From a virus: a DNA stretch of 39,960 nucleotides. Made by a program: the position numbers and the translations under genes. Shown here in pieces: positions 1-39,960 of this stretch; position 1 is the stretch's first letter, and each line of letters begins with the position of its first letter. The notes under the pieces are model-generated. The model was given only the letters and a program-made list of their open reading frames with translations, did not search any database and was not told the DNA's origin. Location of the stretch: positions 1-39,960 of the IMG/VR virus record IMGVR_UViG_3300049459_000074. One strand, written 5' to 3'.

Positions 1-127
1 AAAAGCGACCTTGAGAATCAGGAAGCACAGCGACAGCGCGCGCAGGATCTGCTTAAGACCTCGTCGGAATACTGGCAAGGTGGCGGCATGACCGCACCTT
101 CGTTCCCTGGCGGGCAATCGGCGGCGC
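1..127. repeat. Terminal overlap, copy 1 (circular closure)
   Basis: The first 127 bases are identical to 39834-39960. The reading frame ending at 1131 is open from base 1 and continues in frame from the ATG at 39594 through the junction. This shows that the molecule, or its assembly graph, is circular. A length of exactly 127 is typical of an assembler k-mer overlap rather than a biological terminal repeat, which is my preferred reading. Confidence 0.95.
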
Positions 128-1131
128 AAATGATGGGCGGCCTAGTGTCTGGTGCAGGTGCAACGCAGCCGCAGCAGCAAGAGCAGGCGCCTCAACCTGG
201 CGGGCGTAATGCAAGCCCGTATCAACAACGCCTGGCATACGCTCAATACCTGCGCTCCAAGGGCTACGGCGCCGAGGCTCAGGCTGAGGAAGACTCGGCC
301 CTGAAACTTCAGCCGAAAGTGAAGGAATGGCAGAAGGTGCAGCAAGGCGGCAAAGTGATGTATGCCCCGTACTTCGAAGATGGTACTAGCGGCCAGCCGG
401 TCCCACTGGAAGTGGCCGAGAAGCTGGATGCGGTGAACCGCGGCGGCGCTACGGATATGGTCAACCCTTATACCGGCGCGACCGTTCGCAGTCTGGCGAA
501 TAGCATTTCGCCAGATACGGCAGCTACCGTTGGCGTGCAGCGTGATCGCCTCGCTTTCGATAAAACGCAGGCAGGTAAGCCAACGTTTAGCGCGGATGCT
601 GGTGGATTCATCTACGCCCCGAGTGCAAGCGCTCCACAAGGTGGGTTTGTGCCTGCCGCTGGCTTCGTTAAATCCGGCGATAAGCAAAAGGTGCAGGACG
701 CCTCTGACGTTCTGTCCATCCTCAATCAAGCCGAACCGCTGATCAAAACCGCGACCGGGAGCTATGGCGGCGTCGCTGTTGACCAAGCTGCGCGCCTGTT
801 CGGATCAAGCACCGCTGGCAGTCAGGATGCGGCCAAGCTCAAAGCCCTAGAAGGCAATCTTGTCTCCAAGATGCCGAAGATGAGCGGCCCTCAGTCGGAC
901 AAAGATGTCGCCATGTACCGCCAGATGGCCGGTCAAATTGGTGACCCAACTGTCCCAGTAGCGGACAAACAGGCCGCAATCGAAACGATTAAAGAAATTG
1001 CTGCGCGCAATGCGGGCAAAAAATACATCAGCCTTTCGGATATTGCCGAAACCGCCCGCCGGAGTGGCAAGACGACTGCAGAAGTAACGGCGGCTGCTCA
1101 TGCCAAAGGTTATGTGATTGGAGGCCAGTGA
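1..1131 (+). CDS. Virion/DNA-ejection-type protein, C-terminal part (gene split by the circle junction)
   Basis: This is the 3' part of the gene starting at 39594; joined, it encodes 456 residues. The frame is open from base 1, so the ATG at 88 is internal. The visible 376 residues begin with a charged helical stretch (KSDLENQEAQRQRAQ), then a Gln/Gly/Pro-rich linker, then a mixed helical domain with no motif I know. Its place between the Ala/Gln/Asn-rich gene at 38434 and the large gene at 1131 matches the block of internal ejection proteins in P22-like and similar podophages. The stop codon overlaps the next start (TGATG). The ejection role is inferred from position and composition, not from a recognised domain. 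Confidence 0.75.
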   Translation, partial: KSDLENQEAQRQRAQDLLKTSSEYWQGGGMTAPSFPGGQSAAQMMGGLVSGAGATQPQQQEQAPQPGGRNASPYQQRLAYAQYLRSKGYGAEAQAEEDSALKLQPKVKEWQKVQQGGKVMYAPYFEDGTSGQPVPLEVAEKLDAVNRGGATDMVNPYTGATVRSLANSISPDTAATVGVQRDRLAFDKTQAGKPTFSADAGGFIYAPSASAPQGGFVPAAGFVKSGDKQKVQDASDVLSILNQAEPLIKTATGSYGGVAVDQAARLFGSSTAGSQDAAKLKALEGNLVSKMPKMSGPQSDKDVAMYRQMAGQIGDPTVPVADKQAAIETIKEIAARNAGKKYISLSDIAETARRSGKTTAEVTAAAHAKGYVIGGQ

Positions 1132-2846
1132 TGCCAGGACGCGACCTTAGCGCCGAACTGTTCGGGGATGCTCAGCCAGCGAAGGCTGGCGGGCGTGATC
1201 TATCTGCGGAGTTGGGCCTTGCGGCGCAACCTGTGTCTGCCGGCGGAGAGCGCAACCTTGCTTCGCTCATCACCGGCAAGGCCGCTCCTATTAGCCGCAT
1301 GGACAAGCTCAGTTATGGCCTGATGGACCCGATTAACGGCGGCGCTCAACTGCTGACCAAATCGCTGCCAACGGGAGTCGTTGAAGCGGGTAATAAACTC
1401 AACAACTGGCTAGCCGATAAGACTGGCCTTGTAGCTCGACTGCCGGAGGGTGGCGTTGATCAGCAAGTGCGAGAGGATGAGGCAAAGTACCAAGCTCGCC
1501 GGGCCGCTGCCGGTGAATCAGGTTTCGACGGCTATCGCGTCACCGGCAATATCGTGTCACCGGTGAATTTGGCGCTTGCTTCGCGGCTGCCAGCGGCAGC
1601 AACAACGGTTGGCAAGGTGTTGACTGGAACTATTAGTGGAGCGATTTCTAGCCTGTTTAATCCGGTCGCCGGTGGGGACTTCTGGACGGAGAAGGGCAAG
1701 CAAGCGGCTACTGGCGCCGCAACTGGTGGCGCACTTCCTGCGGTCATCGGCGGCGTGGCTCGTGTCGCCAGCCCAAGGGCATCGACAAACGCTAGCTTGC
1801 AGCTTCTGAAGGATGAGGGCGTGCAGCCGACCATCGGTCAGGCTTTGGGCGGTCGCTGGAACGCGCTTGAAGAAAAGCTACAGAGTTTGCCTCTGGTCGG
1901 TGACGCCATTGTAAACGCACGGAAGCGCTCAATGGAGCAATTCAACCGTGCGGCGATCAATCGAGCCACCGGCAAAGTTGGTACTGAGGTCGATAGCATC
2001 GGTCAGACCGGCGTGCGCGAAGCTGGTGACACGATCTCCCAGGCATACGACGACGCTCTTAGCCAAATTTCAGGTGTCAAACTGGACGGCCAGTTTAATC
2101 GAGACCTGTTGCAGCTACGTGGAATGGCGCAGGGTCTGACGAGCACGATGAAGGCGAAATTCAACAATGCCGTCAATGAAACCCTGATGCGCAAGGTTTC
2201 GCCTAACAAGTCGATCCTTCCTGAAGACTACAAGGCCATCGACAGCGAACTTGGTAACTTGGCTTCGCGTTATGGCAAATCATCCGTAGCAAGCGAACAA
2301 GAACTAGGCGATGCCGTGACTCAGCTTCAGGCGCTGCTTAAACAGCAGATGTTACGAACGAATCCTGATGTCGCAGGCAAGCTGCAGGCAGCAGATGCAG
2401 CTTGGGCTAATCTGGTACGCGTCGAGGGCGCGGCAAAGTCCGCTAAGAATGCTGAAGGCGTATTCACGCCAGGCCAGCTCAATATGGCTGTCCAGGCTGC
2501 GGACCGAAGCGTGCGCAAACGTGCCGTCTCGCGCGGTACAGCTCTCCTGCAGGATCTCGGCAACGCCGGCCAATCCGTCCTTGGTAACAAGGTTCCCGAT
2601 AGCGGCACGGCTCAGCGCTTGATGTACGGTGCGGGCGCCCTTGGTACTGGCATGGTCAACCCGGCGATTCCGGCTGCATTACTCGGCGGCGCAGCACTCT
2701 ACACATCACCGCTGCAACGTGCGCTGGTAGGCGCGGCGAGTTCGCGCCCAGCTCTTGCCCAGCCATCTGCCGAACTCCTCAGGAAGACCGCACCCTACCT
2801 TGTCCCGGCGGGTGCGCAATTTGGCCTTGGTGTACTCAATCAGTAA
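1131..2846 (+). CDS. Large internal virion / DNA-ejection-type protein
   Basis: The product is 571 residues from the ATG that overlaps the previous stop; a GTG one codon earlier is possible. The N-terminus has a short internal repeat (GRDLSAEL twice, around residues 3 and 22). Ala/Gly-rich, weakly hydrophobic segments follow around residues 140-210 and again in the last 80 residues, flanking a long helical middle with charged heptads. Large proteins with amphipathic and glycine-rich hydrophobic patches placed just before the lysis genes are typical of podophage ejection proteins that enter the cell envelope with the DNA. No enzymatic motif (for example a transglycosylase) is visible. The function is inferred from context. 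Confidence 0.7.
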   Translation: MPGRDLSAELFGDAQPAKAGGRDLSAELGLAAQPVSAGGERNLASLITGKAAPISRMDKLSYGLMDPINGGAQLLTKSLPTGVVEAGNKLNNWLADKTGLVARLPEGGVDQQVREDEAKYQARRAAAGESGFDGYRVTGNIVSPVNLALASRLPAAATTVGKVLTGTISGAISSLFNPVAGGDFWTEKGKQAATGAATGGALPAVIGGVARVASPRASTNASLQLLKDEGVQPTIGQALGGRWNALEEKLQSLPLVGDAIVNARKRSMEQFNRAAINRATGKVGTEVDSIGQTGVREAGDTISQAYDDALSQISGVKLDGQFNRDLLQLRGMAQGLTSTMKAKFNNAVNETLMRKVSPNKSILPEDYKAIDSELGNLASRYGKSSVASEQELGDAVTQLQALLKQQMLRTNPDVAGKLQAADAAWANLVRVEGAAKSAKNAEGVFTPGQLNMAVQAADRSVRKRAVSRGTALLQDLGNAGQSVLGNKVPDSGTAQRLMYGAGALGTGMVNPAIPAALLGGAALYTSPLQRALVGAASSRPALAQPSAELLRKTAPYLVPAGAQFGLGVLNQ

Positions 2847-2977
2847 GCCGTATAAGCCAACCCCCAAGGCGGAGGCGGCTGCGCGGACGACGTTATCGTT
2901 CATCTTGCCAGTGTAGCACTGATTTATTAGCAACCCATGGGTTTCCTCATATGAAACCACTAACCGAGAGGCCTACG

Positions 2978-3148
2978 ATGGTAGACCATGTTAAGACCGT
3001 AACCGATGCTGCTGCCTACACTGCTGCGGCAGCATCGCTTTGCGGCCTGCTCCAGCCTATCGCGGCCTTTATTGCCTCGATGTTGTCCATCATCTGGCTT
3101 TGCCTGCAGATGCGCGACTACCTGCGTAAGAAGCGGGGTGGCGAATGA
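2978..3148 (+). CDS. Small holin-like membrane protein
   Basis: The product is 56 residues. I chose the ATG at 2978, which follows a GAGAGG ribosome site, over the ATG at 2951. A short charged N-terminus is followed by a hydrophobic region (about residues 12-45) that can form one or two transmembrane helices, and a basic tail (RDYLRKKRGGE). The size, the charged C-terminus and the immediate overlap with the lysozyme gene (ATGA) are the usual marks of a holin. Holins permeabilise the inner membrane so that the endolysin reaches the wall. The family cannot be named with certainty. Confidence 0.75.
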   Translation: MVDHVKTVTDAAAYTAAAASLCGLLQPIAAFIASMLSIIWLCLQMRDYLRKKRGGE

Positions 3149-3588
3149 ACCCTGAACACGTGACGGGCCAGCTTCAGGCAGACGAAGCCCTGCGCCTCAA
3201 ACCCTACGATGACGCTACCGGCAAGGAGCTGCGCCCCGGTGATCGGCTGATTGGAAAGCTGACCATCGGCATTGGACGGAACCTTACCGATAACGGTATC
3301 TCTGGAGCAGAAGCGTACATGCTCTGCAATAACGATGTGCGCGGCACGATCCGAGAGCTAGACCGCGCGCTGCCGTGGTGGTCGAAGATGAGCGACAACC
3401 GCCAGGACGCGCTCCTTAACGCGGCTTTCAATTTGGGTGTCCCGCGTCTGCTCGGCTTCAAGAACGCGCTGGCTCTGCTGGAGGCTGGCCGATGGGATGC
3501 TGCTGCTGCTGAGTTTTTGGATAGCAAGTGGGCAAACCAAGTCGGCGACCGCGCCAAGCGTATCGCTGACGCTATCAGGAAAGGATGA
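3145..3588 (+). CDS. Endolysin, T4-type lysozyme (GH24 muramidase)
   Basis: The product is 147 residues and hydrolyses the glycan strands of peptidoglycan at lysis. The catalytic Glu is at about residue 14 in DEALRLKPYDD, followed by the LTIGIGRNLT segment that carries the conserved Thr and Gly residues of the family. NAAFNLG and the C-terminal helices also match GH24. The length is typical of phage lysozymes. There is no signal or SAR segment, so export should depend on the holin. The start overlaps the holin stop and the stop overlaps the next start, giving a tightly coupled lysis cassette. Confidence 0.92.
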   Translation: MNPEHVTGQLQADEALRLKPYDDATGKELRPGDRLIGKLTIGIGRNLTDNGISGAEAYMLCNNDVRGTIRELDRALPWWSKMSDNRQDALLNAAFNLGVPRLLGFKNALALLEAGRWDAAAAEFLDSKWANQVGDRAKRIADAIRKG

Positions 3589-4001
3589 CTATGTGGCCGC
3601 AACTTATCCCCCTTCTCGGCAACCTGTTTGACCGGATCTTCCCCGACCCGAAAGCCGCAGCCGATGCAAAACTTGAAGTAATGAGGCTGGCTCAGGCTGG
3701 CGAGCTGGCCCAACTGAACGCCGATCTGCAGCTTGCTACCGGCCAAATTGAGGTGAACAAGGTAGAGGCGGCGAACGCTTCTCTGTTCGTCTCAGGCTGG
3801 CGTCCTGCGATTGGCTGGATCTGCGGCGCAGCGTTCGCCTTCAAGTTCATCGGCGGCCCGGCTGCCTTCGTCCTGTCGCAATGGGCGGGGCATCCAATCA
3901 CGCTGCCAGTGTTCGATTTCACGGAGATGAGCACAATCCTGCTTGGCATGTTGGGACTCTCCGGGATGCGTACCGTAGAGAAGATCAAGAACGTAGCCTA
4001 A
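3585..4001 (+). CDS. Holin-like 3TM family protein (GTA_holin_3TM type)
   Basis: The product is 138 residues. An amphipathic N-terminus and a helical charged region (KAAADAKLEVMRLAQ) are followed by hydrophobic segments around residues 70-90, 92-105 and 112-128, with the family-like SGWRPAIGWICG and LGMLGLSGMRTVEKIK motifs. The family is found in gene-transfer agents and many phages next to lysozymes. The start at 3585 overlaps the lysozyme stop; the ATG at 3591 is equally possible. With the small gene at 2978 this gives two holin-like proteins, so one may act as a modulator. Confidence 0.85.
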   Translation: MTMWPQLIPLLGNLFDRIFPDPKAAADAKLEVMRLAQAGELAQLNADLQLATGQIEVNKVEAANASLFVSGWRPAIGWICGAAFAFKFIGGPAAFVLSQWAGHPITLPVFDFTEMSTILLGMLGLSGMRTVEKIKNVA

Positions 4002-4010
4002 GGAGAGCGC

Positions 4011-4787
4011 TTGAAGATCCTATTCCTGCCAGACACCCAGGCCCGTCCTGGCGACGATTTCTCTTTCCTGCGCCGCATCGGCCACTACATCGTGGACAAA
4101 AAGCCTGATGTCATAGTGCACGCTGGCGACTTCGCGGACATGTGCAGCCTCAGTATGTACGACAAGGGTAAGAAGTCGTTCGAGGGGCGCCGCTATCGCC
4201 TGGACGTGAAAGCTGCTCACGATGCCATGGAAGCTCTACTCGGCCCAATGCGCGAGTACAACGAGATGCGCTTGCGGAACAAGAAAGCCCTGTATCGCCC
4301 GCGCATGGTGCTCACCCTCGGCAATCACGAGGACCGTATTAATCGAGCCATCAGCAATGATCCGATCCTAGACGGCACGATCAGCACTGACGACCTGAAA
4401 TATGCCGAATACGGGTGGGAGGTGTATCCGTTCCTGCAGGTGGTCGTCATTGCCGGGGTGGCGTTTAGCCATTATTTTCAAACCGGAGTGATGGGCCGTC
4501 CGGCGTCCTCAGCACAGGCACAACTCAACAAGAAGATGATGTCTTGTGTAGCAGGCCACCAGCAGGGGAGGCAGATCGCTTCGACCTATCGTGCGGACGG
4601 GAAGCGTATTACGTCGATTATCGCTGGCTCCGCCTACGAGCACCCTGAGGAATATCTTGGGCCGCAAGGTAATCAGCACTGGCACGGCATCGTCATGCTG
4701 CACAACGTCGAGGACGGTCAGTTTGACGAGATGTTTGTCCCGCTGACGTGGATCAACGAGAAATACTCTGAAAAAGCTGCCGCGTGA
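4011..4787 (+). CDS. Calcineurin-like metallophosphoesterase
   Basis: The product is 258 residues from a TTG start that has an AGGAG ribosome site directly before it. Metal-binding motifs are visible: PDTQ (D8), HAGDF (D40), LGNHED (N105, H106), a later SHYF histidine and AGHQQG. In the first motif the usual His of DxH is Gln. The family hydrolyses phosphomono- or diesters; the substrate cannot be told. It lies after the lysis genes and before the attachment region, a usual place for phage accessory genes. A nucleic-acid processing role is possible but unproven. Confidence 0.85.
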   Translation: MKILFLPDTQARPGDDFSFLRRIGHYIVDKKPDVIVHAGDFADMCSLSMYDKGKKSFEGRRYRLDVKAAHDAMEALLGPMREYNEMRLRNKKALYRPRMVLTLGNHEDRINRAISNDPILDGTISTDDLKYAEYGWEVYPFLQVVVIAGVAFSHYFQTGVMGRPASSAQAQLNKKMMSCVAGHQQGRQIASTYRADGKRITSIIAGSAYEHPEEYLGPQGNQHWHGIVMLHNVEDGQFDEMFVPLTWINEKYSEKAAA

Positions 4788-4803
4788 GCTGTACACTTGG
4801 CGG

Positions 4804-5109
4804 ATGAGACTACTCATCTGCCTCCTCATCCTCGCACTTCCTGCCGATGCTGGCGAACGCATCAAGCGCGATCCGAAGGCCGTCCGGATCTTCCGCGCTA
4901 GCGTGCCATGTCCAGCGACCGCGAAGCTGGAGAAGCGCTGTCCTGGCTACGTGGTTGATCACATCATTCCACTATGTGCAGGCGGCGCTGATGATGCCGG
5001 GAACATGCAATGGCAATCGGTTGAGGACGCCAAAATCAAGGACCGGGCTGAGCGGGAGCAATGTCGCAAACGCTCAAAATCTAGCGGCGATATCAATCCA
5101 GATGCTTAG
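4804..5109 (+). CDS. Small HNH nuclease-like protein with signal peptide
   Basis: The product is 101 residues. The N-terminus looks like a Sec signal peptide (MRLLICLLILALPADA, cleavage likely after Ala16). The mature part has an HNH-type core: VVDHIIPLCAGGADDAGNMQWQ, then a Lys-containing helix. Three cysteines could form disulfides outside the cytoplasm. Exported HNH proteins of this size occur in proteobacterial prophages; the role is not established to my knowledge. In the prophage it would sit at the end next to the integrase, the usual site for lysogen-expressed genes. Its last 17 bases overlap the convergent integrase gene. The ribosome site (TTGGCGG) is weak. Confidence 0.75.
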   Translation: MRLLICLLILALPADAGERIKRDPKAVRIFRASVPCPATAKLEKRCPGYVVDHIIPLCAGGADDAGNMQWQSVEDAKIKDRAEREQCRKRSKSSGDINPDA

Positions 5110-6106
5110 CCATTTCCTCTGCTGTCTCGTTGTAGTAGATCTGGAGCTTGCGCAAATCTCTATGTCCTGTCATGCGCGCCAGGTCGAGAACGCTCTTAAA
5201 TTTCTTGGCTAGGCGGGTAATCGCAAGGTGGCGGGAGTCGTGGAAAGTGCCTTCCTCAATCACCGCTCGCGTTTTGGCCTTGCGGAAGAGGGCGTCTAGC
5301 CTTCCCGGTGTCAGGCCGAACAGCGGCTCATCGGCCGCAACTTCTGGTAGCAGGCTCAGAAGTTCAAGGGCGCGCTTGGACAGCGGCACATCCCGGCTCG
5401 TTCCGTTCTTCGTGTCTTTCAGCTTCGCCACTCTGCCAGTGATGCTGGCTTTCTTCAGGCCGCAGATCTCGCCAGCTCGCATTGCCGTTTCGATGGCGAA
5501 TAGGAAAGCGACTGCTGCCCGCTGGGAAGTGGTGGCGACTGGAATCGTCTGGTCTATGTTGAAACCGAGCGCTAGACAGATCCTCTTTACTTCGTCATCC
5601 GTGTAAAGATGGTCCCTTGGCGGCGGGTCTTTGGGCCTGCGCACATCCGTGGTGGGTGACTTGGCGATCCACTTCCACTCGCGCGCAGCCGACGAGAAAA
5701 CGTGGGATAGTAGATTCAGATCGCGATTAACGGACGAGCCTAGCACTTTGTCAACGTTAAGCCGGTGGTCTCGCCACTTGCCGATGACATCAGGCGTGAT
5801 GTCCACTAAGCGCATATCCTTGAGCGCAACGCCCTCGATTTCCGTCCTGCCTATTGCTGTCATACGCAAGATTTCATGCCTGTGTCCTTTCTTATTGGCG
5901 GACACTTCTTTTTCATAGCGGGCGAAAGCGTCATCGAGAGTACGCCACCTCTGCACGCCGGCACTCGCGCCTTCCCTGATTTCGGTCTCTCGTTTGGCCG
6001 CCCAGCTAACCGCCTCAGCCTTGGTAGCGAACGTCTTTGACTCACGTACGCCTAAGACTGCGATCTGAGCCCGCCAACCACCTTCTCTCTTGGCTATAGA
6101 TGCCAT
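5093..6106 (-). CDS. int: Tyrosine recombinase, phage integrase
   Basis: The product is 337 residues and joins attP to the chromosomal attB and, with a directionality factor, reverses this. The N-terminal part (residues 1-55) fits an arm-binding domain, residues 56-150 a SAM-like core-binding domain, and the rest the catalytic domain. Catalytic residues are visible: R210 in TAMRAGE, a Lys near 231-233, H289 and R292 in FHDSRHLAITR, H315 in TGHRD, and the nucleophile Y324 in LQIYYN. The ATG is preceded by AAGGGGTG. A promoter candidate overlaps the arm repeats upstream, so integrase may repress its own transcription. Confidence 0.96.
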   Translation of the reverse strand: MASIAKREGGWRAQIAVLGVRESKTFATKAEAVSWAAKRETEIREGASAGVQRWRTLDDAFARYEKEVSANKKGHRHEILRMTAIGRTEIEGVALKDMRLVDITPDVIGKWRDHRLNVDKVLGSSVNRDLNLLSHVFSSAAREWKWIAKSPTTDVRRPKDPPPRDHLYTDDEVKRICLALGFNIDQTIPVATTSQRAAVAFLFAIETAMRAGEICGLKKASITGRVAKLKDTKNGTSRDVPLSKRALELLSLLPEVAADEPLFGLTPGRLDALFRKAKTRAVIEEGTFHDSRHLAITRLAKKFKSVLDLARMTGHRDLRKLQIYYNETAEEMAKHLD

Positions 6107-6128
6107 GCAACACCCCTTGTTTCCCTAG

Positions 6129-6169
6129 TGGCGTAATTATGGCGTAAAAATGGCGTAACTCAAGCGTAA
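6129..6169. repeat. Integrase arm-type sites, four repeats at 11-bp period
   Basis: Four copies of an 8-bp unit (TGGCGTAA three times, then AAGCGTAA) start at 6129, 6140, 6151 and 6162, exactly 11 bp apart, about one helical turn. They lie between int and the core. This matches the arrangement of arm-type sites bound by the N-terminal domain of tyrosine integrases. Two more copies lie on the other side of the core. Confidence 0.85.
6136..6163 (-). promoter_or_regulatory. Candidate integrase promoter overlapping the arm repeats
   Basis: On the minus strand TTGAGT (6158-6163) and CATAAT (6136-6141) are separated by 16 bp, a reasonable sigma-70 promoter reading into int. The elements lie within the arm repeats, so integrase binding would block transcription. 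Confidence 0.55.
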
Positions 6170-6282
6170 AAAGAGTGGTTTACAGAGGCTCACAGTCGTA
6201 TTGGCGGGCCCTGCGGATTGAGCTTAAGTCATTGATTTATATTGGAGAGTTGCTTAAAGTGCGGCAATGCGGATGGGGTATG

Positions 6283-6302
6283 TGGTGCCGGTGACCGGAA
6301 TC
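6283..6302. other. attP: attP core: tRNA 3'-end identity
   Basis: Read on the minus strand, these 20 bases end in CCGGCACCA and begin at the T-loop GATTC, exactly as a tRNA gene from position 57 to the CCA end. The acceptor strand implied by the sequence would be GCCGGTG. Beyond 6302 the tRNA pattern stops, as expected at the edge of an att core. Arm repeats flank it on both sides. Integration would rebuild the tRNA 3' end. The isotype cannot be determined from 20 bases. Confidence 0.8.
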
Positions 6303-6336
6303 AGATGCTGAGTAAAATCAACATCTTGTAATGCCT

Positions 6337-6355
6337 ATGCGTAATTTAGGCGTAA
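6337..6355. repeat. Integrase arm-type sites, second arm (two repeats)
   Basis: ATGCGTAA at 6337 and AGGCGTAA at 6348 are again 11 bp apart and match the repeats at 6129-6169. They complete the two-arm attP layout around the core at 6283-6302. Confidence 0.8.
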
Positions 6356-6379
6356 AGAAAAAGCCGCGCTGAGGCGGCT
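6351..6379 (-). terminator. Rho-independent terminator of the leftward early operon
   Basis: On the minus strand a 6-bp stem (AGCCGC/GCGGCT, 6362-6367 with 6374-6379) with a 6-base loop is followed by TTTTTC. It sits just after the excisionase-like gene and before attP, so it would stop leftward transcription before it enters int. Confidence 0.85.
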
Positions 6380-6383
6380 AATT

Positions 6384-6656
6384 TCAGTTCTTGTCCTTGT
6401 ATTTCTTGGCCCAAGCAATCACTTCCTTAGCCTCGTACAGTGGGCGCCCGCGCTCTGCTCTGGATGACGGCGGGCGGATAGCCTTGGGAAAGTCCGGTAG
6501 GCAGGCAATGCGCTCTCTTACAACCGCATCACTTCGCTTGAGATACGCTGCTACTGTCGCAGTATCCCACAAATCGATTTCGACCGGGATGGCGGGCTTG
6601 GTCAGGCCGCCAAGTGCTTCAATCAGTTGTTTGATGAGTTCATGATCGCTGTGCAT
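6384..6656 (-). CDS. Excisionase-like / AlpA-type helix-turn-helix protein
   Basis: The product is 90 residues. The ATG at 6656 has a perfect AAGGAGG site, whereas the longer frame to 6776 does not. Residues 28-90 have the layout of a MerR/AlpA-type DNA-binding fold: LWDTATVAAYLKRSDAVVRERIA followed by a wing region with PLYEAKEVIAWAKK. Proteins of this type next to an att site act as recombination directionality factors. It is the last gene of the leftward operon and lies on the opposite side of the attP core from int. Confidence 0.72.
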   Translation of the reverse strand: MHSDHELIKQLIEALGGLTKPAIPVEIDLWDTATVAAYLKRSDAVVRERIACLPDFPKAIRPPSSRAERGRPLYEAKEVIAWAKKYKDKN

Positions 6657-6657
6657 G

Positions 6658-6807
6658 TCAATCCTCCTTCTTCGCTTCGTCCTTGGGTTGCTGCCCCGGC
6701 AGTGGTGGCGGCACGTACTGCTCTTTCTTCGGCTTCTCTCCCCATATGCGGGAATGCCCGTCTTCGTATCCCTCACCTGGTCGTTGCCAGCTTCCTTTAA
6801 CGCCCAT
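6658..6807 (-). CDS. Small hypothetical protein, Pro/Lys-rich tail
   Basis: The product is 49 residues starting at 6807 behind an AAAGGAGA ribosome site. The N-terminus (MGVKGSWQRPGEGYEDGHSRIW) is followed by a charged, proline-rich tail (YVPPPLPGQQPKDEAKKED). It fits between the genes at 6797 and 6384 with a 1-base gap to the next start. I do not recognise it. The start codon and gene spacing are the main support. Confidence 0.65.
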   Translation of the reverse strand: MGVKGSWQRPGEGYEDGHSRIWGEKPKKEQYVPPPLPGQQPKDEAKKED

Positions 6808-7351
6808 CGTGTTCTCCTTTCTGCTGCTGTCCAAGTTTGCTAAGCTGGTCGTGGTCCATCGTGTCGTATGCTGTCGGCTGCGCGGTATTGCCAGGAGCAG
6901 GAGCGGCGCAGACCGGCACCATGTCGGCGTCGTATTGCTTGGCGTAGACGCGGCCATAGTGGCGCGTGGGCACGTCTTCGCGCGCGGCTGCCAGCAAACC
7001 CGTGATTTCATCCGGCTTCATCCATGCGACCGAAGTGGCGTTCGCGCTTGCGCCCTGCCAGCCGCGCTGCCAGATCAATCGGCAAACCTGCTCATTCGTC
7101 AGCTGGTGGCGCTGTGCTGCGTACCACTGATCGAAAGCCGCATCGCATTGCGCCGGCACAGCCTCCCCAGCACTGCGAGCGGCCCAGGTGTCGATGTGGG
7201 CGATGAGGGTTTTGCGCGCTTTGGCATGCGATCCGTAAGACGCTTCATCGTCATACTCATCCAGTAGCTTCCGGAACTCCGGCGTATCAATGCTCCATCG
7301 CTCTCCTGCAGTAGTAGCGGAGGAAGGGGCGCTGTTGGTTTCGTAGGTCAT
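6797..7351 (-). CDS. Hypothetical phage protein
   Basis: The product is 184 residues. The start at 7351 overlaps the methyltransferase stop (ATGA) and has TGGAGG upstream. Residues 100-150 (QVCRLIWQRGWQGASANATS, then WMKPDEITGLLAAAREDVPT) resemble segments seen in accessory proteins of temperate phages. No catalytic motif or membrane segment is visible, so I give no function. It probably belongs to the modular accessory set of this operon. Confidence 0.72.
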   Translation of the reverse strand: MTYETNSAPSSATTAGERWSIDTPEFRKLLDEYDDEASYGSHAKARKTLIAHIDTWAARSAGEAVPAQCDAAFDQWYAAQRHQLTNEQVCRLIWQRGWQGASANATSVAWMKPDEITGLLAAAREDVPTRHYGRVYAKQYDADMVPVCAAPAPGNTAQPTAYDTMDHDQLSKLGQQQKGEHDGR

Positions 7352-8049
7352 GCTAAAAGCCTCCATGCTGTTGCAGCCACGATTGGGTCTTGTCCGTTGC
7401 CAATGGCGCGGTTCCGGTCCATCCGATCGGCCATGCCATCAGGTTTTCCCAGAAATCCGGGTTCACATACAATTTCCCGGTTGGGGTGCTGCGCAGTTTG
7501 TTCCCGCTTCCCCCAAGCTCCTGGAAGGTGCCACCCCACCGGTTTGAGCCATGGCATGGAGTCGGCCACGATCCAGATCCTTTCGCGCCCGTGATGGGCG
7601 CCCAGGTCGTCAGATCCAAGCACTCCCCATCGCGCATCGAACCCCAGCGAGGCCAGCATTCCGAGAACGGCTCCAAGTCCTCTATGAGTGAGCATTGGCG
7701 AGTTTTCCATCTCGACGAAACGTGGTCGAACTTCGCGAATGATCCTTCCAGCTTCCAGATAAAGTCTGCTTGCTTCGCCCTCAATGCCCGCCTTCTTTCC
7801 GGCCGAGCTAATATCGGTGCAAGGGAATCCCGCCGTAACCACGTCAATATGGCCGCACCAAGGGCGTCCGTCGAAGGTACGTACATCGTCCCAAATGGGG
7901 AATGGTGCAAGGTGCCCTTCATTTTGTCGCTGCATGAGTCGTCGGGCGCAAAAGGCGTTGATTTCCACGGCAACAGCGGTTCTCCATCCGAGCAGCTTGC
8001 CGCCGAGAATGCTTCCTCCAGCGCCTGCGAAAAGTGCCAACCCATTCAC
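7348..8049 (-). CDS. DNA (cytosine-5) methyltransferase
   Basis: The product is 233 residues from a GTG start at 8049 with AAAGGAGA upstream. It transfers methyl groups from S-adenosylmethionine to C5 of cytosine in DNA. Motif I is LFAGAGGSILGG (residues 6-17), motif IV with the catalytic Cys is GFPCTDIS (C77), motif VI is VEMENS (E115), motif VIII is GRERIWIVA, and a GNG motif X is near the C-terminus. The region between VIII and X is short, so target recognition is compact. No restriction enzyme is next to it, so it probably protects phage DNA. Its first 131 bases overlap the upstream gene in another frame. Confidence 0.92.
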   Translation of the reverse strand: MNGLALFAGAGGSILGGKLLGWRTAVAVEINAFCARRLMQRQNEGHLAPFPIWDDVRTFDGRPWCGHIDVVTAGFPCTDISSAGKKAGIEGEASRLYLEAGRIIREVRPRFVEMENSPMLTHRGLGAVLGMLASLGFDARWGVLGSDDLGAHHGRERIWIVADSMPWLKPVGWHLPGAWGKREQTAQHPNREIVCEPGFLGKPDGMADRMDRNRAIGNGQDPIVAATAWRLLA

Positions 8050-8578
8050 CTGACCTCTCTCCTTTGTTGTTCGTCGGCTGCTCGCCTTCCTTATCGGCAA
8101 TAGCCGCAGCCAGCTTCGCAAGCTCCTCGTTCCACGGCTCCATATTCACAGTCGGGTTAGCGATGTGCTGCTGCTGGCTCCACGATGCCGGGCAGTGACC
8201 AACCCACCAGTCGAGAACAGCTTTGCGCAGCACTGATTGTTCGCCGGCTTGCTTGCGCAGGTAGTGGGCGATGGCTTCGCGCCCGAACTGCTGCATCTGC
8301 TCGGCGGTGTAGCCGTCCTGGCTGGTGATGGTGCCGTTGTCGTGGTACGTGTCGATCGGCCCCTCATGCTTCGGCAGCGGCGGCAGATCTCCAGCACCTA
8401 CAGCGTCAGCAGGGGTGCGGCGGGCGGCGAGCCAGACTTCCCATCCGTTTTGAGTGTTGGAGTCGACATACCCACAGTCATGCCACTTGTTTGTGCTGTA
8501 GCCTTTGCGGATGCACCAGGCTTCAAAGTTCGCGCGCTCGGCTTCAATGCTCGCGCCTTGGTTCAGGTTATTGGACAT
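7919..8578 (-). CDS. Accessory protein whose 3' end overlaps the methyltransferase gene
   Basis: The product is 219 residues. The ATG at 8578 overlaps the previous stop (TAATG). The N-terminal part contains ANFEAWCIRKGYSTNK and GWEVWLAARR, a module common in accessory proteins of temperate phages. The middle (DGYTAEQMQQFGREAIAHYL) is also phage-like. The last 44 or so residues are very Arg-rich and are encoded opposite frame over the methyltransferase start region. That tail may be a by-product of a lost stop codon. The function is unknown. Confidence 0.68.
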   Translation of the reverse strand: MSNNLNQGASIEAERANFEAWCIRKGYSTNKWHDCGYVDSNTQNGWEVWLAARRTPADAVGAGDLPPLPKHEGPIDTYHDNGTITSQDGYTAEQMQQFGREAIAHYLRKQAGEQSVLRKAVLDWWVGHCPASWSQQQHIANPTVNMEPWNEELAKLAAAIADKEGEQPTNNKGERSGEWVGTFRRRWRKHSRRQAARMENRCCRGNQRLLRPTTHAATK

Positions 8579-8787
8579 TACCAGTCTCCCCCGCCCGCTC
8601 GGGCGATATACACAGAGGCGCGCACCAGTTCTTGCTGCGCGTTGGCCTGCTCATCGTGCGATTCTCCGATCATCAGGTGCATGGTGTCGCTGGCCAGGTA
8701 CAAATGGAACCCGGCGTCGCCCAGCTCGTTGAGCGCCTTGCACGCGCGTTTGAACTTGGTGATTTCCTGCGAAGTAGGTTCACGCAT
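8578..8787 (-). CDS. Hypothetical small phage protein
   Basis: The product is 69 residues. It is flanked by overlapping stop/start codons on both sides, which supports translation. Two helical segments (EITKFKRACKALNELGDAG and SHDEQANAQQELVRASVYIARAG) flank a short strand region (FHLYLASDTMHLMIGE). I do not recognise the family. Confidence 0.7.
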   Translation of the reverse strand: MREPTSQEITKFKRACKALNELGDAGFHLYLASDTMHLMIGESHDEQANAQQELVRASVYIARAGGGDW

Positions 8788-9826
8788 TGCCGCCCTCCTG
8801 CTGGGTGGCGCGCATGGCAGCGTCGATGGCTTCGCGCAATTCCTGCTCGGTGTAGCGATCGAGAATTATCCGGCCCGAAGTGCCACGATTCCCCTCTGCC
8901 AGAACGTTGCGTACGGCCCGAATCAGTCGGTCGCCTGCCTTTGCCTGTTGCTGCTCGGGCGCTGCCTCGGGAGTGCTGGCAGGGGATGCGGCGAGCAGCA
9001 TGCGTGCGAAGTGGAAGGGTGCTGGCATCGTGTCGGTAGCTTGTGCCTCCGCGTCCCTCCACAGTTTCAGCAGACCAGTCGCCGAAAGATCAGCCTGCGC
9101 TGCCGGTGCTTTGGCTGCGAACTCATGCTCGACGTTTTCCACTATTGTGAGCGCCCAACCGTAGCCTTCTTCAAAGCTGTCGTGGTTAGCGATCATGTTG
9201 CGCAAGCGGCGCTTAATCTCTACCACGGCTGCGCCCTGCTGGGCGGATACCGGGGCAGCAGCCACCATCGCGCGATAGCTGGCGTTGTACATGTGCGCGC
9301 CGGGCGTGTCGTGGCCCGCTTGCTGCATTTCCGGCGTAGGCTCCATCGGCACCAGCTTATAGCCAGGCTGGGCGGATACCGGGGCAAGACTGGCGCGGGC
9401 TTTTTCACGCCCCGCAATATGGCCGTCATCCCACCCAACAGCATAGCCACGCTCGTACTCCCCGCTCGCGCTATCCGTGGTAGCCGGTGCAGCACGGCGA
9501 GCGAGAGCGGCTTCAACAGCTTCAATCAGCTTCGGCGTCACATCATCAATTACGGCGGTAGAAAGTTCGGTGTGTTCGCGCAAAACATCATCAATGCCGA
9601 CAACTAACTTGTTGAGGTCCAGGTCAAAGCCTGCTTCTGTGCCGGTAGGATGCTGCGGGCAGGGCCAGCGCAGTGAGCCGTCGCCGCTCGGGCAGGTGCA
9701 TTCGGTATTGCGGTTTTCGGTACGGCGGCGGTTCTCTGCGAAAAGTTCGTAGGCAAACGCCAGATCTTTCGGGCCAAAATATCCGAGTACCCGCATTCCC
9801 ACTTCTTCGATCTGCTTTTCGTTCAT
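8780..9826 (-). CDS. Mosaic accessory protein, Ala-rich
   Basis: The product is 348 residues from the ATG at 9826, which overlaps the stop of the upstream gene; the longer frame to 9913 is not needed. It is modular: an N-terminal domain, a Cys-bearing segment (TECTCPSGDGSLRWPCP), YKLVPMEPTPEMQQAG (a motif repeated across temperate phage proteins), and a C-terminal LREAIDAAMRATQ module shared with the gene at 10901. A 19-base exact repeat (9239-9257 and 9368-9386) encodes two APVSAQ linkers. This looks like domain shuffling by recombination. The function is unknown. Confidence 0.72.
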   Translation of the reverse strand: MNEKQIEEVGMRVLGYFGPKDLAFAYELFAENRRRTENRNTECTCPSGDGSLRWPCPQHPTGTEAGFDLDLNKLVVGIDDVLREHTELSTAVIDDVTPKLIEAVEAALARRAAPATTDSASGEYERGYAVGWDDGHIAGREKARASLAPVSAQPGYKLVPMEPTPEMQQAGHDTPGAHMYNASYRAMVAAAPVSAQQGAAVVEIKRRLRNMIANHDSFEEGYGWALTIVENVEHEFAAKAPAAQADLSATGLLKLWRDAEAQATDTMPAPFHFARMLLAASPASTPEAAPEQQQAKAGDRLIRAVRNVLAEGNRGTSGRIILDRYTEQELREAIDAAMRATQQEGGNA

Positions 9827-10587
9827 GCTGCCTGCTCCAGAATGAGTTGTTGTTGTGTCGGGGTTGCCACCTGAATCAGTTCGCCGGACTGCATCTGCCC
9901 GATGCGGCCCCACTGCTTCGCCGCCGCTTCACACATGCCGGGGAACGAGCGGCTGCGTTCGCGCCAGCGGTCCGGGCCCGGTGAAGCAAGGTGTACCGCT
10001 GACCATTCCTTGTGTTCCTGCGTGCCTTTCTTCGGCGGGACCAGCCTGTTGGTTTCCACCAGCTTCGGCAGGCCTTCCAGCTCCCAGCCGGTGGCCTTGA
10101 AAAACGGATCGCCGAACCACCACGGCTGCACCACCTGGCGCGGGCCGGGCTGGATCAGTGCGCGCGCATGGCAGTGCATGATCGGGTTTTCGATGGCCTT
10201 GCCGATCTTGGCTTTTGCCTTCTTGAACAGCCTGTAGAACTCGGCGCCCTTGTGCAGCTCGTCCCACATGAACGCCAGCCGCTGGTCGCGCGTCATCGCG
10301 GCATAGGCAGCAACCACGTCGGCCGGGTACTGCCACGGCGCCAGCTTCGTCGGCGGCTCGATCAGCCAGCGCGCGCCGGCATTCGTCAGGCGGGTACAGG
10401 TCGGGTGGGCAATGATGATGTCCCAGTCGCCATCGAGCACGTCGCGTACGTCGCCCTTGTAGTGCGGCCCCGGCCTTTCAGTGTCCAGCAGATCGCAGCT
10501 CATGGCCCAGTGCCCGGCCCGGATGAAGGCGTCGCGCATGATGCCCGACGACTCGCAGGCATTAAGAATTCGCAGCGGCTTCGTCAC
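9823..10587 (-). CDS. Phage DNA cytosine methyltransferase-like protein
   Basis: The product is 254 residues of a phage family usually annotated as cytosine methyltransferase. The SAM-site region is ILNACESSGIMRDAFIRAG; the motif IV equivalent is IIIAHPTCTRLTNAG (C64), where Thr replaces the usual Pro before the catalytic Cys; AIENPI corresponds to motif VI. The C-terminal VQPWWFGDPFFKATGWELEGLP and ASPGPDRWRERSR segments are family marks. It is shorter than host C5 methyltransferases. Activity is plausible, but the Pro-to-Thr change leaves it open. It is coupled to both neighbours by 4-base overlaps. Confidence 0.8.
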   Translation of the reverse strand: MTKPLRILNACESSGIMRDAFIRAGHWAMSCDLLDTERPGPHYKGDVRDVLDGDWDIIIAHPTCTRLTNAGARWLIEPPTKLAPWQYPADVVAAYAAMTRDQRLAFMWDELHKGAEFYRLFKKAKAKIGKAIENPIMHCHARALIQPGPRQVVQPWWFGDPFFKATGWELEGLPKLVETNRLVPPKKGTQEHKEWSAVHLASPGPDRWRERSRSFPGMCEAAAKQWGRIGQMQSGELIQVATPTQQQLILEQAA

Positions 10588-10904
10588 GCCAACTCTCCTT
10601 TGCTTGCTTCACCAGTGCTCGGGGCGCCATCACTGGACTGATTGCCGTTGACCTCGGCTTGAGCTTCGGCGGCGACAAGTGCGGCGCGCAGAGCGTCAAC
10701 GTCATCACATGGAATCCAGCCGAGTGCGCTCATCACCTTCTGCACGCGGTCGTCGACCTCATCGGTGGACTGGACCGTGCCGAAGTTCAGAAAGACGAAG
10801 GCGCTGCCCTTGTTGGCCTTGAAGCTGGCGCGCATCGCTGGGCGCGGCGTCGGGTCAGTGCGGACTTCGATTGCTGTTGTCATTACCAGATCGCCAATCT
10901 TCAT
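10584..10904 (-). CDS. Hypothetical phage protein
   Basis: The product is 106 residues from an ATG with GGAGG upstream. The N-terminal half looks like a small beta-rich domain (MKIGDLVMTTAIEVRTD, then SAFVFLNFGTVQSTDE), and the C-terminal half is helical with DVDALRAALVAAEAQAEVNG. It overlaps both neighbours by 4 bases. No function can be assigned. Confidence 0.72.
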   Translation of the reverse strand: MKIGDLVMTTAIEVRTDPTPRPAMRASFKANKGSAFVFLNFGTVQSTDEVDDRVQKVMSALGWIPCDDVDALRAALVAAEAQAEVNGNQSSDGAPSTGEASKGELA

Positions 10905-12130
10905 TTCGCGCCTCCGGTATCGCCAAGGGCGATCTGCTGGGCCGACATTGCCGCATCAATTGCCGCATCCAACTCTTCGCCCGCTCGGTATTCGTAGGTG
11001 TGGTATCCGCCAATTCCCGCCATGCCCTCGACAGGGGGCACAAAGCCCGTCCGCTTGTCCAGCACCAGTGCAACATCGGTATCGGGATCGCGCAGCCAAC
11101 GATAGCGCGCTGCATCACGCTCGGTATCGCTCGGCGCTTCTACGGCTGCTGCTTCCTTAGTAGCGAGAGCGTCGCGGGCAGCGCGCAAGTGCTCGACGGT
11201 CAACTCGTATTCTTGGTCGCGCCTCGCCCATGCGCAGATGGTCCCGGCGTTAGGCATGTTCGATGCACGCTTGCCGTCGTCGAACAGTTCGGCTAGATCG
11301 GCAAACGGCTTCAGCGCCGCTCGCACTGCTTCTACCTGCTCTGCCTGGGCGGGGAGTGCGCGCATCGTGCCCCAGCCTTTGATGGCGCCTTCCGCGTAAT
11401 CGGTCGCCTTGTGCCAGCTTTCGGCGGTGTCGGTCCAGCCCACGCTTGAGCCTTCACGCCATGCCGCGCGTAGGTAGTCGAACAGGTCATGGCGATCCAC
11501 GATCACGGCATACTTGTCATCGTCGCTCGGCTCTGCCTGTGCCTGCTCTGCTTGCACAGGAGCGGCCAGAGATGCGTAACGCTCGGCTCCGAAGATGTCT
11601 TCCAAAGCGCGTTTGGCGATAGATCCATCTTCAACGGTCGCGGTGTTGTTGCTGTCCTCGTAGAAGTTCTGAGGTTCGCCGCTGACCGTGTCCCACTCGT
11701 CCGGCTGGTGCATGTGGAAGTGTCCCTTGCCGGCGTAGAAGCGCAGGGCTTCGCGGGCGTGCTTCAGCGCGCCAGACAGCGGGTTGGGCTGCACCGGGGC
11801 GGCTGGCGCAGCCTTGGCGAGCAAATCGACGGCGGCCTTGTAGATGTCCTTGATCGTGTCCCAGCTCACAGGCACATTCTGCGCAACCGTGCCCTCTCCA
11901 TTGCACTCTAAGCACGCGCCTCCATGTTCGGTGGGATCGCCGTCGAAATCGGGGTCATCACCTGATCCGTCGCATACCGGGCAAGTGACTTGCACCGATT
12001 CCTTGAACTCGCCCGACATCGCACCCTTCGCGCCATTCTCGGCGGTCAGGCGCTTCGGCATCAGCACGTAGTCGGTTAGCGGTGCTGGCGCGGTGAGTGG
12101 CGGGATGGATGCAGCGTTATTCTTTTCCAT
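10901..12130 (-). CDS. Multi-module accessory protein with DnaJ-like zinc motif
   Basis: The product is 409 residues. Residues 48-82 contain two CxxCxGxG motifs (CPVCDGSG and CLECNGEG), as in DnaJ zinc fingers, which suggests zinc binding. Further modules are KYAVIVDRHDLFDYLRAAWREG, a helical ALKPFADLAELFDDG region, and a C-terminal RDAARYRWLRDPDTDVALVLDK plus LDAAIDAAMSAQ module that recurs in many proteobacterial temperate phage proteins. The layout suggests a scaffold built by recombination of small modules. No catalytic site is visible and the role is unknown. Confidence 0.72.
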   Translation of the reverse strand: MEKNNAASIPPLTAPAPLTDYVLMPKRLTAENGAKGAMSGEFKESVQVTCPVCDGSGDDPDFDGDPTEHGGACLECNGEGTVAQNVPVSWDTIKDIYKAAVDLLAKAAPAAPVQPNPLSGALKHAREALRFYAGKGHFHMHQPDEWDTVSGEPQNFYEDSNNTATVEDGSIAKRALEDIFGAERYASLAAPVQAEQAQAEPSDDDKYAVIVDRHDLFDYLRAAWREGSSVGWTDTAESWHKATDYAEGAIKGWGTMRALPAQAEQVEAVRAALKPFADLAELFDDGKRASNMPNAGTICAWARRDQEYELTVEHLRAARDALATKEAAAVEAPSDTERDAARYRWLRDPDTDVALVLDKRTGFVPPVEGMAGIGGYHTYEYRAGEELDAAIDAAMSAQQIALGDTGGAK

Positions 12131-12149
12131 GTCTCTTTCCCCTAGTCAG

Positions 12150-12353
12150 TTAGCCAATCAGGCCAAATTTGTATGCAACGTCGATAATCAGATCGCCGAG
12201 CGTCTTTGCTGCAAACAGCAGTGCAGCGAAGCAGGCGAATACCTTCAGCTCTCCGTGCTCGTCGCTCATGAACTTGTCTTCTGCTTCTTCCATCCAGCGA
12301 GCCAGGCGGGTGAGGGAGGGGGACTGCGTGCGATACGTCGTGTAGTTGGTCAT
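12150..12353 (-). CDS. Small putative membrane protein
   Basis: The product is 67 residues from the ATG at 12353, 13 bases after the ninB stop and preceded by AGGAAAAA. The N-terminal half is charged (LARWMEEAEDKFMSDEHGEL); the C-terminal half is hydrophobic (VFACFAALLFAAKTLGDLIID) and can form one transmembrane or amphipathic helix. I do not recognise it. Confidence 0.65.
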   Translation of the reverse strand: MTNYTTYRTQSPSLTRLARWMEEAEDKFMSDEHGELKVFACFAALLFAAKTLGDLIIDVAYKFGLIG

Positions 12354-12365
12354 GTCTTTTTCCTG

Positions 12366-12743
12366 TTATTCGCTGAACTTCACACCCTGCTGGGCGCCGA
12401 AACTGGCTATCAATTCCAACAGGTCCGACATCTCTGCTTTCGTCATGCTGCTGGTGGACACGCCCATCACTACAAAGCCTGTCCCGTCTAGATTCGGTAC
12501 TACGTCCTGCTTTCGGAGAGAGGAACTGAAGATGTGTTTCCAGCTCTCCGCGTCCAACTTCCTGCCATGCCACACAACCTGTTTCGATATGTCGGTGAGC
12601 ATTGCCCACATCGCTGCATTCGCCTCAAGCGTCCTGGTAGCCGGTCCCGCCTTGATGACGTAGCCCTCTGGCAGGTTTGCTACTCGTTCTGCTACGTGCC
12701 GCCGATTTGTTGCTGTGATCCGGTAGACTTGCTTGTCGCTCAT
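12366..12743 (-). CDS. ninB: NinB family recombination protein
   Basis: The product is 125 residues, close to the usual NinB (lambda Orf) length of about 140. Characteristic segments are NAAMWAMLTDISKQVVWHGR, SWKHIFSSSLRK, DVVPNLDGTGFVV and MTKAEMSDLLELIASFG. NinB binds single-stranded DNA and SSB and assists phage recombination. Here it is in the leftward operon together with Erf and SSB, which fits that role. The start overlaps the stop of the gene at 12740. Confidence 0.92.
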   Translation of the reverse strand: MSDKQVYRITATNRRHVAERVANLPEGYVIKAGPATRTLEANAAMWAMLTDISKQVVWHGRKLDAESWKHIFSSSLRKQDVVPNLDGTGFVVMGVSTSSMTKAEMSDLLELIASFGAQQGVKFSE

Positions 12744-13168
12744 GCCACCCCCAGCGCGCTAAACCATGTACTGGCCTTTGGTGCATTCGCTCGCCTTGCC
12801 GCTACTCGCTCTCTCGATGCTCTTACTATTTCCTTGCGCGGTATCTTTTGAATGGTGCACGGTACGTCTTCTTTCTTACCCTTGCCCCATACCGGCACTG
12901 AAGGCCCATGCGCCGGTCGCCAGTCGCAGATAAAGGTCTTGGTTCCGTGCAGCTTGGTCACCCATCGATGTGCGGTAGGCTTGGAGCATCCAACCTTTGC
13001 TGCAAGTTCTGGAACCGTTCCTGGCAGCGCTTTTAGTACTTCATCTGCCAAACCGTCGTTGTGCGTCTTCTTCACGCTGGTATTACGCGACCACTTGCCG
13101 TAATGCCGGTGGCACATCTGCCTTGCGTGGACTGGCTTGCCGCAGCCTTCGTGAGAGCAGATCCGCAT
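12740..13168 (-). CDS. Zinc-finger plus winged-helix-like DNA-binding protein
   Basis: The product is 142 residues. The start may be the ATG at 13168 or a TTG at 13174 that overlaps the previous stop; the ATG is chosen here. Residues 4-25 have a C-x4-C...C-x2-H pattern (CSHEGCGKPVHARQMCHRHY) that could bind zinc. Residues 43-75 read as a helix-turn-helix (VPELAAKVGCSKPTAHRWVTKL) followed by a wing. The C-terminus is basic. A regulatory or DNA-metabolism role is likely, but I cannot name the family. Confidence 0.72.
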   Translation of the reverse strand: MRICSHEGCGKPVHARQMCHRHYGKWSRNTSVKKTHNDGLADEVLKALPGTVPELAAKVGCSKPTAHRWVTKLHGTKTFICDWRPAHGPSVPVWGKGKKEDVPCTIQKIPRKEIVRASRERVAARRANAPKASTWFSALGVA

Positions 13169-13170
13169 CG

Positions 13171-13674
13171 TCAACGAATATCCAAACGGGTTGCGGAATC
13201 GAGCAGTGCGCCGGGCACTTCGCGGCCAGCCTGGATTGCTGCCTTGATCGCTGCCTTGTCAGGTACTGCTGGCGGCGGTTCCGGCTGACGCATGAACTCG
13301 GCTGGAATCAGGCCCGGTTCGAAGATGTCGACGCTCGGCGGATTGCGCTTGATCTTGATGGCGAAGTGGGGGCAGGAGAGTTCGGTTACGCCAGCAATCT
13401 CCATGCCCAGTTTCAGGCGCTCGCTCAGGTAGGCGGTGCGAGCCTCCAGTGCCTTGCGGCGGGCGGCCATCTGCCTCTCCGCTTCCTTGATGGCGGCTGC
13501 GGTCGTTTCCATGTTGCGGATTACGAAGCCGTAGTTCTGCGCCTTCAGCTCCAGCGACCAGCGCTCGCCTTCCAGGGTGTCGTTCAGCGTCTGCTCATCG
13601 ACTTCCGTATCCATCAGGACGTTGGCGATGTCGCGGTATTCTTTTGCGATGTCAAACAGGGTAGGGATGCTCAT
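13171..13674 (-). CDS. Gp157-like phage protein
   Basis: The product is 167 residues and matches the layout of the siphovirus Gp157 family. It has an N-terminal helical domain (LFDIAKEYRDIANVLMD), a long coiled-coil middle (residues 50-95), and a C-terminal strand-rich part with FAIKIKRNPPSVDIFE and IPAEFMR. Such genes usually sit beside single-strand annealing proteins, as here. The biochemical role is not established. The leader before the ATG contains a hairpin (13682-13699). Confidence 0.82.
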   Translation of the reverse strand: MSIPTLFDIAKEYRDIANVLMDTEVDEQTLNDTLEGERWSLELKAQNYGFVIRNMETTAAAIKEAERQMAARRKALEARTAYLSERLKLGMEIAGVTELSCPHFAIKIKRNPPSVDIFEPGLIPAEFMRQPEPPPAVPDKAAIKAAIQAGREVPGALLDSATRLDIR

Positions 13675-13681
13675 CGTTATT

Positions 13682-13699
13682 GCGCGGCCTAGACCGCGC
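13682..13699 (-). other. Hairpin in the leader of the Gp157-like gene
   Basis: GCGCGG (13682-13687) and CCGCGC (13694-13699) form a 6-bp stem with a 6-base loop (TCTAGG on the transcribed strand) a few bases before the ATG at 13674. There is no T tract, so it is not a simple terminator. The loop carries the only AGG near the start, so it may affect ribosome access. Confidence 0.5.
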
Positions 13700-13713
13700 C
13701 TCCGTGGTTAGGT

Positions 13714-14136
13714 CTAGAACGGGATATCTTGGTCTTCGACTTGTTCGCCGCGCGATACGGCAGCTTGGCGATTGCGTGCTGCCTCGCGGTCGAGAGGCTG
13801 ACTTGCGCGCGGGGCGGCAGTCTCGCCGCCTTGGCGACCGCCTTGCAGAGCGATATCGTTCACGCGCACTTCGCGGGATGCTCGCTCAACGCCGTCCTTG
13901 TCCGTCCACTTGCGTTCGGTAACGGTGCCAGTGACCGTAACCGGGTTGCCCTTGGTGAGGTAGGGCGACAGCGACTCGGCGCGCTTGCCGAACAGGCTGC
14001 AGTTCCAGAAAATGGCCGGCTTATCCTTGCCCTGGTTGTCTGCTACGGAGAAGCTGCAAACGGCGTCGCCACCGTTCGGGAGGTAGCGCACCTCCGCGTC
14101 TTTGGTCAGGTTGCCCGAGACTGCGATTACGTTCAT
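13714..14136 (-). CDS. ssb: Single-stranded DNA-binding protein
   Basis: The product is 140 residues. The N-terminal OB-fold shows MNVIAVSGNLTKDAEVRYLP, FSVADNQG and FWNCSLFGKRAESLSPYLTKG, and ends with REVRVNDIALQGG. A flexible linker leads to the acidic DIPF C-terminal tip that SSBs use to contact repair and replication partners. It overlaps erf by 4 bases, so annealase and SSB are made together. The length is slightly shorter than host SSB. Confidence 0.95.
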   Translation of the reverse strand: MNVIAVSGNLTKDAEVRYLPNGGDAVCSFSVADNQGKDKPAIFWNCSLFGKRAESLSPYLTKGNPVTVTGTVTERKWTDKDGVERASREVRVNDIALQGGRQGGETAAPRASQPLDREAARNRQAAVSRGEQVEDQDIPF

Positions 14137-14702
14137 GCTGGTTGCTCCTGCTGTTTAAGAAGATGTTCCTTGCGCTCGCTGGCATGCTTCGTCAGGGCGT
14201 CTTTGCTGTTCGGGAAGAGAGCAACTGCTGCCTTCAGGTGCGCGCCAATCTCGTCAACGGTCTTGGATGCCTTGATGGCCTGCACGGCGTTAGCCAGGGA
14301 CACGCTGTCCGGCTTCTGCTCGCGCACCGACTTGGTAGCCGCGTTGCCATCGTCATCTTCAGGAGCGATACCGCACGCAGCCATCAGCGAGTAGCGACGA
14401 GCGTAGGTCAGAGCGGAACCATAACCTTGCGGGTCTTGCTTAGCCGCCGGCACATGCAGCCTGCCGCCTCGGATCGTTTCGCCAGACTCGTGCAGCAGCA
14501 CGGTTTCGACGGTGACGCCGGTTGAGTCTTCGAAAGTCTCTTGGTACAGAGCGATACCGTTTTCCAGCAACGGATCTTCGACAGCTTCCAGGCAGGCGCC
14601 CAGGTCAGCGTACTTGCTGCGGAAGGCCGGATTGGTCTTGTCTTTCAGGGCCGGCAGAAAGGCGCGCTTGGCCTTGATGAATGCTGGTGCAATTTGCTTC
14701 AT
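14133..14702 (-). CDS. erf: Erf family single-strand annealing recombinase
   Basis: The product is 189 residues. The Erf core is clear: FIKAKRAFLPALKDKTNPAF, YADLGACLEAVEDPLLENG, then QDPQGYGSALTYARRYSLMAACGI. Erf of phage P22 anneals complementary single strands and can circularise redundant phage ends. The C-terminal part here is helical and more variable. The gene stands directly upstream of ssb and within the same operon as the Gp157-like gene and ninB. Confidence 0.94.
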   Translation of the reverse strand: MKQIAPAFIKAKRAFLPALKDKTNPAFRSKYADLGACLEAVEDPLLENGIALYQETFEDSTGVTVETVLLHESGETIRGGRLHVPAAKQDPQGYGSALTYARRYSLMAACGIAPEDDDGNAATKSVREQKPDSVSLANAVQAIKASKTVDEIGAHLKAAVALFPNSKDALTKHASERKEHLLKQQEQPA

Positions 14703-14712
14703 GGCTTCCTCG

Positions 14713-14901
14713 TTAAAATGGCAAACTTGGGTTTGCTTCGCGGTGGGACTTCATCTCGGCTACCAGCTCTGGGCTCGGCGTCCACACCTTGCCGCGCCAC
14801 TCGTCGTGCCAGTCGAGCGTTTCAGCGGCCTCGCTGCCTTCCACGTAATCCCACTGTCTGCGTGCTTGCTCCCGCATTGCGTTGCGATGTGCTCGCTTCA
14901 T
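14713..14901 (-). CDS. Hypothetical small protein
   Basis: The product is 62 residues from an ATG with GGAGG upstream. It is rich in Trp, Glu and Arg (WDYVEGSEAAETLDWHDEWRG) with a helical end (PELVAEMKSHREAN). It lies 10 bases before erf, so it is probably co-translated. I do not recognise it. Confidence 0.7.
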   Translation of the reverse strand: MKRAHRNAMREQARRQWDYVEGSEAAETLDWHDEWRGKVWTPSPELVAEMKSHREANPSLPF

Positions 14902-15171
14902 GTCTTCCTCCGTGACGGACTTGGTCCTACACAGAAGCGCCCGCGTCTTTCCGAGGTGTCATCTGGCGTAGTTCCAGACCGTTGACTTGAGTAGGCAGCG
15001 CTACAATCAACGAATCGTTTGTGCCTTTCGGCCGGCTGCATCGCGCTTCTGTGTAGTGCCTGTCTGTTCCAGGCTGCCAGGGCATTCGAGATCCCACTCC
15101 CTCTATTTCCTTACCCGAGATCAGGGCAACCCTCACGTTGTGTTCCGAGGTGAAGGGCTTCGGTAAAAGTG
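14902..15171 (-). other. Structured, probably untranslated segment of the leftward transcript
   Basis: No convincing gene is present in these 270 bases. A frame runs from 15265 to 14927, but its start lies inside the gene at 15172, it has no good ribosome site and its composition is unlike its neighbours. A perfect 14-bp inverted repeat (14927-14940 with 15043-15056) could close a 102-base domain. Further hairpins are GCCTG/CAGGC (15058-15062 with 15070-15074) and the palindrome AACGA-A-TCGTT (15009-15019). It may be a leader RNA or an antitermination-like site. Confidence 0.55.
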
Positions 15172-15369
15172 TCAATCGTTCATCGCTCCCATCCTCTGCA
15201 TGACGATCCTGTGTATGTCGGCCCCGTTGCTGCGGTAGGGGATGCTGTCGAACTGTTCTTGCCATTCAGCGCGCCGGCTGTCGTCTTCTGCGTCGTAGAG
15301 CTGGTGGTACATCTCGGTTTCCTGCTCTGCTGCGCGGTCCCGGCGCTCGGTGGTGTCAATCCATGCCAT
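15172..15369 (-). CDS. First gene of the leftward operon, hypothetical
   Basis: The product is 65 residues from the ATG at 15369 with a GAGAGGGAG ribosome site. The in-frame ATG at 15411 overlaps the -10 element of the promoter and would lie upstream of the expected transcript start, so I reject it. The protein is highly charged and helical (DTTERRDRAAEQETEMYHQLYD). The position matches the gene after PL in lambdoid phages, but it does not resemble an N protein. Confidence 0.65.
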   Translation of the reverse strand: MAWIDTTERRDRAAEQETEMYHQLYDAEDDSRRAEWQEQFDSIPYRSNGADIHRIVMQRMGAMND

Positions 15370-15409
15370 CGCTCCCTCTCGGTTGCCGTTGTTTGCTGCG
15401 ATGAAGTTC

Positions 15410-15438
15410 ATAATAGCACCGCTAGTTTGAATGTGCAA
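15410..15438 (-). promoter_or_regulatory. Leftward early promoter (PL-like)
   Basis: On the minus strand TTGCAC (15433-15438) and TATTAT (15410-15415) are separated by exactly 17 bp. Two repressor-type palindromes overlap it. Transcription would start near 15403 and read the whole leftward operon to the terminator at 6361. Confidence 0.8.
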
Positions 15439-15451
15439 TAGCTTTGCTAGT
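15413..15451. promoter_or_regulatory. Left operator pair
   Basis: Two sites of the form ATAGC-N3-GCTAGT lie at 15413-15426 (spacer ACC) and 15438-15451 (spacer TTT), 25 bp apart. One covers the -10 side and spacer of the leftward promoter, the other touches the -35. The same palindrome occurs in the repressor/Cro intergenic region. Confidence 0.75.
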
Positions 15452-15523
15452 GTGCGCGCTATTTATTTTTCGAATGGTAGGGTTCGCTATGAGGAATAGC
15501 TAAGACGAGGCGAGTAGGGGCGT

Positions 15524-15548
15524 AAAAAAGCCCGCTCGGTGGCGGGCT
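15524..15548 (-). terminator. Rho-independent terminator after the lipoprotein gene
   Basis: On the minus strand a 7-bp stem AGCCCGC/GCGGGCT (15529-15535 with 15542-15548) with a 6-base loop is followed by TTTTTT. It follows the lipoprotein gene and insulates it from the leftward promoter region. Confidence 0.85.
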
Positions 15549-15577
15549 AGATGCGGTAGATCTGTCAGTGTTGGGGA

Positions 15578-15820
15578 TTAGCTACGAAGGTCCTTCCAGG
15601 TATGGCCTGCTACGCCACAATTCCGCTCGATAGCATTGAAGGTGTCATCAGCAGTGTATTTCTTGGCACGGTAGTCATTGATGGCCGACTGGATATAGGC
15701 CCTGCAGTTGGCAGGAAGCCCGGTTTCTCCGTACCTGGGTGTTGCGTTGTCGTCCACTTGTGAGCATCCAGCCATAGCCGAGAAGATGATTCCGCCCAGT
15801 AGTAATCCCCTATACCTCAT
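15578..15820 (-). CDS. Small lipoprotein, possible lysogenic conversion gene
   Basis: The product is 80 residues from the ATG at 15820 (GAGGTT upstream). The N-terminus is a lipoprotein signal (MRYRGLLLGGIIFSAMAGC; Cys19 would be lipidated). The mature part has two more Cys (NCRAYIQ, RNCGVAG) that could pair. It has its own terminator and lies next to the repressor, in the part of the genome that can be expressed in a lysogen. Phage lipoproteins in this place often block superinfection, but here that is only an inference. Confidence 0.75.
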   Translation of the reverse strand: MRYRGLLLGGIIFSAMAGCSQVDDNATPRYGETGLPANCRAYIQSAINDYRAKKYTADDTFNAIERNCGVAGHTWKDLRS

Positions 15821-16031
15821 GTATAACCTCATAGAAAAATAAGTGCACGAATTACAACTTGTTCGGTTAAGCATTCTAAACTTGCCGAAAATACTGGATG
15901 CATGTACAGTAGTTTTTGCGGCACATCAGGACGCCTTGAAATATTTCGTTACGTTGTCCTGTGTTTACCGCGAACAACATATATAGAATGGGTAGAGCGC
16001 CCGTAGGAATACTCCTACTTGGAGGTTATGG

Positions 16032-16232
16032 ATGGAAAATCAGATACTTAAACTAGTCAGCCAAGAGCAGGCCATCATCGACGCGTTCCGGGGCATGAGC
16101 GAGGAATGCCAGCAGGAGGCGCTGTTTACGATGCAGGCCTGGGCGAAGGCATTTCCTCGGCGGCGCCCTGTCTCACTTAGCCTTGTCGCGGTTAACCTCA
16201 CCCGAGACACTCGCCGAAAAGGAGCGGGTTAA
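16032..16232 (+). CDS. Small ORF convergent with and overlapping the repressor gene
   Basis: The product is 66 residues from an ATG 6 bases after GGAGG. The first 45 residues (QEQAIIDAFRGMSEECQQEA and a following helix) look like the short helical proteins found near phage repressors. The last 20 residues are encoded antisense to the repressor 3' end (overlap 16173-16232) and are basic and unstructured. The strong ribosome site supports translation; the function is unknown. Confidence 0.55.
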   Translation: MENQILKLVSQEQAIIDAFRGMSEECQQEALFTMQAWAKAFPRRRPVSLSLVAVNLTRDTRRKGAG

Positions 16233-16667
16233 GATCAAGACGCGCTCTCGCTGAGCTGGTGAGCCGTTACGAAAGCCACTCAACAGCTCGGCTTCTTCCT
16301 CTGTCACCCACTGCAGCTGCGCCTGCTCGTCCTTCTTGGCAATCTGAAGGGTGGTGCGCTCAGACTCAACCTCCGATGCCGCCCCAATCTGCGCTGCCAG
16401 GTTTGGGCTAAAATCCGACACTTTTATGCCAAGGCCGCGAGCGAAAGCTACTGCGGCCTTTATGTTCAGTGGACGCCGGCCACTTAAGTACTGCCAGACC
16501 ATGCCCTGGCTGCCGATGTTGTACTTAGCGCCAAACTCCATTTGGGAGATCACTTTTCCCTCTCCCGCTGTCTCTGTTCGAGCATTGAAATGCTGACGCA
16601 GACGCTGCGCATCTTGCACTTGCCACTCCTCTAATCTAGTTGCCTCTTTTTTCATTTGCGCAAGCAT
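16173..16667 (-). CDS. CI-like repressor without autoprotease domain
   Basis: The product is 164 residues; the ATG at 16667 has AAGGTG upstream, with ATGs at 16697 and 16655 as alternatives. Residues 39-65 form a lambda-repressor type helix-turn-helix (SQMEFGAKYNIGSQGMVWQYLSG), followed by AAVAFARGLGIKVSDFSP. The C-terminal half is helical and acidic with no LexA/S24 serine-lysine protease motifs, so induction by RecA-driven cleavage is not expected from sequence. It is divergent from the Cro-like gene across a 50-80 base operator region, which makes it the probable lysogeny repressor. Confidence 0.82.
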   Translation of the reverse strand: MLAQMKKEATRLEEWQVQDAQRLRQHFNARTETAGEGKVISQMEFGAKYNIGSQGMVWQYLSGRRPLNIKAAVAFARGLGIKVSDFSPNLAAQIGAASEVESERTTLQIAKKDEQAQLQWVTEEEAELLSGFRNGSPAQRERVLILTRSFSASVSGEVNRDKAK

Positions 16668-16690
16668 AGACACCTTGTTGCATCTAACAA

Positions 16691-16739
16691 CAAGCAAAGC
16701 TAGTAAACGCTATTGCGTCTTGCGACTAGCTTTGCTATT
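16691..16739. promoter_or_regulatory. Right operator pair between repressor and Cro-like genes
   Basis: CAAGC-AAA-GCTAGT (16691-16704) and ACTAGC-TTT-GCTATT (16725-16739) match the palindromes at 15413-15451; the second is the reverse complement of the TTT-spaced left site apart from outer bases. One overlaps the repressor start region, the other the -10 of the rightward promoter. Confidence 0.72.
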
Positions 16740-16741
16740 AT
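16713..16741 (+). promoter_or_regulatory. Rightward early promoter (PR-like)
   Basis: TTGCGT (16713-16718) and TATTAT (16736-16741) are 17 bp apart, mirroring the left promoter. The expected start site is about 16748, the A of the Cro-like ATG, so the first gene may be read from a leaderless transcript. Confidence 0.78.
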
Positions 16742-16747
16742 GTGGCT

Positions 16748-16999
16748 ATGAACCTCACAAATTACCTGCAGTTAGCAGGCATCAATAAGACGGCGTTTGC
16801 CAAAAAAGTAGGCATGTCGGGCGCGATGCTCTACCAGGTAGAGACAGGCATCCGTCCAATCCCGCCCAAATACTGCCCGGCAATCGAGAAAGAAACCGCC
16901 GGGCAGGTTACTCGCCAAGAGCTTAGGCCGGACGACTGGCAGCTTCTTTGGCCTGAGTTAACCAAGCGCCGCAAGAAGTCAGCTAACCCAATCCCTTGA
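16748..16999 (+). CDS. YdaS-family / Cro-like regulator
   Basis: The product is 83 residues from the ATG at 16748; a GTG two codons earlier is less likely. The helix-turn-helix is NYLQLAGINKTAFAKKVGMSGAMLYQVETG, and VTRQELRPDDWQLLWPEL is the C-terminal signature of the YdaS family. These proteins stand in the Cro position of many prophages and repress the cI-like promoter. There is no ribosome site; the start coincides with the predicted transcript start. The protein is expected to bind the same operators as the divergent repressor. Confidence 0.85.
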   Translation: MNLTNYLQLAGINKTAFAKKVGMSGAMLYQVETGIRPIPPKYCPAIEKETAGQVTRQELRPDDWQLLWPELTKRRKKSANPIP

Positions 17000-17035
17000 T
17001 TCTCAGCAGTACAGCAAGACCCTAGTTGCACCGGA

Positions 17036-17062
17036 GAAGTACCCAAACCGAAGTACCCAAAC
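17036..17062. repeat. Tandem 13-base repeat after the Cro-like gene
   Basis: GAAGTACCCAAAC occurs at 17036-17048 and again at 17050-17062, a 14-bp period, with a degenerate third unit after it. It lies in the 117-base gap between the Cro-like gene and the next gene. It could be a protein-binding site on DNA or an RNA element at the nutR position. Confidence 0.7.
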
Positions 17063-17116
17063 TGAACCAAAGAAGCATTGTTTCCCAGCCCCTGAAATAC
17101 CCACGGAGATTCATCA

Positions 17117-17371
17117 ATGAAAGCAGACAAAACCCGCCACATCACCCGCAAAACTCGTCTCAACGAGGACGAGGATGCAATGGTTCGGAGGGCATGCGCA
17201 GCGATGGGGAAAACGTTTGGATCACTCTCCCGCGAACTCCTGCTCATGGCATCGAACCCCGTACATGTTAGGCCCATCCCGCAGCGTATCGAAGGGCCCA
17301 AATGTGGCCCGAAATCGCAGCCTCGTTTTCCGGGGCGTCGTGCTGGAGCCCATGTACGCATGCGTCTTTGA
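17117..17371 (+). CDS. Small protein, possible ribbon-helix-helix
   Basis: The product is 84 residues, with GGAGA seven bases before the ATG. Residues 9-45 (KTRLNEDEDAMVRRACAAMG, then SLSRELLLMA) could form the strand-helix-helix of an Arc/CopG type DNA-binding protein. The C-terminal 35 residues are basic and proline-rich. The assignment to that fold is by pattern only. Confidence 0.62.
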   Translation: MKADKTRHITRKTRLNEDEDAMVRRACAAMGKTFGSLSRELLLMASNPVHVRPIPQRIEGPKCGPKSQPRFPGRRAGAHVRMRL

Positions 17372-17413
17372 GGGTTTTGGCGGATTCCGCAAACTCATAC
17401 CAACTAGGGATCT

Positions 17414-17617
17414 ATGAACCTGGAAGAAAAAATCGTCGCTTACGCCGTAGAACTGAGGACTGCTCAGAAGCGGCGCCTTGCTTGCCCTGACGGGGCGGCC
17501 AAGGATGCGGCGGGCCACCTTGAACTGGTGGCTCGCAAGAAGCTCAACGAGTTCGTTGACATTTACCTGCACGCTCAGGCAAAGGTTGAAGCGGTAGAGC
17601 CGCTCAAGGAGCGTTGA
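17414..17617 (+). CDS. Hypothetical helical protein
   Basis: The product is 67 residues, nearly all helical (MNLEEKIVAYAVELRTAQKR and KKLNEFVDIYLHAQAKVEAV). The stop lies three bases before the replication gene start and its end carries that gene's AAGGAG ribosome site. The function is unknown. Confidence 0.68.
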   Translation: MNLEEKIVAYAVELRTAQKRRLACPDGAAKDAAGHLELVARKKLNEFVDIYLHAQAKVEAVEPLKER

Positions 17618-17619
17618 GC

Positions 17620-18474
17620 ATGCACTACTACAGCCACAACATTGACGAGTTCCGCTCGTTGACCATCAACATGTCCCGTGAAGCTCGCTGGATCTTCCGC
17701 GACATGCTGGACATCATCTACCGCACCGAGAAACCCCTGCAGGACGATCTGGTCATGATCTGCCGCCAGCTCGGTGTGCGTTCCGAAGAAGAGAAAGCGG
17801 TTGTCGCCGAGATCCTCCTGTATGAGTTCGACCAGGTGGAGGGCGGCTACATGCACCCCCGTGCTGCAGAGCAGATCGCTGCTTATCACTCCAAAGCCGA
17901 CAAGGCGCGTGCTAATGGCAAGTCTGGCGGTCGTCGCAAAACCGATCCGGTTAAAGCTGAAACCAAAGCGGAAGCGGCTGCAACCGAAGTGGTTAGCGCA
18001 GAAACCAATCCGGTACCGACTAGGTTAGATCCGCAACCGACTGGCAACCAAGAGCTAACCGGATCGGAAGCTAACTATAAACCAGTAACTAAGAACCAAG
18101 AACCAAGAACCAAGGAAAAGACAAAGGCCGCATCGCCTGCCGGCGACGACGTATTGTTCCCCGATGTCGATCCTCAGGTGGTTGCCGACTTCAAGGCCCT
18201 GCGAGCCAAGAAGCGTGCAGCAATCACGCCGACTGCCATGCGAGACATTGCCAGCCAAGCGGAGAAGGCAGGGATGACGCTGGAAGCTGCCCTTCGGGTC
18301 TGCTGCTCGCGGGGTTGGGCTGGGTTCGAGGCGGAGTGGGTCCAGCCGAAGGGATCGCCGAGCGCAACGGCATCCCCGAATCAGGTTCGCCAGTCGCAAG
18401 CCCAATCCCTCGTTGATCGCATTTCCGGAAGGAGGTCGCATGAGCCTGACGCTCGCATCATCGACATCAACTGA
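17620..18474 (+). CDS. DUF1376-type replication initiation protein (O-like position)
   Basis: The product is 284 residues from the ATG at 17620, seven bases after AAGGAG. The N-terminal domain (residues 1-95) fits DUF1376/YdaU: RSLTINMSREARWIFRDMLD, ICRQLGVRSEEEKAVV and YMHPRAAEQIAAYHSKADKA, ending in NGKSGGRRK. A low-complexity linker (100-175) follows, then a C-terminal DNA-binding-like domain (DFKALRAKKRAAITPTAMRD, ALRVCCSRGWAGFEAEW) common to phage primosome proteins. It should recognise the phage origin and recruit the replication machinery. The linker DNA carries short tandem repeats that may be the origin. Confidence 0.82.
   Translation: MHYYSHNIDEFRSLTINMSREARWIFRDMLDIIYRTEKPLQDDLVMICRQLGVRSEEEKAVVAEILLYEFDQVEGGYMHPRAAEQIAAYHSKADKARANGKSGGRRKTDPVKAETKAEAAATEVVSAETNPVPTRLDPQPTGNQELTGSEANYKPVTKNQEPRTKEKTKAASPAGDDVLFPDVDPQVVADFKALRAKKRAAITPTAMRDIASQAEKAGMTLEAALRVCCSRGWAGFEAEWVQPKGSPSATASPNQVRQSQAQSLVDRISGRRSHEPDARIIDIN
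18091..18111. repeat. Tandem AAGAACC repeats, candidate origin region
   Basis: Three perfect 7-base units (AAGAACC) run from 18091 to 18111 with a partial fourth, inside the linker of the replication gene. The flanking 100 bases are richer in A+T than the gene and carry related AACC and CTAAC motifs. Lambda's origin lies in the same position, within gene O. No experiment-level evidence exists here. Confidence 0.5.
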
Positions 18475-19150
18475 GGCGCTGCCGGAAGCGTGGGTTGAGC
18501 GGCTGTTCGAGCGAATGCTGCTCGACTACGGCAAGAAGTTTACGGACCAGTGGGGCACTGCCGACACGGACAAGCTGATTGCGCATTGGGCTCGTGAGCT
18601 GGCCGGTTACAGCGGTCCGGAGCTGAAGCGCGGTCTGGATGCGCTGTCTAGCCGCGAGTGGCCGCCGACCCTGCCCGAGTTCAAGAAGCTGTGCCGGCGC
18701 CCGCTGGATGCAACTGCAGCGTACTACGAAGCGGTTGCCGGCATCCAGGAGCGAGCTAGCGGCAAGTACGGCAAGTGGTCGCACCCGGCGATCTACTGGG
18801 CCGCGATGCCTCTGGCCTTCGAGCTCAGGGAGCAGCAGTACAGCCAGGTTAAAGCCCGGTGGGAATCTGCCCTGCAGGAGCAGTTCGAAAAAGGTGAGTG
18901 GGCCGAGATCCCGCAGCCGATGGTTGCCCTGCCTGCGCCGGGGAAGACCCGGACGACACGGGAAGAGGCGGCGCAGCGCCTGCGAGACATCGGGGCCGCA
19001 ACTGTCGTCAAGGACGCATGGGGCAACGACCCGAAGCGATGGGCAAAGAGGATCTTGCAGCGCGTAGCCGAAGGTGACAAGGAACTGCTGCCGATCCAGA
19101 TCAGGTTTGCCCGCGAGGCATTGGACATCAAAACGGAGGAGCAGGGATGA
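18440..19150 (+). CDS. Replication protein P-like (helicase loader candidate)
   Basis: The product is 236 residues from the ATG with AAGGAGG directly upstream; it overlaps the replication initiator gene by 35 bases. Residues 10-95 (PEAWVERLFERMLLDYGKKF, DTDKLIAHWARELAGYSGPE and EWPPTLPEFKKLCRRP) follow the pattern of lambda P-type proteins, which load the host DnaB helicase at the phage origin. The C-terminal part is helical and variable. Its place right after the O-position gene supports the role. Confidence 0.75.
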   Translation: MSLTLASSTSTEALPEAWVERLFERMLLDYGKKFTDQWGTADTDKLIAHWARELAGYSGPELKRGLDALSSREWPPTLPEFKKLCRRPLDATAAYYEAVAGIQERASGKYGKWSHPAIYWAAMPLAFELREQQYSQVKARWESALQEQFEKGEWAEIPQPMVALPAPGKTRTTREEAAQRLRDIGAATVVKDAWGNDPKRWAKRILQRVAEGDKELLPIQIRFAREALDIKTEEQG

Positions 19151-19485
19151 GCAATCAATTCAAGGTTGGACAGGAAGTCATCGGCCAGCAATTTAAGTCT
19201 GCACCTGAATGGAACGGCCTTGAGGGCGTGGTGCAGGAGTATCTCGGATTCCGGCACTGCGGGCACCTTGGACGCAGCTTAGGACATCACCACGCGTATT
19301 CGGTCAGGTGGAGCGATGGCTCTGTTGCTTCTGTAGTTGAAAGAAACCTCCGCGCCAAGCGCCCACCCCGCCGCGACATAGACGAGGTAGTGAGCTGGGA
19401 GTCGGTCGGCTGGATGCCGATGGATGTGAAGCTCGATAAGGCGATCAAGCAGGCGCTGCGCGACAACGTGAAGGAGCGGGCATGA
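19147..19485 (+). CDS. Hypothetical protein, small beta domain
   Basis: The product is 112 residues, overlapping both neighbours by four bases. The N-terminal half reads as a small SH3-like barrel (FKVGQEVIGQQFKS, GVVQEYLGF and YSVRWSDGSVASVVERNL). The C-terminal helix is basic. Such proteins are found among phage replication genes; the role is unknown. Confidence 0.7.
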   Translation: MSNQFKVGQEVIGQQFKSAPEWNGLEGVVQEYLGFRHCGHLGRSLGHHHAYSVRWSDGSVASVVERNLRAKRPPRRDIDEVVSWESVGWMPMDVKLDKAIKQALRDNVKERA

Positions 19486-19919
19486 GCACCAAGCGAGACA
19501 ACACCGCACGCAACATCCTGACGCCCCTTGCACTAGTCGCTTGCAAGCAGCGTGTAGGTGAGGAAGACGCTGACGCAATCGCCCTGCCGCTGCTGTGCCA
19601 CTTTGACGCCGCCAAGCGAGGCCAGTGCAACAACGTCGGCCAGCAGCACCTGTACAAGCAGTTGCTAGCCGCTCAGTGCGTAGCAGTCCGCACCAAGAGC
19701 CGCGCGTTCTATCAGATCACGGTAGACGCCTGCGATGCGCTGATGAAGGCCAGCATGCGACCAACGAAGCTCCTGGACCTGACCACGCGCGAGTACGAAA
19801 CCATCAAGAAGGCCATCGGCTGGTATCTCAAGGCGCTGCCGATGCTTGAGGTAGGCGTTCTGTCCAACGCCTGCCAGTTCGCAGAAAAAATCATGGAAGT
19901 CACGCCCAACGCGGCCTAA
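19482..19919 (+). CDS. Hypothetical early protein
   Basis: The product is 145 residues, mostly helical (ALPLLCHFDAAKRGQC, NNVGQQHLYKQLLAAQCVAV and LTTREYETIKKAIGWYLKAL). The C-terminal region ends in FAEKIMEV. No known motif is seen. The ATGA overlap with the previous gene supports co-translation. Confidence 0.72.
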   Translation: MSTKRDNTARNILTPLALVACKQRVGEEDADAIALPLLCHFDAAKRGQCNNVGQQHLYKQLLAAQCVAVRTKSRAFYQITVDACDALMKASMRPTKLLDLTTREYETIKKAIGWYLKALPMLEVGVLSNACQFAEKIMEVTPNAA

Positions 19920-19947
19920 CCACACTACCAAGACTAGGGATAACAAC

Positions 19948-20040
19948 ATGAATAATCACGACGCAGTCAACCACCCCAAACATTATGTCTCCCAGCGCGA
20001 ACTGCAGAAGCGCGGCGTTAAAGTGGAGGTGGCGAAATGA
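19948..20040 (+). CDS. Mini-ORF, remnant of a DUF3310-like gene
   Basis: The product is 30 residues (MNNHDAVNHPKHYVSQRELQ and a short basic end). VNHPKHY is the signature at the start of DUF3310 phage proteins, which are normally about 70 residues or longer. The stop overlaps the next ATG (ATGA), so it is probably still translated, as a coupling leader or a degraded gene. Confidence 0.55.
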   Translation: MNNHDAVNHPKHYVSQRELQKRGVKVEVAK

Positions 20041-20426
20041 CCCAGCTCGCCCGCCTCGCTCCCCATACCGCAGCCGCTAAAGCTGCAATGCTGATCTACG
20101 CAGAGGGCCCGATGGACCGCGCCAAGCTGTTCTCGCGTGTTGACTTCGGCTCAGGATCGGACACGCGCAAGAAGACGCTGGTTCGCGCCGTACTCCACGG
20201 CTGGCTGACTGTCGATGATGACAAGGTCGATATCACAGCGAAGGCTCACGTGGCTGTGCGTGGGGAAGTACAGGAGACGACTAAGAAGTTTATCCCGACG
20301 CCAGCCGCACCGCGTAGCGTGAACCTGCTGCACCGCCCAGCCTACGTGCCGCCCAGAGTGTTCCGCCGTGACGATCCCGAGTGGGCCAAGCGCCCTGACG
20401 GTTTCCGCTTCCATACGGTGGCATGA
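20037..20426 (+). CDS. Hypothetical protein, possible winged helix
   Basis: The product is 129 residues. Residues 10-75 (AAAKAAMLIYAEGPMDRAKL, KKTLVRAVLHGWLTVDDDKV and DITAKAHVAV) resemble a small winged-helix domain. The C-terminal part is proline-rich with a basic end. It precedes ninG by an overlap of four bases. The function is not known. Confidence 0.68.
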   Translation: MTQLARLAPHTAAAKAAMLIYAEGPMDRAKLFSRVDFGSGSDTRKKTLVRAVLHGWLTVDDDKVDITAKAHVAVRGEVQETTKKFIPTPAAPRSVNLLHRPAYVPPRVFRRDDPEWAKRPDGFRFHTVA

Positions 20427-21058
20427 AGCGCACGGCATTCCTGCGGAAAGCGCCTAACGCTAACTACGCCCGAGTCAAGCCGAAGAAGTGTAGGGCGCCA
20501 GGATGCCGGAAGGAGTACGTGCCACACGCTCCTTTCGTTACTTGGTGCTCGCCAGACTGCGCAACGGTCATAGCGCTAGCCAAGCTGGCGAAGATGAAAG
20601 CGGCTCAGGCAAAGAAGGCGGCGGCCGAGAAGCGCGTTCAGTCTCGACAACAGAAGCTAGCGACGGAAAAGACCAGCGTAAAGGAGTCTCGCCTTCAGGA
20701 CGTGGTAAACGCTATCGCCCGCGTACGTGACCACGAATATGGCTGCATTAGCTGCGACAAGCCGCAGTACTGGGCTGGCGGCGCATGGCATGGCTCGCAC
20801 TTCAAGTCAGTCGGCAGCAATTCGGCGCTCAGATACAACCTCTTGAACATTCATAAGGCGTGCGACCAGTGCAACTACTTCCAGGCCGGGAACATCGCCA
20901 ACTATGAAACTCGCTTGCGCCAAAAGATCGGTGATGAGCGCGTGGATTGGTTGAAGAATCATCCTCGATCCAGAGAATATTCGCGTGATTGGCTAGACCG
21001 AGCATACGTCATTGCGAGCAAATATTTAAAGCGCCTGAGGAGGCGAAAAGGCCTGTAG
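20423..21058 (+). CDS. ninG: NinG (Rap) recombination protein
   Basis: The product is 211 residues, typical for NinG. The N-terminal zinc site is CRAPGCRKEY...WCSPDC (C23, C28, C42, C46). A coiled-coil stretch of Lys/Ala follows. The C-terminal domain has CISCDKPQYWAGG, HGSHFKS, ALRYNLLNIHKACDQCNYF and NYETRLRQKIG. NinG of lambda is a structure-specific endonuclease acting on recombination intermediates. Here it is the last recognisable early gene before the structured segment. Confidence 0.93.
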   Translation: MKRTAFLRKAPNANYARVKPKKCRAPGCRKEYVPHAPFVTWCSPDCATVIALAKLAKMKAAQAKKAAAEKRVQSRQQKLATEKTSVKESRLQDVVNAIARVRDHEYGCISCDKPQYWAGGAWHGSHFKSVGSNSALRYNLLNIHKACDQCNYFQAGNIANYETRLRQKIGDERVDWLKNHPRSREYSRDWLDRAYVIASKYLKRLRRRKGL

Positions 21059-21097
21059 AAATAAGGAGAAAAACCGTATAAATAGTTTCCAAAAAGC

Positions 21098-21131
21098 TTG
21101 ACTCTATACTGTTTTCGCCCATACTTATAAA
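21098..21131 (+). promoter_or_regulatory. Candidate promoter of the structured RNA / late leader
   Basis: TTGACT (21098-21103) is a good -35; CATACT (21120-21125, 16-bp spacing) or TATAAA (21126-21131) may be the -10. ATACTG at 21106 also resembles the first half of the element found in the two late promoters. The AT-rich inverted repeat CTTAT-AA-ATAAG overlaps the end. The position after ninG is equivalent to lambda PR'. Confidence 0.5.
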
Positions 21132-21134
21132 TAA

Positions 21135-21513
21135 GAAACAAGCTTCCCCACCCGCTCCAAACTGCCAGTCATCGGTAGCCGCACACGGGTAAATGTGCGG
21201 GTGATCAGACGTTAGGCGCAGATGAGATGACAGCGCCGGACAGCCTGGAAAGACAGGCACCACAGGAAATGGGATCGTGGGGCCGGCGGCCCTTGGGTGG
21301 AAGTAGATATGCCTAGCGACCCATTCCCTGTGGTGAATGCGCAGGCTGATGCGCAATGCGTGGCGCGGCATGGATGAAAACGCGCGGCTGCCCTATAGAC
21401 GGGAGTAACAGCGTCCTAGAACTAATGCAAAGCCGGAGATCAGCACCGGCCACCACAAAGTGTCTCCCCTCCAAGATGATCTTGGACTTCGCCCGTTACG
21501 GCGGGCTCTTTTT
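21135..21513 (+). ncRNA. Putative structured phage RNA or late leader
   Basis: No gene fits in 21059-21526; the frame open from 21356 has no ribosome site before 21527. The segment can form a series of helices: CCGCACA/TGTGCGG (21179-21200), GGCGC/GCGCC (21215-21237), GCCTG/CAGGC (21243-21258), a long helix 21259-21273 with 21320-21334 (one mismatch) enclosing GGGCC/GGCCC (21280-21292), GCGCA/TGCGC (21339-21354), GCGCG/CGCGC (21363-21385), GGGAG/CTCCC (21401-21468) enclosing GCCGG/CCGGC (21432-21450), and TCCAAGA/TCTTGGA (21470-21486). It ends in a terminator. The ends are approximate. I do not know its family. Confidence 0.6.
21491..21513 (+). terminator. Rho-independent terminator at the end of the structured segment
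   Basis: GCCCG (21491-21495) and CGGGC (21502-21506) form a stem with a 6-base loop, followed by TCTTTTT. It lies 14 bases before the first small late gene, so polymerase must read through it to reach the terminase and capsid genes unless another promoter is used. Confidence 0.75.
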
Positions 21514-21526
21514 ATACGAGGTGTGT

Positions 21527-21691
21527 GTGAAGGTTTACTGCAAAGTTGATGGTGAACTTCGTGTTTACAGCGTCGAGACCAGCAACCATGAGGCAGCAAT
21601 CGCCGCCGTTCGGTTTGCTGAGGGTGGAAAGTCCCGCCCCATCTTCGCAGTCATACCCAGCCAGACCGCAAAGCAAGCAATGGCAGCATGA
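21527..21691 (+). CDS. Hypothetical small protein
   Basis: The product is 54 residues from a GTG start with GAGGTG four bases upstream; the longer frame from 21356 runs through the structured segment and terminator. The sequence reads as a small alpha-beta domain (VKVYCKVDGELRVYSVET, then EAAIAAVRFAEG and PIFAVIPSQTAKQ). It overlaps the next start (ATGA). Confidence 0.65.
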   Translation: MKVYCKVDGELRVYSVETSNHEAAIAAVRFAEGGKSRPIFAVIPSQTAKQAMAA

Positions 21692-21885
21692 ACGTTTCGC
21701 TCGACACCATCCGCGACTGGCTAGCATCCAACATGCCCAGCTTGTCATCGGAAACAGAGAATATGAGCGAGAGAGAGTGTCACGCTAGGCTCTGTGAGTA
21801 TGTCGAGATGGACTACGAGTACGGCGAGCTGGTGAATCTGCGGGTACTGCATCGGAAACTGAAGCAATCACATTTTGGAGGGTAG
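21688..21885 (+). CDS. Hypothetical acidic small protein
   Basis: The product is 65 residues, acidic and helical (SLDTIRDWLASNMPSLSSET and HARLCEYVEMDYEYGELVN). I see no known domain. It is translationally coupled to the gene before it, and its end provides the GGAGGGTAGGGG ribosome site of the next gene. Confidence 0.65.
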   Translation: MNVSLDTIRDWLASNMPSLSSETENMSERECHARLCEYVEMDYEYGELVNLRVLHRKLKQSHFGG

Positions 21886-21888
21886 GGG

Positions 21889-22080
21889 ATGGAATACATG
21901 GGTAGAGACATGGCGAAGCGCTGGGGTGGTTTTTACGCAATCAAGCGCGGTCACATCACCTTCAACGAAGGGGCGCGCCCGTTTAACTTTACGATTAATT
22001 GGCACAATGGCTTGTTCGTGTATGTGTTCCTCTTTGGTCGTCGTTGGTCGCATCTCTGGGGTGGTAGGAGTGCAAAATGA
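21889..22080 (+). CDS. Hypothetical small protein, aromatic-rich
   Basis: The product is 63 residues. The core (GHITFNEGARPFNFTINW, then GLFVYVFLFGRRW) is rich in aromatic residues and beta-like. It shares a loose pattern with the protein at 22849 (GIFTINEGGYFATF...LWVRGREF), which may mean an old duplication. The ribosome site GGAGGGTAGGGG is like that of the genes at 22232 and 22849. Confidence 0.62.
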   Translation: MEYMGRDMAKRWGGFYAIKRGHITFNEGARPFNFTINWHNGLFVYVFLFGRRWSHLWGGRSAK

Positions 22081-22208
22081 AGTGGTGGCAGTACTTTTTC
22101 ATCATTGCGGCAATCTATGTTGCGCCGCGCATGAGTGAGAGCGTAGCAATGTGGATTGCTGCGGCCATGACCCTGTGTGGCCTCATCGCTTTGTTTCGCA
22201 GCGAATAG
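22077..22208 (+). CDS. Very small membrane protein, two helices
   Basis: The product is 43 residues starting at the ATG that overlaps the previous stop (ATGA). Hydrophobic segments at about residues 2-17 (WWQYFFIIAAIYVAP) and 23-41 (VAMWIAAAMTLCGLIALF) predict two transmembrane helices separated by a short turn. It is too short for most gene finders. The role is unknown; a holin-like or membrane-anchoring function is conceivable. Confidence 0.65.
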   Translation: MKWWQYFFIIAAIYVAPRMSESVAMWIAAAMTLCGLIALFRSE

Positions 22209-22231
22209 TCAACGCACTTTGGAGGATAGGG

Positions 22232-22420
22232 ATGTTCGCAATCGGATTGGTTCTGTTCGTCATCTGCTTCATCGTACTGCGCAGCGATTCGCGCCCGGCG
22301 TACGTGCAAAAGTACGGTGACACCCGCACGATCGACTACGTTGCCGGCCCTGGCTTCCTGCTCGGTATTGGCCTGATGCTGGCATCTATTGCCAAGCTTG
22401 CATTTAGTGCGCTGCCTTGA
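22232..22420 (+). CDS. Small membrane protein, two helices
   Basis: The product is 62 residues from the ATG six bases after GGAGG. Transmembrane segments are predicted at residues 1-16 (MFAIGLVLFVICFIVL) and 43-60 (GFLLGIGLMLASIAKLAF), with a polar loop (RSDSRPAYVQKYGDTRT) between. The function is unknown. Confidence 0.68.
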   Translation: MFAIGLVLFVICFIVLRSDSRPAYVQKYGDTRTIDYVAGPGFLLGIGLMLASIAKLAFSALP

Positions 22421-22427
22421 GGTGACT

Positions 22428-22517
22428 ATGGAATACTTCTACGCCTTTGTCGTCTACGTGCTGATTGTCGGCGCGATCCTGACTATCTTCCGCGTGAACG
22501 AGCCGCAGCATGGTTGA
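22428..22517 (+). CDS. Very small single-helix membrane protein
   Basis: The product is 29 residues (MEYFYAFVVYVLIVGAILTI followed by a short polar tail). GAGGTGAC lies before the ATG. It overlaps the next gene by eight bases. It is one of three consecutive tiny membrane ORFs, and the consistent spacing supports translation. Confidence 0.58.
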   Translation: MEYFYAFVVYVLIVGAILTIFRVNEPQHG

Positions 22518-22845
22518 CCACGAACTACTCACTCTCGCAGCACGAGCAGCAGGCATCACGCTCACCTGGCCTGATGGAGAGAACGATCACCCAAGGGTGA
22601 CGGATAAGGATGGGGCGGTGTGGATCTGGAATCCCTGCGATTTTGACGGGGATGCGTTCCGGCTCGCTCTGGATGCGAACATTACTGTTGACCGATCGAA
22701 GATCCGCCAGCTAGCCATTACTAGCTACTGGGCAAACGGTGGGTGGTCATTCGTGACCGAGGATGCTCAGCATGATCTGCATGCCGCTACCCGCCTAGCC
22801 ATCACCCGAGCAGCCGCAGCGATTAGCAAGACGATGAAGGAGTAG
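22510..22845 (+). CDS. Phage ABA-sandwich-like protein
   Basis: The product is 111 residues. The layout (LTLAARAAGITLTWPDG, then VWIWNPCDFDGDAFRLALDA, SYWANGGWSFVTED, and an Ala-rich helix ATRLAITRAAAAISK) is like small proteins of the phage ABA sandwich group found near terminase genes. The function of that group is not known. The assignment is by pattern only. Confidence 0.65.
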   Translation: MVDHELLTLAARAAGITLTWPDGENDHPRVTDKDGAVWIWNPCDFDGDAFRLALDANITVDRSKIRQLAITSYWANGGWSFVTEDAQHDLHAATRLAITRAAAAISKTMKE

Positions 22846-22848
22846 GGG

Positions 22849-23052
22849 ATGAGGCTAAACCGCGAAACGGGCATTTTCACAATCAACGAGGGCGGGTATT
22901 TCGCCACCTTTCATATGCTGTGGAAGCTTCGGTATGCGAGGCTGCACGTAAGGCTGTGGGTACGTGGCCGAGAATTCGTGCTGCACTGGATGCGTGGCGA
23001 ATGGCCCCGCTTTAGCTATACCCGGCATAAAGTTCTGCCGATGACGAGGTAA
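22849..23052 (+). CDS. Hypothetical basic small protein
   Basis: The product is 67 residues, very basic and aromatic (YARLHVRLWVRGREFVLHWM). GGAGTAGGGG stands upstream of the ATG. The first half resembles the protein at 21889. No function can be suggested. Confidence 0.6.
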   Translation: MRLNRETGIFTINEGGYFATFHMLWKLRYARLHVRLWVRGREFVLHWMRGEWPRFSYTRHKVLPMTR

Positions 23053-23063
23053 CAACAACGAGG

Positions 23064-23088
23064 CCGGAAACGCTGTGAAGCGCTCCGG
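23064..23088 (+). promoter_or_regulatory. Late-leader hairpin 1 (upstream of small terminase)
   Basis: CGCT-GTGA-AGCG (23071-23082) forms a 4-bp stem with a GTGA tetraloop; CCGGA/TCCGG (23064-23068 with 23084-23088) adds an outer 5-bp stem. It ends seven bases before the ATG at 23095. Three related hairpins stand before other late genes. Confidence 0.7.
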
Positions 23089-23094
23089 AAATCA

Positions 23095-23406
23095 ATGGAG
23101 ATTGAAAAAGAATCAAAGGGAATCAAAGGTGGCAAGCGCCCTGGTGCAGGACGTAAGCCCGGTGTCCCGAACAAAACTACGCAAGAGACGCGCGAGGCGA
23201 TCAAGGCATCTGGCCTGACGCCTCTGGACTTCATGCTGGAAGTGATGCGCAATGATGATGAGGATCTACCGCGCCGTCTCGCTGCTGCCAACATGGCGGC
23301 TCCCTACGTTCACGCCAAGCTGTCCAGTGTCGAGGTATCAGGCAAGGATGGCGAGCCGCTATTGAGTGGCGTGACTGTCCAATTCGTTCCGGCCAAGAAT
23401 GGTTGA
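23095..23406 (+). CDS. terS: Terminase small subunit
   Basis: The product is 103 residues. The N-terminal GGKRPGAGRKPGVPNKTTQ motif is typical of phage small terminases and DNA-binding packaging proteins. A helical region (TREAIKASGLTPLDFMLEVM) and AAPYVHAKLSSVEVSGKDG complete the pattern. Small terminases recognise the packaging site and regulate the large subunit. The gene overlaps terL by eight bases. It is short compared with the usual 140-180 residues. The ribosome site is weak and follows the GTGA hairpin. Confidence 0.82.
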   Translation: MEIEKESKGIKGGKRPGAGRKPGVPNKTTQETREAIKASGLTPLDFMLEVMRNDDEDLPRRLAAANMAAPYVHAKLSSVEVSGKDGEPLLSGVTVQFVPAKNG

Positions 23407-24649
23407 AGTCCAGATTCCGGAGCCATTCGCCTTTCTCTTCGAGCCGATGCGCTACAAGGTGCTATACGGTGGTCGAGGCAGCGGCAAGTCTGTGAATGTC
23501 GTCAAGACGCTGCTAATCCTTGGTATGCAGAAGAAGCTGCGCATTCTATGCACTCGTGAAGTGCAGAAGTCCATCCGTGATTCTGTGAAGGCGCTGCTCG
23601 ATGACGAGATAGCCAAGATGGGCCTTGGCGAGTTCTACCAGTCGCTAGAGCAAGAGGTTCGCGGCAAAAATGGTACGCTGTTCATCTTCGGCGGTCTGGC
23701 AAGCCATACCATTGACTCTATCAAGTCGCTGGCTAACTGCGATATTTGCTGGGTGGAAGAGGGGCAGAGCGTGTCTAAGCGCTCCTGGGATGTTCTGCTG
23801 CCTACCATCCGAGGCGACAACTCCGAAATCTGGATCACGTTCAACCCGATGCTGGAGACTGACGAGACGTATAAGCGCTTCGTCATTGACCCGCCACCCA
23901 ATGCCCGCGTTGTCAAGGTCAACTACGACAGCAATCCATTCTTCCCGCAGGTGCTGGAGGATGAGCGCCTGAATACGCAGCGCACCGACCCAAAGGGATA
24001 CGCACAGATTTGGGAGGGCGCCTGTTTGCCTGCTGTAGCCGGCGCGATCTACTATGACGAGGTGGCCCGTGCTGAGCAAGAAGGCCGCATCTGTAATGTG
24101 CCGTATGACCCGCTGCTGAAGGTGCATGTGGTGTTTGATTTGGGTTGGAATGATGCAATGTCGATCAGCCTGGTGCAAAAGAACGGCTCAGAGCTGCGCG
24201 TCATCGAGAACATCGAGGATAGCCACAAGACGCTCGACCATTACTCCGCACTGCTGAAGGAAAAGCGCTACAACTGGGGCAAGCTGTATCTGCCGCACGA
24301 TGGTCGTAATCGAGACTTCAAGACTGGCAAGTCATCCGAGGAAATCATGCGCGCTCTCGGCTGGGATGTAGCGATCACGCCGAACATGAGCATTGAAGAC
24401 GGTATTCGCATGGTGCGCCTGACCTTCCCGCGCCTGTACATGGACAAGACAAAGGCCGCCAGGATCATCCAGTGCGCCAAACGTTATCGCCGCTCGATCA
24501 ACCAGCAGACCAACGAGCCAGGCGCGCCAATGCATGACGAATGGTCGCACGGTGCGGACAACCTGCGGTACATCGCTGTCAATGCCGAAAGCATGACAAA
24601 CGAAGACTGGGGTGGAGAGTTGAGCTACAAGAAGCTCGGGCATGCCTAA
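23399..24649 (+). CDS. terL: Terminase large subunit
   Basis: The product is 416 residues. The ATPase domain has Walker A GGRGSGKS (residues 24-31), Walker B CDICWVEEG (114-122) and the coupling-type motif ITFNP (146-150). The C-terminal nuclease domain carries D247 in VVFDLGWND, an acidic residue in VIENIEDS, and D301 in LPHDG. This is the PBSX/Terminase_3 type. It cuts concatemeric DNA and drives it into the prohead through the portal. The packaging mode (headful or cos) cannot be read from the sequence alone. Confidence 0.95.
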   Translation: MVEVQIPEPFAFLFEPMRYKVLYGGRGSGKSVNVVKTLLILGMQKKLRILCTREVQKSIRDSVKALLDDEIAKMGLGEFYQSLEQEVRGKNGTLFIFGGLASHTIDSIKSLANCDICWVEEGQSVSKRSWDVLLPTIRGDNSEIWITFNPMLETDETYKRFVIDPPPNARVVKVNYDSNPFFPQVLEDERLNTQRTDPKGYAQIWEGACLPAVAGAIYYDEVARAEQEGRICNVPYDPLLKVHVVFDLGWNDAMSISLVQKNGSELRVIENIEDSHKTLDHYSALLKEKRYNWGKLYLPHDGRNRDFKTGKSSEEIMRALGWDVAITPNMSIEDGIRMVRLTFPRLYMDKTKAARIIQCAKRYRRSINQQTNEPGAPMHDEWSHGADNLRYIAVNAESMTNEDWGGELSYKKLGHA

Positions 24650-24676
24650 ATAGCTACAGCTTATTAATAATCGGCA

Positions 24677-24701
24677 ATACGGCCGAGTTTCCGTATATAA
24701 T
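24677..24701 (+). promoter_or_regulatory. Late promoter candidate 1 (before portal)
   Basis: ATACGGCCGAGTT (24677-24689) lies six bases before TATAAT (24696-24701). The same arrangement, 11 of 13 bases in the element, occurs at 38351-38375. There is no -35 consensus, so an activator may be needed. The predicted start is near 24708, just before hairpin 2. Confidence 0.65.
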
Positions 24702-24719
24702 TTAGTCAAACAACCTTTT

Positions 24720-24744
24720 GGGACAACGCTGTGAAGCGCCTCCC
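24720..24744 (+). promoter_or_regulatory. Late-leader hairpin 2 (upstream of portal)
   Basis: CGCT-GTGA-AGCG (24727-24738) is enclosed by GGGA/TCCC (24720-24723 with 24741-24744). It ends six bases before the portal ATG, which has no recognisable ribosome site. Confidence 0.7.
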
Positions 24745-24750
24745 TAGAAT

Positions 24751-27042
24751 ATGGCCCGACTGACAGACGACGAGCTATTAGCGTTGACCGATGCCGAGAT
24801 GCAGGATGCGCAAAGCTACTGCGGCGGCAACGGCAAGCTTGCAACTGAGCGACAACGCGCTGAGTATTACTTCCACGCCCTCCCCAAGGGCGATCTGGCA
24901 CCGCCTGAAATTGAAGGGCGGTCTTCTGTCGTCGATACCACTGTGCGCAATACCGTCCTTGGTATGCACGCGCCCCTGGTTAAAGTCTTCTGCGGTACTG
25001 AGAACGTAGTGGAGTTCGCCGCTACTCAGCCAAGCGACGAAGAGAAGGCCAAGCAAGCCACTGAATATCTCAACTATCTGCTGCGCAAGAAGTGCAGCGG
25101 GTACGAGGTCATTTATACGTGGATCTTTGACGCGCTGAAGTCGAAGAAGGGCTTCATCAAAGTCTGGTGGGATGACACGCCCATCGTGACCGAGGAGGAG
25201 TACACCGGCCAGACCGACGTGCAGCTTGCGCTCCTGCTGGATGACGATGAGGTCGAAGTCGTCGCGCAAAAGGCATATGAGGACGAGGACGCAGCCAAGG
25301 CTAAGGCAAAGCAGCTTGAGCAGATGCAGGGCCAGCTTGCTCAGATGGCTCAGGCAGCGATGCAAGACCCGAGTGCTGCCCAGCAGGCGCAACAGGCTCA
25401 GGCACAGTTCGAACAGTTTGCCTCGCAGCCGGTGCCGATGCTGTATGACGTGACGCTGAAACGCACGAAAGCAAACGGTAAGCTGTGCGTCGAGAACGTG
25501 CCGCCTGAAGAGATGTACGTCTCCCGCTCGTGCAAGCATATTGACGATGAGACGTTCAAGGCGCACAAAGTCATGCGCACTATCGGCCAGCTCAAGGCTA
25601 GCGGCTACAAGAACGTAGACAGCATCCAGACTGACGACGCGCAGCCTACGCCTGAATCGGTGGAGCGCGACCAGTTCGGCTCGACGTACGCGCTGACTTC
25701 CCCGAGCGAGATGCAAGATCCCGACTCTCGCCGCGTTTGGCTGGAAGAATGCTATATGCACGGTGATCTGGATGGCTCTGGCCGCAGCCTGTTCAAGGTC
25801 GTGCGCGCTGGTGGGCAGATCCTGGAGCGCGAGAAGGTCGACGCGAACCCGTTCGTTGACCTCGCATCGATCCCGTTGCCGCATCAGTACTTCGGCCTGT
25901 CGCCGGCTGACCTGGCAATGCAGGCCCAGCGCATCAAGACGAGCCTTAAGCGCGTCACGCTGGACAACATGTACCTGCAGGTTAATGGCCGCACCATCGC
26001 TAATCCGGAGATGGTCAATATCGATGACCTGCTGAACTCCCGCCCGGGTGGTGTGGTTCGTGTCAAAGGTTCGGCTCAAGTTGGAATGGCTGTCGCCCCT
26101 CTGCAGCAGGGTATGTCCGACATGGGTAGCGCAATGACCATGTTGGAAGCGACCGAGATTGACGCAGAGGAGTCGACCGGCTGGACTCGCCAAACGCAGG
26201 GCGGCAACATGCAGGTAGCCCAGACCGCGACCCAATCGAACATCGTCACCAACCGTGCTGACAGCCGCGTCGAGATGATCGCACGCACTATGGCTGAAAC
26301 CGGCTTCACGCTGCTATTCAGAAAGATGCTGCGTCTCGTGACGCGTCACCAAAATAAAGCCGAGCAAGTGCAACTGTCCGGCGGCTGGGTAGACGTTGAC
26401 CCGCGCGAGTGGAATAGCCAGTTCGACCTGACCATCAACGTTGGCCTCGGCACTGGCAACAAGGACCAGCAGGTTGCGCACCTCGGCATGTTGTTCCAAC
26501 AGCAGATGGCCGGTCTTCAGATCGGCATCGTCACCCCTGAGAACGTCTACAACTCGCAGAAGAAGCTCACCGAAGCACTCGGATTCAAGTCTGCTGACGC
26601 CTTCTTCACCGACCCGTCCAAGATGCCGCCGAAGCAGCCGCAGCAAGATCCGGCCATCGTTAAGGCGCAATTGGACGACCAAGCGCACCAGCGTGAAATG
26701 CAGCTCAAGCAGCAGCAGGCGCAGATGGATGCGCAACTGAAGCAAGAAGCCGCACAAATCCAGGCGCAGGCACAGATGCAGATCGACCAGTTCCGCCAGC
26801 AGGCAGAGGCCGAGAAACACGCGCTCAAGCTGCAATACGAGGCTCAGTTCAATCAGATGAAGGAGCAGAACCGCATGGCGGAGCGTGAGCAAGAAATCGC
26901 ATTCCAGCAGTACAAGCTGGACCGCGAGATCGACGCAAAGATCGTCATCGCGCAGATCGCAGCAAAGCAGCAGCAAGACGCAGCGCTGGAAGCCGCCGAA
27001 CAACAAGCCAATGAGGACGTAGCCGCCGATGGCAACGCTTGA
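24751..27042 (+). CDS. Portal protein (head-tail connector)
   Basis: The product is 763 residues, the size of P22/SU10-like podophage portals. Features include YYFHALPKGDLAPPE, GRSSVVDTTVRNTVLGMHAP, FDALKSKKGFIKVWWDD, the Pro-rich hinge LYDVTLKRTKANG, and SLKRVTLDNMYLQVNGRTIA. From about residue 630 a long Gln-rich coiled coil (AHQREMQLKQQQAQMDAQLK and onward) fits the barrel. Portals form a dodecameric ring at the head vertex through which DNA passes. No Shine-Dalgarno is visible; the start follows hairpin 2. Read on the minus strand the gene shows a long shadow frame that I reject. Confidence 0.93.
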   Translation: MARLTDDELLALTDAEMQDAQSYCGGNGKLATERQRAEYYFHALPKGDLAPPEIEGRSSVVDTTVRNTVLGMHAPLVKVFCGTENVVEFAATQPSDEEKAKQATEYLNYLLRKKCSGYEVIYTWIFDALKSKKGFIKVWWDDTPIVTEEEYTGQTDVQLALLLDDDEVEVVAQKAYEDEDAAKAKAKQLEQMQGQLAQMAQAAMQDPSAAQQAQQAQAQFEQFASQPVPMLYDVTLKRTKANGKLCVENVPPEEMYVSRSCKHIDDETFKAHKVMRTIGQLKASGYKNVDSIQTDDAQPTPESVERDQFGSTYALTSPSEMQDPDSRRVWLEECYMHGDLDGSGRSLFKVVRAGGQILEREKVDANPFVDLASIPLPHQYFGLSPADLAMQAQRIKTSLKRVTLDNMYLQVNGRTIANPEMVNIDDLLNSRPGGVVRVKGSAQVGMAVAPLQQGMSDMGSAMTMLEATEIDAEESTGWTRQTQGGNMQVAQTATQSNIVTNRADSRVEMIARTMAETGFTLLFRKMLRLVTRHQNKAEQVQLSGGWVDVDPREWNSQFDLTINVGLGTGNKDQQVAHLGMLFQQQMAGLQIGIVTPENVYNSQKKLTEALGFKSADAFFTDPSKMPPKQPQQDPAIVKAQLDDQAHQREMQLKQQQAQMDAQLKQEAAQIQAQAQMQIDQFRQQAEAEKHALKLQYEAQFNQMKEQNRMAEREQEIAFQQYKLDREIDAKIVIAQIAAKQQQDAALEAAEQQANEDVAADGNA

Positions 27043-27337
27043 ACAACGAGTTTATGACGGTGCCAAGGCCCGCGAAGTGCTGGAGAACGAAGCCTTCGCA
27101 CAAGCCTTTGCCGACATTCGACAGGAGATTACGAAAGCATGGATGGACTCACCAGCCCGCGACGTAGAGGGCCGCGAAAAGCTGCACACGATGTTGAAGC
27201 TGTCCGACAAGCTGCAATCGACGCTGGAAGCAGCAATGACGGACGGGAAGATGGCGAAGCTGCAGATCGAGCATCAGGCAGCGCAGGACGCGCGGGACAG
27301 AGCGCAGGGCGTCAATGTGAATGGCTGGCAGTCGTGA
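27029..27337 (+). CDS. Hypothetical helical protein between portal and scaffold
   Basis: The product is 102 residues, nearly all helical (ENEAFAQAFADIRQEITKAW, then LHTMLKLSDKLQSTLEAAMT). It overlaps the portal by 14 bases. A protein of this size and shape stands at this place in related podophages. The role is unknown; virion assembly is likely from position. Confidence 0.75.
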   Translation: MATLEQRVYDGAKAREVLENEAFAQAFADIRQEITKAWMDSPARDVEGREKLHTMLKLSDKLQSTLEAAMTDGKMAKLQIEHQAAQDARDRAQGVNVNGWQS

Positions 27338-27489
27338 CCGCAGCACGTGCCGAGAAGCGTCACGTTGTCCGCGTGTGGCATCCAGATGCTGAGGGCGATC
27401 TGCTCGACCTTGGCAACGGGGTCAACGCAGAGATTCAGGTAGGCGATCCGGCCTATCAATTAACCAGCGGCGTCATCGTCGCATTGTAA
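27334..27489 (+). CDS. Hypothetical small protein
   Basis: The product is 51 residues from a GTG start that overlaps the preceding stop (GTGA). The sequence is beta-like (RHVVRVWHPDAEGDLLDLGN, then YQLTSGVIVAL). The ORF continues upstream without a stop, but the coupled start is the most economical. The role is unknown. Confidence 0.6.
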   Translation: MTAARAEKRHVVRVWHPDAEGDLLDLGNGVNAEIQVGDPAYQLTSGVIVAL

Positions 27490-27499
27490 GGAGTACCGA

Positions 27500-28480
27500 T
27501 TGGATAATCAGGCAACTGAACCCAGCGCACTTGATGCACATGGCGCCGCAGAAGCATTTGGCGCATTCCTGGGCGGCGATGAGCCGAAGCAAGACGCAGC
27601 CGCCGAGGTGAAGAATGATCCGCCCGCTGACGAAACCGAAGAGGCAGCAGCCGAGCGTCTTGCGGCTGAAGCGGCAAAGGGCGACGAGAAGCCCGAAGGT
27701 GAGCAAGCTGCAGAGCCGCAAAAGTTCACCATCAAGGTAGATGGCAAGGACGTGGAGCTGACCGCCGACGAGGTGGCGGAGCACTACAAGAACGGCCTTC
27801 GCCAGCAGGACTACACGAAGAAAACGATGGAGGCGGCCGAAACACGCAAAGCCGCCGACGCAGAAGTACAGAAGGCGAGGGCGCAGCGTGACGAGTACGC
27901 CGCCAAGCTGGAGGGCTTCAGGAATCAAGCTGATTACGAGCTGCAGGCCTTAACGTCGCAGCTTACGAACGAATTGCTGGAAACCGACCCAGTCGCATAC
28001 CTGCAGATTGAGCGCACCGCCCGAGAGCGACAAGCGCAACTTCAGCAGGCGCAGCAGGAGTTGGGCCAGATTGACGAGCAGCGCAAGCACGAGAAGGCCG
28101 ATGCCGACCGTCTCTCCATCCAGGACCAGCACGAAAAACTCGTCGCCAAGGTGCCTGAGTGGAAAGACCCGGCCAAGCTCAAGGACGGACTGGCAAAGCT
28201 CGGTGAGTACCTGGCGCAGGAAGGCTATGCGGACGATTCGGCAGACATGCCGCGTCACCTGCAAGTCCTGATGGCTAAAAAGGCGATGGAGTACGACGCC
28301 CTGATGGCCCGCGCTAAGGAAGCTACCAAGAAGGTAGCCGCAGCACCCGCGAAGGTGGAGCGCCCCGGCAATACCGAGAGCGTGAAGCCGACAGACGGGC
28401 GCACCTCTGCCATGAAGAAGCTCGCTGCTACCGGCTCAATTGCCGATGCCGCAGCAGTTTTTGGGCAGATCTATAACTGA
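27500..28480 (+). CDS. Scaffold protein (capsid assembly)
   Basis: The product is 326 residues from a TTG start, six bases after AAGGAG. It is acidic, Ala/Glu-rich and coiled-coil through residues 95-220 (AETRKAADAEVQKARAQRDE, ARERQAQLQQAQQELGQIDE), with FTIKVDGKDVELTADEVAEH ahead of it. The C-terminal tail is basic and helical (RTSAMKKLAATGSIADAAAV). Position just before the major capsid protein and this composition are typical of podophage scaffolds that guide prohead assembly and are then expelled or cleaved. Confidence 0.87.
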   Translation: MDNQATEPSALDAHGAAEAFGAFLGGDEPKQDAAAEVKNDPPADETEEAAAERLAAEAAKGDEKPEGEQAAEPQKFTIKVDGKDVELTADEVAEHYKNGLRQQDYTKKTMEAAETRKAADAEVQKARAQRDEYAAKLEGFRNQADYELQALTSQLTNELLETDPVAYLQIERTARERQAQLQQAQQELGQIDEQRKHEKADADRLSIQDQHEKLVAKVPEWKDPAKLKDGLAKLGEYLAQEGYADDSADMPRHLQVLMAKKAMEYDALMARAKEATKKVAAAPAKVERPGNTESVKPTDGRTSAMKKLAATGSIADAAAVFGQIYN

Positions 28481-28492
28481 CCTAACTAAACC

Positions 28493-28523
28493 TTTTCATA
28501 CGCCGTGAGGCGCTAGGAGAAAA
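28493..28523 (+). promoter_or_regulatory. Late-leader hairpin 3 (upstream of major capsid)
   Basis: CGCC-GTGA-GGCG (28501-28512) forms the core; TTTTC (28493-28497) can pair with GAAAA (28519-28523) around the AGGAG ribosome site. The ATG is at 28526. The fourth stem pair is C-G here and T-A in hairpins 1 and 2, a compensatory difference. Confidence 0.72.
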
Positions 28524-28525
28524 CA

Positions 28526-29446
28526 ATGGCTGCACCAACCAATACCTTTACCTCGGCATCTGCCGTTGGTAATCGCGAAGACCTGGCCGATTTCATCGAC
28601 CGCATCACCCCTTCGGATACCCCGCTGTATTCGATGATCGCCAAGAACAAGGCGACCGGCATCACCCACGAATGGCAAGTGGACGCCCTGCGCGCTGCAG
28701 GTTCGAACGCCCAGGCTGAAGGCGACGACTCGACCGCAACCGCCGTCACCCCGACCGTGCGCCTGAAGAACACTACTCAGATCCTGAAGGAAGTCGCTTC
28801 GGTTTCGGGTACTCAGGAAGCCGTGGACAAGGCCGGCCGCAAGTCGGAGATGAACTACCAACTAGCGAAGAAGTCGGCGGAACTGAAGCTGGACATCGAG
28901 TACGCCTTCACCCAGAACAACGTGACTGCCGCTTCGCCGCGCAAGCTGCGTGGTCTGGTGGGCTGGATGGGCGACAACGTCAACGGCGGCACCGGCTATG
29001 TGGCCCCGAACTACACCACCAACGTGGCGCAGACCGATGGCACTCAGCGCACCTTCACCGAAGCGATGCTGAAGGACGTGGCGCAGAAGGTGTACGCCGC
29101 TGGCGGTCGCCCGACTGTTCTGATGATGGGCACCACCCAGAAGCAGACCTTCTCGACCTTCACCGGCAACTCGACCCGCTTCAAGGACGCTGATGATCAA
29201 CTGGTCGCGTCCATCGACGTGTACAAGTCGGACTTTGGCACCTACAAGGCGATGATCAACCTGCAGCAGCGCGCACGTGACATCTTCCTGCTCCAGCCGG
29301 ACAAGCTGGCCGCCTCGGTGCTGCGTCCGTGGGAAGTGTCGGATCTGGCAAAGACCGGCGACAGCGACCGCAAGCAAATCATCATCGAGCTGACCCTGGA
29401 AAACAAGAACCCGAAGGCCCACGGCCTGATCGCGGATATTTCCTGA
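28526..29446 (+). CDS. Major capsid protein (DUF5309 / SU10-type)
   Basis: The product is 306 residues and matches the SU10/DUF5309 family: NREDLADFIDRITPSDTPLY, GITHEWQVDALRAAGSNAQA, VRLKNTTQILKEVASVSGTQ, a QLAKKSAELKLDIEYAFTQN helix, then GRPTVLMMGTTQKQTFSTFT and a C-terminal RPWEVSDLAKTGDSDRKQII. These are HK97-fold capsid proteins of podophages. The number of residues is normal for the family. The HNH gene and its own promoter follow the stop. Confidence 0.95.
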   Translation: MAAPTNTFTSASAVGNREDLADFIDRITPSDTPLYSMIAKNKATGITHEWQVDALRAAGSNAQAEGDDSTATAVTPTVRLKNTTQILKEVASVSGTQEAVDKAGRKSEMNYQLAKKSAELKLDIEYAFTQNNVTAASPRKLRGLVGWMGDNVNGGTGYVAPNYTTNVAQTDGTQRTFTEAMLKDVAQKVYAAGGRPTVLMMGTTQKQTFSTFTGNSTRFKDADDQLVASIDVYKSDFGTYKAMINLQQRARDIFLLQPDKLAASVLRPWEVSDLAKTGDSDRKQIIIELTLENKNPKAHGLIADIS

Positions 29447-29455
29447 TAGATAAAC

Positions 29456-29464
29456 TGGTATAAT
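29456..29464 (+). promoter_or_regulatory. Extended -10 promoter of the HNH gene
   Basis: TGG-TATAAT (29456-29464) is a perfect extended -10 (TGn-TATAAT). The -35 region is poor. The expected start is near 29471, inside the hairpin loop that follows, so the short transcript would lack the left arm of the hairpin. Confidence 0.7.
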
Positions 29465-29494
29465 GCACCGTATTCCTTAATGGAGAGGTGCATT
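29462..29494 (+). promoter_or_regulatory. Hairpin covering the HNH gene ribosome site
   Basis: AATGCACC (29462-29469) pairs perfectly with GGTGCATT (29487-29494), and TTCC (29473-29476) with GGAG (29482-29485, one G-T pair). The GGAGAGG ribosome site (29482-29488) is inside this stem. Transcripts arriving from the capsid gene carry the full hairpin; those from the local promoter would not. Confidence 0.72.
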
Positions 29495-30157
29495 GTGCGA
29501 GAAAGTCGAGCAGGAAGTGTAAGCGAGCGGTTCTTCAAACGGTTTGCCATCGATTCTGATACCGGTTGCTGGAATTGGACTGGTGCCAAAAACGCCAAAG
29601 GATACGGAGTTATTGGCGGGAAGATCGATGGCAAACGATATGCGCCAGCTGGGCAAATGATGCTGGCACATAGGGTTTCGTGGATTCTCCAAAATGGAGA
29701 GATCCCGGAGGGTAGCGGGGCGCACGGAATGATTGTGATGCACAAGTGCGACAACCCAGGATGCGTCAACCCTCAGCATCTTAGGTTGGGCACTCAGAGC
29801 GAAAACGTTCTGGATATGGATAGGAAGGGCCGGAGGACTACGCGGGCATTAAGCGGCGTTGAACACGGCAGGGTGATCATTAAGGATCAAGCGGTTATTG
29901 ATCTGATCTGTTCGACCCAAGGCAAGACGAAGGAACTTGCGGAGCGTTTTGGTGTGAGCGTCAACGTAGTCAAGCAAATCCGGCAGCGGAATGGGCTTGG
30001 AAGCGAAACGCCAGAGAAGTTCAGGGCCAAGAATTTGCCGCAAGAGGTCATTGACCACATACGCAGCACGCCGCCAGGAACACGCGGACTAACAAAGAAG
30101 TATGGCCTCGGTAAGACGGCCATAGCAAACATACGTAAGGGACTGACTTATAAGTAG
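29495..30157 (+). CDS. HNH homing-type endonuclease with C-terminal helix-turn-helix
   Basis: The product is 220 residues from the GTG at 29495 (GGAGAGG seven bases before); an ATG at 29480 has no ribosome site. The HNH_3-type core reads CWNWTGAKNAKGYGVIG, MLAHRVSWILQNGEIPEG, VMHKCDNPGCVNPQHLRLGT and SENVLDM. The second half has two helix-turn-helix-like segments (KELAERFGVSVNVVKQIRQR and LTKKYGLGKTAIANIRKG). This resembles free-standing phage homing endonucleases. It interrupts the block between the capsid gene and the next virion gene, has its own promoter, and its expression looks controlled by the hairpin. It is a likely selfish insertion. Confidence 0.88.
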   Translation: MRESRAGSVSERFFKRFAIDSDTGCWNWTGAKNAKGYGVIGGKIDGKRYAPAGQMMLAHRVSWILQNGEIPEGSGAHGMIVMHKCDNPGCVNPQHLRLGTQSENVLDMDRKGRRTTRALSGVEHGRVIIKDQAVIDLICSTQGKTKELAERFGVSVNVVKQIRQRNGLGSETPEKFRAKNLPQEVIDHIRSTPPGTRGLTKKYGLGKTAIANIRKGLTYK

Positions 30158-30174
30158 TCAGCCAGTAACCCTAC

Positions 30175-30194
30175 GGCGGCCCTTCGGGGCTGCC
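30175..30194 (+). promoter_or_regulatory. UUCG hairpin before the gene at 30209
   Basis: GGCGGCCC (30175-30182) and GGGCTGCC (30187-30194) form an 8-bp stem (one G-T pair) with a TTCG tetraloop. It lacks a T tract; AAGGAGG and the ATG follow. It stands where the other late leaders carry GTGA hairpins, and AACCC precedes it as at 34011. Confidence 0.68.
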
Positions 30195-30208
30195 TCTAAG
30201 GAGGTCAC

Positions 30209-30505
30209 ATGACGCTCAAGACTTTTGCTCCAAGCGGTGCCGACACCGTACAGCTTTCCGCAACCGCTGCTAGTTCGCGTGTGGCCGTCGACTCGCTCAG
30301 CTCCGTGGTCCGCGTTCTGAACGCAGGCCCGAACACCGCCTATCTCCAGTTTGGCGATGGCTCGGTGAGTTCCACCACGGCCAAGATGCCGATCCCTGTC
30401 GGCTCGACTGAGTTGTTCACCAAGGGTAGCGCGCCCAACGTGGCCGCCATCTGCGACGCTGGCAATACCGCCGTGCTGTTCTTCACGCCAGGTGAGGGCA
30501 TCTAA
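30209..30505 (+). CDS. Small virion protein, possible head decoration
   Basis: The product is 98 residues, with AAGGAGG upstream. The sequence is beta-rich (SSRVAVDSLSSVVRVLNAGP, AYLQFGDGSVSSTT and NTAVLFFTPGEG). Small beta proteins right after the major capsid gene often stabilise or decorate the head. Here the HNH gene separates them. The role is inferred from position and size. Its stop overlaps the next start (TAATG). Confidence 0.7.
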   Translation: MTLKTFAPSGADTVQLSATAASSRVAVDSLSSVVRVLNAGPNTAYLQFGDGSVSSTTAKMPIPVGSTELFTKGSAPNVAAICDAGNTAVLFFTPGEGI

Positions 30506-32217
30506 TGGCGTACGCCGATCTCGTCAAAGAGACCACCGCGACCACTGGTACGGGCGACATTGCCCTGAGCGGTGCAGTGCAGTCGGCGAGCGCAGGATAT
30601 TTTCGCTCGTTCGGCCAAGCGCACTCCGTTGGCGACAAGGTGTTTTACGCGATCCGTCACACGGCCACCGCTGAGTTTGAGGTGGGCCTAGGAACACTGA
30701 CGGATGCCGGCCACCTGTCGCGCGACACCGTCTATACCAGCTCCAACAACAACCAGTTGGTGAGCTTCAGTTCTGGCACTAAAGAAGTATCGGGGACGAT
30801 CCCTGCCGCTCAACTGTCGAAGCTTGGTGCACCAGATGCCGCACAAGTGACGACTCTTGCAAATCCGACCACGGCTTCTCTGCTGACCGAAGATGGCGGG
30901 ACGATCAAGCGCATCAAGACTGCAGATTTCTTCACCCAGTTTGGCACGTCACCTTCCCAGGTGCCGGATGCTGGCACACTCGCAGGCACGAACCGCGCGC
31001 TGCTGGATCAGGGCGACGGCACTGAGCGCGGCCTGTCGCTCGACAATCTGTATGGATGGTTGAAGCCGAAATTCGACGCACTGTATGCCGCAATAGGCAG
31101 CACCGGCGGCTCTGGCACCACTGCAACTGCAATCACAATGACCGGCCCGACCACGGGCGTCGTGTCAACCCAGTCGAGTAACTTCACGGTTGGCGTCTCG
31201 CCGGTTGGTGGCGCGATCAGCGGCACGATCACCGTTACGCCTTCGGATAACGGCGGTGGCGGTAGCTTCTCGCCGACTAGCGTGAGCCTGACTTCGGCCT
31301 CGCCGACTGCAACGTTCAAGTACACGCCGAGTGCCACCGTAGGTGCGCGCACCATCAGCGTGACCAACAGCGCGGCACTGACGAATCCGAGCAACATCAC
31401 CTATACGTCGACTTCGTCGGCAGCTACGGCGGTTCAGGTGACTGGCCCGACCTCGGGCACTGTCAGCGTAGCGTCGACGAACTTCACCGCATCGGCCAAT
31501 GGCACGATCACTGGCACCATCGTGGTTACGCCTTCCGACAATGGCGGCGGCGGCTCGTTCAACCCGACCAGCGTGTCCATCTCCAGCGGAACGCCGACTG
31601 CGACGTTCACCTATACCCCGAACGCGACGGCGGGCGCCAAGACGCTGAGCTTTACGAACGACGGTGGCCTGAGCAATTCGGCGAACATCACCTACACTGC
31701 TTCCGCAGCGGCAGCCGCGACGTATACCGTCACCGGCTATGTGACGAATAGTACGGTCAATAAGGTAAAAGACGGCCCAATCGATCTTGCCACTGCGTCG
31801 AACTACACCTACAACTATTCGCCTGCAGGTAAAGGGCTGGCTCCCGACAAGGTATTCAACAACGGCAACGGCTACCTGTACTTCCGCAAGAATGGCGCAG
31901 CGGTCACTGGTCGCGTCGTGTCTGGCTGGACCACATCGCCGGATCAGCCGCTGCCGTCCGACATCCTGCACTTCAGCACCACTCCGCCCAGCCCGAACCA
32001 GAACGCCAATACGGGCAGTTCCAAAAACGGCCTGGTCACGGCGGGCAACAACGGGACCAACATCACTGACCAGGGCAACCTCTGGGTGGCGGCTGGCTTC
32101 AGCGGCAAGATGTATCACCACGTCTGCGAAGTTGATCCTGCCGCGCCCGCAAATGCGCCGGTGATCTTGGGCTGGGCGTGCACGAACCCGACTGGCCTCT
32201 CTTTCACGAACGCATAA
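30505..32217 (+). CDS. Virion surface/tail protein with two Ig-like repeats
   Basis: The product is 570 residues. The N-terminal part (residues 1-110, ending GRDTVYTSSNN-like LSRDTVYTSSNNNQLVSFSS) is seen in phage structural proteins. Two tandem Ig-like beta repeats follow (about residues 212-308 and 312-405), each with GTITVTPSDNGGGGSFSPTS-like cores and TFKYTP-like strands. The C-terminal domain (TYTVTGYVTNSTV onward) is beta-rich without a known motif. Ig-like domains on virions often bind cell-surface sugars weakly. The exact location on the particle cannot be told. Confidence 0.75.
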   Translation: MAYADLVKETTATTGTGDIALSGAVQSASAGYFRSFGQAHSVGDKVFYAIRHTATAEFEVGLGTLTDAGHLSRDTVYTSSNNNQLVSFSSGTKEVSGTIPAAQLSKLGAPDAAQVTTLANPTTASLLTEDGGTIKRIKTADFFTQFGTSPSQVPDAGTLAGTNRALLDQGDGTERGLSLDNLYGWLKPKFDALYAAIGSTGGSGTTATAITMTGPTTGVVSTQSSNFTVGVSPVGGAISGTITVTPSDNGGGGSFSPTSVSLTSASPTATFKYTPSATVGARTISVTNSAALTNPSNITYTSTSSAATAVQVTGPTSGTVSVASTNFTASANGTITGTIVVTPSDNGGGGSFNPTSVSISSGTPTATFTYTPNATAGAKTLSFTNDGGLSNSANITYTASAAAAATYTVTGYVTNSTVNKVKDGPIDLATASNYTYNYSPAGKGLAPDKVFNNGNGYLYFRKNGAAVTGRVVSGWTTSPDQPLPSDILHFSTTPPSPNQNANTGSSKNGLVTAGNNGTNITDQGNLWVAAGFSGKMYHHVCEVDPAAPANAPVILGWACTNPTGLSFTNA

Positions 32218-33549
32218 ATGAGCCTCCGTCAATCCGGCCAAAAAGTGCGCACTTCAGGCGGCAAGCTGCTCCTGGCCACCGCTGCTGTTGCTGCGCCGCC
32301 GTCGTTCACGGACTTCGGCCTAGGCATGATCGGCCAGTCCAACATGTACAACCGCCAAAGTAATTCCGGCGTGAAGGTGTACCCATTGGGGCATCCAAAC
32401 GTAACGGAATACTACGCTGCGACCGCCACCTCAGCGGCGGGGACACTGCGCCGCATCAGTAATGTCGGCACAGGCGCTTTTGCGGGTGCCGACAAGTGGG
32501 GCGCTCCTTCGTCTATCTATGGAAGCAATTTTGCCTCCAGCGGTAGCACCGGCGATGGCCCGGTGATGCTTTCCGGCCTGCTGGCCGAGGGCCTTCAGAT
32601 GCCGGTGCGCGTCATCAACCGCGCCTTTAGCGGATCGTCTATCGATAGCTGGATCAGCGTTGCGAACGGCGGGCTCGCCAACACAAACGGCGCCAATAAA
32701 TGGGAAACCTTCGCCTCTGCTGTCCAGTTGCTGGCGACCCAGCTTGGCACGACGCCGGCTGCACTGCTGCGCATGGTGGTGTGGCACCAGGGTGAAACCG
32801 ACGCGCACACGATGACCCCGACGCAGTGGAAAGCAAAGCTAGCCATCGTACATGCGCAGTGCAAGGCGCTCGCCGGGAACCGCGCCGACTTCCTGTTTGG
32901 CGTGTACGCGCTCGGGCCGGGGCATTTCAATAACAGCGTTGAGGGCGAATTCGGCGCATTCCGTGTGGCGCAGTATGAGTACGCAACCACCACGCCAGGC
33001 GCGTTCTTCGCGGGCAGCGCCTATGATGCGCCGACGCCAATCGACGAAGTGCACATTGGCAGTGATGGCTTCCACCGAATCGACCGGCGTGCCGGGAAGG
33101 CGGCGCTGTATGCGTTGGGCGTCACCTCGGCAGCAACTGGTCGCGGCGGCAATGGTGCCGGTCCGCGTGTTGCTAGCGCAGCTTGGGACGACAGCGGCGT
33201 GGTTGTCACGCTCGCACATTCTGGCGGTAATGGCCTCCTCGACGGCGCAGGCGGCAATGGCGGCTCGCTAACCGGGTTCGAGTTCAAAGATGCCGTCGGC
33301 ACGGTGATTCCCTACACCGGGAGCGCGATTACGGGGCCAAACACCGTGCGCCTCGCCATGGCAACGAAGCCGGCCACGATGTCCTACGGGCTGATGAACG
33401 TACCCTGCGGCACGGCGAACGGCACCAGCATTTCCTTCGCTCCGGCCTCCTGCCTGTACGACAACGACGGCTATTGGCAGTACGGCACTACGGCGCCCAC
33501 CGCCGTGGGAAGCCCGCTGCTTCCGTGCGCTGCAATCACGGTCAGCTAA
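32218..33549 (+). CDS. SGNH/sialate O-acetylesterase-like tail enzyme
   Basis: The product is 443 residues. Block I with the catalytic Ser is GMIGQSNM (S41), WHQGETD (189-195) is the conserved SASA segment, and DEVHIGSDGFHRI (D276, H279) supplies the Asp-His pair. These are the marks of GDSL/SGNH-type carbohydrate esterases that remove acetyl groups from surface polysaccharide. The C-terminal 130 residues are beta-rich and may be a binding or trimerisation domain. It starts directly after the previous stop. A role as receptor-modifying virion enzyme is likely; the substrate is unknown. Confidence 0.85.
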   Translation: MSLRQSGQKVRTSGGKLLLATAAVAAPPSFTDFGLGMIGQSNMYNRQSNSGVKVYPLGHPNVTEYYAATATSAAGTLRRISNVGTGAFAGADKWGAPSSIYGSNFASSGSTGDGPVMLSGLLAEGLQMPVRVINRAFSGSSIDSWISVANGGLANTNGANKWETFASAVQLLATQLGTTPAALLRMVVWHQGETDAHTMTPTQWKAKLAIVHAQCKALAGNRADFLFGVYALGPGHFNNSVEGEFGAFRVAQYEYATTTPGAFFAGSAYDAPTPIDEVHIGSDGFHRIDRRAGKAALYALGVTSAATGRGGNGAGPRVASAAWDDSGVVVTLAHSGGNGLLDGAGGNGGSLTGFEFKDAVGTVIPYTGSAITGPNTVRLAMATKPATMSYGLMNVPCGTANGTSISFAPASCLYDNDGYWQYGTTAPTAVGSPLLPCAAITVS

Positions 33550-33558
33550 GGAAAAACC

Positions 33559-33702
33559 ATGCTCGGCTTCCCAATCTCATCGCTCCCAATCGCTGCAAGT
33601 AACCAGACGCAGGAAGCGCCTCCAGCACCTCCGCCACACGTCACGCCACCGGCATTCAGTGGCACTCGTAAAGGCCGTGCACGAGGCCACAAGCGCCGCT
33701 AA
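33559..33702 (+). CDS. Small Pro-rich protein with basic tail
   Basis: The product is 47 residues (MLGFPISSLPIAASNQTQEA, then a PPAPPPHVTPPAF region and a basic end GTRKGRARGHKRR). AAGGAAAA precedes the ATG, and the spacing to both neighbours is short. Very small proteins of this kind occur among podophage virion genes. The Arg-rich tail could contact DNA or the capsid. The function is unknown. Confidence 0.6.
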   Translation: MLGFPISSLPIAASNQTQEAPPAPPPHVTPPAFSGTRKGRARGHKRR

Positions 33703-33713
33703 CAGGAGAACTA

Positions 33714-34001
33714 ATGACGCAACTCGCAACCAGCTTCAAGACTCAAGACGACCGCCTGTATGTCGGTCGCTCCCAGGACTGCACGGCCATCGCAGAATAT
33801 GCCAAGGCGCTGCACAACGAAGGCTATCACGGCTCCAGCGAAATGAAGCACGCGGCCAAGATCCCGTTGGTGATCGTTGAGAAGTACTGCAACGAACGCG
33901 GTATCACCTTCGAGCAGTTCATGGCTGACGACAAGCATATTAAGGCTGTGGTCGAGAATCCCGATAACTCGGTATTCCGCATCTGGAAGGGCAAGCTGTA
34001 A
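33714..34001 (+). CDS. Hypothetical virion-region protein
   Basis: The product is 95 residues (TQDDRLYVGRSQDCTAIAEY, KIPLVIVEKYCNERGITFEQ and NSVFRIWKGKL). Related proteins stand near the head-tail genes of other podophages. AGGAG is ten bases before the ATG. There is no motif from which to name a function. Confidence 0.75.
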   Translation: MTQLATSFKTQDDRLYVGRSQDCTAIAEYAKALHNEGYHGSSEMKHAAKIPLVIVEKYCNERGITFEQFMADDKHIKAVVENPDNSVFRIWKGKL

Positions 34002-34010
34002 GACGTACTA

Positions 34011-34039
34011 ACCCTCTTAACGCCGTGACGGCGCTGGAG
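34011..34039 (+). promoter_or_regulatory. Late-leader hairpin 4 (upstream of adaptor)
   Basis: CGCCG-TGA-CGGCG (34021-34033), or CGCC-GTGA-(C)-GGCG, stands just before the GGAG ribosome site and the ATG at 34045. AACCCTCTT (34010-34018) before it resembles the AACCTTTT that precedes hairpins 2 and 3. Confidence 0.7.
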
Positions 34040-34044
34040 AAAAA

Positions 34045-34656
34045 ATGGCAACAAAAGATTACACATGGCTGCAAGGCGCAGTCGCCAGCTTCGTGCACCG
34101 TACGGACATCGCGGCGAAGGTGGGCGACTTCGTAACGCTGGCCGAAGATCGCCTCAACCTGGACGTTGACAATCGCCTGCAAGAGTCGCTTGTCACGCTG
34201 GCCGCAGTCCCTGGCTTGCTCACCATCGCTTTGCCTGACGGCGTCACCGATGTGCTGTCGATCTCCATCGACGGCCAGGGCAGCGTCGATTACATGAGTG
34301 TTGGCGTGTTCAATGCCCGCTACGGCAGCACGCAAGGCCAACCGCGCAACTACACCGTGATCGGTGATGACATCTATCTCGGCCCTACGCCCGATGCGGC
34401 GTATGACCTGAAGGTGGCTCTGCGCTCCACGCTGCCCCCCCTCACGGAAGCCCCGACCGGCCAGAACTGGCTGATTGTCGCTCATCCGAGCCTGTACTTG
34501 GCCGCGACCATGTGCGAAGTCTGCATGTACACCAAGGACACCGCAGCGCTGCAAGTGTGGGAGCAGAAGTATCAAAACGCGCTCTCGCTGGTCAACGGCA
34601 CCGATAGCAACGTGGCTAGCTCGCTCGCCATTCGTCCCGATACCACGACCCCATAA
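34045..34656 (+). CDS. Head-tail adaptor protein
   Basis: The product is 203 residues. The N-terminal helices (WLQGAVASFVHRTDIAAKVG, FVTLAEDRLNLDVDNRLQES) and the middle strand part (DVLSISIDGQGSVDYMSVGV, NYTVIGDDIYLGPTP) follow the phage adaptor pattern (SU10/P22 gp4-like). LYLAATMCEVCMYTKDTAAL forms the C-terminal helix. Such a protein docks under the portal and connects to the tail nozzle. The family call is by pattern. Confidence 0.8.
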   Translation: MATKDYTWLQGAVASFVHRTDIAAKVGDFVTLAEDRLNLDVDNRLQESLVTLAAVPGLLTIALPDGVTDVLSISIDGQGSVDYMSVGVFNARYGSTQGQPRNYTVIGDDIYLGPTPDAAYDLKVALRSTLPPLTEAPTGQNWLIVAHPSLYLAATMCEVCMYTKDTAALQVWEQKYQNALSLVNGTDSNVASSLAIRPDTTTP

Positions 34657-34665
34657 GGAGTATTC

Positions 34666-35652
34666 ATGCCATTAGAAACAGGGACCTATATCGCAGACCT
34701 GAATGCTGCGAACCCGGCGGCGGCAGATCCAAAGAGTCAAGGCGACGACCATCTGCGCCTGATTAAGTCGGTCCTGCGCAGCTCGTTCCCGAATATCGCA
34801 GGAGTGATGCCTGTGGCGCATGACCAGGTAGCGTCGAAGACCGATATCACGAACGCGCAGTTTGCAACCGCACTTCCGGTGCAGCCTGGTGGGGCGTTGA
34901 CCTATAGCCTTACCTCGACCGGTGGCTCAGCATCGTGGACACTGCGCTATCCGTCCATGACAGGGTTCTCTGGCTATTTCCTGACGAACGACGGAACGAA
35001 TTCTGCCTCGTGGGGGAACACCCTGAAGGCGAGTATTTTCCGCCTCGCTGACGGAACGGACGTGACCAAGCTTGCTGCCTTTGACCTGTCCAGCATCACC
35101 ACTGGCACAACCCGAACATACACCCTGCCAGATGCAAGCGGAACCATCGCGCTGAAGTCTGACACGGCTATGCAGCTTCTGGCGCAGGCAACGGTAAGTA
35201 GCGCAGTTGCAAACATCGACTTCCTGAGCGTTTTCGCCTCTGCATACGACAAATACGTTATTGAGGTTCAAGGAATCACTCCTAGTGCTGCTGACACCCT
35301 GTCAATGCGCGTTGCCAAAGCTGGTGCCGTCGACTCGTCGGCAAACTACACGAATTTAGTAAACGACGGCATTAATACGACTACGGGGCAGACCCTCTTT
35401 GCTATTGCCGCCAGTGTCTCTGCCATTAATACGACGACACTGACCATTGAAGTACGCGGCACGAATCTCGCGAGTGGACGCCAAGGTGTAAGCGCGCGCG
35501 GATTCTATCAGGGCGCGGCAAATCTTATCGGTTTGGCACGAGAAGGGGCATTTATTGGCGCGGGCACCCTATCTGGCTTCCGCCTATTTTGGTCTAGCGG
35601 TGCCAATTTCACGACCGGGACTGTTCGTGTCTACGGCATCAAGAACAGCTAA
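34666..35652 (+). CDS. Tail fibre or spike protein
   Basis: The product is 328 residues. The N-terminal domain (ETGTYIADLNAANPAAADPK, QGDDHLRLIKSVLRSSFPNI) is the well-known virion-anchoring start of many phage tail fibre proteins. After a Ser/Thr/Gly-rich middle, residues 170-328 look like a beta domain (LSVFASAYDKYVIEVQGITP; SGFRLFWSSGANFTTGTVRV). That C-terminal part has more AT-rich codons than the neighbours, as is usual for exchanged receptor-binding domains. Confidence 0.82.
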   Translation: MPLETGTYIADLNAANPAAADPKSQGDDHLRLIKSVLRSSFPNIAGVMPVAHDQVASKTDITNAQFATALPVQPGGALTYSLTSTGGSASWTLRYPSMTGFSGYFLTNDGTNSASWGNTLKASIFRLADGTDVTKLAAFDLSSITTGTTRTYTLPDASGTIALKSDTAMQLLAQATVSSAVANIDFLSVFASAYDKYVIEVQGITPSAADTLSMRVAKAGAVDSSANYTNLVNDGINTTTGQTLFAIAASVSAINTTTLTIEVRGTNLASGRQGVSARGFYQGAANLIGLAREGAFIGAGTLSGFRLFWSSGANFTTGTVRVYGIKNS

Positions 35653-35661
35653 GGAGGCGAG

Positions 35662-36000
35662 ATGAACTATGTAGTCCTGGACAATGGTACCCCGCGCTTC
35701 GCCACCGCAGCTGAAACTGCGGAAATCGAGGCGCGAAAGGCTCAGGCGGCAAAGCCGATGGTACCGGATCAAGTGACCATGCGGCAGGCGCGACTTGCGC
35801 TTCTTGGTGCGGGCTTGCTTTATCAAGTGAGCCCGACGATTGATGCGCTGGATAGTCCTGACCGCGAGGTCGCGCGCATTGAGTGGGACTATTCAAGTGC
35901 GGTTAGCCGTCATCGTCCGCTGGTAACGATGCTGGCAACAAAGCTCGGGCTGAGCGATGCGCAACTTGATGACTTGTTCATCACCGCAGCGGTGCTGTGA
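35662..36000 (+). CDS. Tail-associated hypothetical protein, chaperone-like place
   Basis: The product is 112 residues, with AAGGAGG before the ATG. The C-terminal part (VTMRQARLALLGAGLLYQVS, IEWDYSSAVSRHRPLVTMLA and LGLSDAQLDDLFITA) is shared by many small phage proteins following a tail-fibre gene. Tail-fibre assembly is a fair guess, without proof. Confidence 0.72.
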   Translation: MNYVVLDNGTPRFATAAETAEIEARKAQAAKPMVPDQVTMRQARLALLGAGLLYQVSPTIDALDSPDREVARIEWDYSSAVSRHRPLVTMLATKLGLSDAQLDDLFITAAVL

Positions 36001-36479
36001 TGCGCGACGGCTACGTCACTGTTCGGCTCACCAGCCGCTGGCCCTACAACCCGCTAAGTCTTGCAATCGGCTTCGCAGCCGGCTCCCCCAAGTTTAGCCA
36101 CGCCATCACCATCATTGGCGACCGAGCTTACGAAGCATCGATGACGCATGGCTGCCGCGCAGGCTCCGTCGATGATCTGATGGAAGGTGTGGCGATCTAT
36201 CGTGACATGCCGGTTTGGCTGCCGGACATCGATGCAGCGCAGGCGTTTGCCGAGGCTCAGGTGGGGAAGGGATACGACTGGCCCGGCGCCATTGGCATTC
36301 CCTTCACCTACTCGGAGGACTGGAGTGACGATAGCCGTTGGTGGTGCTCGGACCTCGCGTTTGCCATATTGCTTGCAGGCGGTACGCGCTTGCTTGACCC
36401 TGCCGTGATGAAGAGGGTTCGACCAATCGATCTTCATATGGCTGATCTTCCGAAGTCGCAGATCTTAAAGGTGGCCTGA
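36000..36479 (+). CDS. Permuted NlpC/P60-like cysteine peptidase
   Basis: The product is 159 residues from the ATG overlapping the previous stop. The order of motifs is His first (KFSHAITIIGDRAYEA), then WPGAIGIPF, then WWCSDLAFAILLAGG with the likely nucleophile Cys, which is the permuted papain-like arrangement (YiiX/YebB type). Such enzymes cleave amide bonds in peptidoglycan or lipid/protein substrates. In a virion gene block it may help DNA entry or process a partner. The stop overlaps the next gene (TGATG). Confidence 0.78.
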   Translation: MRDGYVTVRLTSRWPYNPLSLAIGFAAGSPKFSHAITIIGDRAYEASMTHGCRAGSVDDLMEGVAIYRDMPVWLPDIDAAQAFAEAQVGKGYDWPGAIGIPFTYSEDWSDDSRWWCSDLAFAILLAGGTRLLDPAVMKRVRPIDLHMADLPKSQILKVA

Positions 36480-38041
36480 TGCCAAAAGTTTCTATACCTG
36501 CGGCTGGCGCAATCGGCGTCATCAAGGACCGGCCCGCATACGAGCTGCCGCTGGGCGCGTGGTCTGGCGCGAAGAATGTGCGCTTCCTCGATGGCGCAGC
36601 GCTCCAGTTCTTCGGTCAGGGCCAGGTCTACGGCGCACCTCTGGAAGCGCCGCAGTACCTGCTGCAAGTGAACGTGGCGGGCTCACGCTACTGGCTGTAC
36701 GCGACCGCTGGCAAGGTGGCTGCCGTCACCAACACGAGCGGCAGCAGCGTGCACACCGACCTGACGCACGTAACGCCGCGTACCGGAACCGTCAACACCT
36801 GGAGTGGCTTCGTATTCGGTGGCGTGCCAGTGCTGAACGCTGGTGACGGCAAAGCGCCGATGTACTGGGATCAGAACCTGACGCACAAGTTTGCCGACCT
36901 CCCTGCGTGGCCGGTGAGCACCTCGTGCAAGGTCTTGAGGCAGTACAAAAACATGATGATCGCGCTGAACGTGACAAAGGCGGGCGTGAACCTGCCGTAC
37001 ATGGTCAAATGGTCCAGTCTTGCGGTAGCCGGTGCGTTGCCATCGACATGGAATGAAGCCGACGCAACGCAGGATGCCGGCGAGTTCGATCTGTCCGAGG
37101 GGCAGGACTCCATCATCGATGGTTTGGGCCTGAAGGACAGCTTCATCGTCTACAAGGAATCTTCGACGTGGGCGCTGGACTACATCGGCGGCGCTTTCAT
37201 CCTGAGAAGCCGCAAGGTGTCGGGCATGAGTGGCCTGCTGAACATGAATTGCGCCGTCGAGTTTGAGGCAGGCTTCGGTACCGCGCATCTGGCCGTGACC
37301 GGCTCCGATATCGTGATCCATGACGGCTTCAGTGCGCAATCGGTGTTGGACAAGAAGGCACGCCGGTACTTCTTCCAGAACCTGGACACGGCCAACAAGG
37401 GGCTGGCGTTCTGCGTCAAGAACCCGTTCTTGAACGAGATCATGGTTTGCTACCCGAGCATCGGCGCTACGTGGTGCGATACGGCGCTGGTCTACAACTA
37501 CGTCGATGGCACGGTGAGCTTCCGCAGCCTGCCGAACGTCACGCACGCAGCATTCGGCCCGGTGGACAACAGCCTTTCGGGATCGTGGTCGCAAGACTCG
37601 GCTCCGTGGGATTCCGACCTGACCGCGTGGAACGGCCCGGATTTCACGCCAGACCGCACGCGCGTGATGATGGGCAGCGCCGACAACAAGCTGTACCTGC
37701 TCGACGCCTCGGCATCGTTCGATGGCGCGCTGCCGGACGCCTACCTTGAGCGCACTGGCCTGCACTTCGACTCGCCGGAGCGGATCAAGATGATCACCGG
37801 CGTGGTGCCGCGCATCACCGGCAACCAGGGCGGCACAGTGCTAGTACGGCTCGGTTGGGCTGAAAATCCCGGCGACGACCCTGTATGGCTTGACCCAATG
37901 ACCTACACCATTGGCTCGACTCTGCGTTGCGACGGCTTCGTATCGGGCCGCTACCTCGCCATTCGATTCCAGACCGGAACCGCATTCTCGTGGCGCCTGG
38001 ATAGCTTCGACATGGTTGTTGAAGACGCAGGGGAGTACTAA
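36479..38041 (+). CDS. Tail nozzle / tail tube-like protein (P22 gp10-like)
   Basis: The product is 520 residues. Repeated strand-rich units and a pattern of VLNAGDGKAPMYWDQ, GLGLKDSFIVYKESSTWALD, AVTGSDIVIHDGFSAQSVLD and MMGSADNKLYLLDASAS fit the beta-propeller-like tail proteins that plug the head (P22 gp10, SU10 nozzle). The C-terminal part has TGVVPRITGNQGGTVLVRLG. It is expected to bind under the adaptor ring. The family is assigned by pattern. Confidence 0.82.
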   Translation: MPKVSIPAAGAIGVIKDRPAYELPLGAWSGAKNVRFLDGAALQFFGQGQVYGAPLEAPQYLLQVNVAGSRYWLYATAGKVAAVTNTSGSSVHTDLTHVTPRTGTVNTWSGFVFGGVPVLNAGDGKAPMYWDQNLTHKFADLPAWPVSTSCKVLRQYKNMMIALNVTKAGVNLPYMVKWSSLAVAGALPSTWNEADATQDAGEFDLSEGQDSIIDGLGLKDSFIVYKESSTWALDYIGGAFILRSRKVSGMSGLLNMNCAVEFEAGFGTAHLAVTGSDIVIHDGFSAQSVLDKKARRYFFQNLDTANKGLAFCVKNPFLNEIMVCYPSIGATWCDTALVYNYVDGTVSFRSLPNVTHAAFGPVDNSLSGSWSQDSAPWDSDLTAWNGPDFTPDRTRVMMGSADNKLYLLDASASFDGALPDAYLERTGLHFDSPERIKMITGVVPRITGNQGGTVLVRLGWAENPGDDPVWLDPMTYTIGSTLRCDGFVSGRYLAIRFQTGTAFSWRLDSFDMVVEDAGEY

Positions 38042-38043
38042 GC

Positions 38044-38313
38044 ATGCGCCCAACCAACAGCAACACATTCGCCTACCAGCCCTCAGCCCCACCGAGCGAC
38101 CCGGCGCAACTTCCGCGATGGCTACAGGAGGAGGTAAACAAAATCAAGGCCGCTTATGACGCACTTGCCGAGGGTTTCGATCCTGTGGTGTATGCGCCTC
38201 CACCAAAGCCTCGTCAGGGGATGAGGCGATACGCGGACGGAACCCAGTGGAATCCAGGCAGCGGTGCCGGTTTGTATAGATACGACGGAACCGCGTGGCG
38301 ATATCTCGGTTAG
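38044..38313 (+). CDS. Small virion protein, aromatic C-terminal repeats
   Basis: The product is 89 residues. A proline-rich start (YQPSAPPSDPAQLPRWLQEE) is followed by a helix and a C-terminal unit (MRRYADGTQWNPGSGAGLYR, YDGTAWRYLG) like those at the ends of phage tail proteins. AGC separates it from the previous stop. The function is unknown. Confidence 0.72.
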   Translation: MRPTNSNTFAYQPSAPPSDPAQLPRWLQEEVNKIKAAYDALAEGFDPVVYAPPPKPRQGMRRYADGTQWNPGSGAGLYRYDGTAWRYLG

Positions 38314-38350
38314 ACGGTCCATATGCACAATCGCCGCACTTAATTCGCCG

Positions 38351-38375
38351 ATACTGCTGAGTTATCGAATAAAAT
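38351..38375 (+). promoter_or_regulatory. Late promoter candidate 2 (before ejection-protein block)
   Basis: ATACTGCTGAGTT (38351-38363) and TAAAAT (38370-38375) have the same spacing as ATACGGCCGAGTT and TATAAT at 24677-24701. Over 29 aligned bases 22 agree. It lies in the 120-base gap before the gene at 38434 and would drive the ejection and lysis genes. Confidence 0.62.
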
Positions 38376-38433
38376 ATAGGTAACGTGAAAGTATTCGGCG
38401 TGCGCGGCATTCGAGTAAATCGAAAGGAACAAT

Positions 38434-39579
38434 ATGAGCTTTTTGAAACAGATGCTGGGCTTGGAGGGTGCTTCACAGACCGGCAACTCGACCTCCACCT
38501 CCACGTCGACCAGTAAAACAACGCTCGACCCCGCGATCCAGAACCTGATTTTCGGCAGCAATGGCTCAGGCGGACTGCTGTCCCAGTTCCAGGGCTACCT
38601 GAATCAGCCGCAATCGCAGCCCCTGCAGGGCTACGGCAAGACCGCTGGCGACTACCTGAACAATTACGGCTCGGCCGATATGGGGGCGATCCGAAATGCT
38701 GCTACTGGCCTGATGGATGGGAAAGCAGCGCCGAACGCAGGCGGTGGCGTTGGCGTCCCCGACGTGCTTTGGAATAAGTACGTGGGAGTAGACGCACCGA
38801 AGCAGAACAATATCGACCTGACCGGCTCGTACCAAAACCTGCTGAGTGGCGGCAACACGGCAGCGCTCGACAAGTCGCTGCAAAGTGCGGTCAACCTGAC
38901 GAACCAGTCGTTCCAGAAGAACCAGTCCAACATGACGGACAATCTGTTGCGCAACGTGATGCCGAGCATCCGCAGCAACAGCGTGCTCGCGGGCCAATAC
39001 GGCGGCTCGCGCCAAGGTGTAGCCGAGGGCAACGCGATCAGCGACTTCACGAAGCAGCTCACCGACTCGAACACGACCCTCGGCATGGCGAACAGCGCGA
39101 ATACGACCGCCCAGCAGGCGCAGGCGTACCAGCAGGGTCAGGACCGCGCGCTGGCCGCAACGCAGGGCCTCGGCGCCCAGCAGTACGGTGTTGCAGGCCA
39201 GAATGCGGCGCTCGGCCAGGCATCGCAGTTCGCCAACCAGCAGGCAGGCAACAACGCAAGCCAGTTTGCCGCGTCACAGGTGCAGAACGCCAACCAGTTC
39301 AACGCCGGGCTGCAGATGCAGCAGAACCAGTTGAATAATTCTGCCGCGCTGGGCGGCGCCGGCTTGCTGAGCGGCCTGAATGGCCTCGCATATGGCACGG
39401 CAACGAACGCGGACAACTACGGCATCAACCGCGCGACTCAAGTCAATGGCTTGCTGGCGCCGTACTTGGGTGCGAACAGCACGACCACGAGGACCGGCAG
39501 TGAGACGACACCAATCTACGAGAACCGTGGGCAATCGTTCCTCTCCAGCGTTGGAAACATTGCTTCGATGTTCGGGTAA
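38434..39579 (+). CDS. Ala/Gln/Asn-rich virion protein, ejection-type
   Basis: The product is 381 residues. It begins MSFLKQMLGLEG, has a Ser/Thr-rich patch and TTLDPAIQNLIFG, as in podophage ejection or tail proteins. From about residue 200 it is Gln/Ala/Asn-rich and coiled-coil (ANTTAQQAQAYQQGQDRALA, SQFANQQAGNNASQFAASQV). Read on the minus strand there are long shadow frames, rejected. It is the first gene after late promoter 2 and is followed directly by the gene at 39594. The role is inferred from position and composition. Confidence 0.75.
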   Translation: MSFLKQMLGLEGASQTGNSTSTSTSTSKTTLDPAIQNLIFGSNGSGGLLSQFQGYLNQPQSQPLQGYGKTAGDYLNNYGSADMGAIRNAATGLMDGKAAPNAGGGVGVPDVLWNKYVGVDAPKQNNIDLTGSYQNLLSGGNTAALDKSLQSAVNLTNQSFQKNQSNMTDNLLRNVMPSIRSNSVLAGQYGGSRQGVAEGNAISDFTKQLTDSNTTLGMANSANTTAQQAQAYQQGQDRALAATQGLGAQQYGVAGQNAALGQASQFANQQAGNNASQFAASQVQNANQFNAGLQMQQNQLNNSAALGGAGLLSGLNGLAYGTATNADNYGINRATQVNGLLAPYLGANSTTTRTGSETTPIYENRGQSFLSSVGNIASMFG

Positions 39580-39593
39580 CTAAAGGAAAACAC

Positions 39594-39960
39594 ATGGGTC
39601 TGTTAGCAAATTTCCTTGGTATGAGCCCGGAGCAAACGCAGGGGCTCCTTAATTTCAGTGCGGCACTGGCGAAAAGTTCTGGCCCGAGCCGTTTCCCAAC
39701 CTCCGGCGCCCAAGGGTTGGCAGAAGCTCTCCAGGGATATCAACAGGGCGTTAATGGGTATCAGGATCGTCAGTTAGGGCTGGAGCAAGCGAAGCAGATT
39801 GCGCAGCTCCGCGACTTTGCGATCCGTGACAAGAAAAGCGACCTTGAGAATCAGGAAGCACAGCGACAGCGCGCGCAGGATCTGCTTAAGACCTCGTCGG
39901 AATACTGGCAAGGTGGCGGCATGACCGCACCTTCGTTCCCTGGCGGGCAATCGGCGGCGC
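39594..39960 (+). CDS. Virion/DNA-ejection-type protein, N-terminal part (continues at base 1)
   Basis: This is the 5' part of the 456-residue protein whose remainder is at 1-1131. AAAGGAAAA precedes the ATG. The N-terminus (MGLLANFLGMSPEQTQGLLN) and the helical region (GYQQGVNGYQDRQLGLEQAK) run unbroken across the junction, which proves closure in frame. The last 127 bases are the terminal overlap. Confidence 0.85.
   Translation, partial: MGLLANFLGMSPEQTQGLLNFSAALAKSSGPSRFPTSGAQGLAEALQGYQQGVNGYQDRQLGLEQAKQIAQLRDFAIRDKKSDLENQEAQRQRAQDLLKTSSEYWQGGGMTAPSFPGGQSAA
39834..39960. repeat. Terminal overlap, copy 2 (circular closure)
   Basis: This is an exact copy of bases 1-127. Removing one copy gives a 39,833-bp circle. 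The segment lies inside the virion gene that starts at 39594. Confidence 0.95.

Follow-up and report, generated by a model that had tools for sequence, protein, structure and literature searches.

A lambda-type attP with a tRNA-derived core in a temperate phage genome, and the spacing it shares with relatives of its integrase

Introduction

Upstream of the integrase gene of the phage studied here, short repeats spaced by 11 bp flank a segment that reads as the end of a tRNA gene. Do these elements make up the phage attachment site, and if so, which host tRNA gene does it use? The window, i.e. the whole stretch of DNA that was analysed, is the phage genome IMGVR_UViG_3300049459_000074, positions 1-39,960. 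Its first and last 127 bp (1-127 and 39834-39960) form an exact direct terminal repeat, from which we take the genome to be circularised, with a length of 39,833 bp. Searches of the phage collection gave only short matches (60-80%) for positions 1-8000 and no megablast relative of 15000-39960. A DNA methyltransferase gene (phrog_363) is found at 7348-8121 on the minus strand.

Results

Architecture of the attachment site

The region 6125-6360 almost certainly serves as attP for a temperate phage whose integrase is a bivalent tyrosine recombinase of the lambda type, acting at the 3′ end of a host tRNA gene. It is in its unintegrated form, with both arms present. The features of the region are collected in Table 1.

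Table 1. Features of the attP region and its surroundings (distances in bp from the CCA end of the tRNA-derived core unless stated otherwise)
Feature	Position	Strand	Description
int	5093-6106	-	337-aa tyrosine integrase: N-terminal arm-binding, core-binding and catalytic domains
Integrase-side arm array	6131-6169	-	Four TTACGC units in 11-bp steps
Canonical integrase-side units	6131-6136, 6142-6147, 6153-6158	-	Registers 146, 135 and 124
Extra fourth integrase-side unit	6164-6169	-	Register 113; relatives lack it
Putative int promoter	6136-6163	-	TTGAGT-16-CATAAT; 9/12 consensus match
IHF site	6225-6237	-	AATCAATGACTTA; exact WATCAANNNNTTR; 46 bp past the CCA end
attP core	6283-6303	-	TGATTCC-GGTCACC-GGCACCA; tRNA gene 3′ end
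Predicted half-site, right	6283-6289	-	GGCACCA
Predicted 7-bp overlap	6290-6296	-	
Predicted half-site, left	6297-6303	-	T-loop, TGATTCC
Second IHF site	6316-6328	+	AATCAACATCTTG; exact consensus; 12 bp from core
Far-side arm array	6339-6355	-	TTACGC at 6339-6344 and 6350-6355; registers 62 and 73
Intrinsic-terminator-like hairpin	6362-6379	-	Between the upstream gene and attP
Putative helix-turn-helix protein	6384-6656	-	90 aa; candidate excisionase

The initial annotation, made from the letters of the window, described six arm repeats in 11-bp phase around a tRNA-derived core. All six units are where it placed them, with the common 6-mer TTACGC on the minus strand (GCGTAA on the plus strand, starting at 6131, 6142, 6153, 6164, 6339 and 6350). 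It was thus right about the repeats and the core, but overlooked two exact IHF sites. TTACGC occurs 19 times on both strands of the window, and exact pairs at the 11-bp step number four, all within attP. When up to 2 mismatches are allowed, the window holds 9 pair matches compared to a mean of 3.0 in shuffled sequences, none of which (0/100) reached that number. Repeated arm-type sites lie on either side of the core, as in a lambda-type attP. If bound by integrase, units at this step would place all of the arm domains on one face of the helix.

On the minus strand, 6283-6302 reads GATTCCGGTCACCGGCACCA, which is identical to the final 20 bases of real tRNA genes, as had been proposed. The core is thus a tRNA 3′ end that integration would restore, and the int-side junctions of relatives indeed retain complete tRNAs. 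Perfect IHF consensus matches are found three times in 40 kb, two of them between the core and the arms, where a lambda-type attP has its IHF sites; in the window, these are sites of predicted binding.

The integrase gene and its neighbourhood

The int product matches PF00589 (E 9.5e-18) and phrog_1 (integrase). Residues R210, K233, H289, R292, H315 and Y324/Y325 are invariant among 21 sequences and make up the R-K-H-R-H-Y catalytic set. The AlphaFold model (pLDDT 89) has full-length lambda Int (1z1b) as its top PDB match. In this predicted structure, the N-terminal domain consists of three strands (residues 3-7, 10-17 and 20-26) and a helix (29-49), i.e. the separate arm-binding domain of a lambda-type bivalent integrase.

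The -10 box of the putative int promoter, CATAAT, sits between arm units, and NATAAT occurs there in 17 of the 62 upstream regions described below. Since the promoter falls within the arm array, the integrase is probably self-repressing, and the analogy with KplE1 (see below) likewise suggests autorepression through this box. On the other side of attP, the product of the gene at 6384-6656 matches phrog_4996 (E 1.6e-16; function unknown) and phrog_668 (HTH DNA-binding; E 1.2e-4), with no match in Pfam or NCBIfam and none to an AlpA/Xis-type excisionase family profile. Its position and the weak HTH profile match indicate that it may be the excisionase.

Relatives of the integrase share a nearly fixed geometry

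We assembled 62 distinct upstream regions, window included, from integrase relatives in genomes and viral contigs. Of these, 35 lie directly behind a complete tRNA gene, namely: tRNA-Leu in 28 (TAA 14, CAA 11, TAG 3), tRNA-Arg(CCT) in 4 and tRNA-Thr in 3. The initial annotation had named prophage junctions of close relatives at a different sequence as the observation that would speak against it. The 74% relative in Massilia sp. YIM B02443 (L002/L053) is also located at a tRNA end: its prophage lies at tRNA-Leu(CAA), bounded by direct repeats at a distance of 38.5 kb. These repeats start with the GATTCC of the window, and the far-end copy begins with TGATTCC, like the window core. Both the prophage junctions of relatives and the 35 regions behind complete tRNAs support the attP interpretation.

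Across the family, the parts of the site keep nearly base-pair-exact spacing while the targeted tRNA changes. The integrase-side units are at 124, 135 and 146 bp exactly in 22 of 31 loci (in two of these, only two units were detected), and 30 of the 31 deviate by no more than 2 bp. The far-side registers, 62 and 73 bp, also recur in the attP of relatives and are occupied in most free attP copies. The window obeys all of these registers, with the unit at 113 as an addition. Upstream of int, self-matching is highest at lag 11 (0.62 vs. ~0.38 in a control region). The 11-bp pattern itself served to find 12 of the 62 regions, and a 12-bp pattern one more; when these 13 are left out, lag 11 is still the best in 26 of the remaining 49. 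In viral contigs, an integrase homolog is found within 3 kb of 20/61 triple TTACGC arrays at an 11-bp step, 0/22 at 10 bp and 1/80 at 12 bp. The 11-bp phase first noticed in the window is hence real, family-wide and specific to that step.

The IHF sites follow the same pattern. Of the 26 regions in which a site can be detected (≤1 mismatch), 24 have it at +46 from the CCA end. At this threshold, 26/49 loci have a match compared to 4.5/49 in shuffles, with one mismatch needed in 16 of the 26 and no match in 23/49; exact matches number 10/49 against 0.3 expected from shuffles. The 12-bp distance between core and far-side IHF site is also seen, with ≤1 mismatch, in L013, L015, L017, L116, L133, L134 and L137, as well as in the Massilia attR (L028).

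Several other features were noted among these sequences. In eight loci (L059, L061, L064, L065, L069, L074, L079 and L116), the phage DNA immediately behind the tRNA carries a terminator-like hairpin with a T run, in many cases near the +46 IHF position, as though the tRNA received a new terminator from the phage. The integrases of L005 (codon 11) and L061 contain in-frame stops, suggesting decayed prophages. L230, with a distant integrase (28%), carries TTACGCC units at a 12-bp step immediately before the start codon. Finally, L083, L085, L118 and L132 each have an opposed pair of triple 11-bp TTACGC arrays, 164-188 bp apart, with no homolog of the window integrase within 3 kb; these could belong to another integrase family or to an origin.

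Core and probable point of strand exchange

In relatives located at tRNA genes, the core reads TTCGANTCC (with few exceptions), followed by seven variable bases and then usually GGCACCA, which is replaced by GGGACCA in the Arg relatives and by CGCACCA in the Leu(TAG) relatives. In free attP copies, the seven bases and GGCACCA match the tRNA, and it is the left half-site that differs. In addition, GGTGC-like inverted repeats flank seven bases in four distant relatives (PAN70, TRS1, L043 and L026). Judging from these comparisons, exchange probably takes place in the 7-bp overlap GGTCACC/GGTGACC, between the T-loop and GGCACCA. In an automated inverted-repeat test, the 7-bp spacer was not statistically distinct from other spacings, so that an overlap of this length is a likely one.

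Candidate target tRNA genes

The acceptor GCCGGTG implied by the core, as given in the initial annotation, is real: it is found in the tRNA-Thr(CGT) of L050-L052 and in the tRNA-Leu(TAA) of L032. The annotation further proposed to look for a host tRNA with the same 20-base end and a prophage next to it. Such tRNAs exist, and the one in L032 is occupied by a 51% integrase relative; no integrated copy of this exact phage was found in the genomes searched. Similarity searches with the tRNA of L032 did not lead to its host.

We somewhat favour the tRNA-Thr(CGT) gene of a Burkholderiales host as the target. The 23-mer TTCGATTCCGGTCACCGGCACCA is the precise end of tRNA-Thr(CGT) in G533 and in three of the 399 Burkholderiales genomes sampled, and the Massilia tRNA-Thr(CGT) differs from it by one base. 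Two relatives of 52-60% (L059 and L073) occupy tRNA-Thr(CGT). Against this target, 28 of the 35 mapped relatives use tRNA-Leu, and searches in the genera of G722 and G866, two genomes with the exact tRNA-Thr end, turned up no window-like integrase.

As a tentative alternative, the target could be a tRNA-Leu(TAA) gene of the L032 type, whose acceptor is GCCGGTG. L032 contains a complete tRNA-Leu(TAA) with an identical 23-mer end that is already occupied by the 51% relative, and tRNA-Leu is the commonest target in the integrase family. However, this type of tRNA-Leu was not found in 294, 369 and 399 genomes (partly overlapping samples drawn from the Massilia relative's family, class and order), so that its host would be rare or outside the sample. 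Within the 294 genomes of that family, no host tRNA matches exactly.

Arm motif and integrase N-terminal domain

The family varies in the arm motif itself but keeps a step of close to 11 bp. Arrays of the TTGCCAAA/TTGGCA type accompany 7/7 integrases with a WxHR-type N-terminal domain and 0/55 others, in classes that were drawn after inspection of the data and with seven integrases that share ancestry. The integrases of L013 and L015 share 97% identity beyond residue 50 and 74% up to that residue; their arm units on the integrase side are not the same, whereas the DNA next to these units, toward the core, is ~95% identical. From these sequence comparisons, the arm motif class appears to track the integrase N-terminal domain.

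These observations bear on whether the 11-bp repeats are instead operators or iterons for another phage protein, such as a repressor or excisionase, a highly improbable reading that gains from the excisionase sites of phage 186 Apl, which can be direct repeats one helix turn apart (PMC7498355), and from the 41 of 61 triple 11-bp TTACGC arrays with no window-integrase homolog within 3 kb, but is contradicted by the arm units at fixed registers on both sides of the core and by the variation of the motif with the N-terminal domain.

Returning to the repeats as arm sites, the chances are about even that these integrases form an undescribed subfamily with a fixed attP chassis and two cassettes swapped in evolution. 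Counted from the CCA end, the chassis would have arms at 62/73 and 124/135/146 bp and an IHF site at +46, with the other IHF site 12 bp from the core. One cassette would be the 7-bp overlap, which picks the tRNA (Leu, Thr or Arg); the other would unite the arm motif and the N-terminal domain of the integrase.

Discussion

The attP reading draws on the arrays, the IHF consensus sites, the tRNA-end core, the family geometry, the prophage junctions of relatives and the lambda-like fold, to which our model adds predicted protein binding, overlap position, autorepression and an excisionase. The N-terminal domain of the integrase would read the TTACGC arm units, while its core-binding and catalytic domains would act on the tRNA-derived core. 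IHF, bound at one site per side, would bend the DNA and thereby bring the arm-bound integrases to the core, which would account for the nearly base-pair-exact spacing. Strand exchange in GGTCACC, between half-sites TGATTCC and GGCACCA, would recombine the core with the 3′ end of the host tRNA gene and rebuild the tRNA. Following integration, int and the four-unit arm would lie behind the tRNA, with the two-unit arm at the other prophage end, and the integrase would repress its own gene via the promoter inside the arm array.

What stands out in this otherwise ordinary lambda-type attP is a fixed chassis combined with an exchangeable tRNA segment. No description of this geometry was found in the literature searched, mostly freely accessible papers. 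The family rule makes it possible to tell, directly from sequence, where the attP, arm sites and IHF sites of an unannotated integrase lie and which tRNA it targets. Furthermore, the comparison suggests how such integrases shift between tRNA genes, which is useful in prospecting for integration tools.

Comparison with known systems

As a lambda-type attP located at the 3′ end of a tRNA, the window site is mechanistically known in kind. With lambda (1z1b; PMC4880445) it shares a bivalent integrase, separate arm and core sites with IHF between them, and a full-length fold match. Unlike lambda, its arm sites are TTACGC in strict 11-bp tandem, its core is a tRNA 3′ end, and it has one IHF match per side, whereas lambda has H1, H2 and H′.

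At attL of KplE1, located at argW, an arm site of IntS overlaps the -10 box, IHF is used, and autorepression has been demonstrated (PMC2951348). The window resembles this system in having the integrase gene behind a tRNA upon integration, an arm site at the -10 box, and IHF sites. The tRNA is a different one, however, and autorepression in the window is a prediction.

Acinetobacter phage vB_AbaS_TRS1 (KX268652) has a 47% identical integrase and an annotated attP with TTACGCC-like units on both sides. In contrast to the window, it has two units per side, and no complete tRNA end can be recognised in its core, GGTGCG-CTCGGCG-GGCACT. Mycobacteriophage Ms6 also uses the 3′ end of a tRNA for integration, and a changed attP core redirects it to another tRNA gene (PMC1762012). 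For Ms6, exchange has been proposed inside the T-loop, whereas in the window the overlap appears to be formed by the 7 bp that follow the T-loop, with the T-loop itself as a half-site.
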